Source of the DNA: Verrucomicrobiota bacterium
Lineage (GTDB): Bacteria; Verrucomicrobiota; Verrucomicrobiia; Palsa-1439
NCBI GenBank assembly: GCA_003152315.1
Contig: PLZV01000012.1
Span: 243-64,242, forward strand
Direction: 5' to 3'
Length of the DNA: 64,000 nt
Shown: one piece after another, positions 1 to 64,000 of the stretch
How the letters are laid out: each line of letters starts with the position of its first letter
How positions within the stretch are numbered: position 1 is the first letter of the stretch
Made by a program: the position numbers and the translations under genes
The notes under the pieces: model-generated
Databases searched by the model: none
What the model was told of the DNA's origin: nothing
The model's input: the letters and a program-made list of their open reading frames with translations, nothing else

Positions 1-129
1 GAGAACATCGGAGCAGCGGCAGTCGAGCTAACGCCCGATGACCTTCGTGAAATCGAAAGCGCCGCCTCCAGGATCAAGGTGCAAGGGGCTCGATATCCGG
101 AGAAGCTGGAACAGATGACCGGGCGTTGA
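1..129 (+). CDS. Aldo/keto reductase, C-terminal fragment (5' end outside window)
   Basis: The window opens inside a reading frame that runs to the TGA at 127-129 and gives 42 residues, starting ENIGAAAVELTPDD and ending EKLEQMTGR. This tail, in which a short 'ENIGAA' is followed by L-T-P-D-D-L-R-E-I and a final R-Y-P-E, is the typical carboxy end of NADPH-dependent aldo/keto reductases of the AKR superfamily. The catalytic Asp/Tyr/Lys/His residues would lie upstream and cannot be seen. The next gene on the same strand is a small cupin. The two are separated by a palindromic repeat, so co-transcription is uncertain. Confidence 0.75.
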   Translation, partial: ENIGAAAVELTPDDLREIESAASRIKVQGARYPEKLEQMTGR

Positions 130-147
130 TATCCTAATTTGCCGTTT

Positions 148-208
148 GGAGGGACGCGCTCCGTCGCGTCCGTTCGATTAACGCAGCCACGACGGAGCGT
201 GGCCCTCC
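148..208. repeat. Palindromic intergenic repeat, family A, copy 1
   Basis: An imperfect inverted repeat of about 61 bp. The left arm begins GGAGGGACGCGCTCCGTCG and the right arm ends ACGGAGCGTGGCCCTCC; the two are largely complementary and can fold into a long hairpin. A second copy in the opposite orientation lies at 1369-1430. It sits between two co-directional genes and could be a REP/MITE-like element or an mRNA-stabilising or terminating hairpin. Confidence 0.7.
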
Positions 209-224
209 ATAGGAGTTTTAAAAC

Positions 225-620
225 ATGGAAATCAAAAGAAGCGGCTCACAACCTTCCAACAAAGGGCCCGCCGATTGGTTTACCGGCACGGTGCGAATCG
301 ATCCACTGTTTCAGGTAAAGGAGCCGGCTCGCGCGGCTGGCAACAGTGTCACGTTTGAACCCGGCGCTCGAACAGCATGGCACACCCATCCGCTGGGCCA
401 GACGCTGATCGTCACGGCTGGCTGCGGGCGTGTGCAGCGCTGGGGCGGCCCGATCGAAGAAATTCGGCCAGGTGACGTGATCTGGTTCCCACCGGGCGAG
501 AAGCATTGGCACGGCGCCGCACCAACGACGGCCATGACGCACATCGCCATCCAGGAACAGCTCGACGGCAAAGCGGTTGACTGGATGGAAAAGGTCAGCG
601 ACGAACAGTATCGGGCCTGA
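225..620 (+). CDS. Small cupin with hydroxynitrile-lyase-type metal site
   Basis: A 131-residue single-domain cupin. Starting at this ATG (AGGAG about 10 nt upstream), the residues H53, H55, Q59 and H94 fall at the positions that bind Mn in the bacterial cupin (R)-hydroxynitrile lyases of Granulicella, including the unusual Gln in place of the canonical Glu. This is why such genes are often annotated as '(R)-mandelonitrile lyase'. The physiological reaction in these bacteria is unknown; carbonyl or cyanohydrin chemistry is only a possibility. The upstream neighbour is an aldo/keto reductase, a plausible partner for detoxifying reactive carbonyls (inference). There is no signal peptide, so it is cytoplasmic. 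Confidence 0.85.
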
Positions 621-637
621 TTCAGGGCAAAAGACCA

Positions 638-697
638 TCAATACTGCGGCACGTTCGGGTCGATGCGTTCGGCCCGGGCGTTGATGCCGCCGGCGAC
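638..697 (-). pseudogene. Detached 3' end of a moeZ-like rhodanese gene (direct-repeat copy)
   Basis: Read on the minus strand, this stretch encodes VAGGINARAERIDPNVPQY followed by TGA. It matches the last 19 codons of the CysO-MoeZ-rhodanese gene that ends at 1456, in the same orientation. Over 641-697 versus 1459-1515, 50 of 57 bases agree. Similarity stops on one side at the last codon and on the other at about 699. The fragment has no start of its own and lies 14 bp beyond the end of the broken ORF6N gene, so that gene is enclosed between the two copies. Confidence 0.8.
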
Positions 698-711
698 CGG
701 CCCGAGTCGTT

Positions 712-1299
712 CTAGCGGGCTCGATAACGTGCTTTAGCGTCCTTCACCTGAAAATCGATGCCCTTCTTCGGCGGCTTCGACGGCTCCGGCAAGGCGGCCG
801 GGTCGATGATGTCCATGACGCGCTGGAGAATGGTGACGATGGCGGCTTCGTGAACGCCGAGACGGTCCTTAAGCTCCTTCTCCAAGGCAGCGAGTTTGCG
901 GGCGAGTTCCCGGTTGTCGGATAGCACCGCGCGCATTTTCACGAACGCGCGGACTACGAAGACGCTCATCTGCGCGGCGCGTGGGCTGTTGAGCACGTTG
1001 GCGGCCATGATCGCGCCGTGCTCGGTGAACACTCACGGCAGTTTGCGTCGCCCTCCGTGCTGTGAACTTGATGTTCCAGTTTGGAACTTCAAGCTTGCAA
1101 CCTCTTGCGGGGTAAGCTGAAAGGCGAAATCCGCCGGGAACCGGTCGCGATTGCGTTTCACGGCCTTATTCAGATCCCGGGTTGCGACGCCATAGACAAC
1201 CGCCAAATCGCGGTCTAGCATCACCTTCTGACCACGAATCTCGTAGATGAGGCGGTCGAGATTCTCAACCGGGGTGGGCAAATCCTTCTCCGAAGCCAT
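712..1299 (-). pseudogene. ORF6N-domain protein interrupted by an in-frame TGA
   Basis: From ATG at 1299 the frame gives MASEKDLPTPVENLDRLIYE and then the ORF6N signature region (R-G-Q-K-V-M-L-D-R-D-L-A, Y-G-V, N-R-D-R-F-P-x-D-F-x-F-Q-L). It reaches a TGA at 1033-1035 after G-G-R-R-K-L-P and continues in the same frame with VFTEHGAIMAANVLNSPRA, exactly the expected continuation. Most family members have an aromatic residue at the interrupted codon, so TGG to TGA is the simplest change. The 3' part encodes a coiled helical C-terminus of about 100 residues. ORF6N proteins are phage- or plasmid-associated, KilA-like putative DNA-binding proteins. The gene is flanked by direct repeats of the moeZ 3' end. 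Read-through or sequencing error cannot be excluded. Confidence 0.75.
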
Positions 1300-1368
1300 T
1301 GCCGGGAGAGTATGCCAACCCAGCCAGATGCCGGCAAGCATACAGAATCGCGGGTAGTGTCCTCATTT

Positions 1369-1430
1369 GGAGGACCACGCTCTGTCGTGGCCGCATTGAG
1401 CGAGCGGACGCGACGGAGCGGCGTCCCTCC
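1369..1430. repeat. Palindromic intergenic repeat, family A, copy 2 (inverted)
   Basis: Arms GGAGGACCACGCTCTGTCG and CGACGGAGCGGCGTCCCTCC flank a GC-rich centre. The right arm is the reverse complement of the left arm of the copy at 148-208 apart from about one base, so the element is present in opposite orientation. It lies between the broken ORF6N gene and the 3' end of the moeZ fusion and is part of the inserted segment. Confidence 0.7.
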
Positions 1431-1455
1431 ACTACAGGCGAGTCGCCCCTGCTGC

Positions 1456-2943
1456 CTAATACTGCGGCACGTTCGTATCTATCCGCTCGGCCCAGGCGTT
1501 GATCCCGCCGGCGACGTTCTTGACCTTGCTGTAGCCTTGCGATTGCAAGAATTTCAGCGCGCGGCCGCTGCGGCCACCGGACTTGCAATGCAGGACCACG
1601 AGCTTGTCCTTCGGCAGTTCCTGGAATCGCTGCGGCAACTCGGGTAAGGGGAGTTTCACTGAACCGTCGATGACGCAAATCTCGAATTCATCGGGATTGC
1701 GAACGTCGACGAGGACGAAATCTTCCTTGCGGTCGCGCATTTGTTTGAGTGTCTCGACGCTGATGTCGTCGGGACCGAGTCCTTCATCCTTCTGTTCCAC
1801 GATAGAATCTCCTGATGTGCCCGCGTCTTCGCCGCGGCCGATGCCGCAGAATTGGTTGTAATCGATCAGTTTAGTCACCGTGGGATTCTTACCGCACACG
1901 GGACAATTTGGGTCGCGCGGAATCTTGTACTCGCGGAAGCTCATGTCCATCGCGTCGAAGCGGAGTAATCGGCCCATGAGCGGCTTGCCCTTGCCAATGA
2001 TGAGCTTGACGGCTTCGTTCGCCTGGATGTTGCCGATGATGCCGCAGATGACGCCGAGCACACCGCCTTCGGCGCAACTCGGGACAAGCCCAGGCGGCGG
2101 CGGTTCGGGATACCAGCAACGATAGCAGGGTCCGCCGAGGTGCGGCGCGAACACACTGGCCATGCCTTCCCAACGGAAGATCGAGCCGTACACGTTCGGC
2201 TTCTTGAGCATCACGCACGCGTCGTTGACAAGGTAGCGCGTTGGAAAATTGTCCGTGCCGTCAAGAACGAGATCGTAGTCCTTGATGATGTCGAGCGCGT
2301 TCTCGCTCGTGATCTTGACGGGGTAGGGGATGAAATTCAGGTTGGGGTTGATCGCCTTGAGTTTTTCCTCGGCGCTCTTAAGCTTGTGCTTCCCCACGTC
2401 GCCCGTGAAATGAATGATCTGCCGCTGCAGGTTGCTGAAATCGACCGTGTCGAATTCGACCATCCCGATCGTGCCCACGCCCGCGGCCGTCAGGTACAAC
2501 GCAATCGGCGAACCGAGGCCGCCCGAGCCAATGAGCAGCACCTTCGCGGCTTTGATGCGTTCCTGGCCCTCCATGCCGACTTCGGGCAAGATCAGGTGCC
2601 GCGAATAGCGTTTGATTTCTTCATTCGTCAGCTTCGCCCGGTCTTTGATGATCGGCGCGAGCTTGGCGAGGTTGCCGCCCGCAATCGACGGCACGATGGA
2701 TATCTCGTCGCCTTCATTGACCGCCGCATCGTCGCCCCTGGCGCGAATGTCCTCGTCATTGACGTACACGCGCACAAAATTCCGCAGCTTGCCGTCCTCG
2801 CTGTAGAGATGCGGCCGCAATTGGGCGTGCTCCGTGGTCAGGTTGCCGAGGACCTCGTTGATTGTTGCGCCGGCCACCTCGACCGTCGACTGCCCGTTGG
2901 CAAAGCGACGCAAGGCCGTTGGAATTGTGACTTTAATCGCCAT
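1456..2943 (-). CDS. CysO/MoaD-MoeZ-rhodanese fusion: sulfur-carrier protein with its activating enzyme
   Basis: 495 residues from ATG at 2943, preceded by AGGAGAG; a 10-residue upstream extension is possible but lacks this site. Domain 1 (1-90) is a MoaD/ThiS/CysO ubiquitin-like carrier ending in Ala-Gly-Gly at 88-90. Domain 2 (about 105-365) is a ThiF/MoeB adenylyltransferase with the nucleotide loop GSGGLGSP and two zinc CxxC pairs (CYRC, CPVC). Domain 3 (about 395-495) is a rhodanese with active-site loop CKSGGRSG. In Mycobacterium the separate CysO and MoeZ proteins form a thiocarboxylate that CysM converts to cysteine and a JAMM peptidase (Mec) releases. Here the carrier and activator are one chain, and the genes for a JAMM peptidase and a CysM-type synthase lie immediately upstream. 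Because the Gly-Gly is internal, processing or an altered mechanism is required (inference). Confidence 0.9.
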   Translation of the reverse strand: MAIKVTIPTALRRFANGQSTVEVAGATINEVLGNLTTEHAQLRPHLYSEDGKLRNFVRVYVNDEDIRARGDDAAVNEGDEISIVPSIAGGNLAKLAPIIKDRAKLTNEEIKRYSRHLILPEVGMEGQERIKAAKVLLIGSGGLGSPIALYLTAAGVGTIGMVEFDTVDFSNLQRQIIHFTGDVGKHKLKSAEEKLKAINPNLNFIPYPVKITSENALDIIKDYDLVLDGTDNFPTRYLVNDACVMLKKPNVYGSIFRWEGMASVFAPHLGGPCYRCWYPEPPPPGLVPSCAEGGVLGVICGIIGNIQANEAVKLIIGKGKPLMGRLLRFDAMDMSFREYKIPRDPNCPVCGKNPTVTKLIDYNQFCGIGRGEDAGTSGDSIVEQKDEGLGPDDISVETLKQMRDRKEDFVLVDVRNPDEFEICVIDGSVKLPLPELPQRFQELPKDKLVVLHCKSGGRSGRALKFLQSQGYSKVKNVAGGINAWAERIDTNVPQY

Positions 2944-2990
2944 CGTTCTCTCCTGTGTGTCTATGACCCGCAAGACGTAGTTTACCCAAA

Positions 2991-3398
2991 TTACGCCGAA
3001 AGTTCAACAGCCTCTTGATCGAAGGCCGAACGGTCGTCCCGCAGCCGCCAGGAATTCGATTCCACCGCTTTGCCCTTGACGACCGAGATGATCAGGTACG
3101 AAAAGTCCGGCCACGCGTGGTCGAGGTCGAACTGCGACGGTCGGGCGGCCACATCCGGATGCGAATGATAGATGCCCAGCACCTGTAGCCCGCGTTTGTC
3201 GGCCTCCCGCTCAATCTTCAGGTAGATCAGCGGATCAATCAAATAGCGGTTGCGGGCACTGTCATTCCGCTGGTTGTCCGCGGAAATGACCTCGGTGACC
3301 ATCCCCTTCTGACCCAGCATCACCCCGCAACCCTCGTTCGGGTAACTTGCCTCTAGGTGCTGGTGGATTTGATGCAGGAGCTGTTGAGAGAGTTTCAT
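2991..3398 (-). CDS. JAMM/MPN+ metallopeptidase (Mec-like)
   Basis: 135 residues from ATG at 3398, which overlaps the stop of the upstream synthase by 4 bp (ATGA), so translation is likely coupled. The zinc peptidase signature is complete: an N-terminal Glu in PNEGCG, then HSHPDVAARPSQFDLDHA, supplying both His ligands, the Ser and the Asp. In the CysO pathway the Mec peptidase cuts the new cysteine from the C-terminal Gly of the carrier. Here it sits 47 bp upstream of the carrier-activator fusion, consistent with that role. It could also cleave after the internal Gly-Gly of the fusion (inference). It looks cytoplasmic. Confidence 0.9.
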   Translation of the reverse strand: MKLSQQLLHQIHQHLEASYPNEGCGVMLGQKGMVTEVISADNQRNDSARNRYLIDPLIYLKIEREADKRGLQVLGIYHSHPDVAARPSQFDLDHAWPDFSYLIISVVKGKAVESNSWRLRDDRSAFDQEAVELSA

Positions 3399-4339
3399 GC
3401 TGCCTCCCAGAATTTCTCGCTTTGGTAACGGTTGCCGGCGTCGGGGCAAATGGCGACGAGCGTGCCTTCCTGGATGGTTGCCGCGATCTTCAGCGCGGCG
3501 CAAATGGCGGCGCCCGCGCTGACGCCGACATAAAGGCCCTCTTCGCGGGTCAGGCGTTTGGCCATTTGCTGCGCGCCTTCCGTGGAGACATAGACAGTTT
3601 GGTCGGGAACCTTGGCGTTGTACAACTCGGGGACGTGCGAGGCCGTCTCCATGTGCTTGAGCCCTTCGAGTCCGTGGAACGGGCCCTCAGGCTGGACGGC
3701 AACGAGCTTGATGTCGCGATTGAATTCGCGGAGTCGCTTGCCGGTTCCCATCAAGGTGCCGCTGGTGCCAAGACCGGCGAGGAAATGGGTAATCTTGCCA
3801 GCGGTCTGATCGATGATCTCGGGGCCTGTGGTCTCGTAGTGGGCGCGCGGGTTTTCGGGATTCCCGTACTGGTCAGGATAGACGTAGAGGTCCGGCTGCT
3901 CCTTGTAAAGGCGTTGCGCCGCGAAGAACGCGCCATCGCTACCTTCGCTGGGGTCAGTGAGAACCAGATCAGCACCGTACGCCTGGAGCAGTTTTTTGCG
4001 CTCGGTGCTGGCGTTGGCCGGCATGAGTAATTTGCAACGGTACCCGCGCCGCGCGGCGATCATCGCATAGGCGATACCGGTATTGCCACTCGTCGCGTCG
4101 AGGATGGTTTTGCCCGGCGTGAGCTGGCCCGACAACTCGGCGGCGCGGATCATGCGGTAAGCGGCGCGGTCCTTCACCGAGCCGCCGGGATTGAACCACT
4201 CCGCCTTGGCGAAGATGCGGACGCCGGGAAATTCCCGGCCGATGCGCAGCAGGGGAATGAGCGGCGTGTTGCCGATCGTTCGCAACAGCGCGTCGGTTTC
4301 CGACGAAGGCAGGAGCGGTTGTATGTCGGCTGTCATCAT
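3395..4339 (-). CDS. cysM: PLP-dependent cysteine synthase, CysM type
   Basis: 314 residues, fold type II PLP enzyme. The PLP lysine is K56 in PGGSVKDR; the TSGNTG loop near residue 85 and the GLGTSGT phosphate-binding loop near 190 are intact. It produces cysteine from an activated serine and a sulfur donor. The gene order with a JAMM peptidase and a CysO-MoeZ fusion argues that the donor is the thiocarboxylated carrier protein rather than free sulfide, with O-phosphoserine as the probable acceptor by analogy to mycobacterial CysM. It is the first gene of the three-gene minus-strand unit and starts 37 bp downstream of tRNA-Ala, so read-through from the tRNA promoter is possible. Confidence 0.88.
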   Translation of the reverse strand: MMTADIQPLLPSSETDALLRTIGNTPLIPLLRIGREFPGVRIFAKAEWFNPGGSVKDRAAYRMIRAAELSGQLTPGKTILDATSGNTGIAYAMIAARRGYRCKLLMPANASTERKKLLQAYGADLVLTDPSEGSDGAFFAAQRLYKEQPDLYVYPDQYGNPENPRAHYETTGPEIIDQTAGKITHFLAGLGTSGTLMGTGKRLREFNRDIKLVAVQPEGPFHGLEGLKHMETASHVPELYNAKVPDQTVYVSTEGAQQMAKRLTREEGLYVGVSAGAAICAALKIAATIQEGTLVAICPDAGNRYQSEKFWEAA

Positions 4340-4375
4340 GGATACGCCCGCGACCGTTGGCGGTTCCGAAAAAGC

Positions 4376-4451
4376 TGGTGGAGATGAGGGGATTCGAACC
4401 CCTGACCTCCTCGTTGCGAACGAGGCGCTCTACCAATTGAGCTACATCCCC
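4376..4451 (-). tRNA. tRNA-Ala (anticodon CGC)
   Basis: A full cloverleaf can be drawn on the minus strand: acceptor GGGGATG paired with CATCTCC, D-arm GCTC/GAGC, anticodon arm CCTCG-TTCGCAA-CGAGG, T-arm AGGGG-TTCGAAT-CCCCT, discriminator A and an encoded CCA. The acceptor contains the G3:U70 wobble pair that defines alanine tRNAs. The anticodon CGC reads GCG codons. Confidence 0.95.
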
Positions 4452-4468
4452 AGCCGTGGTGCAGCGGC

Positions 4469-4497
4469 ACCATTCCAAAAATACGCACCCGAGTCAA
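4469..4497 (-). promoter_or_regulatory. Possible sigma-70 promoter of tRNA-Ala
   Basis: On the minus strand TTGACT (4492-4497) and AATGGT (4469-4474) are separated by 17 bp and lie just upstream of the tRNA 5' end. The -35 is good and the -10 is weak. The position is right for a short 5' leader of the tRNA precursor that continues into cysM. Confidence 0.35.
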
Positions 4498-4550
4498 GCC
4501 GCCAAGCCCACCTCCGCAACATGGCACGTGGCCTGCTAAAGACAATACCC

Positions 4551-4733
4551 ATGAAACAGAATGGATCGAAGTCCACCCGTAAGAGTGCTCCGACCTTGGC
4601 GGAGTTGATCACCACAGTCAACGAACTGACGCGTGACGAGCAGCTTGGCGCGTACATCGTGGCTGACCTCATCAATTCACGTAAAGTACGCCTGGAAGGG
4701 GAGTTCCACGGACACCGCGTTCTTGTTGACTAG
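4551..4733 (+). CDS. Conserved-looking 60-residue protein of unknown function
   Basis: ATG at 4551 gives 60 residues: a basic Ser/Lys-rich start (MKQNGSKSTRKSAPT), a predicted amphipathic helix (LAELITTVNELTRDEQLG) and a short C-terminal beta-like segment (KVRLEGEFHGHRVLVD). No clear Shine-Dalgarno is visible. An intrinsic terminator follows within 20 bp of the stop codon, which supports a real transcription unit. No family is recognised; the size and charge would suit a small nucleic-acid-binding or regulatory protein, but this is only a guess. Confidence 0.55.
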   Translation: MKQNGSKSTRKSAPTLAELITTVNELTRDEQLGAYIVADLINSRKVRLEGEFHGHRVLVD

Positions 4734-4750
4734 GCATTTTACGGATAAAT

Positions 4751-4779
4751 AGAGCGTCTTGCGCGACGCTCTCGGTTTT
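4751..4779 (+). terminator. Intrinsic terminator after the 60-residue gene
   Basis: A perfect 8-bp stem AGAGCGTC/GACGCTCT with a 6-nt loop is followed by CGGTTTTG. It ends the short plus-strand unit at 4551-4733 and insulates it from the btpA-like gene. Confidence 0.7.
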
Positions 4780-4828
4780 GTAAAAAAACCTGCCATTTCG
4801 CGCTCATTTTTGACACACTCGCGCAAAA

Positions 4829-5623
4829 ATGAGCGCGCCTTTTCGTCCCAAACGTAAACTTGTCATCGGTGTAATCCACCTTCAGCCCCTGCCCGGCTCG
4901 CCCAAATGGGGCGGCAACCTCAAGTCCGTCATCGACTACGCCCTCGCCGACACGCGGGCCTACGTGCGCGGCGGCGTGGACGCGATCATCATCGAAAACT
5001 TCGGCGATGCGCCGTTCACCAAGGCCGGCGTTGATCCCGAGACGATTGCGGCGATGTCGGCTGCGGGTTCCTCGGTACGTGCCGCAACCAATCTCCCCTT
5101 GGGTTTCAATGTTCTTCGCAACGATGCCCGCGCGGCGCTGGCGCTGTGCGCGGCGTGCGGCGGCAGCTTCATCCGTGTCAATGTCCATACCGGCGCGATG
5201 CTCACCGATCAGGGCATCATCGAAGGCAGCGCGTACGAAACAGTCCGCTACCGTGAACGGATTTGCCCGGCCGTGTCCATTTTTGCCGATGTGCACGTGA
5301 AACACGCGGTGCCACTCGGAGACTTTCAGATCGAAGATTCCGCCCACGATACGCTGGAACGGGGCCTGGCCGACGCGCTCATTGTTTCGGGAACGGGCAC
5401 GGGTGTCGCGGCGGACATTACCGACGTTCAGCGGGTGCGGCGCGCCTGCCCGAACGCGAAGATTCTCCTCGGTAGCGGTATCACGATCGGCAACGTCCAG
5501 GAGTTCCTCCGCCACGCCGACGGTGTGATTGTTGGCACGTCACTGAAGGTGGGCGGCAAACTCTTTCATCCCGTCGATCCCCGGCGAGTGGCCACTCTTG
5601 TCAAAGCGGCCCGCGCTGGCTAA
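4829..5623 (+). CDS. BtpA/SgcQ family TIM-barrel protein
   Basis: 264 residues matching the BtpA (PF03437) family along its length: VIGVIHLQPLPGSP near residue 13, GGVDAIIIENFGDAPF near 48, R-x-N in the FIRVNVHTG strand near 112, FADVHVKHA near 150, IVSGTGTG near 188 and LLGSGIT near 212. BtpA was named for photosystem I accumulation in cyanobacteria, but most members occur in non-phototrophs next to sugar or nucleoside genes. They are thought to be phosphate-binding TIM-barrel enzymes of unknown reaction. Its 3' end overlaps the convergent beta-propeller gene by 4 bp. Confidence 0.85.
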   Translation: MSAPFRPKRKLVIGVIHLQPLPGSPKWGGNLKSVIDYALADTRAYVRGGVDAIIIENFGDAPFTKAGVDPETIAAMSAAGSSVRAATNLPLGFNVLRNDARAALALCAACGGSFIRVNVHTGAMLTDQGIIEGSAYETVRYRERICPAVSIFADVHVKHAVPLGDFQIEDSAHDTLERGLADALIVSGTGTGVAADITDVQRVRRACPNAKILLGSGITIGNVQEFLRHADGVIVGTSLKVGGKLFHPVDPRRVATLVKAARAG

Positions 5624-7176
5624 TGCAAGCCGTACACCGCCAGGTGGCGGACAGCTCCCACGTAAACCTTGCCGTTGGCGACCGTCGGCACGGCGAATTT
5701 CACGGCCAGGCCCGGCGGTTGGCGGCTGGTGGTGCTGTTGTAAAGTTCCCGCGTCAGGTCCGTGGCGTCGTAGGCATGGAGAATGGCCTGGCCATTGCGA
5801 TTTGTATAGGAGTCCGTTTGAATGATCCACACAATGGCGTTGCTGGTGCCGTTCGCGGAGATGCTCGGCGTGGCGCCGGGGAAGCCGATGTTACTGGCGG
5901 ACTGCGAGACGGGATTGGCGGAGAGCAGACCGCTGTTAAGGGCGAACTCTTTAAGCGTGTCGTCCGAGCCGCTGTAGTAAATGTTCCCATTGAACCAGGC
6001 CGGGGTGCAAAACGTGCTGCCGATGGCGCCGGGCAGTGATTGAACAATCTGGCTATCGCTGCCATTTTGGAAGTGACCGAGGTTGTCGCGATTGAGCACG
6101 TAGACTGTGCCCGCTTTGCCGGCGGTGATCGCGAGGTGCGTATTGGGACCAGGCTGGTCGGGCAGCAGCAGGACGCCGCCGGAGCCGAGGTCCGTATCGG
6201 AAGCGGAAAGGCTGGCCTGGTCGAACGGGGTGAAGTAATCGGCGACGGTGAGGCCGCTGCCGGCGTTGAATTCGATAACGCTGCTGCCGTAGTCGCTGCC
6301 GCCGGTATCGACGTCGAACGTTCCGTTGCCGGTGCTGGCGTAAACGTTGCCACTCGCGTCAGCGGAAGGTCCGCACCCGGACATCCACACACCACCCAGA
6401 CCGCCGTTGGGGGTGGTATTGAAGGCGGTAACCTGCGCGAGATTGGTGGCGTTGTAGCCCAGAATCCAGCCGTGATACGGGCCGATGTCACAATGGGCGG
6501 CCGAGGCGATGTACACCACGCCATTGACCAGCAAGAGGCCACTGCGTTGGTGCTGGCGAAGCGGATCGTAGCTGACGGTACCGCTGATGTTGCCATCGCC
6601 GCTGCCCGGCGTGCTGGCGGTCAGGCTCACCGGGCCGCCAAATTTTTCCGCCCCGGTGGCCAGATCAAGCGCATGAAGACGCTGGAAGAAAACGGTGTTG
6701 GTTTTGCCCTTCTCGACGACGTAGATCGTGCTCGTCGCCGGATCGATCACCGGCGTGCTGGTGACACCGATTTCGGGGATGAGGTCGGTGCAATTCGCGT
6801 CTTTGACTGACGAGACGGTTTTGCCGCGCTTGGGGAGCAGCTTCTTGTGCCAGTAACTGCGGCCGCTGATGGCATCGAACGCGTACAGGCTATCGTGCTC
6901 GGTGGCGACGTACACCACGTTTCGTGAGCCGACCCGCGGGAGGTTGACGCCCGCGGCCACGAGCGGCTGCGCGTACACATAGCCGTCCACGCTGCGGGTG
7001 AACAGTCGCTTGAAAATGTTGGAGCTGACGTTGGCCGGCGTGAGAATCGTTTCGTTGGTGTTCACGCCCGTGCGCGAGTTGTCGTTGTGATACGTGAGCA
7101 CGCTCACCTGCGCGTGGCTGCGTGGCATCAAGCCAAAGGCCAGTAGAGTCAGCAAAACTGTTACGAGTCTCTTCAT
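5620..7176 (-). CDS. Secreted PQQ-like beta-propeller protein
   Basis: 518 residues from ATG at 7176; two in-frame ATGs further upstream (to 7215) are possible. A signal peptide is clear (MKRLVTVLLTLLAFG, cleavage after S-H-A). The rest is propeller blades of the PQQ/YVTN type, such as VVYVATEHDSLYAFDAISG, TIYVVEKGK and GKVYVGAVRHLAVYG, beginning with the LTYHNDNSRTG motif common in secreted Verrucomicrobia and Acidobacteria propellers. No quinoprotein dehydrogenase catalytic triad is evident, so it may be a structural or sugar-binding protein. A paralogue, broken by a stop codon, lies at 23130-25145. Confidence 0.85.
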   Translation of the reverse strand: MKRLVTVLLTLLAFGLMPRSHAQVSVLTYHNDNSRTGVNTNETILTPANVSSNIFKRLFTRSVDGYVYAQPLVAAGVNLPRVGSRNVVYVATEHDSLYAFDAISGRSYWHKKLLPKRGKTVSSVKDANCTDLIPEIGVTSTPVIDPATSTIYVVEKGKTNTVFFQRLHALDLATGAEKFGGPVSLTASTPGSGDGNISGTVSYDPLRQHQRSGLLLVNGVVYIASAAHCDIGPYHGWILGYNATNLAQVTAFNTTPNGGLGGVWMSGCGPSADASGNVYASTGNGTFDVDTGGSDYGSSVIEFNAGSGLTVADYFTPFDQASLSASDTDLGSGGVLLLPDQPGPNTHLAITAGKAGTVYVLNRDNLGHFQNGSDSQIVQSLPGAIGSTFCTPAWFNGNIYYSGSDDTLKEFALNSGLLSANPVSQSASNIGFPGATPSISANGTSNAIVWIIQTDSYTNRNGQAILHAYDATDLTRELYNSTTSRQPPGLAVKFAVPTVANGKVYVGAVRHLAVYGLH

Positions 7177-7228
7177 AGGTTCTTTCTTTGCCCAATTCTT
7201 CATAACTAAGATCATTGTAACCCGCCTG

Positions 7229-7390
7229 TCAACGGGGTTTGCGGCAACGGACGATCAGGAAGAGGGCTACGTGGCGTGTGTCGGCGACGGCGGGGCAGTC
7301 GGCCGCGGTTTTGTCATCGGCGCAGGGTTCCGTCACGCGCTCGATCTGAAATCCCGTAAGGTTTTCGACCAGTTCGTCCGACACAATCAT
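7229..7390 (-). CDS. 53-residue ORF coupled by ATGA overlap, unknown function
   Basis: The ATG at 7390 overlaps the TGA of the preceding small gene by 4 bp, continuing a chain of overlaps that starts at leuA. The product (MIVSDELVENLTGFQIERVT, then an Ala/Asp-rich middle and a basic end RCRKPR) matches no family I know. The overlap arrangement is the main reason to believe it is translated. It could instead be the remnant of a longer gene after frameshifting. Confidence 0.35.
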   Translation of the reverse strand: MIVSDELVENLTGFQIERVTEPCADDKTAADCPAVADTRHVALFLIVRCRKPR

Positions 7391-7611
7391 AGCCCAAGCT
7401 TTGCCGCTCTGGCAAAAATCTGCTTGGCCGCATCCCGCAATTTCGCGATACGGTCGAGCGCGCTTTGATGAACGCGAATCCGTTCGGCAGGCGTCCGTCG
7501 CAGGCTCTCCTCCAGCAAATTCATGTCGCAGCCGTGCGCCGCCGCCGCCCAAGCATCTTTCTTTGCCGCGGGAGCGGTCTTCGAGCGATTGTTTGCGCAA
7601 CCCCTCTTCAT
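7387..7611 (-). CDS. 74-residue helical protein translationally coupled to leuA
   Basis: The ATG at 7611 overlaps the leuA stop by 4 bp (ATGA). A long basic N-terminus is followed by MNLLEESLRRTPAERIRVHQ and a second helix L-D-R-I-A-K-L-R-D-A-A-K. This 'one/two short helices with T-P-A-E-R' pattern resembles small helical proteins found beside nucleotidyltransferase or PIN toxins. An internal start at the MNLLEES methionine is possible. No toxin partner is recognisable in the next ORF. The coupling to leuA is unusual and suggests co-expression. Confidence 0.5.
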   Translation of the reverse strand: MKRGCANNRSKTAPAAKKDAWAAAAHGCDMNLLEESLRRTPAERIRVHQSALDRIAKLRDAAKQIFARAAKLGL

Positions 7612-9185
7612 AGCGTCGGTTTTTCGGTTTCGGCGGTGCGGCGATGTTCGTAGAGGGTGCGATTGATGGCGTTCAAGTAGGCGAGGGCGCTGGCTTCGAT
7701 GATATCGGTCGAGACGCCTTTGCCGGTCACGATCTTGGTTTCTCCTCCGGCGGGCGAGACGTTGGCGCGACTGTCGAAGGTGACGCGGACGGTGACTTCG
7801 CCGACGGCATCCTTGCCACGCGTGACGCTCTTGACGCTGTAATCAGTGAGGCTGCCGTGGAGGCCGGTAATGCGGTCGATGGTCTTGAGCATCGCATCGA
7901 TCGGGCCGTCGCCGGTGCCGGCGTCGGCAATGGGTTCTTTTTTCTCGGCGTGGATGAGGCGCACGGAGGCGGTTGGGATTTCGCCGGTCATGACGCTGAG
8001 GTAGCCCAGTTTCCAGACCTGCGGCACCTCGCTGAACTGGCCTTCGACGATGGCCGTGACGTCCTCGTCGTACACCTGCTTCTTTTTGTCGGCGAGCGTC
8101 TTGATCTGGTCGGTGATGCGGCGGACTTCTTCCTCGCTGAGTTTGTAGCCCATCTCCTCGAGCTTTTTGCCGACAGCATGGTGGCCCATGTGTTTGCCCC
8201 AGGTGAGTTCACTGGAACGGCCCACGTCCTCGGCGCGCATGATCTCGTAGGTCTCGCGGTTGGCCATCATGCCATGCTGGTGGATGCCGGCTTCGTGGGC
8301 GAACGCGTTGTCCCCGACGATGGCCTTGTTGCGCTGCACGATCATACCGGTCATGTGCGAGACGAGGCGGCTGCTGCGATAGATCTGCGTGCTGTCGATA
8401 TTCGTCTGATAACCGCTGAACGCATCCTGGCGCACCTTGAGGGCCATGACGACTTCTTCGAGCGACGCATTGCCCGCGCGTTCGCCGATGCCGTTGATCG
8501 TGCACTCGATTTGACGCGCGCCATTCTGGATCGCAGCGAGTGAATTGGCGACGGCGAGGCCGAGATCGTTGTGGCAGTGAACGCTGATGATGGCGTTCTT
8601 GATGTTGGGGACGTGATCGTAGAGATGCTTGATGAGCGCGCCGAACTGATGCGGCGCGGCGTAGCCGACGGTGTCCGGGATGTTGACGGTTGTGGCGCCT
8701 GCCTCAATGACCGCCTGTGTCACCTCGGCCAAGAACTCGGGTTCTGTGCGCGAGGCGTCTTCGGGAGAAAACTCCACGTCTTTGCAGTAGCCGAGCGCGC
8801 GTTTCACGCCTTCCACGCTGCGCTTGAGGATTTCGCTCTGGGCCATCTTGAGTTTGTGTTCGCGATGGATGGCGCTGGTGGCGAGAAAAACGTGGATGCG
8901 AGCGCGGTCGCCCGCCGGCTTCACGGCTTCGGCGGCGCGGTCGATGTCCTTATCGACACAACGGGCCAAGCCGGCGATGCGCGGGCCTTGCACCTCGCTG
9001 GCGATGGCCTTCACGGCCTCGAAATCGCCATCGCTGGCGATGGGGAAGCCCGCCTCGATGATGTCCACGCGCAAGCGCGCGAGCTGCCGCGCGACCTCGA
9101 GTTTCTCGCGAATGTTCATCGACGCGCCGGGGCATTGCTCGCCGTCGCGCAACGTCGTGTCGAATATCAATATCTGGTCACTCAT
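7608..9185 (-). CDS. leuA: 2-isopropylmalate synthase
   Basis: 525 residues; condenses acetyl-CoA with 2-oxoisovalerate in the first committed step of leucine synthesis. The HMGL-like TIM barrel carries the metal/catalytic DTTLRDGEQ at residues 9-17 and the HCHNDLG loop near 205. The C-terminal third (from about 390) is the LeuA dimer regulatory domain that binds leucine for feedback inhibition. The start has an AAAGGTAG ribosome site. Upstream on the same strand lie a Leu-rich leader ORF and an intrinsic terminator, so transcription is probably controlled by attenuation. Downstream two small ORFs are chained by 4-bp overlaps. The rest of the leu pathway is not in the window. Confidence 0.95.
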   Translation of the reverse strand: MSDQILIFDTTLRDGEQCPGASMNIREKLEVARQLARLRVDIIEAGFPIASDGDFEAVKAIASEVQGPRIAGLARCVDKDIDRAAEAVKPAGDRARIHVFLATSAIHREHKLKMAQSEILKRSVEGVKRALGYCKDVEFSPEDASRTEPEFLAEVTQAVIEAGATTVNIPDTVGYAAPHQFGALIKHLYDHVPNIKNAIISVHCHNDLGLAVANSLAAIQNGARQIECTINGIGERAGNASLEEVVMALKVRQDAFSGYQTNIDSTQIYRSSRLVSHMTGMIVQRNKAIVGDNAFAHEAGIHQHGMMANRETYEIMRAEDVGRSSELTWGKHMGHHAVGKKLEEMGYKLSEEEVRRITDQIKTLADKKKQVYDEDVTAIVEGQFSEVPQVWKLGYLSVMTGEIPTASVRLIHAEKKEPIADAGTGDGPIDAMLKTIDRITGLHGSLTDYSVKSVTRGKDAVGEVTVRVTFDSRANVSPAGGETKIVTGKGVSTDIIEASALAYLNAINRTLYEHRRTAETEKPTL

Positions 9186-9220
9186 GACTCTACCTTTCTA
9201 ACGCAATTGGCGGGGGAGGA

Positions 9221-9260
9221 AAATAAAAAACCCACCCCGACGCTCGCGTCGGGATGGGTT
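9221..9260 (-). terminator. Attenuator terminator upstream of leuA
   Basis: On the minus strand AACCCATCCCGACG, loop CGAG and CGTCGGGGTGGGTT form a 14-bp stem (one G:U pair) followed directly by TTTTTTATTTT. It lies 23 bp after the leader-peptide stop codon and about 36 bp before the leuA start. A competing pairing exists: GCGTCGG inside the leader (9297-9303) with CCGACGC of the terminator arm (9246-9252), and GATGGG with CCCATC. Either would prevent terminator formation, as expected for ribosome-stalling attenuation. Confidence 0.8.
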
Positions 9261-9282
9261 CGAAGTTCTTTGTAAGCAGACC

Positions 9283-9351
9283 TCAGCCCATCGTCTCCGA
9301 CGCGAATCGGAGAGCCAGCAGAGCCAGTGATAGACCGAGGTTGCAATTCAT
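9283..9351 (-). CDS. Putative leucine-rich leader peptide of leuA (LeuL-like)
   Basis: A 22-codon ORF from ATG at 9351 to TGA at 9283-9285, reading MNCNLGLSLALLALRF and then ASETMG. Six of the ten codons 5-14 are leucine (CTC, CTA, CTG, CTG, CTG, CTC). The stop is followed by an intrinsic terminator and then leuA. This is the layout of a ribosome-mediated attenuator: leucine starvation would stall the ribosome in the leucine run and favour the antiterminator. A possible promoter (TTGACT at 9384-9389, TACCAA at 9361-9366, 17-bp spacing) would start the RNA only a few bases before this ATG. Confidence 0.7.
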   Translation of the reverse strand: MNCNLGLSLALLALRFASETMG

Positions 9352-9360
9352 TACAGGGTA

Positions 9361-9389
9361 TTGGTAGCAGGGGTTGGGCCGGAAGTCAA
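9361..9389 (-). promoter_or_regulatory. Possible promoter of the leuL-leuA unit
   Basis: On the minus strand TTGACT and TACCAA with a 17-bp spacer lie just upstream of the leader ORF. The -35 is strong and the -10 matches only three of six consensus positions. The predicted start would leave almost no 5' untranslated region before the leader ATG. Confidence 0.3.
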
Positions 9390-9516
9390 GGGGGAGGTGA
9401 GATGGGGCCACGTAGAGCGACCGCCTTCTTGCCGGCACTTGTAGTAGCACCGGTGGTTATAGTGAAGGTGGATGATCATCGCTCGAGGTCCGGGGTCCCG
9501 TGGTACTTCGCCACCC

Positions 9517-9780
9517 TCATACACCCCATGCTAATCTCGGCAGGCCAGCGCCCTTCATATATTCGATCATGTTGATTTGCTCGTGCTTGAAGCTTGAAAT
9601 AATAGTCGTCAGTAAAACAAAGAAGTAGAATAAATTCCCTTGCTCTTGATTCGCCCAGAGCCAAGAAATCTTCGGATTCTCATCTCTTTTCTCTGGAGGG
9701 AGCCATCCTACAGGGGCGTTGTCAAAATAAAGAAATCCCTTTCCAAGGATAATGACAGCGTCCAACCCTGTGCATGGCAC
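9517..9780 (-). CDS. Possible gene or gene remnant in an AT-richer patch
   Basis: An 87-residue ORF starting MPCTGLDAVIILGKGFLYFD, with a compact hydrophobic segment GNLFYFFVLLTTIISSF near residue 50 and a plausible mixed composition. The stretch from about 9530 to 9880 is visibly poorer in G+C than its surroundings, suggesting acquired DNA. No family is recognised and no ribosome site is obvious. It may be the leftover of a longer protein. The remaining bases of the 9390-9870 interval show nothing else I can support. Confidence 0.3.
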   Translation of the reverse strand: MPCTGLDAVIILGKGFLYFDNAPVGWLPPEKRDENPKISWLWANQEQGNLFYFFVLLTTIISSFKHEQINMIEYMKGAGLPRLAWGV

Positions 9781-9874
9781 ATTAACCCGTTTATCTATCT
9801 CGCGGGGCAGTTCCGGAAAAGCACAAAAGAGTATTGCAAACGCGCCTCTTGCGGTGGCATGTGCGATCGTGTAT

Positions 9875-9880
9875 TATAAT
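9875..9880 (+). promoter_or_regulatory. Consensus -10 box of the DUF433/DUF5615 module
   Basis: A perfect TATAAT within GTATTATAATACC lies 10 bp before the antitoxin ATG, so transcription would start within a few bases of the start codon and the mRNA would be almost leaderless. No good -35 is seen at 16-18 bp; TTGCGG is present at 20 bp. The partly palindromic surroundings (GTATTATAATAC) could be an operator for autoregulation by the antitoxin (inference). Confidence 0.5.
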
Positions 9881-9889
9881 ACCCACGAA

Positions 9890-10120
9890 ATGAAGACGGA
9901 ACTGCTCCAGCGGATTTCCATTGAGCCGGACAAGTGCGGCGGACGCCCTTGCATTCGCGGGAAGCGTCTCCGGGTTGTGGACGTTCTGCAACTGCTCAGC
10001 GCGGGTGCGTCGTTCGAGGAAGTTCTCGCTGACTACCCGTTTCTGGAGCGGGAAGACATTCTGGCGGCGATTGAATACGCCGCGCTACAGACCGACCACG
10101 TTGTGCTGCAATCCGCGTGA
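9890..10120 (+). CDS. DUF433 antitoxin (VapB-like)
   Basis: 76 residues matching the DUF433 family (PF04255): RISIEPDKCGGRPCIRGKRL, V-V-D-V-L-Q-L-L-S-A-G-A, then F-E-E-V-L-A-D-Y-P-F-L-E-R-E-D-I-L-A-A-I-E-Y-A-A. This is a winged-helix-like DNA-binding fold found as the antitoxin of PIN-related toxins. Its stop codon overlaps the GTG start of the DUF5615 gene by 4 bp, the usual coupled layout. The module sits in an accessory stretch between leuA and ilvC. Confidence 0.88.
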   Translation: MKTELLQRISIEPDKCGGRPCIRGKRLRVVDVLQLLSAGASFEEVLADYPFLEREDILAAIEYAALQTDHVVLQSA

Positions 10121-10446
10121 AATTCCTGGTGGACAACCAGCTTCCGTCGGCCCTGGCCAAGATGCTGGTTTCTCGTGGACATGAAGCCCGCCATGTTTTG
10201 GATGTTGGGCTCGACGCAGCCACCGACACCGAAATCTGGAAGTACGCAGCGGCGAACTCACTCGTGCTGATCACCAAGGACGAGGATTTTTCCCAGCGCG
10301 CCTCGCAACCAAGCGCATCAGTGCAAGTCGTGTGGGTGCGTCTTGGCAATTGTCGAAAGACCGCGCTCCTGTCGGCGTTCGACTCTGTACTTTCCCAGAT
10401 GCAGACTGCCCTTGAAGCCGGTAATCACGTCGTCGAAATTCGCTAA
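10117..10446 (+). CDS. DUF5615 PIN-like toxin
   Basis: 109 residues from GTG at 10117. It begins MKFLVDNQLPSALAKMLVSRGHEARHV, then D-T-E-I-W-K-Y-A-A-A-N-S-L-V-L-I-T-K-D-E-D-F, the pattern of the DUF5615 (Mut7-C/PIN-like) nuclease family. The acidic residues D6, the D-x-E in the centre and K-D-x-D-F near 54 form the expected metal site. Together with the overlapping DUF433 gene this is a type II toxin-antitoxin module; the toxin is predicted to cleave RNA. Confidence 0.88.
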   Translation: MKFLVDNQLPSALAKMLVSRGHEARHVLDVGLDAATDTEIWKYAAANSLVLITKDEDFSQRASQPSASVQVVWVRLGNCRKTALLSAFDSVLSQMQTALEAGNHVVEIR

Positions 10447-10505
10447 CCGCCGTCGTGCGGTTCACGCTATGGAGAGCAAGCAGAACTGCGCCGCATATCT
10501 GTCAA

Positions 10506-10802
10506 TCAGAGTGTGAGTCCGACAAGCCAGAACGTGAGTAGAGCGGTCAGCAAGGTAGCTCCCAGGAATGAGAATACCGGATAGGCCAAGGTCCATCTCG
10601 ATGAAGTCGATCGCTTCGATTTGATCAGCCACTTCTCCATCTGCAGTGAATAGGCGCCCGCAGCGCCACCGAGAACCAAGCCAGCGACCGTAAACAAGAG
10701 GATTGTCCAACCCCCAGCCCCTTCGCTGTGGGCCACGCAAGCGCCGACAAAAGCGCACGTGAACGGACTCAACGCGGCGTAGAGGCTGAAGGTGTTCATC
10801 AT
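10506..10802 (-). CDS. Small three-helix membrane protein, unknown
   Basis: 98 residues from the first of two adjacent ATGs at 10802, preceded by AAGGA at 6 nt; the open frame extends to 10877 but without a better start. Three hydrophobic segments are visible: FSLYAALSPFTCAFVGACVA, ILLFTVAGLVLGGAAGAYSL and FSFLGATLLTALLTFWLVGL. The last gene of a four-gene minus-strand group of small membrane proteins. Function unknown. Confidence 0.6.
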   Translation of the reverse strand: MMNTFSLYAALSPFTCAFVGACVAHSEGAGGWTILLFTVAGLVLGGAAGAYSLQMEKWLIKSKRSTSSRWTLAYPVFSFLGATLLTALLTFWLVGLTL

Positions 10803-10880
10803 AGGATATCCTTCTAAGGCCCAGATTGTAAGGCACAGCAGGACAAAAGGCAAGCCTGCAGAGGCGAACCGACGCAATGG

Positions 10881-11402
10881 TCAGCGGCGGGAGTTTGTCG
10901 CCGATGACGCTCCGTTTGTTTCTGCGCGAATTAACTGGCTTCCGTTCGCTGCACCGTCTGGTTTGGAAGTCTCTGCTTTAATTCTACGATCTATCGCTAT
11001 CAGCAGTTTCTCGTTCTCTTCGGAGGGAAACAGACGAAACGCTTCCGCATAGTGCTCCCTCGCTTTCTCGGTCTTGCCTGCGGCCAAGTACGCCCCTGCC
11101 AATCGTCGATGGGCATCGGGATATTGCGGGGTCTTCAGTATGAGTTCCTCACCGATCCGTATCGCCTTTTCGAAGTCGCCATGACGAACATTCTGATCCA
11201 CATCGTACCAGTCGGGTTTTTGGCTGGAAGTAGTGTCTTCTATTTGTTTTGTAAATCGGTGCTCCATCACAACACCAACGAGCATCATGGCAGGTAAGAA
11301 GATGCCGAGCGCGATTAGTGACCATTTGGTCGCCTTGCGCTGCATGTCGGCCCAGGCGGAAATCTTTCGCAGTTCGGTGAGAATTGGTTCGTTGTCGTTC
11401 AT
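10881..11402 (-). CDS. Membrane-anchored TPR-like protein
   Basis: 173 residues from ATG at 11402, overlapping the upstream stop codon by 4 bp. A short cytoplasmic helix (NEPILTELRKISAWADMQRK) precedes one transmembrane segment (WSLIALGIFLPAMMLVGVVM). The outer part carries two TPR-like helix pairs: GDFEKAIRIGEELILKTPQY and A-H-R-R-L-A-G-A-Y-L-A-A-G-K-T-E-K-A-R-E-H-Y-A-E-A-F-R-L-F-P, probably for protein contacts. It belongs to a group of four small co-oriented genes. Confidence 0.65.
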   Translation of the reverse strand: MNDNEPILTELRKISAWADMQRKATKWSLIALGIFLPAMMLVGVVMEHRFTKQIEDTTSSQKPDWYDVDQNVRHGDFEKAIRIGEELILKTPQYPDAHRRLAGAYLAAGKTEKAREHYAEAFRLFPSEENEKLLIAIDRRIKAETSKPDGAANGSQLIRAETNGASSATNSRR

Positions 11403-11611
11403 TTGTTTGCTTCCTTCTTCTTCTCCTTGAAGAATTTGCTGTCCTCGGGATAGCCAGCATCCTGGTATATCTTGTCCGCGTCCTGCACCGCTCGCCTGAA
11501 AACATAGACAAGAAGCAGGGACCCGATCGCGGCGATCAAGAGAATCCATTTGAACATCGCCGTCGTCGTGCGGTATCCAGCCCTGAATCCGGAGATGATT
11601 GGGCTGGCCAT
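11399..11611 (-). CDS. 70-residue single-pass membrane protein
   Basis: Starts MASPIISGFRAGYRTT and has one transmembrane helix FKWILLIAAIGSLLLVYVF, then a charged tail ending FFKEKKKEANK. The stop overlaps the start of the TPR-like gene (ATGA), indicating coupling. No family recognised; it may be an accessory subunit of the neighbouring membrane proteins. Confidence 0.55.
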   Translation of the reverse strand: MASPIISGFRAGYRTTTAMFKWILLIAAIGSLLLVYVFRRAVQDADKIYQDAGYPEDSKFFKEKKKEANK

Positions 11612-11628
11612 ACTGAAATCTCAAACGC

Positions 11629-11865
11629 TTAGGTTCTGCCGCCTTTTCGCAAGAGCTCCTTATCTCTGCCAGTTTTACCGTAGTAGCCGAGCGTTGCTAC
11701 AACCACGACTCCGGTGATCGCCCCGGTGACAAATGGTGACCATGACGAAGATGAGCCGATGTGAAAAACCTCCACTACGGCAGTCCTTAATGCTGCGGCA
11801 ATCATCCCGACACCGAATCCCACGATGGCCAGTCGAACTTTGCTGTAGTCTTTGATAGGTCTCAT
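11629..11865 (-). CDS. 78-residue two-helix membrane protein
   Basis: From ATG at 11865: MRPIKDYSKVRLAIVGFGVG, a first hydrophobic segment to A-A-L-R-T-A-V-V, then a second one PFVTGAITGVVVVATLGYYG and a basic end. The longer open frame to 11946 runs into a dispersed repeat, which argues for the inner start. First gene of the four-gene small membrane cluster. Function unknown. Confidence 0.5.
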   Translation of the reverse strand: MRPIKDYSKVRLAIVGFGVGMIAAALRTAVVEVFHIGSSSSWSPFVTGAITGVVVVATLGYYGKTGRDKELLRKGGRT

Positions 11866-11910
11866 GATGAGTATCATACCCGAAACGGGCGCACTGGCCA
11901 TTACAATGGG

Positions 11911-11983
11911 GCGGTGCTTCTGTAATCGGAGCCGAGGCGGTTGCAAGAAAACGGCAGTTGCGCTTCACAGAGGCGCAGCTGCA
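11911..11983. repeat. Palindromic repeat, family B, copy 1
   Basis: GCGGTGCTTCTGT, then AAGAAAAC, then GCGCTTCACAGAGGCGC followed by AGCTGCAAC. The last part folds into a 7-bp hairpin. The same order of blocks (GCGGTGCTTCTAT, AGAAAAC, GCGTCTCACAGAGGCGC, GCGGCAAC) occurs at 26545-26606 between purA and uppS, so this is a dispersed element. It overlaps the 5' side of the small membrane-protein cluster. Confidence 0.6.
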
Positions 11984-12362
11984 ACAGAAACACGATAAAC
12001 CGATAATCTCTCGTATATCGTAGAGCGATATTTTTGCTGGACATGGAGTGGAGGGCTGGGTATAGTCAGCGCAGTTCTTTGACAATTGAGAGAGGGGACA
12101 TCCGCCGTCGCCAAGGCTTTGGCGGACAAGGAGGACCTTGAAACATGTGTTTCTGCGAAACGAACCGGATTGGTCGGCGCGAAATTAGGAGCGGATGTGA
12201 CAGCGTGGTAAGGAGTTAGGACGCGCGGGCTGATTTTTGCAATCCGGTTCGTTTGGCGAAGATTGGGAAGTTCTGGTGATGCGGGCGAGACGCCCGCGCC
12301 ACTAAGGGATACGGCTACAGGTGGGACGCCTGTTCAACGCGAGAAACGGTTAAGAGCCCGAC
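11984..12362. other. Gene-free interval made of hairpins and an inverted repeat
   Basis: No gene is supported here. From left to right: a hairpin TCCGCC/GGCGGA with inner CGCCAAGG/CTTTGGCG (12101-12126); a perfect 15-bp inverted repeat AAACGAACCGGATTG (12158-12172) and its complement (12240-12254) around 67 bp; a hairpin GCGGGCGAGACGCCCGC (12281-12297); and ACAGG/CCTGT around 12317-12333. These look like several short dispersed repeats nested together, or a structured non-coding RNA between divergent units. Confidence 0.6.
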
Positions 12363-12623
12363 CTATTTCTTGCCGATGGCGATTCCCAAACCGACGGCGA
12401 TGAGCGCACCGGGGACGACCATCGAGAAGACCACCTCGTGCTTCATCCAGTCGCCAAAGAACGACTTGTCCATGAAGGGATTGGTGAAGGTCGTGCTCTC
12501 GTGGTTGCCGAACGGATTCGTCAGCGTCGCGCTGTTGTTGTTGGAATAATCGTAGCGCGCGTAGCAGAAGCTGAGAATCGCCAGCACGAAGGCGGTCAGG
12601 ATGATGTTGATCCTCTTGCGCAT
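12363..12623 (-). CDS. 86-residue membrane protein downstream of ilvC
   Basis: Begins MRKRINIILTAFVLAILSFC (signal anchor). A polar Asn/Phe-rich middle follows, with two copies of T-N-P-F (TLTNPFGNHES and TFTNPFMDKSFF), and then a C-terminal hydrophobic segment FSMVVPGALIAVGLGIAIGKK. It starts 10 bp after the ilvC stop with AGGAGG-type sequence overlapping it, so it is probably co-transcribed with ilvNC. No family is recognised and no link to branched-chain amino acid synthesis is evident. Confidence 0.6.
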   Translation of the reverse strand: MRKRINIILTAFVLAILSFCYARYDYSNNNSATLTNPFGNHESTTFTNPFMDKSFFGDWMKHEVVFSMVVPGALIAVGLGIAIGKK

Positions 12624-12632
12624 GGAACCTCC

Positions 12633-13658
12633 TCAATACGCGGCCTGCGCGCCGCTGAGTTTGCGTTTCTTCATCCACGGGAAGTTGGCGCGGATTTGCT
12701 CGCCGAGCTTCTCGATGGGGTGTTCCGCGCCGCGCTTCATCAGCGCGTTGTACACGGGACGACCGGCCTGGTTCTCGGTGATCCATTCCTTCGCAAAGAC
12801 GCCGCTCTGGATTTCGCCGAGAATCTTCTTCATCTCGGCGCGGGTCTGGTCGGTGATGATGCGTTTGCCGCGGGTGATGTCGCCGTACTTGGCGGTGTCG
12901 CTGATCGAGAAGCGCATGCCGCTGATGCCCGCTTCATACACGAGATCAACGATGAGTTTCATTTCGTGGCAGCATTCGAAGTAGGCCATCTCGGGAGCGT
13001 ACCCGGCTTCGACGAGGGTTTCGAAGCCGGCGGTGATCAGTTCACTCAATCCACCGCAGAGCACGGCCTGCTCGCCAAAAAGATCGGTTTCGGTTTCTTC
13101 GCGAATCGTGGTCTCGAACACCGCGGCGCGGGTGGCGCCGATGCCCTTGGCCCAGGCCAGCGCGATTTGCTTGGCTTTGCCCGTGGCATTCTGGTGCACG
13201 GCGACCAGTGAGGGGACGCCTTTGCCTTCGGTGTACATGCGACGAACGAGGTGGCCCGGGCCTTTGGGGGCGACGAGGAACACGTCCACATCTTCGGGTG
13301 GGACGACCTGGCCGAAATGCAGCGAGAACCCGTGCGCGACACCGAGCGCCTTCCCCTTTTTCAGGTGCGGCGCGATCTCGCGGCGGTACGTCTCGCCATG
13401 GCGCGTGTCGGGGATGGTGATCATGATCACGTCGGCCGCCTTGGCCGCGTCGGCGACGGAAAGAACTTCGAGACCCTGGCTCCGGGCGACCGCGGCAGAC
13501 TTGCTGCCCTCGTAGAGGCCGACGACGACTTTCACGCCGCTGTCCTTGAGATTGAGCGCATGGGCGTGGCCTTGCGAGCCGTAGCCGATGACGGCGCAGG
13601 TCTTGCCCTTGAGGTATTTCAGGTCTGCATCTTTGTCGTGATAGATTTTAGCTGCCAT
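12633..13658 (-). CDS. ilvC: Ketol-acid reductoisomerase
   Basis: 341 residues, class I size. NADPH site GYGSQG at 25-30, catalytic and Mg-binding residues in P-D-x-x-H, D-L-F-G-E-Q and Y-F-E-C-C-H-E regions all present. Converts acetolactate or acetohydroxybutyrate to the dihydroxy acid in valine, leucine and isoleucine synthesis. The ATG at 13658 gives the usual N-terminus [12 protein letters not shown]; the open frame upstream of it lies over the ilvN 3' end and is not used. It lies 92 bp downstream of ilvN on the same strand. Confidence 0.95.
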
Positions 13659-13750
13659 GATCGTATGTTCTTTCTGTATGAGATTTGCCGCCGAACGACG
13701 GGCGGCCTCTCCGAGTTTCGCTTCGCTCCGGATGACACCGCGGGGCCGTG

Positions 13751-14224
13751 TCACTTCCTCGGCATCGCCACTTTGCCGGTGCGCGTGATATCGCGGACGC
13801 CGAACGGTTCCATCAATTCCAAAAACTTCGTGACTTTCGATTCGTTGCCCGTGATCTCGATGGTCAGGGTCTTGTGGGCCACGTCGACGATCTTCGTGCG
13901 GAAAATGTCGCAAATCTGCATGATCTCGGAACGCGTCTTGTTGTCCGCGTTCACCTTGACGAGCACGAGTTCGCGGTCAACGTACTCGCCTTCCGGGCAA
14001 TCCTGCACCTTGATGATGTCGACGAGTTTGTTGAGTTGTTTGGTGACCTGCTCGAGGACGGTGTCGTCGCCCTTCACCACGATGGTCATGCGGGACTGCG
14101 TCGGGTCCTGCGTCGGGGCGACGTTGAGTGTGTCGATGTTGAACCCGCGGCCGCTGAACAGCCCCGAGATGCGGGTCAACACGCCGAATTTATTCTCGAC
14201 CAAGACAGAAAGGGTATGCCTCAT
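13751..14224 (-). CDS. ilvN: Acetolactate synthase small (regulatory) subunit
   Basis: 157 residues. The N-terminal ACT domain reads [20 protein letters not shown], then [13 protein letters not shown], which binds valine; a second ACT-like C-terminal domain follows ([20 protein letters not shown]). It activates and confers feedback inhibition on the catalytic subunit. The large subunit gene ilvB, normally just upstream, is absent: the next gene is a helicase on the opposite strand. Confidence 0.95.
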
Positions 14225-14366
14225 AAAGCGTCCAGCTTATACGGCAATCTGTCCCGCCAATCAACCCCCATTTGACGGTGACTTTTGGCGGCATGGCGGG
14301 GTTGGTGTTGCGGTGGCGGCAAATGAAGTCTTGCGATGGATGTGCCCGGGCCCTACCATATATGCC

Positions 14367-15590
14367 ATGCCTTTCAAACAACTTGGACTTTCTGAAGAGG
14401 TCGTGCGCGGCGTGCAGGCCGCAGGTTACGTCGAGCCGACGCCCATTCAACTACGGGGTATCCCGCTCATCCTGGCTGGCAAAGATCTTATCGGCGCGGC
14501 GCAAACTGGCACCGGCAAGACCGCCGCGTTTGCCCTGCCGATCCTCACGCTGCTGAAGACGCACGGCAAATGCCGCTGCCTCGTGCTCGAGCCGACGCGT
14601 GAGCTGGCCGCGCAAGTCGAGACCGCCTTTCACGAGTACGGGCGGTTCACCAACATGAAAACGGCGGTCATCTTCGGCGGAGTCGGTTACGGCAACCAGA
14701 AACAGGAATTGCAACGCGGTGTGGATATCGTGGTCGCGACGCCGGGGCGGCTGCTGGATCTGTTGGGGCAGGGGTCGCTACATCTGCGCGACGTGAATAT
14801 GTTGGTGCTCGACGAAGTGGATCGCATGCTCGACATGGGTTTCCTGCCCGACGTCCGCAGGATCGTCAACCTTTGTCCAAAACAACGGCAAACGCTGCTG
14901 TTCTCGGCGACCGTTCCCCCGGAGATCGGTCAACTCGCCGCTTGGGTGCTCCGCAACCCTGAGAAGATCGAAATCGGTGCGAGCCGTTCGCCGGCCGAGA
15001 CGGTTACCCACGCCTGTTACCCGGTCGCGACCAGCCAGAAGTTTCAACTACTTGCGGCGTTGCTACAGCGCACAAATTTCGACAGCGTGCTCATCTTCTC
15101 GCGCACCAAGCACGGCGCCGATAAGATTGCGACCCGGTTGCGGGCCGAACGGCACTCGGTGGCGGCGTTGCACTCGAACCGCACGCAACGCGAACGTGTC
15201 GAGGCGCTTGATGGATTCAAGTCCGGCAAGTATGAAGTCATGGTGGCGACCGATATCGCCGCGCGCGGGCTCGACGTCGAGGGCGTCACGCACGTGATCA
15301 ACTACGACGTGCCGCAGCATCCTGAAGATTACGTCCATCGCATCGGCCGCACCGGCCGCGCACAGAAGGTGGGCGATGCGTTCACGCTGGTGACCATCGA
15401 GGAACTCGAATACCTCCGCGCCATCGAACGTTTCATTGGCCAGACGATCCCGCAGCTCAAGCTGGAGAACTTCGACTACGTCCTGACCCCACTTTTCGAA
15501 GGAAAGCAAATCTCCGGTGACCGCCGCAGCGTCCGCGCCGTCCGCACGATGAAAGGCTATTCCTTCAGCCCGAGCCGGAAGCGGCGGTAG
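14367..15590 (+). CDS. DEAD-box RNA helicase, RhlE-like, with DEVD in motif II
   Basis: 407 residues. Q-motif G-Y-V-E-P-T-P-I-Q, motif I AQTGTGKT at 45-52, PTRELA near 76, TPGR near 125, motif II DEVD at 149-152 (Val in place of the usual Ala), SAT at 180-182, and HRIGRTGR at 324-331. The core is that of RhlE-type helicases, which remodel RNA in ribosome assembly and mRNA decay. The C-terminus is short and basic (SFSPSRKRR). The final 80 bp are repeated at 16091-16170 beyond a HicAB module, so the last 26 residues may have been replaced during an insertion. Confidence 0.92.
   Translation: MPFKQLGLSEEVVRGVQAAGYVEPTPIQLRGIPLILAGKDLIGAAQTGTGKTAAFALPILTLLKTHGKCRCLVLEPTRELAAQVETAFHEYGRFTNMKTAVIFGGVGYGNQKQELQRGVDIVVATPGRLLDLLGQGSLHLRDVNMLVLDEVDRMLDMGFLPDVRRIVNLCPKQRQTLLFSATVPPEIGQLAAWVLRNPEKIEIGASRSPAETVTHACYPVATSQKFQLLAALLQRTNFDSVLIFSRTKHGADKIATRLRAERHSVAALHSNRTQRERVEALDGFKSGKYEVMVATDIAARGLDVEGVTHVINYDVPQHPEDYVHRIGRTGRAQKVGDAFTLVTIEELEYLRAIERFIGQTIPQLKLENFDYVLTPLFEGKQISGDRRSVRAVRTMKGYSFSPSRKRR
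15511..15590 (+). repeat. Direct repeat, proximal copy: 3' end of the helicase gene
   Basis: These 80 bp are the last codons and stop of the helicase gene. They align with 16091-16170 at 72 of 80 positions without gaps. Most differences are at third codon positions and the homology ends exactly at TAG in both copies. The two copies bracket the HicAB module. Confidence 0.9.
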
Positions 15591-15613
15591 CAAGATAATG
15601 CGCCATTGGCCGG

Positions 15614-15835
15614 TTAGTCGTGGAGCGCCGCGATGAATTCTTCTGGGGTGATACCGGCTTGCTTGAGAACACCGTGCAATGTTCCAACTTTGAGTTCGCG
15701 GTGAAGCGGCACCACGCATCCGCGATCGTTGCGGCGCATTATAACGTGACTACCGCGCTGCCGAACGGTAAGAAATCCCAGACGCTGAAGAACACGGACA
15801 CACTCGGCGCCACCAATGCGCGGTAGCTTAGGCAC
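15614..15835 (-). CDS. hicA: HicA-type mRNA interferase toxin
   Basis: 73 residues with the double-stranded-RNA-binding-like HicA fold: an initial helix G-A-E-C-V-R-V-L-Q-R-L-G-F, then R-Q-R-G-S-H-V-I-M-R-R containing the catalytic His, and V-P-L-H-R-E-L-K-V-G-T-L-H-G-V-L-K-Q-A-G. HicA cleaves mRNA when not bound by HicB. Its start overlaps the end of the hicB gene by 8 bp, so here the antitoxin is translated first. The module lies on the strand opposite to the helicase. Confidence 0.92.
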   Translation of the reverse strand: MPKLPRIGGAECVRVLQRLGFLTVRQRGSHVIMRRNDRGCVVPLHRELKVGTLHGVLKQAGITPEEFIAALHD

Positions 15836-16031
15836 TACCGACCTCGATGGTGGTCAATAGCGGTTGGCCGGAGGACTTGAGCGGGAACTCCTCCAAATAC
15901 AATTCGGTCGCTTCCTTCAGGTTGGCGAGAGCTTCAGCGATGCTTTCTCCCTGGGTTGTTGTTCCGGTTTCAGGATTGAAAGCAACAAAACCGCCCTCGG
16001 CATCTGGTGTCAAAACTGCGGCTAGTCTCAT
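15828..16031 (-). CDS. hicB: HicB-type antitoxin
   Basis: 67 residues from ATG at 16031, reading MRLAAVLTPDAEGGFVAFNP and then E-T-G-T-T-T-Q-G-E-S-I-A-E-A-L-A-N-L-K-E-A-T-E-L-Y-L-E-E-F, the standard partial RNase H fold of HicB. The short form lacks an obvious C-terminal DNA-binding domain. The open frame extends upstream to 16127, but that segment is the reverse strand of the helicase-tail repeat and is not homologous to HicB. Confidence 0.9.
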   Translation of the reverse strand: MRLAAVLTPDAEGGFVAFNPETGTTTQGESIAEALANLKEATELYLEEFPLKSSGQPLLTTIEVGSA

Positions 16032-16090
16032 GATGAAACTGTACTCGGTTTCTCCCACCGCTTCAAGTGCACTGTTCAGGGAAATGACCA

Positions 16091-16170
16091 TCTCCGTCGA
16101 CCGCCGTAGCGTCCGTGCCGTCCGCACGATGAAAGGGTACTCCTTCAGCCCGAGCCGCAGGCGGCGGTAG
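16091..16170 (+). repeat. Direct repeat, distal copy: orphan helicase 3' end
   Basis: Reads in the helicase frame as V-D-R-R-S-V-R-A-V-R-T-M-K-G-Y-S-F-S-P-S-R-R-R-R followed by TAG, nearly identical in protein to the true helicase C-terminus. It has no helicase sequence upstream; instead hicB begins about 60 bp away on the other strand. It marks the far boundary of the roughly 500-bp HicAB insert (15591-16090). Confidence 0.9.
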
Positions 16171-16189
16171 ATTGCCGCGCTCCTTTCTC

Positions 16190-16402
16190 TTAGCGAAACA
16201 AAGAAGAGAATCCAAGGAGGAGCATCAGGAAGATGAAGACCGTGAGGCTCCAGGTAAACCAGAAATCACGCGCGTTCTCCGTGCGAACAAATGGCTTCGT
16301 GTAACCCCTGAAGTGGATCACACCTGTTTTGAGGGCAACGAGTAATTTCCAGAACGCATACAGAAAGAACGCGACAGCGAATACTTTCAGGTACGTTTCC
16401 AT
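16190..16402 (-). CDS. 70-residue two-helix membrane protein
   Basis: Starts METYLKVFAVAFFLYAFWKL and ends with a second hydrophobic segment WSLTVFIFLMLLLGFSSLF. Between them is a basic aromatic loop (HFRGYTKPFVRTENARDFWF). It lies 9 bp downstream of the dus gene on the same strand and is probably co-transcribed. No family recognised. Confidence 0.55.
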   Translation of the reverse strand: METYLKVFAVAFFLYAFWKLLVALKTGVIHFRGYTKPFVRTENARDFWFTWSLTVFIFLMLLLGFSSLFR

Positions 16403-16411
16403 TTCGCCAAC

Positions 16412-17503
16412 CTACCACAATTCATTTGGGCCGGCCGGCACTTTGACGGCAAGAGGAGGCGCGGCGGCGAGACCCAGCGGGTGCGGTTCGTAATGCGGAA
16501 GCAAGTCGCCGGCGGCGTCGAGGAATTGGGTGCGCCACTCGCGGTAGGCGTCGAGGATTTCGTCGAAATCGGCGCGGGTGGTCAGATGGACGACGAGCTT
16601 GTGGAATTCCTTTGTTGGGCCGAAGGTCCGTGAGTATTGCAAGGCGACCTTCCGGAACATAAGGCAGCCCATTTTTTCGCCGAAGATTTCCACCATCAAA
16701 TCCAGGTGACGATTCATTACGTTGACGCGCCCTTCGAAACCCTGTTCTGGCGGCAGTTCGCCCGTCGCAAGGTAATGGGCCGTGTGCCGAAAAATCCACG
16801 GGTTATAGAACGCGCCGCGTCCGATGCTGATCGCGGCGCAGCCGGTTTCCTCAAACATTCTCTTCGCCGTCTGCGGCGTCGTGATGTCGCCGTTGCCGAT
16901 GACCGGCACGCGCGACACCGCTTCAACCACGGCGCGGATGCCCGCAAGATTCACCGACCCGCCGAATCCCTGCTCCCGCGTGCGGCCATGCACGGCAATT
17001 GCGGCCACACCCACATCCTCCAGCGCGCGAGCGAGACCGGGTGCGGTGAGGTTTTCATCGTCCCAGCCCAGTCGCATTTTGCAAGTAACGGGGATCTTCA
17101 CTGCGCCGACCATCAAACTGACAAACCGCGCGGCCTTCTCGTAGTCGCCCATTAGTTTTGAGCCGCTGCCGTTGCGGCAGATTTTGCGAACGGGGCAGCC
17201 CATGTTGATGTCCACCGAACTCACGCCGAGCGATTCGAGCAACGCCGCGGCATCGCGCAGTTCCTCGGGCACGGAGCCGTAAAGTTGGACCGACAGCGGA
17301 CGATCCTGCGGACGGCTGGCGATGAGTTGGAGCGCCTTACGGTTTTTCTCCAGCAACGAGCGGGCGTTGACGAGGTCGGTGGTGCAAAGCCCGACACCGC
17401 CGATTTCGCGGATGATGAGTCGAAAGGGAAGATTGGTGTAACCCGCCAGCGGCGAAAGAAACAGATTCGAGTTGAGCGTAAGTTGACCCAGGGCGAACGG
17501 CAC
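16412..17503 (-). CDS. dusB: tRNA-dihydrouridine synthase, DusB-like
   Basis: 363 residues from GTG at 17503; the nearby ATG at 17510 is out of frame. An FMN TIM barrel: SPLAGYTNLPFR at the N-terminus, V-Q-L-Y-G-S near 72, DINMGCPVRKICRNGSGS with the catalytic Cys near 102, R-L-G-W near 145, H-G-R-T-R near 172, NGDI near 200 and IGRGAFYNPWIF near 228. It reduces uridines in the tRNA D-loop using NADPH. Assignment to DusB rather than another Dus subgroup is by general similarity. Confidence 0.9.
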   Translation of the reverse strand: MPFALGQLTLNSNLFLSPLAGYTNLPFRLIIREIGGVGLCTTDLVNARSLLEKNRKALQLIASRPQDRPLSVQLYGSVPEELRDAAALLESLGVSSVDINMGCPVRKICRNGSGSKLMGDYEKAARFVSLMVGAVKIPVTCKMRLGWDDENLTAPGLARALEDVGVAAIAVHGRTREQGFGGSVNLAGIRAVVEAVSRVPVIGNGDITTPQTAKRMFEETGCAAISIGRGAFYNPWIFRHTAHYLATGELPPEQGFEGRVNVMNRHLDLMVEIFGEKMGCLMFRKVALQYSRTFGPTKEFHKLVVHLTTRADFDEILDAYREWRTQFLDAAGDLLPHYEPHPLGLAAAPPLAVKVPAGPNELW

Positions 17504-17638
17504 GCACCATTAATACGGCCTTTCGCAACGATTTGCAATCCAACGGCAAGGGCGTGAAAATCTCCCCTTTGGGTGTTTACGCAATATCCTGAAAGAAGAT
17601 GATGGCTTTTTTCACGGAAATAGGGGATTGTATAGAAC

Positions 17639-18334
17639 ATGTCAGCCCAAAGGAGGGGGGCCGTGCCAGCCGAATACACCGGAAAAATTTCTCGTACTCA
17701 CGCCGGTGTTAACGAGGTAGCCGGTCAGCCCCCAAAATTCATGGCATTAGAAGCCGTCACGTCGTTTTTCACCTTTGGGGGTGAATTGCTCAGCAATCCG
17801 GGCCCTGTCGGATCGGCTGTGCCCAGTTCCCGTTTTCTGGCGCGCCGGATGGCCAGTTTTCTTCCCCGGTCGCCGAAAGGCTACATCGTGGAGTTGGGGG
17901 CCGGTACGGGGGCCATTACCGCAGCCTTGCTTACGCGGGGGATTCCTGCGGACCGCATTCTCCCCGTCGAACGCTCGGAGACGATGGTGAAATTGCTAAA
18001 GCGGCGTTTCCCGTCGTTAAATATCGCGCTGGGTGACGCTACCGAACTTCGTTCGCTTCTCAAGACCTGGCTTCCCAAGGACCCGCTTGAAATCAGTTAC
18101 GTCGTTTCCAGCCTGCCATTGCGGTCGCTCCCAGAAAACGTCGTGGTCAGCATCCTGCAAGAGATTTACCATATTCTGCCTAAACACGGGAAACTGGTGC
18201 AGTATACCTACGACCTTCGCAGGACGCCTCATCCCCGCCTTTCCGGCTTCAAGCGGTGCCGTACAACCGTCGTGTGGGCAAACATTCCGCCCGCTCGCGT
18301 GGATGTGTTTGAGAAGAACGGCGCCGCGCACTGA
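17639..18334 (+). CDS. Phospholipid N-methyltransferase-like SAM enzyme
   Basis: 231 residues. The Rossmann SAM motif is VELGAGTGAITAALL near residue 84; the N-terminal F-F-T-F-G-G-E-L-L-S-N-P-G-P-V-G-S-A-V-P-S-S region and the V-V-S-S-L-P-L-R-S-L-P motif are characteristic of PmtA-type enzymes that methylate phosphatidylethanolamine, and of related rRNA-methylase-like proteins. A start at the methionine in MALEAVTSFF (residue 36) is also possible. There is no signal peptide, so it acts at the inner face of the membrane. Confidence 0.75.
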   Translation: MSAQRRGAVPAEYTGKISRTHAGVNEVAGQPPKFMALEAVTSFFTFGGELLSNPGPVGSAVPSSRFLARRMASFLPRSPKGYIVELGAGTGAITAALLTRGIPADRILPVERSETMVKLLKRRFPSLNIALGDATELRSLLKTWLPKDPLEISYVVSSLPLRSLPENVVVSILQEIYHILPKHGKLVQYTYDLRRTPHPRLSGFKRCRTTVVWANIPPARVDVFEKNGAAH

Positions 18335-18455
18335 CGTCGTCCCAAGCGCCCTCTCCGTTTCAGCGCCCCGGTCTTTTCCCTCGCCGCGAAAACTTGTGGC
18401 GGCGCGAACTGATTCGCAGTAGAAAGGGACGCAACGTTTCAACCCAGAGGTCTCT

Positions 18456-19754
18456 ATGAGCGAGCAGGCGAAATTGGAAATCGGCGGCAAGGTTTATCAA
18501 CTCCCCATTGTGGTCGGCACGGAAGACGAACACGCGGTTGACATCTCGAAGTTGCGTCAGGAATCCGGTTACATTACCCTCGACGACGGATATTCGAACA
18601 CGGGCTCCTGCAGCAGCGCCATCACCTTCATCGACGGCGAGAAGGGGATCCTGCGCTATCGCGGTATTCCCATCGAGGAACTCGCCGAGAAATCCACCTT
18701 CATCGAGAGCGCGTATTTGCTCATTTACGGTCACTTGCCGACGAGCCTCGAACTCCGCCGTTTCTCCGACTTATTGACACAGAATGAAATGCTGCATGAG
18801 GACATGAAGTTCCATTTCGAGGGTTTCCCGCCCAATGCCCACCCAATGGCGATCCTGTCCTCGATGATCAACGCGGCAAGCTGCTTTCACCCGCGTTTGA
18901 TGGAAGGCTATCAGCCGGGCAACTTCGAAGTGCAGTCCGCCCGCTTGCTTTCCAAGGTCCGCACCATTGCGGCATTTGCCTATCGCAAATCGCACGGGTT
19001 GCCGATCATCTATCCCAAGCCGATTTACAAATACACCTCCAATTTCCTGCATATGATGTTCTCGGAGCCGTACGAAGATTACAATTTAAAGCCCGAGGTC
19101 GTGCGCGCGCTCGACCTGATCTTCCTCCTGCACGCGGACCACGAACAGAATTGTTCCACCTCAACGGTACGGATGATTGCCTCGAGCCGCGCGAACCTTT
19201 TTGCCTGCGCGGCAGGCGGCGTGTGCGCTCTGTGGGGGCCGCTCCACGGCGGCGCGAACCAAGCGGTGATCGAGATGCTGGAGCAGATTCATCGCGAGGG
19301 CGACGACGGTTCGAAATTCATCGAGGCCGCAAAAGACAAGAAGAGTGGACGAAAACTGATGGGTTTCGGCCACCGCGTTTATAAGAACTACGATCCGCGC
19401 GCCAAGATTATCAAGCAACAGTGCGACAAAATCCTGGAGAGCCTGCACATTAACGACCCGCTGTTGGACATCGCAAAAAAACTGGAGGAAGCAGCCTTGC
19501 ACGACAGCTATTTCGTCGAGCGCAAACTGTATCCGAACGTGGACTTTTACAGCGGGATCATCATGCGCGCGATTGGCATCCCGATCGAGATGTTCACCGT
19601 GATTTTCGCCATCGGCCGCATGCCCGGCTGGATCGCGAACTACAAGGAAATCATGGACGAAGCCACCACCCGCATCTACCGTCCGCGCCAGGTTTACGTT
19701 GGTCCGACTGAGCGTCACTACCTTCCGATCGAGAAACGCACTAAGAACGCGTAA
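18456..19754 (+). CDS. gltA: Citrate synthase
   Basis: 432 residues, the length of the hexameric, NADH-sensitive type. Active-site His in [11 protein letters not shown] and GPLHGGAN, and the catalytic Asp in P-N-V-D-F-Y-S-G are intact; R-N-style CoA site G-F-G-H-R-V-Y is present. It condenses acetyl-CoA and oxaloacetate to open the TCA cycle. It appears to be monocistronic, between a methyltransferase and a DUF748 gene. Confidence 0.95.
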
Positions 19755-19897
19755 TTCCTGCAACACAGTCCTTCTTTGCAGGTGACTTGATTGCGCGTGT
19801 CGGCTACCGTTAAGGGGGCATGGAACGTATTGTTTGGACGGCGGTGCGCGGCGAAGCTTCCGCGTAACGGTCGCACCAGAGGCGCTCTCGATCAATT

Positions 19898-22252
19898 ATG
19901 GCAATGCGACGGCAAGGAGCGGCCAGAAGATGGGCGATACGCATCGCCATCGCCCTCGTGCTGTATACCGTGCTCGGCTTTCTCGTGCTCCCCGCGATTA
20001 TCAAGTCGCAGATGCTCAAGCGGCTGCCCGCGTTGACGCATCGGCGCGTCGCCATCCAGGAAGTGAAGCTGAATCCTTATACGCTTTCATTTACTCTGCG
20101 CGGCCTTTCCCTTACGGAGACGAACGGCGATGAATTCGTTTCGCTCGGTGAAGTGTACGTGAATTTGCAGTCCATTTCGCTCCTGAGACGCGGTTTTGTC
20201 TTCAAGGAGATCAGCGTCAAGAAGCCTTCGGCGAACATCGTTCAATTCATGGGGGGCACGTTCAACTTCACCAATTTACTAACGAACGCACCACCCGCGG
20301 GCGCCAGCCCCAAAGCCAGCCAGCGGTTGCCACTCGTGATGATCGACGAACTCAAGGTGGAAGACGGCCGGTTTTCGTTCACGGATCTGGATCGTAAGAA
20401 GCCATTCCATCGGCAGTTGGGGCCAATCAACGTCAACCTCACGAAGTTCACCACACGACCGAAGGAAGGCAGTCCGTATTCCGTGGTCGTGAGCACGGAA
20501 GATGGTCGGACGTTTGCGTGGTCGGGCGATGTCACTCTCACGCCTTTGCATTCTGCAGGCACATTCAAGCTCGCTGGGTTCCAGATCACAAGGTACGCCC
20601 CTTACATCGAAGACGCCGTGCCCATTCACATTCTCAGTGGCCAGGTGGACCTGCAGACGGATTACCGCTTTGATGTGACCGGCGAAGAAGCCAGCGTAGC
20701 CATCTCCAATGTCACGTTAGATCTGTCCAATCTGCAAGTGGAGATGGCGCACTCAAAGCCGGCTCGCGCTATTGTCGATCAACTTCACCTTTCCGTCAGA
20801 GGTGTGAAGCTCGACACCGCAGCGAAGAGCATCGACGTGGCGGAAGTGCGGTTGGCTAATCTTAAGACGGGCGTGACACTGTTGCCCGGTGCCGCGACCA
20901 CGTCCACCGTTGCCGAGGTTGTAACACCGGTGCCGTCGCAGTCAAAAACGGCCGGGACCCAGACCAACAAGTTCCAGATCAGGATCGGCGAGGTTGCCAT
21001 CGATAACGCGTCCTTCCACTTCACCGACGAGTCGGTTGAGCCGCACGTGGAATCGACGATCGGGGAGTTCAACGGGAGCGTGAAGGGGCTCACTTCCGAT
21101 CTCGACACCGTTGCCGCGGTGGATTTCAAAGGCAAGGTGAACAACTACGCGCCGTTCTCGATTAGCGGCAAGATCAACCCGCTGGCGTCGGACTTGTTCG
21201 TCGATCTGGCGATTTCATTGAAGGACGACGCGCTGCTGCCCGGTTCCCCCTACTCGGGCAGGTACGTGGGTTATCCACTGGAGAAGGGCTCGCTGTCCCT
21301 TGACTTGCACTATTACGTCACCCGTCGTGAGTTAAAGGCGGAGAACAAGGTGCGCGTGGACCAGTTGCGGCTCGGGGAGGCCAGCAACAGTCCCGATGCG
21401 ATCAAGTTGCCCGTGAAGCTCGGCATTGCGCTGTTGCAGGACCGTCACGGCGTGATCGCGCTTGACGTGCCTCTCCACGGACGCCTTGATGACCCGAAGT
21501 TCCGGCTTGGTCCCCTCATCATGCAGGTGTTTATGAATGTGATCACCAAGGCGGTTACGAAACCTTTCGCGTTACTCGGATCGGTTTTCGGTGGTGGTGA
21601 GGACCTCGATCACATCGCGTTCGATCTCGGCAAAGCGGACTTTAGCGCAGGCGAAGTCGGTAAACTCGACACGCTTGCGACCGCGCTCTACGAACGCCCC
21701 GCACTAAAGCTTGGCATCACCGGTTCGATTGATCCCGTCAAAGACCGCGACGCGTTGGCGAAGCTCAAACTGGAGAGGAAACTGGGGGAGTTGCGCGTTA
21801 AAGAACTCCAGGTCACGGGGCAAAAGGTGACGTCGGTGGATTCCGTGCGGTTGGCGCCAGAGGATCGTGAGCGCTTGGTGAAGTTGGCCTACGCCGAGGC
21901 AATGGGTCTCGTTTCGAGCAAGGCTACCGCGACCGGTGCGTCAACCGTCCTGGCGCATTTGACAACGAAGCAAAACTTCGAGCCGCTACGCAAGAACAAG
22001 AGCGCTGACCAGTCCAAAGACATGACGCCCAAAGGGCCAGTCGGTCCTGCGGATATGGAGGTCAAGCTTTTGGAGCTGACCGAAATCACTTCTGACGATT
22101 TCAAGAAGCTCATGGACGAACGCGCAATTGCGGTGCAGAGCTACCTGCTGCAAAGTGGCAAGGTCACACCCGAACGTCTGACGACGGTTGCCCCCAAGAC
22201 GGTCGATGCGTCGTTCCAAGGGTCGAATCGCGTGAACCTGACGTTACAGTAA
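19898..22252 (+). CDS. DUF748 (AsmA/TamB-clan) envelope protein
   Basis: 784 residues. One N-terminal transmembrane helix (about 13-33, IRIAIALVLYTVLGFLVLPA) is followed by a long beta-rich periplasmic region with DUF748 hallmarks: V-K-L-N-P-Y-T-L-S-F-T-L-R-G-L-S-L, and D-H-I-A-F-D-L-G-K-A-D-F near 570. The family belongs with AsmA and TamB, proteins thought to form lipid-carrying bridges across the periplasm or to affect outer-membrane assembly. The C-terminal part is helical and charged. The substrate is unknown. Confidence 0.85.
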   Translation: MAMRRQGAARRWAIRIAIALVLYTVLGFLVLPAIIKSQMLKRLPALTHRRVAIQEVKLNPYTLSFTLRGLSLTETNGDEFVSLGEVYVNLQSISLLRRGFVFKEISVKKPSANIVQFMGGTFNFTNLLTNAPPAGASPKASQRLPLVMIDELKVEDGRFSFTDLDRKKPFHRQLGPINVNLTKFTTRPKEGSPYSVVVSTEDGRTFAWSGDVTLTPLHSAGTFKLAGFQITRYAPYIEDAVPIHILSGQVDLQTDYRFDVTGEEASVAISNVTLDLSNLQVEMAHSKPARAIVDQLHLSVRGVKLDTAAKSIDVAEVRLANLKTGVTLLPGAATTSTVAEVVTPVPSQSKTAGTQTNKFQIRIGEVAIDNASFHFTDESVEPHVESTIGEFNGSVKGLTSDLDTVAAVDFKGKVNNYAPFSISGKINPLASDLFVDLAISLKDDALLPGSPYSGRYVGYPLEKGSLSLDLHYYVTRRELKAENKVRVDQLRLGEASNSPDAIKLPVKLGIALLQDRHGVIALDVPLHGRLDDPKFRLGPLIMQVFMNVITKAVTKPFALLGSVFGGGEDLDHIAFDLGKADFSAGEVGKLDTLATALYERPALKLGITGSIDPVKDRDALAKLKLERKLGELRVKELQVTGQKVTSVDSVRLAPEDRERLVKLAYAEAMGLVSSKATATGASTVLAHLTTKQNFEPLRKNKSADQSKDMTPKGPVGPADMEVKLLELTEITSDDFKKLMDERAIAVQSYLLQSGKVTPERLTTVAPKTVDASFQGSNRVNLTLQ

Positions 22253-22284
22253 CGTAGGTTGTGGAAGGCGAGGCGAACGATGAC

Positions 22285-23100
22285 TTACATCACAGCGCGC
22301 GACTTCGCAGTGATGGACATGGTGTAGCGTCCATTCTCGATCTTCAACCGGACACGCGAATCGAACGCACGGCTTAGGGATTCGGACGTGAGGACGGCCG
22401 TCGTCGTTCCCTGTGCGAGGACGCGACCGGCTTTGAGCAGCAGTACGTGCGAAAAAGCTGGTATGACTTCCTCGACGTGGTGCGTGACCAGGATGAGCGT
22501 CGGTGCGCCCTCACGTCGGCTGAGCTTCTGGAGAAACTGCAGAAAATGTTCGCGCGCTATGGGATCGAGCCCGGCGCACGGTTCGTCGAGGATCATCAAA
22601 GGCGGATCCGCCATTAGCGCACGCCCAATGAGCACGCGCTGACGCTCGCCCTGCGACAGGACGCGCCACGGGCGAGCAGTGAGATGGGAGCATTCGATGC
22701 TCTTGAGGATATACGCGGCTCGCTTGAGGTCGGCAACCGATGGATCGCCCCAGTAATCAATCATCGCGTACTTGCCGCTCACGACCGTTTCCAGCGCCGC
22801 CTCATCATCCGCCATCATCTGCCGCACCGACGAACTGACCAACCCGACCCGCTTCCGTAACTCACGCCAGTCGCTTTCCCCGTACCGCTCGCCCAGCACT
22901 TCGATTGTACCAGCGCTGGGCGATAGGTAGGCGGTCAGCGCATTGAGCAACGATGTCTTGCCGGAGCCATTCGCGCCGAGAATGGCCCAGTGTTCGCCCC
23001 GCTTCACGCGCCACGAGACGTCATTGAGGATTACGGTTGCGCTACGCTCGACGCGCAAATCGCGAACATTCAGGATCGTTGATCGTTTTCGTGCCCGCAT
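22285..23100 (-). CDS. ABC transporter ATP-binding protein, single
   Basis: 271 residues from ATG at 23100. Walker A GANGSGKTS near 42, Q-loop region S-S-V-R-Q, signature LSQGE near 147, Walker B LMILDEP near 168, and the switch His in V-T-H-H near 204. It resembles stand-alone ATPases of the ModF/YlmA group. No permease or binding-protein gene is nearby, so the partner is elsewhere or it acts in regulation or translation-type roles. Confidence 0.85.
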   Translation of the reverse strand: MRARKRSTILNVRDLRVERSATVILNDVSWRVKRGEHWAILGANGSGKTSLLNALTAYLSPSAGTIEVLGERYGESDWRELRKRVGLVSSSVRQMMADDEAALETVVSGKYAMIDYWGDPSVADLKRAAYILKSIECSHLTARPWRVLSQGERQRVLIGRALMADPPLMILDEPCAGLDPIAREHFLQFLQKLSRREGAPTLILVTHHVEEVIPAFSHVLLLKAGRVLAQGTTTAVLTSESLSRAFDSRVRLKIENGRYTMSITAKSRAVM

Positions 23101-23129
23101 GACGCGAAATGTTAGCACAGAAGGGCGTG

Positions 23130-25145
23130 TTATGGCCGGCTGATGTGAACACGAATAAACCGGCTCGTAGCGGAGGAGATGGGCGTGGTGTCGCGCACTG
23201 TGATGGTTTCCGTCCCATTGCCGTGATCCACGACTGAAACCGGCACAGTGAATCCGGACCCGGAGCTCCACGTCGTCAAATTACCCGAGACCTCTACGGT
23301 GCAGGTAATGTCAGTGTTGAAAAGCGCTTGCTCGTAGGAGATCGTGAGATAGTCCGAGCCACCGACAAACGATATTCCCATAACAGGCAGACCACTCAAC
23401 TCCGCAACCTTCGGGTTCGTGTTGAACGCGTATTCTGCAAGATTGGGAATTCCGTCGCCGTCTGGATCAGCTGTATCGCCACTGATGGTGGGATCGGCGA
23501 GTTCTGCCGGGCTGAAGTTAGCCTGCTGCCAAAGTTGATAGGGCGGAGTCAGCAGGCCGTACACGACGAGGTTGCTGGCGGTGGTCGACACGTAGACCTT
23601 GCCGTTGGCAATTGTCGGCGCGCAGAACTTGACATAACTGCCCAACGCATCACGCGTGGCGTTCTGCTGGCTGTTCCACAGTTCGTGCGCGACGTTCACC
23701 GCCTCATACGCGCGCAGGGTCCCGCCGTTGCCATCGTGCGTACCCCAAACAATAGCACTGCTCGCGAGGCTGCCGTTGGCGGAGAGCGATGTGCCACCGG
23801 GGGATTTACCTTGCGCCACGGTGGTCGCGGCAAGGGGCTTGGTTTGGATATTGGCTCCGGTAAACTTGTATGCGTCAAGGACGCGGAAGCCGCACCACGT
23901 AAAGATAAACTGGTTCGTCGGCCCGTTCCAGTAAACGGGGCTTTGCCCGGCGATCTGCTTGTTGGTCATGATCTGGAACTCCTGAACGATGTTCGTGTCG
24001 CTGCTGAAGTTAACGAACCCGCCGAGTTTGCTGCGGTCGAGCAGATAGATGGTTCCTGACTTGCCGATGCTGACGAAAAGGTTGGTGCTGGGCAGCAACA
24101 ACGGGCCCCCTGACCCGAAATCGAGGTCTTGCGCGTTAAGCGTTGCCTGGTTGTGCGGTGCGAACCAACTCGTGACGCTGACCGTATCGTTCGATGGCGT
24201 GAGTTTGAGGCAGGAGTCGCCGTAATTGCGCCCGCCTGTGTCCCGGTCGAAGGTCCCGTTGCCCGTTGCCACGTAGATGTCTCCATTCTCGTCGGCGGCG
24301 GGCCCCATGCCGCAAAGCCAGATTCCGCCATCGCTGCCATCCGGGGTCGAGTTGAAGATACAGGTTCGCTGGAGGTTCGTGGCGTTGTAGCCAAACAACC
24401 ACCCGTGGTACGGAGGCTAATCACAAAGCGCGGCGTAGCAGAGATAGACGACGTTGCTCAGTAGCAGCAGGCCGGGCCGATTGTTCTCGTGCAGGGCGTT
24501 AAATGTGTTCGTGCCGCCCACGCTGCCGGCTCCCGTTCCGAGTATAAAGCCCTGCACCACCGCCGGCCCGCCAAACTTTTCTTGGCCCGTAAACAAATCC
24601 AACGCATGGAGCTTGTGGAAATAACTTCCGCTTTCCTTGGTCTTGGCCGCGACGTAGATCGTGCCGCCCGCCAGATCAATGACGGAAGTTGCGGTGATGC
24701 CGACTTCGGGGACGAGGTCGCCGCAATTGCTGAGGTCTGCGCTGGGTACCGGCGACCCGAGCTTGGTTTGCCACAACGCGTTGGACGCGGCGGCATTGTC
24801 AGCGTCGAACGCGTAAACACTGTTGTGTTCGGTACAGACGTAGATGACGTTGTGCGTCTTGTTGGAAATGGTCAGCCCATGAACGTACAGCGGCTGTGCA
24901 TAGATTTGGCCGTCCAGCCGACGTGAATAGAGTTTGCCGAATTGGCCCGTGTTGACATTGGAGGTCGTCAGCACGAACTCGCCGAGGTTGGCGCCCGTGC
25001 GGAAACTGTCGTTATGCTGGGTGAGAACATTGACCGCCGCCGCTCGCGGCGTTAGCTGACAGGCAAACGCGAGAAGTAAAAACGCCTGCAGCCGGGCGAA
25101 TTCGCACGACAGGCAATACTTCCCACGGCAACGATGACCCTTCAC
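23130..25145 (-). pseudogene. Secreted PQQ-like beta-propeller gene split by an in-frame TAG
   Basis: From GTG at 25145 the product has a signal peptide (LQAFLLLAFACQLTPRAAA) and propeller blades parallel to the intact gene at 5620-7176. At codon 243 (24417-24419) a TAG follows L-C-Y-A-A-L-C-D, and the same frame continues P-P-Y-H-G-W-L-F-G-Y-N-A-T-N, where the paralogue reads C-D-I-G-P-Y-H-G-W-I-L-G-Y-N-A-T-N. Only the codons around the stop differ, so the frame is otherwise intact. The distal part ends in a thrombospondin-3-like DPDGDGIPNLAEYAFNTNP and a beta-sandwich. Probably a recent pseudogene; a sequencing error is possible. Confidence 0.8.
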
Positions 25146-25263
25146 GGTGCCCAGCCCAATGCGTTTAGTATCTCACAAGCAACCACGCAAGACAAGCGCG
25201 CAAGCCTCATGCCATATGTTCCACTTGCAAGCGAGTTTACGGTTCGGCTATGGTTGAATGGTT

Positions 25264-26535
25264 ATGGCGACGACGATTCTAGTGGGAGCCCAATGGGGCG
25301 ATGAGGGCAAGGGTAAGATCATTGATGTGCTCACGGAGCAGGCCGACGTGGTGGTGCGCTACCAGGGCGGCAACAACGCGGGCCACACGGTCGAGGTTGG
25401 CGACCAGAAGTATGTGTTGCACCTGATTCCGTCGGGGATTCTGCATCCCGGCAAGATCAGCGTGATTGGCAACGGCGTCGTGGTCGATCCCGCCGCGTTG
25501 CTCGGCGAGATCGAGCACTTGCGTGGGCGCGGCGTGAGTATCGATGGCAATCTTTACGTGAGCGAAACGGCGCACCTGGTATTCCCGTACCACAAATTGC
25601 TCGACGAAATCCGCGAGGAACAGAAGGGCAAACGCAAAATCGGCACGACCAAGCGTGGCATCGGCCCCGCCTATGCTGATAAGGTCGCGCGCACGGGTTT
25701 GCGGCTGGTCGATCTGCTCGCGACGGAACGGTTTTCCGGAAAACTGCGTCGAAAGGTCCAGGAAAACAACGAGATCTTTAAGGCGTTCGGCGCGAAGCCG
25801 TTGAGCTTCGCGAAGATCAACGATGAATATGTGGAATGCGGGCGTAAGCTGCGGCCGTTTATCACGGATACGGTAACACTGCTAAATCGCGCAGTTCGCG
25901 ACGGCAAAAACATCCTCTTCGAGGGCGCGCAAGGTACGCTGCTCGATATCGATTTTGGGACGTATCCATTCGTGACCAGCTCGAACGCCACGGCCGGCGG
26001 CGCCTGCGTCGGGACGGGTGTCCCGCCGCACAAGGTCGATCGCGTGGTTGGCGTCATGAAAGCCTACACGACACGGGTGGGCGAAGGGCCGTTTCCGACG
26101 GAGCTGCTTGACAATCAGGGCACCTTGCTTCGCGAAACGGGCCGTGAATTTGGCGCCACTACGGGCCGTCCTCGTCGCTGTGGCTGGTTCGATGCGGTGG
26201 CGACGCGCTACGCGGTCATGGTCAACGGTATCGACGAACTGGCAGTTACGAAACTCGACGTGCTCGATGGCTTGCCGAAGGTCAAAGTATGCGTCGCGTA
26301 CAAGGTGGGCGGGAAGGTCTATGAGACTGTGCCGAACGACATCGACCTGTTACAGCGCTGCACGCCGATGTATCAGGAGTTCGACGGTTGGCAAACGTCC
26401 ACGAAACTCGCGCAAGACTTCGACCAACTGCCCAAGCGCGCGCGCGTTTACCTGCAAAAACTCGCCCAACTTAGCGGCGCAAAGCTCAGCATCGTCTCGG
26501 TAGGCGCGCGGCGGGAAGAGACGATATTCTTGTGA
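25264..26535 (+). CDS. purA: Adenylosuccinate synthetase
   Basis: 423 residues from ATGGCG at 25264 (another ATG lies 6 bp upstream). P-loop-like WGDEGKGK at 11-18, N-N-A-G-H-T-V near 37, G-T-T-K-R-G-I-G-P-A-Y near 122, and T-G-R-P-R-R-C-G-W-F-D near 297. It forms adenylosuccinate from IMP, Asp and GTP in AMP synthesis. A palindromic repeat separates it from uppS. Confidence 0.95.
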   Translation: MATTILVGAQWGDEGKGKIIDVLTEQADVVVRYQGGNNAGHTVEVGDQKYVLHLIPSGILHPGKISVIGNGVVVDPAALLGEIEHLRGRGVSIDGNLYVSETAHLVFPYHKLLDEIREEQKGKRKIGTTKRGIGPAYADKVARTGLRLVDLLATERFSGKLRRKVQENNEIFKAFGAKPLSFAKINDEYVECGRKLRPFITDTVTLLNRAVRDGKNILFEGAQGTLLDIDFGTYPFVTSSNATAGGACVGTGVPPHKVDRVVGVMKAYTTRVGEGPFPTELLDNQGTLLRETGREFGATTGRPRRCGWFDAVATRYAVMVNGIDELAVTKLDVLDGLPKVKVCVAYKVGGKVYETVPNDIDLLQRCTPMYQEFDGWQTSTKLAQDFDQLPKRARVYLQKLAQLSGAKLSIVSVGARREETIFL

Positions 26536-26544
26536 GTCAGTATA

Positions 26545-26606
26545 GCGGTGCTTCTATGAAGCACTGAGAGAAAACAACCCGCGTCTCACAGAGGCGCGGC
26601 GGCAAC
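26545..26606. repeat. Palindromic repeat, family B, copy 2
   Basis: Two small hairpins in tandem, GTGCTTC-TAT-GAAGCAC and GCGTCTC-ACA-GAGGCGC, joined by AGAGAAAACAACCC and followed by GGCGGCAAC. The same block order is found at 11911-11983. It fills the purA-uppS gap and could act as a terminator or processing site. Confidence 0.65.
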
Positions 26607-26608
26607 GA

Positions 26609-27340
26609 ATGGCACATCAGATAAAAAACCTTCCCCGCCACGTGGCCATCATTATGGACGGCAACGGGCGCTGGGCGCGCGAGCGCGGGTTACCTCATAT
26701 CGAGGGACATCGGCGCGGCGCGGAGAGCGTGCGTGAAATCGTCCGCATCTCGGGCGAACTGGGTATCGATTATCTGACTCTGTATGCATTCTCGACCGAG
26801 AACTGGAATCGTCCCCGCGCGGAAGTCTCCGCGTTGATGCGCTTGCTGGAGTTTTACCTCAAGCAGGAGATTGCCGAGTTGAACAAGAACAACGTGCGCC
26901 TCGCGGCGATCGGGCGGATTCGCGAACTGCCGGCGAGCGCCCAGAAGCAGCTTGCGAAATCCATTGACGCGCTGAAGAAAAACACAGGTCTGACGCTGGT
27001 GCTGGCGCTGAGTTACGGCGGCCGGGCTGAGATCGTCGATGCCATACGTTCGATCGCGCGCGAGGTGAAGGCGGAACGAGTCGGTGTGGAGGACATCGAT
27101 GAGAAGGTCATCTCCCAGCATTTATATACGCGCGCAATACCCGACCCGGACTTGTTGATTCGCACAAGCGGCGAATTGCGGGTGAGCAATTTCCTGCTCT
27201 GGCAGATTTCCTATGCGGAGATTTATGTCACCGAAACCCTCTGGCCCGATTTCCGAAAGGCCGCGTACCTGAAAGCACTGGAGGACTACAGCGGACGAGA
27301 CCGGCGTTTTGGCCTGGTCAGCCCGAACGAAGTCACGTGA
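26609..27340 (+). CDS. uppS: Isoprenyl (undecaprenyl) diphosphate synthase, cis type
   Basis: 243 residues. Catalytic Asp17 in I-I-M-D-G-N-G-R-W-A, then L-T-L-Y-A-F-S-T-E-N-W near 57, and R-T-S-G-E-L-R-V-S-N-F-L-L-W-Q near 180. It adds isopentenyl units to farnesyl diphosphate to make the lipid carrier for peptidoglycan and O-antigen. It is the first gene of a tightly overlapping run: its stop overlaps the cdsA GTG by 4 bp. Confidence 0.95.
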   Translation: MAHQIKNLPRHVAIIMDGNGRWARERGLPHIEGHRRGAESVREIVRISGELGIDYLTLYAFSTENWNRPRAEVSALMRLLEFYLKQEIAELNKNNVRLAAIGRIRELPASAQKQLAKSIDALKKNTGLTLVLALSYGGRAEIVDAIRSIAREVKAERVGVEDIDEKVISQHLYTRAIPDPDLLIRTSGELRVSNFLLWQISYAEIYVTETLWPDFRKAAYLKALEDYSGRDRRFGLVSPNEVT

Positions 27341-28263
27341 GTACGATGCCCGGTAACTCTGGAGTGGTAACTCCCGTCCCAGCCGACCAGCCGGCAGCGA
27401 CGACGCTGCCAGCCTCGCGCAGTGGATTCCTGTGGCGGCTGGTCAGTTCGATCGTGCTGTGGGGGATCATGTTGTCGGTGATTTTCTGGCTGCCGCCGAC
27501 GGCGCTGTATATTTTTGTGAACGTGGTCCTGGCGCGGGCGGTCTGGGAGTTTTACCGGATTTGCGAGGCCAAGGGACTGCGTACGTACAAAGTCTGGGGC
27601 GTCATCGGCACGCTGGCGCTGGTTTCGGGCAGTTGGTTTTTCTACCGGCAACCGCAGCGGCTGCAGCTTTCCTACGATTTCGATATTTTGATCCTGCTCG
27701 TTTTCGCGCTCGGTGTTTTCATCCGTCAATTTCCCCAGAAACTGAATCCGCAGGGGATCGAGACGATGGCAGTGACGTTGTTTGGACTTATGTATGTCGC
27801 TTGGCTGGGCAATTTCATCACGCGGATCAATTTTGCTTCGCCGCATGGGCGTTACTTCATCATGCTGCTGGTCGTCGCGACGAAATTCACCGACATGGGC
27901 GCGTATCTGGTCGGCTCCACCATGGGCCGGCATAAACTGATCCCCCGCATCAGCCCGAAGAAAACATGGGAAGGCACGATTGGGGGGATTGTCTTTGCGG
28001 TTGGAGGCGCATTTCTCTGCCGCTGGGTCATGCCGGTGGAAATGGCGCAGTTGACCAATGTGCATGCGATGATCGTCGGCTTGTTGCTGGGCGTGGCGGC
28101 GGTCATCGGCGACCTCGCCGAGTCGCTGATCAAACGCGAAGCCGGTGTCAAGGATTCCAGCACGATCCTACCCGGACACGGTGGCTGCCTCGATATGATC
28201 GACAGTCTGCTCTTCACCGCACCATTGCTTTATGTGTATATGAGATTGGTACTACGCTGGTGA
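27337..28263 (+). CDS. cdsA: Phosphatidate cytidylyltransferase
   Basis: 308 residues from GTG at 27337. Several membrane helices, then the CDP-alcohol signature S-P-K-K-T-W-E-G-T-I-G-G, and G-D-L-A-E-S-L-I-K-R-E-A-G-V-K-D-S-S-T-I-L-P-G-H-G-G-C-L-D-M-I-D-S. The position usually occupied by Arg in L-D-R-x-D-S is Met here. It makes CDP-diacylglycerol for phospholipid synthesis. Both ends overlap neighbouring genes by 4 bp (GTGA). Confidence 0.93.
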   Translation: MSTMPGNSGVVTPVPADQPAATTLPASRSGFLWRLVSSIVLWGIMLSVIFWLPPTALYIFVNVVLARAVWEFYRICEAKGLRTYKVWGVIGTLALVSGSWFFYRQPQRLQLSYDFDILILLVFALGVFIRQFPQKLNPQGIETMAVTLFGLMYVAWLGNFITRINFASPHGRYFIMLLVVATKFTDMGAYLVGSTMGRHKLIPRISPKKTWEGTIGGIVFAVGGAFLCRWVMPVEMAQLTNVHAMIVGLLLGVAAVIGDLAESLIKREAGVKDSSTILPGHGGCLDMIDSLLFTAPLLYVYMRLVLRW

Positions 28264-29432
28264 AACCAAAGAACATCGTCTTGCTCGGCTGCACGGGATC
28301 CATCGGCGTTTCGACGCAGAAGGTGGCAGCGGATTTGCCGGAACAGATTCGGATTGTGGGGATGGCGTCGCGTGAGAATGTGGACGGGATGGAAGAAGCG
28401 ATTCACCAGTTCAAGCCGCTGGCGGTGGGGATGACGGATCCCGCGAAGGCGAAGGAATTGCAACAGCGTATCGGTGGCAAGATTCCCGTACACACGGGCG
28501 AGCGCGGGTTGGTCGAGTTGGCAACGATGCCGGAGGCGGATGTTGTACTGGTGGCCATTGTCGGCACAGCGGGATTGGAGCCGGCGCTGGCCGCGATTCG
28601 GGCGGGGAAGGATCTGGCGGTTGCGTCCAAGGAAATTCTTGTGATGGCGGGCGAGTTGGTCATGAGCGAAGCGCGCAAGCACGGTGTTAAAGTGCTGCCA
28701 GTGGACAGCGAACACAGCGCGATTTTTCAATGTCTCGAAGGCCGCGAGCCGCGGGACGTGAAGCGCCTGATTCTCACGGCCTCCGGCGGGCCATTTCGGC
28801 AAACGCCACGCGAGCAGTTCGCGAAGATCACCGTGGCGCAGGCGCTGAAGCACCCGAGTTGGAACATGGGGCAGAAGATTACGATTGATTCCGCCACCTT
28901 GTTCAACAAGGGACTGGAGATGATTGAGGCGCGGTGGCTATTCGATGTCGAGGTGGATCGTGTGGATGTGGTGATCCACCCGCAGAGCGTCGTACATTCG
29001 ATGGTGGAGTTCACAGACGGGTCGATCCTGGCGCAGTTGAGCGTGCCGGACATGCGTTACCCGATCCAGTATGCACTCACGTGGCCGCGGCGATTACCGA
29101 ACTCGATGCCACCCACTGATCTCGCCAAGATCGGCACGCTGACCTTTGAGAACCCTGATCGCGAGAAGTTCCCGTCGCTACGGCTGGCGCACGAAGCGGG
29201 ACAGATCGGCGGGACGATGCCGGCGGTGTTCAATGCCGCTAACGAGGTTGCGGTGGCGCGGTTTGTGGATGGGCAGATCGGTTTCCTGCAGATTTTTGAG
29301 ACCGTCGAGAAGGTAATGCGCATCCATGAGAAAGGTGGCCAGCCGGGCTTCTCATGGGTTGCATCGCCGATGTTGGATGCTATACTGAAGGCAGACCTCT
29401 GGGCCAGAAAGGAAGCCGAACGTGCCGTTTGA
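28260..29432 (+). CDS. dxr: 1-deoxy-D-xylulose 5-phosphate reductoisomerase
   Basis: 390 residues from GTG at 28260, overlapping the cdsA stop. NADPH loop G-C-T-G-S-I-G at 9-15; metal and substrate residues in V-D-S-E-H-S-A-I-F and S-G-G-P-F-R; H-P-S-W-N-M-G and N-K-G-L-E-M-I-E-A present. It performs the committed MEP-pathway step to isoprenoids. With ispG four reading frames downstream, the operon holds two MEP enzymes and the prenyl elongation enzyme UppS. Confidence 0.95.
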   Translation: MKPKNIVLLGCTGSIGVSTQKVAADLPEQIRIVGMASRENVDGMEEAIHQFKPLAVGMTDPAKAKELQQRIGGKIPVHTGERGLVELATMPEADVVLVAIVGTAGLEPALAAIRAGKDLAVASKEILVMAGELVMSEARKHGVKVLPVDSEHSAIFQCLEGREPRDVKRLILTASGGPFRQTPREQFAKITVAQALKHPSWNMGQKITIDSATLFNKGLEMIEARWLFDVEVDRVDVVIHPQSVVHSMVEFTDGSILAQLSVPDMRYPIQYALTWPRRLPNSMPPTDLAKIGTLTFENPDREKFPSLRLAHEAGQIGGTMPAVFNAANEVAVARFVDGQIGFLQIFETVEKVMRIHEKGGQPGFSWVASPMLDAILKADLWARKEAERAV

Positions 29433-30828
29433 AACAGTATTGAATTTTGTCACGGGCATAATTTATCCCGCACTTCTTGTTCTCTTCTTTTTTGGACTGA
29501 CGATTTTCATCCATGAGTTGGGGCATTTTCTCGTGGCGAAGCGGCGCGGGATGAAGATCGAGCGTTTCTCAGTTGGATTCGGGCCCAAAATCTGGGGCTA
29601 CAAGAAGGATGGAATTGACTACCGTGTTTCCTGGTTCCCCTTCGGCGGTTACGTTGCCCTGCCACAGATGTCGCCGATGGAAACGATTGAGGGGGAGACC
29701 GAGTCGAAAGCGGACGACCTGCCGTCTGTGTCCCCCAGTTCCAAGTTCCTGGTCGCAATCTCCGGTCCGCTGATGAACATTCTATTGGCTGCGATATTGG
29801 CCGCGGTTCTCTGGGTGGTCGGTATGCCGACGAATCTGGCCGTTGTCGGTTGGGTTGATTCGGGCAGTCCGGAGGAACTGGCCGGGGTCCGTCCCGGCGA
29901 CCGCATCGTAAAGGTCAACGATCAGAAAGTGAAGACCTGGGGACAGTTCATGGAAGTCGTGGCGTTTAGCCGCGAGCCAACGGTGCGGGTAACTGTCCAG
30001 CGAAACGGCGCCGAGCAGGAATTCCTGTTGGAAACGAAGGTGAACGAGCAGTTTGGGGTCAAGATGCTGGAACACTTGTGGCCTCGCGGTCACCCATTTG
30101 CCCAGAGAGTTTTGGTGGGTTCGCCGGCGGAGCGCGCCGGCTTGTTGGTAGGCGACCAATTCGTCTCGATCGAGGGAATCCCCATCTATAGTTCCGATCA
30201 ATTGCGGGAGTTGATTAGCAAGCGGCCTGACCAGCCTACTGAGGTACAGGTGCTCCGGGGGGGCGAGATGCAGACGCTGACCGTGGTTCCCGAGCTAAAC
30301 ACCGATGAGAAGGTCGGGCGCATGGGTGTGGAACTGGGCGATCACATGGAAATCGCCCAGCCCGGTCCCACCCCCACGGAACAATTTGCGGACATACTGG
30401 TTTCCATGGGCCGCATGGTTACGGGGCTGGCTCATTCCAAAGAGACCGGTGTGAGCGCCAAGAGCATGAGCGGGCCCGTGGGCATTCTGGGGATTTGGTG
30501 GTATGCCATCGCCAGCGGCGGGTGGCGCCAGGGATTGCACATCGCCGTGTTGCTAAACATCAACCTGGCCATCATCAATCTGTTGCCGATTCCGGTGCTG
30601 GATGGTGGGCATATTGTTTTCGCCGCGCTAGAGGCCATCCGTCGCAAACCATTGAGCGCGCGACTCGTGCACGCGGCCTCAGTTACGTTCGCGGTCCTCC
30701 TGATCACTTTCATGTTGTACGTTACTTACTTCGATATTCAGCGGTTCACGTTCGGACGGTTGAAGACCATGCCGAAGCCGGACACCAAAGAGAGTGTGCC
30801 GGCCACGGAACCCGTCACCCACCCATGA
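29422..30828 (+). CDS. rseP: Site-2 intramembrane metalloprotease with two PDZ domains
   Basis: 468 residues. Zinc motif HELGH at 31-35 in the first membrane helix and L-D-G-G-H near 385 in the third. Two PDZ domains lie between (V-D-S-G-S-P-E-E-L-A-G-V-R-P-G-D-R-I and V-G-S-P-A-E-R-A-G-L-L-V-G-D). RseP-type proteases cut transmembrane anti-sigma factors and signal-peptide remnants. The start overlaps dxr by 11 bp and the stop overlaps ispG (ATGA). Confidence 0.93.
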   Translation: MPFETVLNFVTGIIYPALLVLFFFGLTIFIHELGHFLVAKRRGMKIERFSVGFGPKIWGYKKDGIDYRVSWFPFGGYVALPQMSPMETIEGETESKADDLPSVSPSSKFLVAISGPLMNILLAAILAAVLWVVGMPTNLAVVGWVDSGSPEELAGVRPGDRIVKVNDQKVKTWGQFMEVVAFSREPTVRVTVQRNGAEQEFLLETKVNEQFGVKMLEHLWPRGHPFAQRVLVGSPAERAGLLVGDQFVSIEGIPIYSSDQLRELISKRPDQPTEVQVLRGGEMQTLTVVPELNTDEKVGRMGVELGDHMEIAQPGPTPTEQFADILVSMGRMVTGLAHSKETGVSAKSMSGPVGILGIWWYAIASGGWRQGLHIAVLLNINLAIINLLPIPVLDGGHIVFAALEAIRRKPLSARLVHAASVTFAVLLITFMLYVTYFDIQRFTFGRLKTMPKPDTKESVPATEPVTHP

Positions 30829-32885
30829 ACTACTGTGCGAATCCATTCTTCTGGCAGCGGCGCATCACGCGAGAAGTAAAGGTCGGTCCGGTTGGTGTCG
30901 GCGGTGACAACCCGATCCGCGTCCAGACGATGCTGATTTCCGACACGATGAAGACGGAGGCTTGCGTCAACGAAGCACTCCCGATCATTGAGGCAGGCTG
31001 TGAAATCCTCCGTATCACCGCCCCGAGCATCAACGACGCGAAGAACCTCAAGAACATCGTGGCCGAACTTCGCCAACGTGGCCACCATACGCCCATCGTT
31101 GCCGACATTCATTTCGTCCCGTCAGCCGCGATGGAGGCGGCGCTCTGGTGCGAGAAGGTCCGCATCAACCCAGGCAACTACGCCGACCGCAAGAAATTCG
31201 CCACCCGCGAATACACGGACGACCAGTATGCCGAGGAACTGGAACGTCTGGAAAAGGCCTTCACGCCGCTCGTGCTCAAATGCAAGGAATTGGGCCGGGC
31301 CATGCGCATCGGCACAAATCACGGTTCGCTCTCCGACCGTATTATGAATCGTTACGGCGACACGCCGCTGGGCATGGTGGAAAGCGCGCTGGAATTCGTC
31401 CGCCTTTGCCGCAAGTGCAACTATCACGAGATCATTCTCTCGATGAAGGCCAGTAATCCGAAGGTGATGATCGAAGCCTATCGATTGCTCGTCGCGCGGT
31501 TGAACGAAGAAGGCCCGGACTGGAATTACCCGCTGCACCTCGGTGTCACGGAAGCCGGGGAAGGGGAGGATGGCCGCATCAAGTCCGCCATTGGCATCGG
31601 CGCGCTGCTCGAAGACGGCATCGGGGACACGGTGCGTGTCTCGCTCACCGAAGACAGTGTGCACGAAATCCCGGTCTGCCAGGAACTGGTCAAGAAGTAC
31701 AACACACTTTGGGAGCAACAACGCGCCGGAAAACTCACGGCACAAACGTCCCTGCGCGTAAGAGAAAAGCGCGATCCATTCACCTACACGCGACGGCCCA
31801 CTCCCGAGTATTTCATCGGCGACTTGCGTCTGCGCCTTGGCAAGGATCACCCACAACGCGTCGAACTACCCGTGCCGTTGACCGCACGCATCGGTGACAT
31901 CCAGCGCATCACGACCGCTGAGCCGGACACGTTTGCCGAAATCCTTCAATTTCATGTCAAGACGATGGCAGACATCGGCAAAATCGCGGCTCTGAAACCG
32001 GAGCTGCGCAAACGGCATATCCACACGCCGATCGCGGTGAAACTCGACAGCGCGGAAGTGACGCTGCCGGTGACCGATGTCGCGGAGAAGATTAACGTTC
32101 CCTACAACGGCAAAGAAGATGTGACCGCCCTGTTGGCGGACGCTGCGAGCCTGACCGTGCAGTTCGATGTCGAAGGCGATTCACCGGAGCAGTTTGCGAA
32201 CAACTGCGCGACGCTGGCGGGCGTGATGAATATGTTTCCGAAGAATCAGGTGATTCTCGCTGTCGGTGATGTAAAGGGGCTCGAGGTCATCGCGGCGTAC
32301 CGCATTCTGGCTGCCACATTGGACAACCATGGGCTGAGCCTGCCGATACTGATACGTGACCGCGTTAGTTCCGGGCCTGCCCATCATGCGCGGCAGGACG
32401 CGCTCATTGGCGCGAGTACTCACGTTGGCGCGCTGTTGTGCGACGGCATTGGTGACGCGGTGGAAGTCACGGGCGAGGAAGATTTACTCAAGTCGGTCAA
32501 ACTCGTGTACAACATTTTACAGGGGGCCGGGGCGCGGACCTTCAAGACCGATTACGTGGCCTGCCCGAGTTGCGGGCGCACGCTGTTCGACCTGCAGACC
32601 GTGACGGCGGGGATCAAGTCGCGTACGGCGCATCTAAAAGGTGTGAAAATTGCCGTGATGGGTTGCATCGTCAATGGTCCCGGCGAGATGGCTGATGCTG
32701 ATTTCGGCTATGTGGGTACCGCTCCGGGCAAAATCTCCCTTTGGGTGGGTAAGACGCAGGTGAAGCAACACATCCCCGAGGAGCAAGCGGTGGATGAGTT
32801 GATTGCGCTCATCAAAGAGCACGGTAAATGGATCGAGCCACCGGCGAAGGCAGAACCGAAGGAAGTTGCGCTCAGCACGCGTTAA
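30825..32885 (+). CDS. ispG: 4-hydroxy-3-methylbut-2-enyl-diphosphate synthase, long three-domain type
   Basis: 686 residues, nearly twice the length of the E. coli enzyme. It has the N-terminal TIM barrel (R-V-Q-T-M, V-A-D-I-H-F, K-V-R-I-N-P-G-N), a large inserted domain (about 300-560), and the C-terminal iron-sulfur domain with A-C-P-S-C-G-R-T and M-G-C-I-V-N-G-P-G-E. This insert form is known from plants, Chlamydiae, Bacteroidetes and related groups. It makes HMBPP in the MEP pathway. ATG at 30825 overlaps the rseP stop. Confidence 0.93.
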   Translation: MNYCANPFFWQRRITREVKVGPVGVGGDNPIRVQTMLISDTMKTEACVNEALPIIEAGCEILRITAPSINDAKNLKNIVAELRQRGHHTPIVADIHFVPSAAMEAALWCEKVRINPGNYADRKKFATREYTDDQYAEELERLEKAFTPLVLKCKELGRAMRIGTNHGSLSDRIMNRYGDTPLGMVESALEFVRLCRKCNYHEIILSMKASNPKVMIEAYRLLVARLNEEGPDWNYPLHLGVTEAGEGEDGRIKSAIGIGALLEDGIGDTVRVSLTEDSVHEIPVCQELVKKYNTLWEQQRAGKLTAQTSLRVREKRDPFTYTRRPTPEYFIGDLRLRLGKDHPQRVELPVPLTARIGDIQRITTAEPDTFAEILQFHVKTMADIGKIAALKPELRKRHIHTPIAVKLDSAEVTLPVTDVAEKINVPYNGKEDVTALLADAASLTVQFDVEGDSPEQFANNCATLAGVMNMFPKNQVILAVGDVKGLEVIAAYRILAATLDNHGLSLPILIRDRVSSGPAHHARQDALIGASTHVGALLCDGIGDAVEVTGEEDLLKSVKLVYNILQGAGARTFKTDYVACPSCGRTLFDLQTVTAGIKSRTAHLKGVKIAVMGCIVNGPGEMADADFGYVGTAPGKISLWVGKTQVKQHIPEEQAVDELIALIKEHGKWIEPPAKAEPKEVALSTR

Positions 32886-32897
32886 CGGAAGGAAGGC

Positions 32898-33320
32898 ATG
32901 AAAAGACTCATCACGGTTACTATTCTGGGTTTCCTGGCACTCAGCGCGAGCGCATTGGCAGCGGTGGACTGGGGACACGACTACGACGCCGCGCTGGAGA
33001 CGGCGAAGAAGGACAAGAAATTGGTTATGGTGGACTTGTACACGGATTGGTGCGGTTGGTGCAAAAAGCTCGACAAGGACACTTACAGTGACAAGGACGT
33101 TGAGGCCAGGCTCGCCAAGGATTTTGTCGCGGTCAAAGTGAATCCCGAAAAGAGCCAGCGGAATGCGAAACTGTCCAAGGATTTCGGCACGACTGGTTAC
33201 CCGCACATCGTTTTCGTGGATGCCGATGGTAAGAAGGTATCCGAGATCGACGGTTATCTGCCAGCCGTTCAGTTCCTCGAACGGTTGAATAAGATCAGCG
33301 AAAAAGCGACGAAGAAGTGA
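32898..33320 (+). CDS. Exported thioredoxin-fold protein (CGWC)
   Basis: 140 residues with a signal peptide (RLITVTILGFLALSASALA). The active-site loop is D-W-C-G-W-C-K-K, with cis-Pro in G-Y-P-H-I-V-F. This matches thioredoxin_7/DUF255-like periplasmic thioredoxins. GGAAGGAAGG upstream serves as a ribosome site. It follows ispG by 12 bp and overlaps the Nudix gene by 4 bp. Confidence 0.88.
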   Translation: MKRLITVTILGFLALSASALAAVDWGHDYDAALETAKKDKKLVMVDLYTDWCGWCKKLDKDTYSDKDVEARLAKDFVAVKVNPEKSQRNAKLSKDFGTTGYPHIVFVDADGKKVSEIDGYLPAVQFLERLNKISEKATKK

Positions 33321-33877
33321 CGCCCCGCCAGCCACAACCCTGGCAAATCCAGTCCTCTGAGATTATCGCCGACTGCCGTATTTTTAAGGTGCGCAAGGAC
33401 CTGACCGTAAACCCGCGCACGGGCCAGCCGCATGACATGTTCGTCCTCGAACAACCAAATTGGGTCAACATCATCCCGCTCACGGACGACGAGCAGGTCA
33501 TCATGGTCGAGCAATGGCGCCACGGCACCCGCTCAGTTCATCTCGAGACGCCGGGCGGCCTGATAGACGATGGGGAAACACCTGAACAATGTGCACGGCG
33601 CGAGTTGCTCGAAGAGACCGGGTACGACTCGGATAGCATCGTCCGCTTGGGCACAGTCCATCCCAATCCGGCGATCCAAAACAATCTGCAGTATTACATA
33701 CTCGCCAAAGACTGCCACAAAGTCGCCGACCCGAAACTCGATCAGGCGGAAGACGTCGTGATAAAGTTAGTCCCGTTGGCTGCTATACCCCAAATGATCG
33801 AGACAGGTGAGATTACTCATGGGATCGTCATCGGTGGGTTTTACTGGTTGAACCTGTATCGCCAAAAGCATGGCTGA
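33317..33877 (+). CDS. Nudix hydrolase, ADP-ribose pyrophosphatase-like
   Basis: 186 residues from GTG at 33317. The Nudix box is complete: G-G-L-I-D-D-G-E, seven residues, R-R-E-L-L-E-E-T-G-Y (about 81-103), preceded by V-E-Q-W-R-H-G as in NudF-type ADP-ribose or sugar-nucleotide pyrophosphatases. The actual substrate cannot be fixed from sequence. It overlaps genes on both sides. Confidence 0.88.
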   Translation: MTPRQPQPWQIQSSEIIADCRIFKVRKDLTVNPRTGQPHDMFVLEQPNWVNIIPLTDDEQVIMVEQWRHGTRSVHLETPGGLIDDGETPEQCARRELLEETGYDSDSIVRLGTVHPNPAIQNNLQYYILAKDCHKVADPKLDQAEDVVIKLVPLAAIPQMIETGEITHGIVIGGFYWLNLYRQKHG

Positions 33878-34274
33878 GCTTGTCGCCAAACTGAACGAGA
33901 TGATGGCCAGCGAGTGGGCCTGCGTCCGTACCCTGCGCCGCGCCGAGTCGGTTTGCGATGACCCCGGCCAACTCGAAGTCATCAAGCGCGTGCGCAAGGA
34001 TTGCAGTGTTAATTGTGTCAGCCTCGCCAACATTATCCGCGGCCTGGGTGGGCGTCCGACGGATGTCCCCAGCGCGCGCTTCTCCCTGAAACTTGCCGAC
34101 GAAACACTGGCTGACTGTCTTGACCTTGCCCAATGCGCCCAGGAGCACATCGTGGCGGAGATTGACTTGGTGATTGATGAGTCCGAAATGAGACCCTGGC
34201 GCGATCCACTTGCGCTTGTTCGAGAGCTCCACGTCGTGGATACACGCTGGCTGAAGTCGGCGATAGTCAGCTAA
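33870..34274 (+). CDS. Small all-helical (ferritin-like?) protein
   Basis: 134 residues, predicted as a four-helix protein: MAELVAKLNEMMASEWACVR, V-I-K-R-V-R-K-D-C-S-V-N-C-V-S-L-A-N, L-A-D-E-T-L-A-D-C-L-D-L-A-Q-C-A-Q-E-H and a last helix ending L-K-S-A-I-V-S. The pattern E-x-x-x-x-x-x-H is suggestive of the ferritin-like DUF2383/DUF6306 group, but a full set of iron ligands cannot be assigned. It overlaps the Nudix gene by 8 bp and ends the long plus-strand operon. Confidence 0.6.
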   Translation: MAELVAKLNEMMASEWACVRTLRRAESVCDDPGQLEVIKRVRKDCSVNCVSLANIIRGLGGRPTDVPSARFSLKLADETLADCLDLAQCAQEHIVAEIDLVIDESEMRPWRDPLALVRELHVVDTRWLKSAIVS

Positions 34275-34283
34275 CCACCCTGC

Positions 34284-34802
34284 TCAATACACAATCGCGG
34301 CGAAGAGCGGGTAGTCTTTGAGGCGTTCGCGGCCTTTGAGGAAGGACAATTCGATCAGGAAGTCGATCTCAGCGATGCTGGCGCCGAGTTGTTTGACCAA
34401 CGTCGCTGCCGCCATCGCGGTGCCTCCCGTGGCGAGAAGATCGTCAACGATAACGACGTTGTCGCCCTTCTTGAGGGAGTCGATGTGCATCTCGCTGGTC
34501 TCGCTGCCGTATTCGAGCGTGTAGCTGGTGACGACCGTCTTATAGGGAAGTTTGCCCTTTTTGCGGACGGGCACAAACCCCACCCCCAGCTTGTAGGCGA
34601 CCGCGCCCGCGAAGATAAACCCCCGGGCGTCGATGCCGACAATCGCGTCAATCTTCTTGTTCTTATGGCGGTCTGCGAACGAGTCCACGGCGATGCGAAA
34701 CAACCGCCCATCATGCAGAATGGGTGTTATGTCCTTGAACAGGATTCCCTTGATCGGAAAGTCCGGCACGTCGCGGACAGCAGCTTTCAATTCGTCATAC
34801 AT
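34284..34802 (-). CDS. apt: Adenine phosphoribosyltransferase
   Basis: 172 residues from ATG at 34802; a TTG at 34820 is in frame but less likely. PRPP-binding motif V-V-I-V-D-D-L-L-A-T-G-G-T near 120, N-terminal P-D-F-P-I-K-G-I-L-F-K-D-I-T-P, and G-I-D-A-R-G-F-I-F. It salvages adenine to AMP and converges with the plus-strand operon 9 bp away. Confidence 0.95.
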   Translation of the reverse strand: MYDELKAAVRDVPDFPIKGILFKDITPILHDGRLFRIAVDSFADRHKNKKIDAIVGIDARGFIFAGAVAYKLGVGFVPVRKKGKLPYKTVVTSYTLEYGSETSEMHIDSLKKGDNVVIVDDLLATGGTAMAAATLVKQLGASIAEIDFLIELSFLKGRERLKDYPLFAAIVY

Positions 34803-34887
34803 AGTGGTGGCTGACCTCAATGGCTCGCAAAGTTGTTTCTACTGGATTGGGAAATGGAAGGGAAGCCTGAATATGATGAGGCGCGGA

Positions 34888-35742
34888 CTAATTCCGCGAG
34901 ATGGCTTTTGGCCGGTCTTGTTTGTCCATCACGCGACGGAGCTTGGTCAACGCAATGTTCTGGATCTGGCGTACACGCTCGCGCGTGACCTTGAACTTCC
35001 GGCCCACTTCTTCGAGTGTTTTCGGCTTGTTGCCGTCCAGTCCGAAGCGCAGGTTCAGGATTTCGGCCTCACGCGGCTCGAGTTCCTCCAAAATATCCCG
35101 CACCTCCTGCCGTAGCGTCTTGTCGCGCAGCAATTCAAACGGGGTCAAGGCGTTCTCGTCGCCGACGATTTCGCTGAACTCCGTCGCGTCATCGTCGCCA
35201 ATCGGCGCATCGAGGCTGGCCGGGCGGATGCTGATGGTCCGCAACTGCGCGACCTTCGTTCGCGGAATCCCGAGCACATCGGCCAATTCCTGGTCGGTTG
35301 GCTCGCGGCCCAGCCTTTCGCTGAGCTTGTGGCCTGCCCGCTTCATCTTGCTGATCTTGTCAACGAGATGCACGGGCAGGCGAATCGTCTTCGATTGGTT
35401 TGCCAGGGCGCGCTTGATCGATTGCTTGATCCACCACGCGGCATAGGTCGATAGTTTGCCGCCTTTCTTGGGATCGAAGCGCTCGACAGCTTTCATCAAG
35501 CCGATGTTGCCTTCACTGATGAGATCGAGCAGTGGCAGGCCGTAATTCGAGTAGTCATGGGCAATCTTGACCACGAGACGGAGATTCGCCTTGATCATCT
35601 CCGCGCGCGCCTGTTTGTCGCCCTTCTTGATGCGCGCCGCCAGGCGAATCTCGTCCTTGGGGGTCAGCAGAGCAATCTGCCCGATCTCGCGCAGATAGAT
35701 CTTGATCCCATTCTCGCTTTCTTGGTTGCGGTCAATCACCAT
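34888..35742 (-). CDS. RpoD-family sigma factor without region 1.1 (group 1/2)
   Basis: 284 residues. Region 1.2 (I-K-I-Y-L-R-E-I-G-Q-I-A-L-L-T), region 2 with the core-binding and -10 recognition helices (A-N-L-R-L-V-V-K-I-A-H-D-Y-S, L-S-T-Y-A-A-W-W-I-K-Q-S-I), region 3 and region 4 with the HTH T-L-E-E-V-G-R-K-F-K-V-T-R-E-R-V-R-Q-I-Q. The long N-terminal region 1.1 and the non-conserved insert of primary RpoD are missing. It may be a stress-type sigma or a short primary sigma; which one cannot be decided here. Confidence 0.9.
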   Translation of the reverse strand: MVIDRNQESENGIKIYLREIGQIALLTPKDEIRLAARIKKGDKQARAEMIKANLRLVVKIAHDYSNYGLPLLDLISEGNIGLMKAVERFDPKKGGKLSTYAAWWIKQSIKRALANQSKTIRLPVHLVDKISKMKRAGHKLSERLGREPTDQELADVLGIPRTKVAQLRTISIRPASLDAPIGDDDATEFSEIVGDENALTPFELLRDKTLRQEVRDILEELEPREAEILNLRFGLDGNKPKTLEEVGRKFKVTRERVRQIQNIALTKLRRVMDKQDRPKAISRN

Positions 35743-35908
35743 GGTCCTCTCACGATGCAAAAAAATGTCTCAGCTCTCTGGCTCGCAACGAAGCTATGCG
35801 GTCAGTTTGCGCGACGCAAGAACTTTTAAGCTGGATTCGCGACAGCATCGGCCACCTGAATATTAGATGTCCCAAGAGCCTGTTTGGTTCAAAGCAGTAG
35901 TTGGGCCA

Positions 35909-35941
35909 CAAAAAAACAGGGCCGGGGATTACCCGGCCCTG
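35909..35941 (-). terminator. Intrinsic terminator of ppdK
   Basis: On the minus strand CAGGGCCGGG, loop TAATC and CCCGGCCCTG form a perfect 10-bp stem followed by TTTTTTT. It lies 30 bp after the ppdK stop codon. Confidence 0.9.
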
Positions 35942-35970
35942 CGATTATTCTCCGTTTTTTGCGAACGTAA

Positions 35971-38730
35971 CTATTTACCGGCCTTCGCTTCCTTGAGAAC
36001 GGCCTGCGCCGCAGCCAAACGCGCGATCGGAACGCGGAAGGGGCTGCAGCTCACATACGTGAGGCCGAGGCGATGGCAAAACTCCACCGAACTCGGATCG
36101 CCGCCGTGTTCGCCGCAGATGCCGAGCTTGATGTCGGGTCGCGTTTGGCGGCCCTTCTCGACGGCAATCTTCATCAGCTCACCGACGCCCCGCTGATCGA
36201 TGGAGGCAAAAGGATTCGTCTTCACGATTTCCAGTTCCTGATACGGCGGCAGGAAACTGCCAGAATCGTCCCGGCTCATCCCGAGCGCGGTCTGCGTCAG
36301 GTCGTTCGTGCCGAAGCTGAAAAACTGCGCCGTCTCGGCGATCTCGTCCGCCGTGAGTGCTCCACGTGGGACTTCGATCATCGTGCCGACCAGATAATTC
36401 AGCTTCACCTTCTTCTCCGCCTGGACCTCGGCGGCGACGCGATGGACCACCGCGACCTGCAAGTCCAGTTCCCGCTTGAATCCAACGAGTGGGATCATGA
36501 TTTCGGGCTTCACTTTGATGCCCTGCTTCTGCACGTCCGCAGCCGCTTCCAATACCGCGCGCGACTGCATCTCGCTGATCTCCTCATGCACGATTCCCAA
36601 GCGGCAACCACGGAAACCGAGCATCGGGTTGAACTCGTGCAGTTCCTTCACCCGCTGTTTGATCCGCTCGACCGGCACGCCCATCTTCGCCGCCAGATCC
36701 TTCTGCGCCGCGTCATCGTGCGGCAGGAATTCATGCAACGGCGGATCGAGGAAACGGATCGTAGCTGGTAAGCCCTTCAATTCCTTGAACATCCCAATGA
36801 AGTCCTGGCGCTGAAATGGCAGGATCTTCGCAAGCGCCTTCTTCCGGTCCGCGACATTCGTGGCGAGAATCATCTCGCGCATCGCGTCAATGCGATTGCC
36901 CTCGAAGAACATGTGCTCGGTCCGGCACAAGCCGATACCCGTCGCACCGAAGGCCACGGCGTTCGCGGTCTGTTCCGGGTTGTCGGCGTTGGTGCGTACC
37001 TGCAACTTCGCGACCTTGCTGCACCAGTTCATCAACTTCTCGAAGTTCTGGAACGTCCGGCTCTCCTTCGCATCCAGCGACTTCTCCACCAGCACCTGGA
37101 CGACCTCCGACGCCGCCGTCTTGATCTGGCCGGCATACACTTCGCCTGCCGTTCCGTTGATCGAGAAGAAATCTCCCTCGTGATAGGTGCCGCCGTCCAC
37201 CGTCACCGTCTTGGCCGCGTAATCAATCTGTAACGCCGCTGCACCGCACACACACACCTTGCCCATCTGTCGGGCCACGAGCGCCGCGTGCGAACTCACA
37301 CCGCCCTTGGCCGTGAGAATCCCTTCCGCGGCAATCATCCCGCGCAAATCCTCGGGAGAAGTTTCGTTGCGGACCAGCAGTACCTTCTCGCCACGCGCCG
37401 CCGCTTCCACCACGCGGTCGGCGTTGAGGTAAATCTTGCCGCAAGCCGCGCCGGGTCCCGCCGGCAATCCCTTGGCAATGCACTTCGCCGCTTTGACCGC
37501 CTGCCGGTCAAAAATCGGCGCGAGCACCTGGTCGAGCTGGTCGGCCGGGACGCGTAGGATGGCCGTCTTCCAGTCGATCAGTTTTTCCTGCTCCATCTCG
37601 ACGGCGAACCGCACCGCCGCGATGCCCGTGCGTTTGCCGTTGCGGGTCTGGAGCATGAACACCTTGCCGTCTTCGATGGTAAACTCAAAATCCTGCACGT
37701 CCTTGAAGTGCCGTTCGAGCTTCTGACGGATCCCCTCCAACTCGGTGTAGGCCTTGGGCATTTCCTTCGCCAACTGCGCCACCGGCTCCGGTGTGCGCAC
37801 GCCGGCGACGACGTCCTCGCCCTGCGCGTTGATGAGAAACTCGCCGTAAAATACCTTCTCGCCCGTGGCCGGGTCACGCGTAAACGCCACGCCTGAGCCG
37901 GACTTGTCGCCCGTATTGCCATAGACCATCGCCTGCACGTTGACGGCCGTACCCCATTCCGCCGGGATGCCGTACTTGCGGCGATAGACAATCGCGCGAT
38001 CATTCATCCACGAACCAAATACCGCGCCGACCGAACCCCACAACTGCTTCCACGGATCTTGCGGAAACTCCTTGCCGGTCCGTTCGACGATCAGCTTCTT
38101 AAACCGGGCGACGAGTTCTTTCAAATCGTTCGCGGTCAGCTTCGTGTCTTCAATGTCCGCGTGATGCCGCTCGTGTTTGAGTTTCTCGATCACCACTTCA
38201 AACGGCTCGTGGTCCTCACCGGCGCGCTTCTGCACGCCCATCACCACGTCCCCGTACATCTGCACGAATCGCCGGTAACAATCCCACGCGAACCGCTCAT
38301 TGTTGCTGTAGCGGGCCAGTGCCAGCACCGTCTGGTCGTTGAGGCCGAGGTTGAGGATCGTGTCCATCATGCCCGGCATCGAATCACGCGCGCCGGAGCG
38401 GACCGACACAAGCAATGGCTTGTCGAGGCTGTTGAACTTTTTCCCGAGAGTGTTTTCCAGGAACGTCACACCGGTTTTCACCTGCGCTTCGAGCGCCTGC
38501 GGGTACGTGCGCTTGTTCTGGTAGTAATGCGTGCAGACTTCCGTGGTGATCGTGAACCCCGGCGGCACCGGCAACCCGATGCGCGTCATCTCCGCGAGGT
38601 TCGCTCCCTTGCCGCCGAGCAACGGTTTCATCTTCCCGTCGCCGTCAGCCTTGCTGTTCCCAAATAGATAAACGTACTTCGCTGTTTTCGTTGCCTTCTT
38701 ACCGGATGTTTTTAATTTCTTAATAGCCAT
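35971..38730 (-). CDS. ppdK: Pyruvate, phosphate dikinase
   Basis: 919 residues from ATG at 38730. ATP-grasp N-domain ([20 protein letters not shown]), the phosphohistidine domain [15 protein letters not shown] with catalytic His (a Ser stands where regulated plant and some bacterial enzymes have the Thr), and the C-terminal PEP/pyruvate barrel with G-I-C-G-E-H-G-G-D. It interconverts pyruvate, ATP and phosphate with PEP, AMP and PPi, serving gluconeogenesis or PPi-dependent glycolysis. A strong intrinsic terminator follows. Confidence 0.95.
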
Positions 38731-38922
38731 GTGCATGGAATCCTCTCAAGAGTGCTCTCCCGCCCAAGGGCGGAGACTGACCTCCAGCTAAACGGGGAGA
38801 AACTTAGCGAGGGAAGTGTACCAAACCCGCCCCACCTGTCAACGCTCCTTTCCGCACGAACCGGCCCCCGGTGCCTTTGGACAAAGCTTGTGAGGCGTTG
38901 GGGATTTTGGTAACAACGCAAC

Positions 38923-39174
38923 ATGAACATGCAGCAAATCCGCAAAGCTCTTTCCACGGAACTCAAAAGGCTGGAGACACAACGTATCAATGTGCGAACG
39001 GCCATGAAAGCTCTCGGTGACCTCCCGGTGGGTCGCGGCCAGCCATCAACAAGCTCGGTCACGATTCGGCGCAAACCCAAATTCACCCGGGCGGGGCTGG
39101 AGAGAATCGCCGCCGCACAGCGGGCCAGGTGGGCGAAGGTGAAGGCGGCCAGGGTGGGAGCAGTGCGTAAATGA
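38923..39174 (+). CDS. 83-residue basic helical protein
   Basis: Starts MNMQQIRKALSTELKRLETQ, then a Pro/Ser-rich linker and a basic tail K-F-T-R-A-G-L-E-R-I-A-A-A-Q-R-A-R-W-A-K-V-K-A-A-R. Such R-x-R-W-A-K-x-K-A tails are seen in many small bacterial proteins and suggest nucleic-acid contact. Its stop overlaps the next start (ATGA). Confidence 0.6.
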   Translation: MNMQQIRKALSTELKRLETQRINVRTAMKALGDLPVGRGQPSTSSVTIRRKPKFTRAGLERIAAAQRARWAKVKAARVGAVRK

Positions 39175-39386
39175 GAGTTACGGAATACAAGATCGTCATC
39201 GCCTCGTCCGCTGACAATCTGGCTGCCGAAGTAAACAAGTTGGTCAAAGACCGCTGGCAGCCCTGTGGCGGAATGTGCGTGTCTCGTGAAACCGTCTCGG
39301 GAATCGTGCAATCGTTTATGCAACCCATGATCCGAGAACCGAAGAAGCACGTGGGAAGGTTGACGGCACAGAATACCAATCCGTAG
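39171..39386 (+). CDS. DUF1737 protein
   Basis: 71 residues. M-R-V-T-E-Y-K-I-V-I-A-S-S, then V-N-K-L-V-K-D-R-W-Q-P-C-G-G-M-C-V-S, and Q-S-F-M-Q-P-M-I-R, the pattern of the DUF1737 family (PF08410) of small proteins, often encoded near restriction or phage genes. Function unknown. It is translationally coupled to the basic protein upstream. Confidence 0.8.
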   Translation: MRVTEYKIVIASSADNLAAEVNKLVKDRWQPCGGMCVSRETVSGIVQSFMQPMIREPKKHVGRLTAQNTNP

Positions 39387-39445
39387 CCCATTCGGATTGC
39401 GTCTCGACATGGTGAATCGGGTCAACTCTTGCCTCCTTCACGGCG

Positions 39446-40990
39446 CTAGGGCAGGTGCACGTAGGATGCCCCGGCTTGCACTGGTTTTGTTCCGGCTGGT
39501 AGATCATTCCCCGTGAGAGCGAGTTCCTCGCCGGGCACCGCGCTCACTCCCAGGAACACCGCCGTGCCCGGGTCCGGCCGCGCCGCGGTAATGAAGACGC
39601 GTTTGGTTTTCTCCAGGCCGATGGCGGCCAGCTTCGTTCCGGCCGGACCGCCGCTGAAACCGTTGAGGGAAAGATCCTCGACGCGTCCGGCGTAGATGGC
39701 ATGCCGATCTTGGGGCGCCTCCTCGGTGTCCCAGATGACACGCACGTCGCGCAAGTCGAGCCCGCGGACATTCGCGAAAATCAACGCCGCCGGCACGGGG
39801 CCATAATCCGTCTCCGGCGTGGCCGTGCGAATCTTGCCGACCCCGCGCGGTTTGTGCTCCTTGGAAACCGTCTCGAATCCGGTGACCCGCATGAGGATAT
39901 TGTGGAAACTCAGGTTCTCCAACGAGCGCTCTGGCCCGCCGGCAACCAGCACCCGGCCCTTGCCGCGGATGCTGATGTCGCTGAAACTCACGTCGCGGAT
40001 GCGGCCCAGGGCCGAGCCCTCGCCGCGCCGTTCGAGGTCGAGAAAAATGGGATACTCCGACCGCGTGCGCTTACGGCCCGTCCGCGCGTTTTCGAACGCG
40101 GCCGACGTGTCGATGGTGATATTCGCGAAACGGATGCCTTCGACGAGCCCGCCGTCCTTGATGTACATCGCGATGCCGTAGCGCGTCCCGGTGATCACGC
40201 AATTGGCGAACGTGCAATCCCGGAAATCGCCCCAACTGGCCGTGCCCAGTTTGATCGCCGAATCGTCACTGATCAGCACGCAATTGGCTACGGCCACGTT
40301 TTCGCAGGCCTGCGCCGTCGCGGCCCCGGGGCGCTTGTCCGTCTTCAAGCAGATCGCGTCGTCGCCCGTCTCGATATACGAGTCTGAGATGAACACGTTG
40401 CGGCTCGCATCCGGGTCGATGCCATCTGTGTTTGGGCTGTCCATGTCGCTGATCATCGAAATGCCGCGGATGTACACGCCGTCGCAGTTCCACGGACGAA
40501 TCCCCCAGCCGGGTGTGTTGCGAATGCGCACGTCGCGGATGTGCACGTTGTGGCAGCCAACCAGTTCGATCAACGGGCTGGGGCGTTTCTCCACCGGCCG
40601 GAACTCCGGGCCCCAAAACGCGTCGCCGTTGCCGTTGATCGTGCCATCACCTTCGACCGCGATGTTGTCGGCGTCCTGCGCGTAAATCAGATGGAACGGC
40701 TTGTAGTCTTCGATGTGACGGCTACCCCACAGCGTTGCGCCGGGGGACAGGTGCAAGGTCACGTTGCTCTTCAGGATGATCGTTCCCGTCAGAAAATTGC
40801 CGGGCGGCAGATAGACCATGCCACCGCCGGCCTGCGCGCAAGCGTCGATGGCCTTTTGGATGGCCGCGCCGTCGTTGGCGATCCCATCGCCCTTCGCTCC
40901 GTAGGACATCGGGTCAAAGACCGAACGCGGCAGTTCCGCCGCCAGGACTGTCGATGAAGCAAGAATGATCGCGATAACGATAAGTCTCAT
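39446..40990 (-). CDS. Secreted glycoside hydrolase family 28-like enzyme
   Basis: 514 residues from ATG at 40990. Signal peptide RLIVIAIILASSTVLA. The pectate-lyase-like beta-helix starts V-F-D-P-M-S-Y-G-A-K-G-D-G and carries N-T-D-G-I-D-P-D and E-T-G-D-D-A-I-C-L-K, which supply the three catalytic Asp residues of GH28. The canonical G-H-G and R-I-K-T motifs are not seen in standard form (S-D-D-S-A-I-K-L-G and A-M-Y-I-K-D occupy these places), so substrate specificity may differ from true polygalacturonase. Confidence 0.85.
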   Translation of the reverse strand: MRLIVIAIILASSTVLAAELPRSVFDPMSYGAKGDGIANDGAAIQKAIDACAQAGGGMVYLPPGNFLTGTIILKSNVTLHLSPGATLWGSRHIEDYKPFHLIYAQDADNIAVEGDGTINGNGDAFWGPEFRPVEKRPSPLIELVGCHNVHIRDVRIRNTPGWGIRPWNCDGVYIRGISMISDMDSPNTDGIDPDASRNVFISDSYIETGDDAICLKTDKRPGAATAQACENVAVANCVLISDDSAIKLGTASWGDFRDCTFANCVITGTRYGIAMYIKDGGLVEGIRFANITIDTSAAFENARTGRKRTRSEYPIFLDLERRGEGSALGRIRDVSFSDISIRGKGRVLVAGGPERSLENLSFHNILMRVTGFETVSKEHKPRGVGKIRTATPETDYGPVPAALIFANVRGLDLRDVRVIWDTEEAPQDRHAIYAGRVEDLSLNGFSGGPAGTKLAAIGLEKTKRVFITAARPDPGTAVFLGVSAVPGEELALTGNDLPAGTKPVQAGASYVHLP

Positions 40991-41682
40991 AAAGGTGCCT
41001 TTCGCAGAACGCGCGCGAGCGCCCGGACATTGTAGAAGACGCATCGTGTCTGTCCAGCCATTAGACGCCCCACCGTGCCGGCCAACTGGCCCGCCGTTTT
41101 GTCGGCTGATAGCGCAAAGCGCGACGGAGAATTTGGGTTCGTTTTGGTCTCCGGGGCATCCGGACCCCCCATAAAATCCCTTAGAATGGGTTCGTTTTTC
41201 CAAAACGAACCCATTTGCAAACGCCGCTGCAAACGGCATAAGTTCCTATAAATGAAATTGATACATCGAAAAGTACTCCGGAATAAAATGGGTTCGTTTC
41301 GCAGAAACGTATAGAGGCCCCCCCACGTGCCGCGCCATGGCACGAAGCGTAACGGCGGATCACCGGCAACGTTCCCGCGATGAAGGAACCCGTACGCTGT
41401 AGAGCCGCACGCGTTGATTGTTCCTCTGGACAGGACCATACCATACACTATATCATTATCGTAATTCGATTTCCAGAGAAAAGATCGGTTTGTTTACACT
41501 GGGGGGTTTTGGAGGACAAAACGACAGGTGAAGTGGCCAAATCCACCGCATTCAAGGACGCCACCCACCCGTAAGTCTCATATTACCTTGCTTCGACACC
41601 GCTGGAGAGCTTGCATGAACCCGACGCTTGGTTTCACCCCCAACTGATCTGCGGCCGCCGCAGACTGGAAGAGTTCATGATT
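40991..41682. repeat. Gene-free interval with dispersed GGGTTCGTTTT repeats
   Basis: No convincing gene. The motif ATGGGTTCGTTT recurs at about 41131, 41184 and 41287. At 41184-41214 it forms a perfect 14-bp palindrome, AATGGGTTCGTTTT, TCC, AAAACGAACCCATT. In reverse it would be read as K-T-N-P-I or N-E-P-I, the basis of many spurious repeat proteins in planctomycete and verrucomicrobial genomes. The remaining 41310-41682 shows nothing I can support. Confidence 0.7.
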
Positions 41683-42459
41683 TCAGTTGTGCCTCCAAAT
41701 AACGGTAAATCCAGCCCCACCGCCTGTGAGGCCGAACGGTTGTGCGAGCGTCGTGCTGGTGATGAGGTTTTCCATCGTCAGGCTTTCATTTTGCCACGAG
41801 CCGTCATTGATCGCGCCCGCGACACCCTCCATGGTCGTCGAGCACCCGCTGAAGGGTACGGTCCCGAAATCCGCCAGGGAAAGGATCCGGTGGAAGAATG
41901 GGGCTTCGACGATCCATTCCGCCGACGTGCGTTGGGCGGCTCGTTTCTTGGTGATCGAAAACCCGACGTTCTGTGTGAGGTTGCTGATGCTGAGGACAAA
42001 TTGGTTTTTGGCGATGAACTGGACTTCCGCGCTGATCTGATCACCGGGCTGGATGGGAACCGCCGTAATCATAAATCCGCGCGCGGGATACATCTCAAAC
42101 CACGCGTAGTACACCGGCGCGCCCCCGGCCCAATCCTGTTCGGTGCCGATCTGTTCCACGGTCCTGTTGGAATCGCCATCGATTCCCACCCAGACCGCCG
42201 ACGCAGTATTCAGCGTGCCCGAGGCAACGACGGTCGGCACCCGCCACGATCCTTGCACATCTGTCACGGAATGTTTCAGGGGAATTGACAGGTCCGTTGC
42301 CGCCACGTACCCGGCCCAGTTCGACGTCTTGCTCGAACCATGGCGGATCACCGGCAGGAATTGCCGGGAAGGGGTGGAGGACAAAGAGCGGCGATCACCC
42401 AGCAACAACAGCCCAGTGAAAGTGGCCAGAAGAGAAAGCAACGTCAGTGCGCGCATCAT
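41683..42459 (-). CDS. Secreted glutamic peptidase (eqolisin, family G1)
   Basis: 258 residues from ATG at 42459 (two adjacent ATGs). Signal peptide ALTLLSLLATFTGLLLLG. The mature part has the G1 pattern: S-N-W-A-G-Y, then V-W-V-G-I-D-G with V-E-Q-I-G-T-E-Q-D (catalytic Gln region), Y-Y-A-W-F-E-M-Y-P, and S-A-E-W-I-V-E-A-P containing the catalytic Glu. These acid peptidases are best known from fungi and have scattered bacterial members. The trailing residues G-G-A-G-F-T-V-I-W-R form the last strand. Confidence 0.88.
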   Translation of the reverse strand: MMRALTLLSLLATFTGLLLLGDRRSLSSTPSRQFLPVIRHGSSKTSNWAGYVAATDLSIPLKHSVTDVQGSWRVPTVVASGTLNTASAVWVGIDGDSNRTVEQIGTEQDWAGGAPVYYAWFEMYPARGFMITAVPIQPGDQISAEVQFIAKNQFVLSISNLTQNVGFSITKKRAAQRTSAEWIVEAPFFHRILSLADFGTVPFSGCSTTMEGVAGAINDGSWQNESLTMENLITSTTLAQPFGLTGGGAGFTVIWRHN

Positions 42460-42683
42460 AACGCCCTGAGCCCTACGCTCATTGATAAGAAAAGTCAATC
42501 CGATCGAATCGACGACGCAATCCATAGACGAGGCTCAGCCCCTCCCTCGTGACAAATCTGCCGCGGGCTTCCCTTCAATTGCGATTGACCATGGAAGCGC
42601 TCGGGCCTAGAATACCCACACGACCAGGGGCGTGAAGCGATTGTCTCGGAAACGCACAGGGCCATAAAAGGCAATTGTTATTT

Positions 42684-43760
42684 ATGATCAAGATCACCAG
42701 ATTCCTCGCCATCTTCCTTGCCTTGGTCTGCCTGACGCGAACCGTATTGGCGTGGGATGCCGAAGGGCACATGGTCGTGGCGCAAATCGCCTACAATCAT
42801 CTCGACTCCGCCGTAAAGGCCAAATGCGATGCGCTCATTGCGATACCAGTCTATCACTCGACTTCGGCGAACAGCAATTTTGTGACCGCTGCCTGCTGGG
42901 CGGACGATATAAAAAGTTTCACGTCGGCGTACAGCGACTCGCACTATATTGATATAGGCATCAGTCTCGATGGCTTTCCGACCAACGGCGTTGTCAACGA
43001 CCCATCCAATGTCGTCGTGGCTATCCGATCTTCCATTACCATCTTGCAAGACCCAACTCAGAGTCTCAGCAACCAGGCCGTCGCCTTGCGCTTTCTGATC
43101 CACTTCTGCGGCGACATTACGCAGCCCCTCCATTGTTCCACTGGTGTTACCACGAACATGCCGGCCGGGGATGCCGGTGGCAATAACTTCAACCTCACGG
43201 GTACGTGGAGTGAGCTCCACGCCCTTTGGGACGCGGGCGGTGGCTATCTCTCCGATTCCGTCACGCGGCCGTTCACGCCCGCCAGCCAGGCCATCATTGT
43301 CAATAAGGCCGCCGCCGTCGAAGCCGCCTACACGTATAGCGCCAGTGTCGGCTCGATTCCCGACCCGATGCCGTGGGCCCTGGAAGGCCGGGGACTTGCC
43401 GCGACCATATCCTATGTTGGGATCACCAACGGCACCTCTCCCACGGCCAGTTACACCAATACCGCCCAGTCCACCACCATCCAGCGCATGGCCATCGGCG
43501 GCCAACGCCTCACCAAGTTGCTCAGCACCATCTACGTGACCAACGTCCCTCCCTTGATCTCGGCGACCATCACCAATAACAATTTCGGTCTTTCGTGGGG
43601 TGCCGTCACGGGCCGAATCTATCGCGTTCAATGGAAGCAACAGCCCACTGATCTCGCGTGGGTCGACCAGACCGATATCACGGTTTCGAATACCTCGATT
43701 ACGTTCACCGACCCGGTCCTGCAACCCCAGCGCTTTTACCGTGTCATCGTGGTGAACTAA
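42684..43760 (+). CDS. Secreted S1/P1-type nuclease
   Basis: 358 residues from ATG at 42684. Signal peptide ITRFLAIFLALVCLTRTVLA, giving a mature N-terminus A-W-D-A-E-G-H whose Trp provides the trinuclear zinc site. Further ligands are in A-A-C-W-A-D-D-I, H-Y-I-D-I, H-F-C-G-D-I-T-Q-P-L-H and G-N-N-F-N...S-E-L-H-A-L-W-D. A C-terminal extension of about 80 residues (F-G-L-S-W-G-A-V-T-G-R-I-Y-R-V-Q-W) is a beta-sandwich typical of exported verrucomicrobial proteins. It degrades single-stranded nucleic acids, probably for phosphate or nucleoside scavenging. Confidence 0.92.
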   Translation: MIKITRFLAIFLALVCLTRTVLAWDAEGHMVVAQIAYNHLDSAVKAKCDALIAIPVYHSTSANSNFVTAACWADDIKSFTSAYSDSHYIDIGISLDGFPTNGVVNDPSNVVVAIRSSITILQDPTQSLSNQAVALRFLIHFCGDITQPLHCSTGVTTNMPAGDAGGNNFNLTGTWSELHALWDAGGGYLSDSVTRPFTPASQAIIVNKAAAVEAAYTYSASVGSIPDPMPWALEGRGLAATISYVGITNGTSPTASYTNTAQSTTIQRMAIGGQRLTKLLSTIYVTNVPPLISATITNNNFGLSWGAVTGRIYRVQWKQQPTDLAWVDQTDITVSNTSITFTDPVLQPQRFYRVIVVN

Positions 43761-43963
43761 ACCCGCCGCCCCGAAGACCACACTTAACTCGCCTTTGAGC
43801 GAGTGTTCTACTGGCTCCAGAGTCCGTTGCGAGAGTTGGTGTTTTCCCCGTTTGTACAGTCGTTTGAAATGGCGGTGTTGGTTCAGCGAGCCCAATGCCT
43901 GCCATGGAACAGACACCTATACTAACCAACCGCCTGCGGAAGCAGGCACAGTGAGGAGAAGCC

Positions 43964-44560
43964 ATGAAGAATTCCCACGTTCCCAGCCCTGCACACAGAA
44001 TCACATTCATCTCGACCTTCACTCTGGATACGAGCAACTCCACGGCGGCCTACGGCCTCACCGGCCTCGGCGGCTGGTTCAGCGGCCTGACGACGGACGG
44101 CAATCCGGACGTCCTGCGCAATAACACGGCAAGTCCGATCCTTCTCCCTCCCTTTACCAATTTCCAACCAGGGCAACTGACGTTGAATATGTTTCAGACC
44201 ACGTATTCCGTAATCCGTTGGACCGCGCCTTCGACCGGACAGTTTAGTATCGTGGCCACATTTTCCGCCGTCAGTACGATCGGCGGTTCAACGGACGTGC
44301 ATGTTCAACGGAATGGGGTCTCGGTATTCGATTCATCCGTGTTGGGTTTCCCCAGCCCGACGTCCTATTCGGGAACTCTGAACCTCGTGTCAGGCGACCA
44401 TATCGATTTTGCCGTGGGCTTTGGGAGTAACGGGAACGATCATGAAGATACCACAGCCCTGGCCGCAACGATTGTGGCCGTGCCCGAACCAGGCACACTC
44501 GGTCTTGTGAGCGTAGCTCTCGGCTGTCTGCTCTCGCTCCGTTTCCTGAAGAGGAATTGA
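43964..44560 (+). CDS. PEP-CTERM protein lacking a visible signal peptide
   Basis: 198 residues. The C-terminus V-P-E-P-G-T-L-G-L-V-S-V-A-L-G-C-L-L-S-L-R-F-L-K-R-N is a clear PEP-CTERM sorting signal (PEP motif, helix, basic end). The start is well defined by GAGGAG 7 nt upstream of ATG, yet the N-terminus (MKNSHVPSPAHRITFISTFT) is polar and not a signal peptide, although PEP-CTERM substrates are normally exported. Either the N-terminus was lost or replaced, or export uses another route. Confidence 0.8.
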   Translation: MKNSHVPSPAHRITFISTFTLDTSNSTAAYGLTGLGGWFSGLTTDGNPDVLRNNTASPILLPPFTNFQPGQLTLNMFQTTYSVIRWTAPSTGQFSIVATFSAVSTIGGSTDVHVQRNGVSVFDSSVLGFPSPTSYSGTLNLVSGDHIDFAVGFGSNGNDHEDTTALAATIVAVPEPGTLGLVSVALGCLLSLRFLKRN

Positions 44561-44593
44561 CCGCCACATCGAAAGGACGGTCGGTCGGAGAAC

Positions 44594-45616
44594 TCAGTCC
44601 TTCTGCAGTGGGATCTGGTTCCGCGGGGCCACCTGCGCAAAATCCCCGGCGGGCGTACTGCTCGGAACGGGTCTGAATTGTTTCTTTTGGCGGTCGATGG
44701 GATGGAAGAGTCCGTCAAAAAAACCGCCAAACCAGGCCGGGATGCAACAACTCTCCTGGCGCGGTTGTCTCAAACGACACACGGACCGCAAGAAGTCCTT
44801 CACATAAAACCAAAGATAGGTGAGCGGTGCACGGTAGAGAACCCCGAGCCGTAGATACTTCGCAAAGGCCGCGCCCCGCGGCCGGCTCCAACGTCGGAAA
44901 TCATCTCGCAAGTGATGAAGCTCGCGGAACCCGAAATGGGTGACCTTGGCCTCGGGCGAGAAAAAGATGACGTAGCCCGCGAGGAGCATCCGTGCCGCAA
45001 GGTCCGATTCGTCGCCGCCATTGAATCGGCCACCCGCCGACAAACACGGATCAAAGCCCTGCACTCTCGTCAGCGCCTCGGCTCTCACCGCCATATTGGC
45101 ACCCATGCCCGTGTGAACGCGCTCCGGAATGCGGATGTAATCACGCAGGTGATAGACAAACCGTGGTTCGACCGTTCGTAGCGCAGGAATATAGCCCTTG
45201 GTCGGATCATAGGGTCCCGCCATCACGTCACCGAAGATGCAGCCAATCTTCGGATTCAACTCGAAGCCCGCCGCCATGGCGGTCAACCATCCCGAATCCG
45301 GTTCACAATCATCATCGGTCAGCGCCCCGTACTCCCCTTGTGCCACGCTTGCACCCAGGTTTAATCCGAGAGACTTCCCGATCGGTGGCGATTTCACGTA
45401 ACGGACGCGCGGATCCTGCGCGCACAACGGCGCCAGCGCCTTCGCGGTCAATTCATCAGTGCTTTGATCCACAATTACTAGTTCGATATTTGGGTAATCA
45501 TTCCTCAGAATTGCGTTTGCCGTGAGGACAACATTGTCGCCGCGGTTACGCGTGCAAATGATGACGGATATCAAACTGGCCACAGTGAGTGGATCCCTTC
45601 TTTCGTGCCAGGGCAA
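44594..45616 (-). CDS. Family 2 glycosyltransferase
   Basis: 340 residues of GT-A fold: V-I-I-C-T-R-N-R-G-D-N-V near 18, I-V-D-Q-S-T-D near 48, and the metal motif T-D-D-D-C-E-P near 98. H-T-G-M-G-A-N-M-A-V-R and G-G-D-E-S-D-L-A-A-R-M-L follow, as in rhamnosyl- or galactosyl-transferases of cell-surface polysaccharides. No transmembrane segment is evident. It diverges from proB across a 186-bp gap. Confidence 0.88.
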   Translation of the reverse strand: MPWHERRDPLTVASLISVIICTRNRGDNVVLTANAILRNDYPNIELVIVDQSTDELTAKALAPLCAQDPRVRYVKSPPIGKSLGLNLGASVAQGEYGALTDDDCEPDSGWLTAMAAGFELNPKIGCIFGDVMAGPYDPTKGYIPALRTVEPRFVYHLRDYIRIPERVHTGMGANMAVRAEALTRVQGFDPCLSAGGRFNGGDESDLAARMLLAGYVIFFSPEAKVTHFGFRELHHLRDDFRRWSRPRGAAFAKYLRLGVLYRAPLTYLWFYVKDFLRSVCRLRQPRQESCCIPAWFGGFFDGLFHPIDRQKKQFRPVPSSTPAGDFAQVAPRNQIPLQKD

Positions 45617-45802
45617 GGTTGACCCAATTTCGCGCCAGATACAACATTCACCTGAGCGTATTACTCGGATTCAAACGAATACATTACCCATTGATTACAT
45701 TGCCCTTCGATTCGAATGGGGTCCCGCCGGGAGTGGTACGTCCACGCGCACTCCCAGCCACTCGACACACTCCCCAAACTCTGGTAAGCATTTGTCGCTC
45801 TT

Positions 45803-46861
45803 ATGAACCTCCGCAAGGACATCCTCGGCAAGGTTAGCCGCATCGTGATCAAGCTCGGCACAGGCTTGCTCACGGATGCGCAGAACCGTCTTTCGTTGCC
45901 GCAGATCGAGCAGATCGTCGCACAACTTGCCGCGCTCCATGCGGCGAAGAAGCAGATCATCGTGGTTACCTCGGGGGCCATCGGCGCAGGGATGTCGGAA
46001 CTGGGAATCAAGCAGCGCCCGAAACGATTGGATGAACTCCAGGCGGCGGCGGCCATCGGCCAGAGCAAGTTGATGGCAATCTACGACCGCCTGTTCGGCA
46101 ACTCCGGCATTACTGTCGCGCAGGTGTTGCTCACGCACGATGATCTGCAGAACCGCGCGCGCCACCTCAACGCCCACAACACTCTCGCCACCTTGCTCAC
46201 CCGCGGGGCCGTCCCCGTCATCAACGAGAATGACACCGTCGCGGTGGACGAAATCAAATTCGGCGACAACGACCGTCTCGGCGCGTTGACTGCCACCCTC
46301 ATCGACGCGGATCTGCTCATCATCCTCTCGCACGTGGAGGGATTGTTGGACGAACAAAAGCGCGTCGTGGCTACCGTCTCTGAGATACGCGAAGTCGAAT
46401 CGCTGGCGCGTGGCACGGACCGTTCGACCAGCGTTGGCGGCATGAGATCGAAGATCGAGGCCGCGAAGATCGCCACCCGCGCCGGTATCCCCCTCGTGAT
46501 CGCGAATGGCAATCGCGCGAATGTCGTGCGGGACGTGCTGGCCGGCGAGGAAGTCGGGACGATCTTTCTGCCGCACGTCGACAAGTTGGCCAGTCGCAAG
46601 CGCTGGATTGCGTTTTTCCAATACCCTGCGGGCACGGTGGTTGTGGATGAAGGCGCGAAGCAGGCGCTCTGTGCAAACGGTAAGAGCCTGCTGGCCAAGG
46701 GTATCGTCTCGACGGAAGGAGAGTTCGCGGAAGGCGACGTCGTCAGTATCTGCGACGAAAATCAGGTTGAATTTGCGCGCGGCCTGGCGAAGGTTGGCGG
46801 CATCCTAATCAAGTCAGCCACTGGTGTGGTGATTCATCGGGATGACATGGTAATTCTCTAA
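45803..46861 (+). CDS. proB: Glutamate 5-kinase
   Basis: 352 residues. Amino-acid kinase fold: V-I-K-L-G-T-G-L-L near 15, V-V-T-S-G-A-I-G-A-G near 52, N-E-N-D-T-V near 145, G-D-N-D-R-L-G near 160. A C-terminal PUA domain from about 270. First step of proline synthesis, feedback-inhibited by proline in the family. The proA ATG follows directly after its TAA. Confidence 0.95.
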   Translation: MNLRKDILGKVSRIVIKLGTGLLTDAQNRLSLPQIEQIVAQLAALHAAKKQIIVVTSGAIGAGMSELGIKQRPKRLDELQAAAAIGQSKLMAIYDRLFGNSGITVAQVLLTHDDLQNRARHLNAHNTLATLLTRGAVPVINENDTVAVDEIKFGDNDRLGALTATLIDADLLIILSHVEGLLDEQKRVVATVSEIREVESLARGTDRSTSVGGMRSKIEAAKIATRAGIPLVIANGNRANVVRDVLAGEEVGTIFLPHVDKLASRKRWIAFFQYPAGTVVVDEGAKQALCANGKSLLAKGIVSTEGEFAEGDVVSICDENQVEFARGLAKVGGILIKSATGVVIHRDDMVIL

Positions 46862-48106
46862 ATGGATTTGAAACAACAAATGCGATTGCTGGCCGAACGT
46901 TCGCGCGATGCGTCGCGAGCGTTGGCCAGGCTCGACTCGGAACAGAAGAACTCGCTGCTTCGCGCCATGGCCGACGGGATCGAAAAGTCCGCCGACCGCA
47001 TCCAGCCCGCCAATGCCAAGGACCTCGAAGCGGGGAAGAAGGCGGGACTTACCTCGGCCATGCTCGATCGTTTGACCCTCACCGATAAGCGCATCAGCGA
47101 AATGGCCGAAGGAGTGCGCGAGGTTGCCGCATTGCCTGACCCCGTTGGCAAAACCATCAGCGAGTGGACGCGCCCGAACGGTATCCGCATCCAGAAAGTG
47201 CGCGTGCCGATCGGTGTCATCCTGATCATTTACGAGTCGCGCCCGAATGTCACCGCGGACGCCGGCTGCCTCTGCTTCAAGACGGGCAACGCCGTGATCC
47301 TGCGCGGCGGTTCGGAGGCCATCCATAGCAATCTGGCCATCGCCGAGGCGATGAACGTCCCCGGCCTGCCGCCGAACAGCATTACCGTCGTGCCCACGAC
47401 CGACCGCGCGGCTATCGACGAATTGCTGCAACTCGACGACTTGGTCAACCTCTGTATCCCGCGCGGTGGGGAAGGGCTCATCCGTGCCGTCGCGGAAAAA
47501 TCGCGCATTCCCGTCATCAAACACTACAAAGGCGTCTGCCACGTGTACGTCGACCGCGATGCCGATTTCGACATGGCGGAAGAAATCGTCGTGAACGCCA
47601 AGTGTCAGCGTCCCAGCGTCTGCAACGCCATCGAGACGCTGCTCATCGACGAGAAAATAGCCGACCAATTCCTGCCGCGCGTCGCGAAGGCTCTCGCCGA
47701 GAAGAAAGTCGAGCTGCGTGGCGATGACCGGACACGTCAGCTCGTCCCATCCGCCAAGCCGGCCACAGAAGACGACTGGTACGCCGAATACCTCGATCTC
47801 ATCCTGGCCGTGCGCGTCATCAACGGCGTGGACGAAGCCATCGATCACATCACGAAATACGGCTCCGCCCACAGCGACGCCATCGTCACTCGCAACAAGG
47901 CGACAGCGGAAAAATTCCTCCGCGAAGTAGACAGCTCCAGCGTGTTCTGGAACGCCAGCACCCGGCTTGCCGATGGCGGCCAATATGGTTTCGGCGCCGA
48001 AATCGGCATCTCCACCGACAAGCTCCACGCCCGCGGCCCCATGGGCCTGGAGGAATTGACCAGCTACAAGTTTGTAGTCGTCGGCGACGGCCAGTTGCGC
48101 GAATGA
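46862..48106 (+). CDS. proA: Glutamate-5-semialdehyde dehydrogenase (gamma-glutamyl phosphate reductase)
   Basis: 414 residues, aldehyde-dehydrogenase fold. Y-E-S-R-P-N-V-T-A-D-A near 123, catalytic Cys in N-A-K-C-Q-R-P-S-V-C-N-A near 244, and N-A-S-T-R-L-A-D-G near 358. It reduces the ProB product; the two enzymes act as a complex in many bacteria. Its stop overlaps the next gene by 4 bp. Confidence 0.95.
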   Translation: MDLKQQMRLLAERSRDASRALARLDSEQKNSLLRAMADGIEKSADRIQPANAKDLEAGKKAGLTSAMLDRLTLTDKRISEMAEGVREVAALPDPVGKTISEWTRPNGIRIQKVRVPIGVILIIYESRPNVTADAGCLCFKTGNAVILRGGSEAIHSNLAIAEAMNVPGLPPNSITVVPTTDRAAIDELLQLDDLVNLCIPRGGEGLIRAVAEKSRIPVIKHYKGVCHVYVDRDADFDMAEEIVVNAKCQRPSVCNAIETLLIDEKIADQFLPRVAKALAEKKVELRGDDRTRQLVPSAKPATEDDWYAEYLDLILAVRVINGVDEAIDHITKYGSAHSDAIVTRNKATAEKFLREVDSSSVFWNASTRLADGGQYGFGAEIGISTDKLHARGPMGLEELTSYKFVVVGDGQLRE

Positions 48107-49422
48107 CGACTGAAGTCACAGCACTGCAGCGGGCGCAATACGTCCGCGACCAAATGCCCGCGCATGGGATGTTTGCCGGCGCGACATGGCGCATCTCCCC
48201 AGAGGCCTTTCCGCTCTCGCAAGAACTCGTCACAAAGTTGGAAGCGCTTGGCCCGCAATTGCTGGCCTTCTACCGCGCCTGCAATGTGCTGTACCGCCAC
48301 AGCGTGCAGGGCAAGTTGCCGCATTGGATCGCGGAGTATCTCGACACGGGCAAGCCGAAGGAACTCATCGAATTATCGCGGCGCGACCGTTTCAAGGGTC
48401 ACGTCCCGCGCGTGATCCGCCCGGACGTGATTCTCAGTAACGACCATTTCTTCATCACCGAACTCGATTCCGTGCCCGGTGGGATTGGCCTAACAGGCTG
48501 GCTCGGTAAAACATATACGGAGCTGGGCGACACGGTGGTGGGGGGTGCACACGGGATGATGGAAGGTTTCGATGCGATGCTGCGCGCGGAAGCGAAAAGC
48601 GAGAAACCGCTGGCGGTCGTCGTGGTGTCGGACGAAGCAGCGGCGTATCGACCCGAGATGGAATGGCTCGGCCAGCAAATCGGCTTCCGCGTCATGCGAC
48701 CCGAGGAATTGGTGACTCTGGACAAAACGGCGGTCGTCTATCGTTTCTTCGAATTATTCGATTTGCCGAACATCCCCAACGCGAATCTGCTGACAGAGGC
48801 CGCTGCCCACGCGCAGGTAGCGGTGACACCGCCCTTCAAGCCCCAGCTCGAAGAGAAAATGTTGTTCGCATTTCTCTGGATGGAACAGTTGCGGCCGTTC
48901 TGGCGCGAACAACTCGGCGAGGACAAACTGGCCGCCTTGCGCCAAATCTTCCCGTATACGTGGATCGTTGACCCGACGCCATTGCCGCCGCACGCCGTGA
49001 TTCCCGAACTTGGCATTCACGACTGGCGCGAGATGGCAAAGTTCTCGCAGAAGCAACGCGAGCTGGTCCTGAAAATCTCCGGCTTCAGCGAAGAGGCCTG
49101 GGGTAGCCGCGGCGTGCACGTGGGTCACGACCTGCCCGCCGCCGAATGGGCCGAAGCCATCGACCAGGCATTGAATGGCTTTGCGGCGCACCCCTTTATC
49201 CTGCAGCGCTTTGAAAAGTCGAAGCTCTTCGAGGCACAGTATGTCGACTTTGACGCGAATGAAGCGCGGACGTTTGGCGCACGGGTGCGGCTCTGCCCCT
49301 ACTACTTCGTGGTCGGCGACGACGCAAAGCTCGGCGGCATCCTGGTCACGGTTTGCCCTGCTGATAAGAAGATCCTCCACGGCATGCCTGACGCCGTCAT
49401 GGCGCCGTGCCGCGTCCAGTAG
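48103..49422 (+). CDS. ATP-grasp-like protein of unknown function, coupled to proBA
   Basis: 439 residues; the ATG overlaps the proA TGA. Conserved-looking blocks are R-P-D-V-I-L-S-N-D-H-F-F-I-T-E-L-D-S-V-P-G-G-I-G near 108-131, S-R-G-V-H-V-G-H-D near 328, P-F-I-L-Q-R-F-E-K near 360 and L-C-P-Y-Y-F-V-V-G near 392. The E-L-D-S-x-P-G-G segment and the late 'Q-x-F-x-x-x-x' strand recall circularly permuted ATP-grasp ligases such as glutathionylspermidine synthase-like enzymes. The assignment is an inference and no substrate can be proposed beyond an amino-acid-like ligand suggested by the operon. Confidence 0.6.
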   Translation: MTTEVTALQRAQYVRDQMPAHGMFAGATWRISPEAFPLSQELVTKLEALGPQLLAFYRACNVLYRHSVQGKLPHWIAEYLDTGKPKELIELSRRDRFKGHVPRVIRPDVILSNDHFFITELDSVPGGIGLTGWLGKTYTELGDTVVGGAHGMMEGFDAMLRAEAKSEKPLAVVVVSDEAAAYRPEMEWLGQQIGFRVMRPEELVTLDKTAVVYRFFELFDLPNIPNANLLTEAAAHAQVAVTPPFKPQLEEKMLFAFLWMEQLRPFWREQLGEDKLAALRQIFPYTWIVDPTPLPPHAVIPELGIHDWREMAKFSQKQRELVLKISGFSEEAWGSRGVHVGHDLPAAEWAEAIDQALNGFAAHPFILQRFEKSKLFEAQYVDFDANEARTFGARVRLCPYYFVVGDDAKLGGILVTVCPADKKILHGMPDAVMAPCRVQ

Positions 49423-49438
49423 CCTGCAGGGCTTGCTC

Positions 49439-49468
49439 TTGACGCTCAACCGACTGCTGGTGTAGCTT
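49439..49468 (+). promoter_or_regulatory. Likely sigma-70 promoter of tRNA-Gly
   Basis: TTGACG (49439-49444) and TAGCTT (49463-49468) with an 18-bp spacer; the predicted start is about 10 bp before the mature tRNA 5' end. Confidence 0.5.
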
Positions 49469-49484
49469 GGCGCACGCATTCGAT

Positions 49485-49558
49485 GCGGGCGTAGCATAGT
49501 GGTAATGCGCCAGCCTTCCAAGCTGGTGAGGTGGGTTCGATTCCCATCGCCCGCTCCA
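49485..49558 (+). tRNA. tRNA-Gly (anticodon TCC)
   Basis: Acceptor GCGGGCG pairs with CGCCCGC, anticodon arm CCAGC-CTTCCAA-GCTGG gives TCC, the T-loop is TTCGATT, and TCCA with encoded CCA ends the gene. It reads GGA codons. A tyrosine recombinase gene begins 76 bp downstream in the same orientation, so the 3' half of this tRNA is the likely attachment site of an integrated element. Confidence 0.95.
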
Positions 49559-49633
49559 TATTTCCTGGTGAATACGCAAATATAAGTTTTTGCGTGACAA
49601 AACCGTGACAAACTTGGTAGTCTGGGGCGTGCG

Positions 49634-50851
49634 ATGAAGCGCTCGTTCCTAGTCAGCGTTGGATCGGTCAAGATTCCAGTCTACGGACTCTCCAGTGGCC
49701 GATGGTGCATCAGCTTCTACCAAGACGGGCAGCGCCGCAGGGAGACGCGCTCCACGCGCGAGGAAGCCACCAAACGAGCGGTAGAAGTCGCGACCGCCAT
49801 CCACAGTCAGAAAGCCTCTGGCCTCACCCTGACGGGCGCAGACCGCGATTCCTATGCACGCTCCCTTGAGGTGCTTAAACCCTTTGGAGTGACGCTCCAT
49901 GACGCCCTGGAAGCTTACACCAAAGCAAGACACAAGCTCCAAAAGGCGTCATTGAACGAGGCGGTGGATTTCTACCTGCGGCATCACCCGACGAACCTGC
50001 CAGCCAAGACGGTCAAGGAAGTTGCGGACGAATTGCTGTCAGCAAAGCGGCAGGACGGCGTAAGCGCCGCTTACCTGAAAGACCTAAATACACGGCTCCC
50101 GCATATCGCCGCTGCATTCTCAGGCCCTATCGGGCTAGTTTCACAAGGTCAGCTTGAGAACTGGCTGCGGTCGCTGCCATGCGCTTTGCGCTCACGAAAC
50201 AATTACAGGAGCCTTGTTGTGACGCTCTGGCGGTTTGCGCGGCAGCGCGGCTATCTCTTGCGTGATCGCTCCACGGAAGCCGACACGCTGCCCCGCGCAA
50301 AGGATAACGGCGGGGAGATCGAGATATTCCGCTCCATAGACTTCGCGAAGCTGATCGCCAAGGCGGATTCGAACTTGGTGCCATTCCTTGCCATCGGTGC
50401 CTTTACGGGGCTTCGCCATGCGGAGCTTCTGCGCTTGGAATGGGAGGATGTTCGCTTTGCCCAAGGGTTTATTGAGGTCAAGGCGAAGAAGGCCAAGACC
50501 GCGCAACGCCGCCTTGTGCCCATCCAGCCAAATTTGCAGGCGTGGCTTGCCCCATACCGTGCGAAAACGGGGCCAGTCTGCGTCTGGTCCCGCATCGGAC
50601 GCAAGGCGTCCGTGCTGGCGAAGGAGCTTGGCATCCGCTGGCCGAGCAACGGCTTGCGGCATTCATATGCGACGTACCGACTGGCACAATGCCAGGATGC
50701 GGCGAAAGTCGCGCTCGAAATGGGCAACACACCGAGCATGGTGTTTCGGCACTACAGGGAATTGGTGACGCCGAAAGAAGCGGCAGCGTGGTGGAGCGTC
50801 TCCCCGAAGCGGGCGGCAAACGTGGTGCTATTGGGGACACCATTCCTTTAA
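49634..50851 (+). CDS. Tyrosine recombinase (integrase) next to tRNA-Gly
   Basis: 405 residues. N-terminal Arm/SAM-like region, core-binding domain around 105-210, then the catalytic domain with R261 in T-G-L-R-H-A-E-L, a Lys in the K-A-K-K-A-K strand near 284, box II P-S-N-G-L-R-H-S-Y-A-T with R342, and Y374 in F-R-H-Y-R-E-L. The first His of box II is Asn and the late His/Trp position is also Asn (M-G-N-T-P), a variant common in this subgroup. Such enzymes integrate islands at tRNA 3' ends. No excisionase or attR was seen in the window. Confidence 0.9.
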   Translation: MKRSFLVSVGSVKIPVYGLSSGRWCISFYQDGQRRRETRSTREEATKRAVEVATAIHSQKASGLTLTGADRDSYARSLEVLKPFGVTLHDALEAYTKARHKLQKASLNEAVDFYLRHHPTNLPAKTVKEVADELLSAKRQDGVSAAYLKDLNTRLPHIAAAFSGPIGLVSQGQLENWLRSLPCALRSRNNYRSLVVTLWRFARQRGYLLRDRSTEADTLPRAKDNGGEIEIFRSIDFAKLIAKADSNLVPFLAIGAFTGLRHAELLRLEWEDVRFAQGFIEVKAKKAKTAQRRLVPIQPNLQAWLAPYRAKTGPVCVWSRIGRKASVLAKELGIRWPSNGLRHSYATYRLAQCQDAAKVALEMGNTPSMVFRHYRELVTPKEAAAWWSVSPKRAANVVLLGTPFL

Positions 50852-51474
50852 GATCAGCTGACCTCATGCCATAGCGAGAACCATCTGAATCAATGAATAA
50901 CAAGAACTCAGCGGGTTTGGGGATCTTGCCCATGCGAAGCTGTGCGTGGGCCCACTTGTACTAAAATAATAAGGTTCTCGGAACGACACAACGCGAAATA
51001 TCGTTTTACCGCAACGGTTTCCTCTTGCAACCGGAAATCCGTTCCACTATGAACGCGATGTTCTTTCGGTGATGTTGTCGGTGTGGGACTTCGGTTGTTC
51101 TTGCTAAGGCGGCAAGAACAACAGAGCGAGGCTAGGTCCAAAACGAACAACACGCGAGCCTGTCTTCAGTTCGTAGCCGCTACCTTTAAGCAATCCCTGC
51201 GTCTGCAAATCCTGACGTTTTCTCATCCGGAACTTAATTCCCCGCAGATGTTCTATGGTCACAAGCTGATGTCGCATCTTTTCTGTGACGACCGTTGCAG
51301 GGTGCTTGATCTTTGGACTTTCCAGTGCACCAACACTCTTGATGGATTCATCCGATGGTCAGGATGGGCCGGCGAGTCAGGGATGGCCCACCGGTCGGCG
51401 GCGGGAAGAGCGTCTACTGACGGTATTATAAATCCCCTAACTTGGACTTTGGTCAACTGATGAATGGAGGCGGC
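50852..51474. other. Gene-free interval between the integrase and the secreted cluster
   Basis: About 620 bp with no coding frame I can support; codon use of the small ORFs present does not resemble neighbouring genes. A possible -10 (TATTATAAA, about 51424) and a GGAGG ribosome site at 51467 precede the next gene. No copy of the tRNA-Gly 3' end was found here. Confidence 0.5.
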
Positions 51475-52422
51475 ATGAAGAATCGATACCTCATTATTAC
51501 CAGTCTAGCGCTTTGCGTCGTCGCTGTGCTCTCATGGAAACTGCAACCTGTGGGTGCCCAGAGCCCTTCGATCACTTCAACAAATATCACCGCAGCCTCG
51601 TCAGCCGACGTCGATTCGGATGGCGACGGCTTCACCGATGCGCAAGAGATCGCCTGGGGCACCGATCCGCATGATCCCAATAGCCATCCTGATTTGGTTA
51701 CCGGCATGGTCGCATGGTTGCCACTCGATGAGGGCCAGGGGACGCAGGCGCTGGATGTCTCGGGCCAGGGACACAACGGAACGCTCGAAGGCAGTTCGCT
51801 TCCCACATGGACCAGCGACGGCAGCGGACCATCACTGGCGTTCAGTGGCGCGCAGAGCCAAGTCGTTGTCCCGAATTCCAGCGAACTGACACCCACCAAC
51901 AAGTTCACCATGATGGCCTGGATAAAGGTCAACCCTGGAGTCCAAGGTACGGTGCTCAGCAAGAAGACTTCGGATGCTTCCCAAACCGGTTACTCGCTCT
52001 CGATTACCGGCGGACGATTGTCGGCCTTATTGCGGGTCGGGGGAATGGATCGTCCGCTCTACGGACACGTCCCGGTTGCCGATGGTCAATGGCATTACGT
52101 TGCCTGTGCGTACAACGGCTTGGAGTTTCGCCTCTTCGTGGATGGTGTGCGGGACGTGTTGACGCATACGGGAGGAGCCGTAGTTCAGACCGACGGGTCG
52201 CTAATCATTGGGCAACTCGCCGGACAGATGCGCGACGTGGGACTCTACCAACGGGCCTTCAACGATGGCGAAATCAAGTTGCTCTATGAGACCACGAGCA
52301 CGATGAGCACCCAGTTGGCTCGACGCCAACCAGCCGCTCCGACATTCCTCTATGCGCGGCTGAAGGAGCGCGGGCGCATTCAAGCAGCACAAGCAGAACT
52401 GCGCAAAAGGGTGACGCCATGA
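51475..52422 (+). CDS. Exported LamG-domain protein
   Basis: 315 residues from ATG at 51475 with GGAGG 7 nt upstream. Signal peptide NRYLIITSLALCVVAVLSW. A thrombospondin-3-like calcium repeat D-V-D-S-D-G-D-G-F-T-D-A-Q-E precedes a LamG/concanavalin-like jelly roll (G-M-V-A-W-L-P-L-D-E-G near 80 to I-G-Q-L-A-G-Q-M-R-D-V near 258). The C-terminal 50 residues are helical and basic. Its stop overlaps the giant gene downstream (ATGA), so the two are probably made together. Confidence 0.88.
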   Translation: MKNRYLIITSLALCVVAVLSWKLQPVGAQSPSITSTNITAASSADVDSDGDGFTDAQEIAWGTDPHDPNSHPDLVTGMVAWLPLDEGQGTQALDVSGQGHNGTLEGSSLPTWTSDGSGPSLAFSGAQSQVVVPNSSELTPTNKFTMMAWIKVNPGVQGTVLSKKTSDASQTGYSLSITGGRLSALLRVGGMDRPLYGHVPVADGQWHYVACAYNGLEFRLFVDGVRDVLTHTGGAVVQTDGSLIIGQLAGQMRDVGLYQRAFNDGEIKLLYETTSTMSTQLARRQPAAPTFLYARLKERGRIQAAQAELRKRVTP

Positions 52423-55400
52423 ACCGGACCACCCGACTTTTCATGATGGTTGTGATAGCAATCATTGTCTCCTTTCATTCGGCCTTGGCGCTTCCCAATC
52501 CCGTTGGCTGGTGGAACTTTGACGAGGGCAGCGGCACGCTAACGGTCGATTCCAGTGGCAATGGCAATACGGGAACGGTCGGCGGTTCGTGGATCACGAA
52601 CGGCATGTCGAGCAATGCCGTAACGTACACCACCTCGCAATTCACCACTATTCCTTACTGGTCGGGCTTTAACCTGAGCAATTCCATCACGGTATCCGTG
52701 TGGATCAAGCCGTCGGCGCCCGGATCGCCCGGCCCGGGTTATTCGCAAATGTTTGAAAAGGGCGTCGGGTACTTCGGCGACTGGGGCCTGCTCTATCTGG
52801 ATACCTCCCAGATCGAGTTTCAAATGACCGGGATGAACGGCAATTCGATTGCCACCATCTCGCTCGTTCCCACGGGTCTCTGGACGCATGTGGTCGCCAC
52901 TTTCGACGGCACGACCGCCAAACTCTACATTAACGGTTTGCTGGATCGATTCGCCACCTGGCCGGGTTCGCAGATCTTCACGACCAACGGAATCCAAATC
53001 GGCAGCTTGCCCGGTGCCATTGATGACGCTCGGATCTACAGCAATGCGCTCACGGAAATCCAGGTTGCGCAACTGTTTCTTGAACGTGACAAGGACCTCG
53101 ACCGGTTGATCGACGCCAATGAAACCATTTGCGGCACCGACCCGAACAATCCGGATTCTGACGGCGACGGCTACCCGGACGGGATGGAGGTGATGGCGGG
53201 AACCGATCCTCTTAATTCGTCGAGTCACCCCGATGTGACCACCGGCCTCGTGGGCTGGTGGAAGCTCGACGAAGGCAGCGGCACGCTGACGGCTGATTCC
53301 ACTACCAACGGCGACGGCGGCACCCTGGCCGGGCCAGCTTGGGTCACTGGCATCCACAGCAACGCACTGCAGTTTGATGGAGTGGATGATTTCGTTGTCT
53401 GTGGCGCGGGCGGTTCCAGCAGCCCGCTGGCGGTGACCAACCTGACGATTGCGCTTTGGGCTTACGTGACCAATACCGTGCAGGATGCAAACTTGGTTGA
53501 CCGTTTCTGGCCTGTCAATGGTTACTCGGTGGGCTGGCAACAGGTCTACAACCGTATCATCCTGATTCTGCCTAATATTCAACCCATCCCCATCGACCTT
53601 GACGATGTGGCCGCGAATGCGTGGAACCATTTCGCGTTCACCTACGACGGGTCTACGGTGAACTGCTACCTAAATGGCCGACTGTACAACAGCGGTAGTT
53701 ACACCAACGCCATCGGGAGTTCGACTCAGCCCCTTTATCTAGGCCAGGCAACTGCGTTCAACTATCAATTCCAGGGCCAACTCGATGATGTGCGCATCTA
53801 CAACCGGGCCCTCGCGGCCGGGGACGTTTACGCATTGGGACTCGTGGGCACTTACTGCAACGGCCTGCCCGACATCCAAAAATTCCGTCTGGGTCTAAAC
53901 CCGAACACTGCCTCCACCACGGGCGACGGGATACCGGATGACTGGGCAATCGCGCATGGGTTGAATCCGCTCGACTCCACCGTTGCCACCCAAACCTGCA
54001 CGTTGGCCTTTACCCATGGGCTCAATAACTTGCAGGTCTACGAAAACCAGAGCGTCCTGATTTCCGACGGCTATAGCACGCTTGGGGACGGAATTGGAGA
54101 TTGGTGGAAGGTCACCTACGGCTTCAGCCTTACTGATACCAGTGTCGCCAGCGGTGACCCCGAGGGGGACGGCTTGAGCAATCTGCAAAAATACCAACTC
54201 GGTCTGAATCCGTTCGTGTCGTATGCGATAACTGCACCCTCAATCGTGCTTATCAATTCAACCAGCAACACCGCTTCCGTTGCCGACGCAGGCGCGGGAG
54301 CGAGTTATTCATGGTCAATCGACAATGGTACAATCGACGGCGGCTCGGGCACGCCAAACATCTCGTGGTCAGCGGGCGACAGTGGTGTGGCGACGCTCAC
54401 TATGCAACTGACCACTTCTGGTGGCTCAGCCAACCTCAGCGCGCCGATAACGGTCACTCCGTGTTCGTTGGCTGCCAATATTACAGTTCCATCGTCCGTG
54501 CTTCTAGGCTCCACAAACACGGCTTCCCTGCCGAATCCTCTGACAGTTCTGTACAGTTTTACCAATGGTGTCGACGGTGCCATACCCGTGGGGGTTGTGC
54601 AGGGAACCGGTATCTACAGTAATGCCCTTTACGGAGCCGCCGCCTACGGAGGGACGAATGGTGCTGGCACTTTGTTTTCGATAACTCCAGACGGTGCTAC
54701 ACTTTCGACCTTGTGGCAGTTTGATCCAAACACTGACGGCGACGGTCCCTCGACGCTCGTACAAGGCAGCAGTGCACCTGGTACCACCAATCGTTATTTC
54801 TACGGTGTGACGACAGGAGGAGGACCGGGCAGCAACGGCACCGTGTTCGCGATCACGCCGGGGGGAAGTTTGACCAATCTGCATGCCTTTAACTACACGC
54901 AAGGTTCGTATCCAGCGGGACTCACGCAAGGACGGGACGGCAATTTTTACGGAGTAACTGAAGCCGGTGGATCTAACAACAATGGCGTTGTCTTCATGAT
55001 CTCGTCGAACATCAATACAGTTACGTTCAAGATATTGTATTATTTCAACGGGGGCACCAATGGTAATTTCTCGCAAGCAACTCTCATGCAGGGCAGTGGC
55101 ACGGACACCAGTTTCTATGGAACAACCCATTTTGGCGGGACGAATTCTGCGTGTCTTGGCGGGTGCGGCACAATCTTCAAGATCACTACTAACGGTGTTT
55201 TTTCATACCTGCATGTATTCAACGGTTCCGACGGCGGCTGGCCGACAACGCCCCTGACCTTGGGCACTAACGGGCTCTTCTATGGCACCGGGTTCACGGG
55301 AGGGAGTAACGGGTGCGGCATCGCGTTTAGCATTTCTTCTCAAGGCACCTTTAATAAACTCTACACCTTTGGTGACCCCAATGGTCGTGGTCCTGATTCT

Positions 55401-58040
55401 GGACTACTGCAAGGATTCGACGGGAACTTCTATGGCACGACTGTGAGCGGAGGATTAACGAATATATTCAACGGCGTGGCCGGCTATGGCACGGCATTTA
55501 AGTTAACCCCTCAGGGCACGAATACAGTCCTGCATCAGTTCAGCGGAAGCCCGGATGGCTACCTTCCGTTCGAGGGGGGTCTGACGACGGGCTTTGCTCA
55601 GGGGAAAACAAATGGCTATCTTTATGGTGTAACTCTGTTGGGAGGAACTAGCACCAATTGCTGGGCCGGCTGCGGAACCGTGTTTCTGGTCAACCCGTCT
55701 TCCTACATATGGTCAGTCGCGGGCGGCACCATCCTCACGGGGCAAGGCACTCCTACTATCACCTGGACGGCGGACAGCCCAGGGGGAGCAATTATTAGCG
55801 TGATCATTTCCAATTCCCCAGTCTGCACCACTAATGTCTCCGTCACAGTCCCGATCACCGCCTACAACGAGTGGTACGGGCCGTTCAACTCATGGACGAA
55901 CGTTTCGGCTTGGGGTGCTGACGGTGGAGGAACCAACGATGACACAGGGAGTATAAACGCTGCACTGGCGGCTATCGGTCTTAACGGCTGTTCACCCGTG
56001 TTGTATTGCCCGGGCAAGTACTTGATCTCCCAAACGATTCACTTGCAAAATCGACAGGGTGTGGCTGTCTTTGGCAAGGACTCGGCAGTATCCGGATTCA
56101 CCTGGATCGGCAACACAGGCACAACGGTTGGCGATGCAACAACGATGTTTTGGGTGGATGCCGTGAACACCACCTATTTCGAGCGGCTGTTCTTTGACGG
56201 CAAAGGCAAGTCTTACACACTGGTCAATCACAGCCAAAACAACGGCAATCCGTATTTCGATAATGCGAACACATGGGCCGATTGTGTGTTCAAGAACTCA
56301 GTAGCGGGCGGTCTTGGAATTGCGGGAGCCAAGATCAACGGAGGTTTCTCGAATGAGGCCTTTCTGCGCTGCGTGTTCACCAATCTAGGAGTAGCAGTTG
56401 AGACTTATGACTACAACGCCATTGACGGCTGGATGGTCAATTGCTATTTCGCCAATTGCGGCGTCGGGTTGCAGATGAATCCGGGTAGTCTCCATGCCTA
56501 TCAAAGCGTTTTCGTGAACAATGGGACTGACGTGTTCAACAACACCGGCAACGATTTTGAATGCGTCACAGGCAACACCAGTTGGCACTCAACTGCGTTC
56601 TACGTTGACCCGATCCACAATGGGCCGGTATTAATCAAGGGCAACACGATTATCGACCCCTCCGGTCAACCGTTCTTAACGGGGCAACAGGGGCCGTTTG
56701 TGGTAATGGACAACACGTTTGCTTATTCCAATGGCGTGGCCGCGAACTTTACCTCCAACGGTACAACAGTCTTGCTGCTCGGCAACACGAATTGTTACGC
56801 ACCGTTCTATACGATTGCTTCCAATCCGATCACTAACCTGGTGGATAACGTGACGGTGAACCGAAGCAGTCTGGCGCTCTCACAGCCGGGCCTTCCGACC
56901 GAGGCGACAAATCTCAACCGTACCATTGTGGATATGCCACGGAGTTTTACGGCATCCTCGTTGCAGACAGCAATCAACGGGGCTACGGATGGGACAGTGA
57001 TCCACATTCCGTGGACGAATACCGGGACGTACTACAGTATGAATGCTACCGTCACAATCCCCGCCAACCGTGATATTCGGATTGTGGGCGACGGCTCGCT
57101 TTCCATACTTGCTGGAGATTCTGGCGGCGGTCCCATGTTTTCGCTGTTGCATCCTTCGCACGCCACCTTCAGCCACGTCCACCTATTTGGCGATTCCACC
57201 GTCCAGAACGCCCCAAATCTCATTCAGATCACTGGCGTGGGAAGCACGTCAGCCCGGCTATATCTCCGGGACAGCATTTGCAGATATGGCACGAACGCCA
57301 ACTTGGACGTGCAGGATTGCCCTGGCTTAACCGTTGACTGGCGCGGTAACAATGAAGAGAACAGCACAGGCGGAAACGGGCTTTGGCTCGAAGGGCGTGG
57401 CACAATCCGATTCATCGGCACGGAGTCGGGGGCCAGCCGTATCGACGCGGTCGTGACCAATGGCGGCACTCTCTATATCGAGATGTCCTACAACGAGGAC
57501 AACTACCAGCCCACCATGGGTTTTCGCAATTTGTTGACCGCGAGTAATAGCACCGTCATGTACCTTTGCGGCGTGCAGCACGAGCAAAGTGGCACGAATG
57601 GGCTCGACGGTTTTTGGCCTAACGGAGGTACTACTAACGCTTTTGGCATCACGAATTTTAGCGGCAATTGCACACTGAGCTTAGTAAAGGGGGTTTCCGA
57701 CTGGATGCGCATCAGCGGGGCGCAATCGGGCAACGTGTGGGTCGAAGGCTGCACCACGAAGAATTCTCCCACACTCGGCGGGCTGTGGCCGATCACCAAC
57801 CTGACGTCCTTCCTCCCCGTGCAAACTATGAATTGGGACTACAATACCACCAGCCAGTTGTTTAGCAATTACGCCGATATCGGTACGGCAACGGTGTCCT
57901 ACACGCGAACAATGTTCGCTCCCTCACGTTCGACATATTCCGATTTGGGGCCGATGACGCGGAGAACCAACCAGACCGACGTACTGATTGAGGATACGAT
58001 ACTGGAAGACAGCCTAATAAACCTACAGGTGAAACCGTGA
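52419..58040 (+). CDS. Giant secreted multidomain protein (LamG, TSP3, GloVer-type repeats, beta-helix)
   Basis: 1873 residues. Signal peptide RLFMMVVIAIIVSFHSALA. LamG 1 (about 25-210), a TSP3 calcium segment (D-P-N-N-P-D-S-D-G-D-G-Y-P-D-G), LamG 2 (about 270-480), further TSP3-like D-G-I-P-D-D-W, and a bacterial Ig-like stretch (about 610-700). Nine or so repeats of the G-T-x-F-x-I-T-x-x-G-x-x-x-x-L-x-x-F type (710-1090) have the look of GloVer choice-anchored repeats. Last is a pectate-lyase-3 beta-helix starting W-T-N-V-S-A-W-G-A-D-G-G-G-T-N-D-D-T near 1155. Likely a polysaccharide-binding or cleaving surface protein. No sorting signal is seen at the C-terminus. Confidence 0.9.
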   Translation: MNRTTRLFMMVVIAIIVSFHSALALPNPVGWWNFDEGSGTLTVDSSGNGNTGTVGGSWITNGMSSNAVTYTTSQFTTIPYWSGFNLSNSITVSVWIKPSAPGSPGPGYSQMFEKGVGYFGDWGLLYLDTSQIEFQMTGMNGNSIATISLVPTGLWTHVVATFDGTTAKLYINGLLDRFATWPGSQIFTTNGIQIGSLPGAIDDARIYSNALTEIQVAQLFLERDKDLDRLIDANETICGTDPNNPDSDGDGYPDGMEVMAGTDPLNSSSHPDVTTGLVGWWKLDEGSGTLTADSTTNGDGGTLAGPAWVTGIHSNALQFDGVDDFVVCGAGGSSSPLAVTNLTIALWAYVTNTVQDANLVDRFWPVNGYSVGWQQVYNRIILILPNIQPIPIDLDDVAANAWNHFAFTYDGSTVNCYLNGRLYNSGSYTNAIGSSTQPLYLGQATAFNYQFQGQLDDVRIYNRALAAGDVYALGLVGTYCNGLPDIQKFRLGLNPNTASTTGDGIPDDWAIAHGLNPLDSTVATQTCTLAFTHGLNNLQVYENQSVLISDGYSTLGDGIGDWWKVTYGFSLTDTSVASGDPEGDGLSNLQKYQLGLNPFVSYAITAPSIVLINSTSNTASVADAGAGASYSWSIDNGTIDGGSGTPNISWSAGDSGVATLTMQLTTSGGSANLSAPITVTPCSLAANITVPSSVLLGSTNTASLPNPLTVLYSFTNGVDGAIPVGVVQGTGIYSNALYGAAAYGGTNGAGTLFSITPDGATLSTLWQFDPNTDGDGPSTLVQGSSAPGTTNRYFYGVTTGGGPGSNGTVFAITPGGSLTNLHAFNYTQGSYPAGLTQGRDGNFYGVTEAGGSNNNGVVFMISSNINTVTFKILYYFNGGTNGNFSQATLMQGSGTDTSFYGTTHFGGTNSACLGGCGTIFKITTNGVFSYLHVFNGSDGGWPTTPLTLGTNGLFYGTGFTGGSNGCGIAFSISSQGTFNKLYTFGDPNGRGPDSGLLQGFDGNFYGTTVSGGLTNIFNGVAGYGTAFKLTPQGTNTVLHQFSGSPDGYLPFEGGLTTGFAQGKTNGYLYGVTLLGGTSTNCWAGCGTVFLVNPSSYIWSVAGGTILTGQGTPTITWTADSPGGAIISVIISNSPVCTTNVSVTVPITAYNEWYGPFNSWTNVSAWGADGGGTNDDTGSINAALAAIGLNGCSPVLYCPGKYLISQTIHLQNRQGVAVFGKDSAVSGFTWIGNTGTTVGDATTMFWVDAVNTTYFERLFFDGKGKSYTLVNHSQNNGNPYFDNANTWADCVFKNSVAGGLGIAGAKINGGFSNEAFLRCVFTNLGVAVETYDYNAIDGWMVNCYFANCGVGLQMNPGSLHAYQSVFVNNGTDVFNNTGNDFECVTGNTSWHSTAFYVDPIHNGPVLIKGNTIIDPSGQPFLTGQQGPFVVMDNTFAYSNGVAANFTSNGTTVLLLGNTNCYAPFYTIASNPITNLVDNVTVNRSSLALSQPGLPTEATNLNRTIVDMPRSFTASSLQTAINGATDGTVIHIPWTNTGTYYSMNATVTIPANRDIRIVGDGSLSILAGDSGGGPMFSLLHPSHATFSHVHLFGDSTVQNAPNLIQITGVGSTSARLYLRDSICRYGTNANLDVQDCPGLTVDWRGNNEENSTGGNGLWLEGRGTIRFIGTESGASRIDAVVTNGGTLYIEMSYNEDNYQPTMGFRNLLTASNSTVMYLCGVQHEQSGTNGLDGFWPNGGTTNAFGITNFSGNCTLSLVKGVSDWMRISGAQSGNVWVEGCTTKNSPTLGGLWPITNLTSFLPVQTMNWDYNTTSQLFSNYADIGTATVSYTRTMFAPSRSTYSDLGPMTRRTNQTDVLIEDTILEDSLINLQVKP

Positions 58041-58191
58041 CCCACTCTGCGATCAAGCTACGTCGACGCTATCAGTTGGTGCCGCATCCTACGACGACGG
58101 CTTGGAAAGCTCAAATCTGCTGGACATTCACGTCGCGACCTGTTCTACTTGTGTAAGTAAACCCGTGCGTTATCGCATTATTAGGCCGGGG

Positions 58192-59973
58192 ATGAGACGA
58201 ACCATCTGGTTGATATTGGCTATTGCGATAAATGCGATCAGCCCTACGGCTTCAGAGGCGCAGACCAACAGTTGCATCAGTTCAACAGACGGCTTCTGGG
58301 ATGAGGCCCGTATTTGGTCACTCCACAAGCCACCCTCGATTAAGCAGTCTGCAATTCTCATCACCAACGCCGCCTCAGAGCAAATAACAATCGATAATAC
58401 CACGGCAAACGATTTCAAGAATACGCTCATCATCAGCAACCTTGTTATCGCCCCTCCGTCAGGCGGCACCGACACTCTCTACCTTGATAATACCGGCACC
58501 ATTGCCTTGCATATTCTTAACAGCCTCATCATCGGCAGTACTGAGACACCTCCTGGCGGCGGAGGATCAGAATTGATCAGTGTCAATTCCAAACTGATCG
58601 TTGACGGTTTGTTGGGCGGACTACTCCAGGATAACGGCACGATGGTCATCATGGGTGGCTCCGTGATCACGACAAACTGCACTCTACAGATTGAGCCTTC
58701 GTTTGCTGCAGGGCTCCTAATCATCTCCAATGGTGTTGTGCGAGCTCGGGATGTTAGTATTGATGTGGGAGAAGGCGGTAGCGGAACGATCGAAGTCATT
58801 GGTGGAGTAATGACCTTGTCTTCTTCTCTGAGTCTCGGTGGTCACAATGGCTTGCAGGCGACCTTGTTTGTGGCTAACGGGGGTCTGCTTGTAGTTACAA
58901 ACGGTCCGACGTACATAGGAAATGGCTCCGAGTGCTCTGGAAGCATCACGGTCACGAACGCCACCTTGCTGGCACATGACCTGTGGGTTGGTGATGGACA
59001 TGACTGCAGTGGCGACCTCTCCATTGAGGCTGGCACAGTAACACTTGGGGGATCGTTGAACTTCGGCGGCGGTTCAGGTGGAGTAGTCTCCTTAAGCGGC
59101 GGTGTGCTCATCGTCACCAACGATACAACGACTATCGGTGGCGAGGAGGGTAATGGCGAAATAACTATCGAAGATGGTCTTTTTTGGGCACGGGAAATCC
59201 TTGTCGGTTCTGAAGACCAATCCGATGGCGTGCTGACCGTTAATGGTGGCACCACGCAGTTGAGTTCTTATCTACAGGTCGGCGGTCTTGGCAACCTGAG
59301 CGATGGCGAAGTGTTTGTGAATAGCGGCCAGCTTGTGGTGACGAATGGTGAAATAATAGTGGGCAGCGAAGATGCTGCCAGCATTACTGTGTCGTTAGGC
59401 TTGTTGGCAGCAAATTACATCGACCTGGGTGTAGGGAGACTTGCAGCAGGCACGCTCTCGGTCAAGGGGGGCTCTGTCACCGCTGCGACAGGAATTACGC
59501 TAGGAGACTGTGCTAGCAATACTTTCGGCTACGTCTCGGTGGACGGCGGACAATTGACCGTGACCAACGCGGCCCACACGGGATTCATCGACGTTCAGAA
59601 TGGCCAGTTGGTTCTCAGCAGTGGCCTGTTGCAGGTTGATAAGCTCGTGATGACGAATACCTGCAGCAGCTTCGTCCACAACGGCGGCACCCTCATCGTC
59701 GGTAGTGTGGCGCTCGATCCAAACACTTTCCGTATCGTCTCGGTGATCCCGCAGGGCAACAACATGCTGGTCACCTGGCTTATGGCCCCCGGACAGACCA
59801 ACGCCTTGCAGGTTTCGTCTGGCGGAATCCATGGCAGCTACGAGACCAATGGTTTCGTCGACATCTTCATTGTAACGAACAACACCATTGTCGGTTCCCT
59901 GACCAACTATCTCGACATTGGCGCTGCCACGAACAAACCCTCCCGTTACTACCGCGCCCGGGTTTCCCCCTGA
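58192..59973 (+). CDS. Secreted beta-helix repeat (autotransporter-passenger-like) protein
   Basis: 593 residues from ATG at 58192; an upstream extension to 58102 lacks a signal. Signal peptide RRTIWLILAIAINAISPTAS. Repeats of about 40-50 residues of the type G-x-L-x-V-x-G-G-x-x-x-L-S-x-x-L-x-x-G-G, e.g. G-T-I-E-V-I-G-G-V-M-T-L-S-S-S-L-S-L-G-G, as in passenger-like beta-helices. The C-terminal module (V-T-W-L-M-A-P-G-Q-T-N-A-L-Q-V-S-S-G-G) is shared with the decayed paralogue at 62.8-63.0 kb. No transporter barrel follows, so it is not a true autotransporter. Confidence 0.82.
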   Translation: MRRTIWLILAIAINAISPTASEAQTNSCISSTDGFWDEARIWSLHKPPSIKQSAILITNAASEQITIDNTTANDFKNTLIISNLVIAPPSGGTDTLYLDNTGTIALHILNSLIIGSTETPPGGGGSELISVNSKLIVDGLLGGLLQDNGTMVIMGGSVITTNCTLQIEPSFAAGLLIISNGVVRARDVSIDVGEGGSGTIEVIGGVMTLSSSLSLGGHNGLQATLFVANGGLLVVTNGPTYIGNGSECSGSITVTNATLLAHDLWVGDGHDCSGDLSIEAGTVTLGGSLNFGGGSGGVVSLSGGVLIVTNDTTTIGGEEGNGEITIEDGLFWAREILVGSEDQSDGVLTVNGGTTQLSSYLQVGGLGNLSDGEVFVNSGQLVVTNGEIIVGSEDAASITVSLGLLAANYIDLGVGRLAAGTLSVKGGSVTAATGITLGDCASNTFGYVSVDGGQLTVTNAAHTGFIDVQNGQLVLSSGLLQVDKLVMTNTCSSFVHNGGTLIVGSVALDPNTFRIVSVIPQGNNMLVTWLMAPGQTNALQVSSGGIHGSYETNGFVDIFIVTNNTIVGSLTNYLDIGAATNKPSRYYRARVSP

Positions 59974-59989
59974 GAATCCTAAGAATGGC

Positions 59990-62287
59990 TCACTGAATTG
60001 CACGCACGCGGGCGAGATTGGTTTGTGCCTGCGCAAAGTCGGGCTTGATCTGCAACGCTCGTTCGTACTGTGCCGCCGCCTCTCGTAGTCGGCCTGAAAA
60101 CTCCAGAGCGAGCCCCAGGTTGTTGTGTGTGTCAACGTCATTCGGTTGGATGTGCAGAATCAATTGGAACTGGTCAATCGCTTCCGGCACTTTTCCCGCC
60201 TGGAGCAGAGCATTCGCTAAATTGCGCCGGGCCTGAAGGAGGTCGGGCTTGATGCGAACCACCCGTTGGTAATGGTCGATTGCCTCCTGCCACCGGCCCA
60301 GACGACTAGACGCAAGCGCCAAGTTGAAGTGGGCCTCTTCATTATCGGGTTGGATTCGCAGCGCCTGCTGATAGTGATCGACCGCCTCCTGCAATCGGCC
60401 GCGGGACATTAAAAGAACACCCAAATTGTTGTGGGCAAAGGCAAAATCGGGCTGGATGCGTATCGCCTGTTCGTATTGTCCGATTGCCTCGTCCACCCGC
60501 CCCGCCTGTTCCAACGTCGACCCAAAATTGAAATGCACGCCTGCGACATTGGGTTTGCTGCGAGCTGCTTGCTCGTAGTGATTGATGGCTTCCGGCAGCC
60601 TGCCTTGATTCCTCAAGATGCCTGCCAGGTTGTTGTGCGCGTCCCCGTAATCGGGTTGGATTCGTATCGCCTGTTCATAGTGCTCGACTGCCTCTTGAGT
60701 CCGACCAAGGCTTTCCAGCGCGAGACCCAAGTTGTAATGTGCCTGGGCGAAATCCGGATTGAGCCGCAACGCCCGATCAAATTGCCCAATCGCCTCCTGC
60801 GGTCGACCGGCAGCTTGTAACGCCATCCCTATATTGTCATGCGAGTCAGCCCAACGCGCGGTACACGCCAGCAGATTGAACGCCACCGAAAAAGCGAGTA
60901 GAACACTCCACCCCCAGCGCATCGCGCGTCGCCGGCCCGGCTGGCCACCCAGGTCGCGTTCCGCACCGAGAATGCCGATCACAGCCAGTAGCACCAACAC
61001 CGGCATAAACTCCACCTCATACCGGCCGGCGGTGTAGTAATAAAAGCCTAGCGTCAGTGCAGCAATTCCGAAGAGCAGGGCTGCGGACGAAAGAAACAAG
61101 TCGAGGCAGTAACGCGACTCTGGGGATCGACCGCGCCGGGCTAGCGGGACGGCCAGCGCCAGCCAAACGAGCGGAATATTGACGAGGATTCCAAAGGTCT
61201 GTTCCACAGGCCCATGACCTGGGGGCGATGGGGCCAGAATGGTATTGCGCACGAAAGGAAACCGGGTGCTCCAGCGAGCGGTTTCCAGAAAATAAGCCCG
61301 GAAGTTAAACCATAGATACCGAAAACTGAAAGGTTGCTGCGTCAATTGCCGATCACCGGCCAATTGATAACGAAAGCCAAACTCAAAAGGGTTGTCGAAC
61401 CGGAGGACGTTGTAGAACATCAATCCGAGGCCAACGAGCGCGATCGGGCCCAGCGCCGCCAGCAAGGGGACCCAAACCTTCCGTTGTTCGCGCCACGCTT
61501 GAATCACCGGGACCAGCAATACAATTGCGCCGAATAGCAAGGAGGGTCGCGCCCCTACGGCCAATCCGTACATCAGGCTCGCTCCCGCGAGCCACCGGGT
61601 CTGTCGTGACAAATCGTGGATTGCCTTCCAAATACACAGCAGCGCCAGCATCGTGAACGCATACCCGCAACTGATCGCCACCTCGTACACGTCACACCGC
61701 GCCAAAAGGAACGGCACGCAGGTGACCAAACCCATCGCGAGCGCACCGGCGGAGACCATCGCGACATTGACCTCGGCAAAGTATCGCCGCCAAAGGGCGC
61801 ACAACAGACCCACTCCGGCCAAGAAACCGATACTGCAGAAACATATTGCAGCGGCCTTTTGCGGCAGATAGTGGCCCGTGAGTACCACATATGGCCAGAA
61901 AAGAACCAGAGCGGGAGTGACCCCGAAATACAGGTAGAATTTCCCCTTGTAATAGCTCATGTCGAGCACACGATACGGGGCATGTGCTGCCGGATCGTAG
62001 GGATTCGCAAGCTGCGCAAAGCCGGGCACGTAGATTATCAGGTTGAGCTGGCCGGCGCGAAAGCTGCGCACAAGCAAATTGTAATAAGCATCCGCGGGAT
62101 TCAGACTATTCGATGCAACAAGACCCGACTGAGCCGTGTACGCGTACACGCCAATGACCAGCATACACATGGCGCATAAGATGCCGTACTGCTTTCGCCG
62201 GCAGTTCTTTTCAACTGCCTGCACGTTGGCGAAATCTGGTTTGCCGTCAATCATCGTGACTCCAAGGCCGCCGCTTTTGGAGTTCAT
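59990..62287 (-). CDS. Polytopic GT-C-like membrane protein with C-terminal TPR array
   Basis: 765 residues from ATG at 62287 (an extension to 62356 is open). The first 500 residues have about ten membrane helices with loops resembling GT-C/dolichyl-phosphate-mannose mannosyltransferases (N-P-Y-D-P-A-A-H-A-P-Y-R-V-L-D-M-S-Y-Y-K-G-K-F-Y-L-Y-F-G). The last 280 residues are eight 34-residue TPRs with near-identical consensus (E-A-I-x-x-Y-E-Q-A-I-R-I-Q-P-D), so the DNA between about 60000 and 60850 is a 102-bp tandem repeat. It is oriented against the flanking secreted-protein genes. It may glycosylate surface proteins of this locus (inference). Confidence 0.8.
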   Translation of the reverse strand: MNSKSGGLGVTMIDGKPDFANVQAVEKNCRRKQYGILCAMCMLVIGVYAYTAQSGLVASNSLNPADAYYNLLVRSFRAGQLNLIIYVPGFAQLANPYDPAAHAPYRVLDMSYYKGKFYLYFGVTPALVLFWPYVVLTGHYLPQKAAAICFCSIGFLAGVGLLCALWRRYFAEVNVAMVSAGALAMGLVTCVPFLLARCDVYEVAISCGYAFTMLALLCIWKAIHDLSRQTRWLAGASLMYGLAVGARPSLLFGAIVLLVPVIQAWREQRKVWVPLLAALGPIALVGLGLMFYNVLRFDNPFEFGFRYQLAGDRQLTQQPFSFRYLWFNFRAYFLETARWSTRFPFVRNTILAPSPPGHGPVEQTFGILVNIPLVWLALAVPLARRGRSPESRYCLDLFLSSAALLFGIAALTLGFYYYTAGRYEVEFMPVLVLLAVIGILGAERDLGGQPGRRRAMRWGWSVLLAFSVAFNLLACTARWADSHDNIGMALQAAGRPQEAIGQFDRALRLNPDFAQAHYNLGLALESLGRTQEAVEHYEQAIRIQPDYGDAHNNLAGILRNQGRLPEAINHYEQAARSKPNVAGVHFNFGSTLEQAGRVDEAIGQYEQAIRIQPDFAFAHNNLGVLLMSRGRLQEAVDHYQQALRIQPDNEEAHFNLALASSRLGRWQEAIDHYQRVVRIKPDLLQARRNLANALLQAGKVPEAIDQFQLILHIQPNDVDTHNNLGLALEFSGRLREAAAQYERALQIKPDFAQAQTNLARVRAIQ

Positions 62288-62545
62288 CGGATAATAGCCA
62301 TTGCGGGTTGGCCCTGCAATGCTCTCCGCGCGCTGGACGATTTTCGGACGTAGCAATTTCAGGCTTGAGAATAGGACTTTATGCCCCGGTCAACCCCAGC
62401 CCACGATTGCGACCTTGGATCATAGCTAAGCCTGTTAATCACCCGCGCTAAAGACGGTTGCGCCCGATGAAAAATGTTCTGTTCTGGGTTGTGTACCTGG
62501 TCGATGCATCGGCGAAATGGTGCTGCGAGATGCGCGGATTTGCCG

Positions 62546-63035
62546 TCGTGCAATACCCAACAGGGCTCCTCTCTGGTATGGAAGTACCTTGGCCCGTCTT
62601 TATCTTCGGGCCAGCAACTTGCAGCGGGGAGTGGTCGCCAATTTCTTTATTGAGGACTGCCCGAATACGGTGGTCGGTATCTCGGCTTCGAGTTACGGGG
62701 CGACCCGGACTCCTCCGGAGAGCGGCACCAACATCGTGCTCGGGGGGCACGGAAAGGTGCGCTTCGTCCAGTCCGATAGCCGCGACAATAGGCAGAGTTA
62801 CATCCCGCGTTCAAAGAACACCTGTTCCAAGAGCGTCACATGGCTGATGGCTGCCGGCCAGACCAACGCCCTCCAAGTTTCCTCCGGCGGACCCCACGGG
62901 GCTTACACCAACTCCTTCACCGACCTCTTCATCGTCACGAACAACACTATTGCCGGCTCCCTAACCAACTACCTCGACATCGGCGGTGCCACCAACATCC
63001 CGTCCCGCTTCTACCGCGCGCGGTTCTCGCCATAA
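62546..63035 (+). pseudogene. Remnant of a secreted beta-helix paralogue
   Basis: An open frame to the TAA at 63033-63035 without a convincing start or signal peptide. The first part (S-T-L-A-R-L-Y-L-R, N-F-F-I-E-D-C-P, G-G-H-G-K-V-R-F-V-Q-S) resembles the beta-helix end of the 1873-residue protein. The last 68 residues (V-T-W-L-M-A-A-G-Q-T-N-A-L-Q-V) match the C-terminal module of the 593-residue protein, including the final Y-R-A-R-x-S-P. It is therefore a truncated relative that combines both modules, left on the far side of the TPR gene. Confidence 0.7.
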
Positions 63036-64000
63036 CAATGGCGAGCTCGGAATCAACAACAGACCGTCTCTATAGTGTTCAAACTTACACGGGACAATCT
63101 TGACGCTTCTTTGTTGTAGATTTGTGACGGCATTTTGAGAAGCCCATGCTTAGGGTGTTTGACTTGGATAATTAAGTATTTGGGATCGTAAGCACGATTC
63201 CTGGATTCTGCGAATGCAGACAGTGGAAAGCTCTTCTGGTCAGCGAGTCGCTGGGACGGAATAGCTGGCCGAAACCTTCCCCGGCGCGAGGTACTAGAGG
63301 CCCGCCGTCCTCGGCTCGCCGAGCACTGTCACCGGTGGAGACACGAAGTGGTCTACCTTGACAGGCGCAAGCGAGCCGTACAATCGGGGCGACCCGCGCT
63401 GGGGCCGAGTTGATCCATCCGACTCGTGCGGATAAATCACGACTCGAATTGAATGGTGTTGAATCAGTCAACGCTTGTCAACGTCGCTGCCGGATGGCTG
63501 CCGTCGCGTAGACATAAATCCTACGCCGATGCGTAGGGGTCTCGCGTCAAATCTGTAACCCAGACGTATAGGATGGGCGGCTACCGAGTTTTCTCGATGC
63601 GGACAACATTGACAGCAATTGCGGGAAATCGAGAAGTCAATGGATTGCCAGAGTGATGCTGGCAGAATGGACAGCATAGGCTCTTTCCATGAACCGTGCA
63701 TGCTCTGTTCGTGAATCATGCGTGGCACTTTGCGTAAACCGCGCGTGGTCTTTGCGTGAACCTTGCATGGTCACTGGTGGCTCGATGCATGGCATCTGCC
63801 GAGCCGCTGCGGGACATCAGCGGGAAATCGGCGGCACATCGGCGGGAAATCGGTGGCACATCTTCGGACATCTACTTGGACACCTGTACGACATCTGAGC
63901 GTACGCAACGTCGGACAGGAATCGGATGCACTGCGGTTGCATCGCGGACACTGGTTGGTCACAGTTGCGACTATGACCAAACCGCAATCGTGGAAATCGG
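63036..64000. other. End of window: no supported gene; 22-bp periodic repeats
   Basis: No coding frame here looks real on either strand. Between about 63688 and 63905 the sequence is weakly periodic: TGAACC-type units start at 63690, 63712, 63735 and 63757, and ACATC-type units at 63814, 63836, 63858 and 63880, a spacing of 22-23 bp. The stretch 63110-63680 shows nothing I can identify. Confidence 0.55.
63688..63905. repeat. Degenerate 22-bp tandem repeat block
   Basis: Two adjoining runs with the same period. Run 1 has four units beginning TGAACC/TGAATC/TAAACC and containing GCATG or GCGTG. Run 2 has four units spaced exactly 22 bp beginning ACATC or ACACC, two of which share ACATCNGCGGGAAATCGG. 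Units differ too much for a recent expansion. Confidence 0.6.

Follow-up and report, generated by a model that had tools for sequence, protein, structure and literature searches.

The region upstream of leuA in the window, the 64,000-nucleotide stretch of Verrucomicrobiota DNA analyzed here, most probably encodes a leucine-sensing, ribosome-mediated transcription attenuator, a reading to which we assign a probability of about 0.9 from sequence analysis. Computation identified the leader open reading frame (ORF), its RNA helices, their conservation, the position of a promoter, and a switch between folds. Classical amino acid attenuation would thereby be extended to a phylum for which we found no description of it, and ORFs of leader size are easily missed by annotation.

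In the window, leuA is a minus-strand gene at 7608 to 9185 that encodes a 2-isopropylmalate synthase of 525 amino acids, as indicated by matches to TIGR00973 (706.2 bits versus a cut-off of 598.7), PF00682, and PF08502. Its likely Shine-Dalgarno (SD) sequence, AAAGG, is located at 9193 to 9197, outside the leader hairpins. Further upstream on the same strand, a leader ORF of 22 codons at 9283 to 9351 (ATG at 9351 to 9349 and TGA at 9285 to 9283), identified from the sequence and from relatives, encodes MNCNLGLSLALLALRFASETMG, with leucine at codons 5, 7, 9, 11, 12, and 14. An in-frame GTG at 9450 would yield a 55-amino-acid leader; this start was rejected because relatives conserve the ATG at 9351 as the start. 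The ORF is followed by an intrinsic terminator hairpin at 9228 to 9261 (minus strand, −27.0 kcal/mol), which is the sole terminator-like site in the region before leuA and is present in all 11 family members. Its stem, running from 9261 to 9228, has 15 pairs including G-U and a 4-nt loop and is followed by TTTATTTT; the U-tract, TTTTTTATTTT, occupies 9220 to 9230. The earlier note on this DNA had claimed a 22-codon ORF with six leucine codons within codons 5 to 14, as well as a GC-rich stem with a T-run before leuA, and both were found in place. Since the nearest upstream genes found (9893 to 10446) are on the strand opposite to leuA, the terminator does not mark the end of a neighboring co-oriented operon. 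That interval, between the ilvC and leuA regions, carries on the plus strand paired genes for DUF433 and DUF5615 (PIN-like) proteins, which may form a toxin-antitoxin system. Elsewhere in the window, the two copies of a 101-nt direct repeat (83% identical; 15490 to 15590 and 16070 to 16170) form the ends of two ORFs, one of them DEAD-box helicase-like.

The leader RNA is unusually stable (z = −4.8, with 0 of 200 shuffles equally stable), and its minus-strand segments offer alternative pairings. Arm 1, the pause or protector arm (CCTCGGTCTATC, 9329 to 9340), lies inside the leucine codons and is indicated by covariation. It pairs with arm 2 (GATGGGCTGAGG, 9281 to 9292), which extends across the leader stop codon and can instead pair partly with arm 3 (9245 to 9258), a segment that sequence and masked folds place both on the 5′ side of the terminator and on the 3′ side of the antiterminator. 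An extra antiterminator arm at 9297 to 9304, seen in ribosome-masked folds, pairs with CCGACGCG at 9252 to 9245. In the full antiterminator, CGCGTCGG (9304 to 9297) and GATGGG (9292 to 9287) pair with CCCATCCCGACGCG (9258 to 9245), giving 14 bp with a 4-nt bulge, an arrangement read from the sequence and recovered by masked folding. The alternative pairing between 9297 to 9303 and 9246 to 9252 proposed previously is real, but it represents only part of this helix; the longer antiterminator, along with the leaderless peptide start and the phylum-wide spread described below, had been missed.

For ribosome-masked folding, the part covered by the ribosome was removed and the minimum-energy equilibrium fold was taken. 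When the masking ribosome was placed at codon 9 or 12, the antiterminator became the minimum-energy fold of the window's leader (G000), and when the mask was placed at the stop codon, that leader folded as the terminator, as the leaders of 10 of the 11 family members did. Masking switched the fold from terminator to antiterminator in 7 of the 11, the window included, and the terminator stayed the equilibrium fold despite the masked ribosome in 4 of 11. In the cell, the second arm of the terminator would be transcribed only after the antiterminator had formed.

We infer from the sequence the following course for transcription start, leader translation, ribosome stalling, and the response to leucine. 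RNA polymerase would start at, or 1 to 3 nt before, the leader AUG, yielding an essentially leaderless nascent RNA on whose 5′ end a ribosome would initiate. With ample Leu-tRNA, the ribosome would reach the stop codon and cover arm 2, arm 3 would pair with arm 4, and this pairing would end transcription at the U-tract, leaving an RNA of ~125 nt. A shortage of charged Leu-tRNA would stall the ribosome in codons 5 to 14, where it would mask arm 1; arm 2 and CGCGTCGG would then pair with arm 3, no terminator would form, and leuA would be transcribed. If the leader is not translated, the arm 1:arm 2 hairpin would form and termination would be the default. The layout of ribosome-mediated attenuation, as originally claimed for this locus, is supported at the level of sequence by the ORF, the terminator, the antiterminator, their conservation, and the upstream promoter.

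Conservation was evident within the family. All 11 family genomes have a leucine-rich leader and a terminator whose distances from leuA are similar, and two of these genomes correspond to the public metagenome-assembled genome contigs PLTX01000087.1 and CAIKBP010000115.1; MNRNLNLLLALLALLLTRQTAG and MNQNLNLLGLLALPRKLSGTVG are typical leader peptides. In the family alignment, the leucine run showed a dS of 0.54 versus a dN of 0.21, a contrast that was smaller or lost in the other frames, and three leucine positions are invariant in all 11 members through synonymous codons. The arm 1:arm 2 helix had 95.8% of its cells paired, with 5 pairs changed on both sides, and its covariation score was reached by none of 500 shuffles; for the terminator, the percentage of paired cells was reached by 2 of 500. 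The antiterminator helix alone fell within the shuffle control (110/500, family alignment), since the terminator also uses arm 3 and this segment is nearly invariant. The earlier note had asked for an alignment of related genomes, and the leucine-rich peptide and both hairpins proved to be kept in the 11 family genomes and in many other families.

To cover the phylum, leuA upstream regions were taken from 176 genomes picked from search matches and not at random, comprising 110 of the class (family included) and 66 others. A fixed rule required an ORF of 10 to 45 codons with at least 5 leucines per 10 codons and, downstream of it, a hairpin that has a T-run and a folding energy of −12 kcal/mol or lower. 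The leucine-rich ORF was present in 84/176 genomes and was accompanied by a terminator in 66/176, representing ~30 families, with one or two calls among the listed leader matches being weak. In 47 of the 66 terminator-bearing genomes, the 3′ end of the leader can pair with the 5′ arm of the terminator over at least 7 bp, versus 23% with shuffled leader ends. The leader is rare or absent in several sampled families (e.g., f3, f7, f12, f37, and f74). Outside the phylum, a leucine-rich ORF plus terminator precedes leuA in some Desulfobacterota-type records, one Phycisphaerae bacterium, and others. In-frame stops noticed within some distant leuA matches were set aside; they resembled the regular stop codon of the gene, placed close to where the match ends.

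These counts bear on a rival explanation, namely that the hairpin is a constitutive terminator or a remnant of an upstream transcript and that the short ORF has arisen by chance. Leucine codons are common and short ORFs frequent, and the same rule indeed picked a leucine-rich ORF in 11 of 528 dinucleotide-shuffled leuA upstream regions; however, it found an ORF plus terminator in none of the 528, whereas the pair is conserved throughout the family, substitutions in the ORF are biased toward synonymous ones, and the promoter spacing is conserved. Already from the conservation, a chance origin appears very unlikely indeed, and attenuation is retained as the preferred reading.

The best promoter match upstream of the leader consists of a −35 element, TTGACT (9384 to 9389, minus strand), whose TTGAC is conserved in the family, and, after a 17-nt spacer, a −10 element, TACCAA (9361 to 9366, minus strand), preceded by TGC (extended −10). 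The TGC-TA at the −10 element is kept in most family members; the hexamer is a poor match to TATAAT, and a simple promoter scan missed this promoter. With a gap of 9 nt between the −10 element and the leader ATG, and a discriminator of 6 to 8 nt, transcription is predicted to start at 9352 to 9354 (minus strand), 1 to 3 nt before the ATG. All family members have TTGAC, a spacing of 16 to 17 nt, and a TA-containing −10 element separated by a few nucleotides from the start codon of the leader. A transcription start downstream of the leader ORF had been named as grounds for abandoning attenuation; the predicted promoter sits upstream instead.

This arrangement extends beyond the family. For 84 leaders across the phylum, with all in-frame leader starts considered, the best sigma-70-type promoter match ends 5 to 11 nt before an in-frame start in 73 (versus 16% for shuffled upstream sequences), and a promoter score of at least 10 at the same spacing was obtained in 79% versus 3.5% for shuffles. 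Bacterial transcription usually starts ~7 nt past the −10 element, so that a 5′ untranslated region (UTR) of ~0 to 4 nt is expected. Given this spacing, we predict that the leader is read from a leaderless mRNA lacking an SD sequence. SD-like motifs precede the leader start in 7/73 cases versus 28/73 for the leuA start, and the leader start codon is GTG in 16. For a few leaders (e.g., G342, G478, and G467), the predicted 5′ UTR is longer, and thus the spacing test can tell leaderless from non-leaderless starts. A leaderless start may be well suited to attenuation, since it would allow the first ribosome to load once the 5′ end leaves the polymerase.

In the window's genome, the pattern TTGAC-N17/20-TANNNT-N5/9-ATG occurs 56 times versus 21 in the reversed control (2.7-fold), and leaderless genes therefore look common there. 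The excess of leaderless-type promoters fits the report that some Verrucomicrobia are SD scarce (PMC10783764). Several of these promoters in the same genome (e.g., L219, L228, and L231) have palindromes in the spacer, such as ATCGTATTCCGAT and TGTACCATTTTTGGTACA, and one of the promoters precedes what looks by eye like a gene for a HigB-like toxin (L228). A 16-mer, CGAAACGAACCCACCG, was also seen at L196, L219, L226, L231, and L246 of this genome and looks like part of a dispersed repeat.

Five families (f18, f29, f26, f41, and f54; loci L120, L121, L125 to L127, L132, L142, L145 to L150, and L184) have a leucine-rich ORF before leuA that is mostly leaderless by promoter spacing, and no convincing terminator was found after the ORF in these families. 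Within families, the ~80 nt preceding leuA are conserved and hairpin rich, leuA lacks an obvious SD sequence, and no Rfam match was obtained among the members scanned. These sequences suggest an output different from termination, possibly through an unnamed RNA element acting on translation. In a rival reading, the leader could act on leuA translation, the ribosome position exposing or hiding the leuA start, and the hairpin would not be the main output. The terminator-less families would agree with such a mode, as would the actinobacterial LEU element, proposed to work via the leuA SD sequence (PMC1262725). In the window and its whole family, however, a strong terminator with a U-tract lies 40 to 60 nt before leuA, and the SD sequence of leuA is its own and outside the hairpins, which makes translational control decidedly unlikely as the principal output there and leaves transcription attenuation as the reading we favor. 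A broader scenario, in which leaderless-peptide attenuation is the standard and probably ancestral means of leucine sensing in Verrucomicrobiota, and several families, having lost the terminator, now use the same leaderless leucine-rich ORF in another kind of switch that is probably translational, is put forward tentatively, with the odds somewhat against it. The wide set of leaders makes a change of output between termination and another mode testable.

We also looked at other biosynthetic loci of the same family. No similar leader was found at the main ilvB, nor at hisG and trpE, which follow other genes. Two relatives carry a second acetolactate synthase gene of the ilvB type, in front of which lie a short Val/Leu-rich ORF and a GC-rich hairpin that has a short T-run. 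These ORFs, MESARHSTLVNVTRATLVGVVVVVLVRVGAP at L203 (G009:C2, just upstream of 12678) and MQRKHNPTSVHQVLVGLVVLVVSLAP at L204 (G004:C1, just upstream of 141225), likely belong to another attenuator, as judged from their sequences.

Leaders of this kind can be compared with several known systems. The leu operon leader of enterobacteria (RF00512) likewise has a peptide with leucine codons before leuA and alternative antiterminator and terminator structures, but it has a normal 5′ UTR with an SD sequence, unlike the predicted leaderless start here. An Rfam scan of the window's leader at gathering and relaxed thresholds matched no family, RF00512 and the T-box covariance model included. The actinobacterial LEU element also has a leader ORF with a leucine run upstream of leuA, and it is described as a pseudoknot in which the leucine run pairs with the leuA SD sequence (PMC1262725). 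In contrast, the element described here has a classical strong terminator, and its leucine-codon region pairs with arm 2 in folds computed without pseudoknots.

The closest parallels to the predicted leaderless start come from other operons. The ilvBNC attenuator of Corynebacterium glutamicum shares a leader peptide rich in branched-chain amino acids and three-hairpin transcription attenuation, and its transcription start and leader start codon are 1 nt apart (PMC11857589); it differs in phylum, gene, and peptide, with Val/Ile/Leu codons there versus leucine codons here. In Sinorhizobium meliloti, the ATG of the trpL leader ORF is the 5′ end of the RNA, rnTrpL, but the system belongs to the trp operon, and its RNA and peptide also act in trans (PMC7298713). 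The shared anatomy, in which a short leaderless RNA contains both an ORF and a terminator, raises the idea that the terminated ~125-nt RNA or its peptide has a trans function here, as rnTrpL and peTrpL do; we give this an outside chance, and such a role would add to attenuation and not replace it. Because leaderless attenuator peptides are established in C. glutamicum and S. meliloti, attenuation with a leaderless leader peptide counts as a known kind. No paper on attenuation in Verrucomicrobia was found in the open-access literature. What appears to be undescribed is the leuA attenuator of Verrucomicrobiota together with the phylum-wide consistency of its predicted leaderless start; the set offers numerous natural cases of leader peptides whose mRNAs are predicted to be leaderless.
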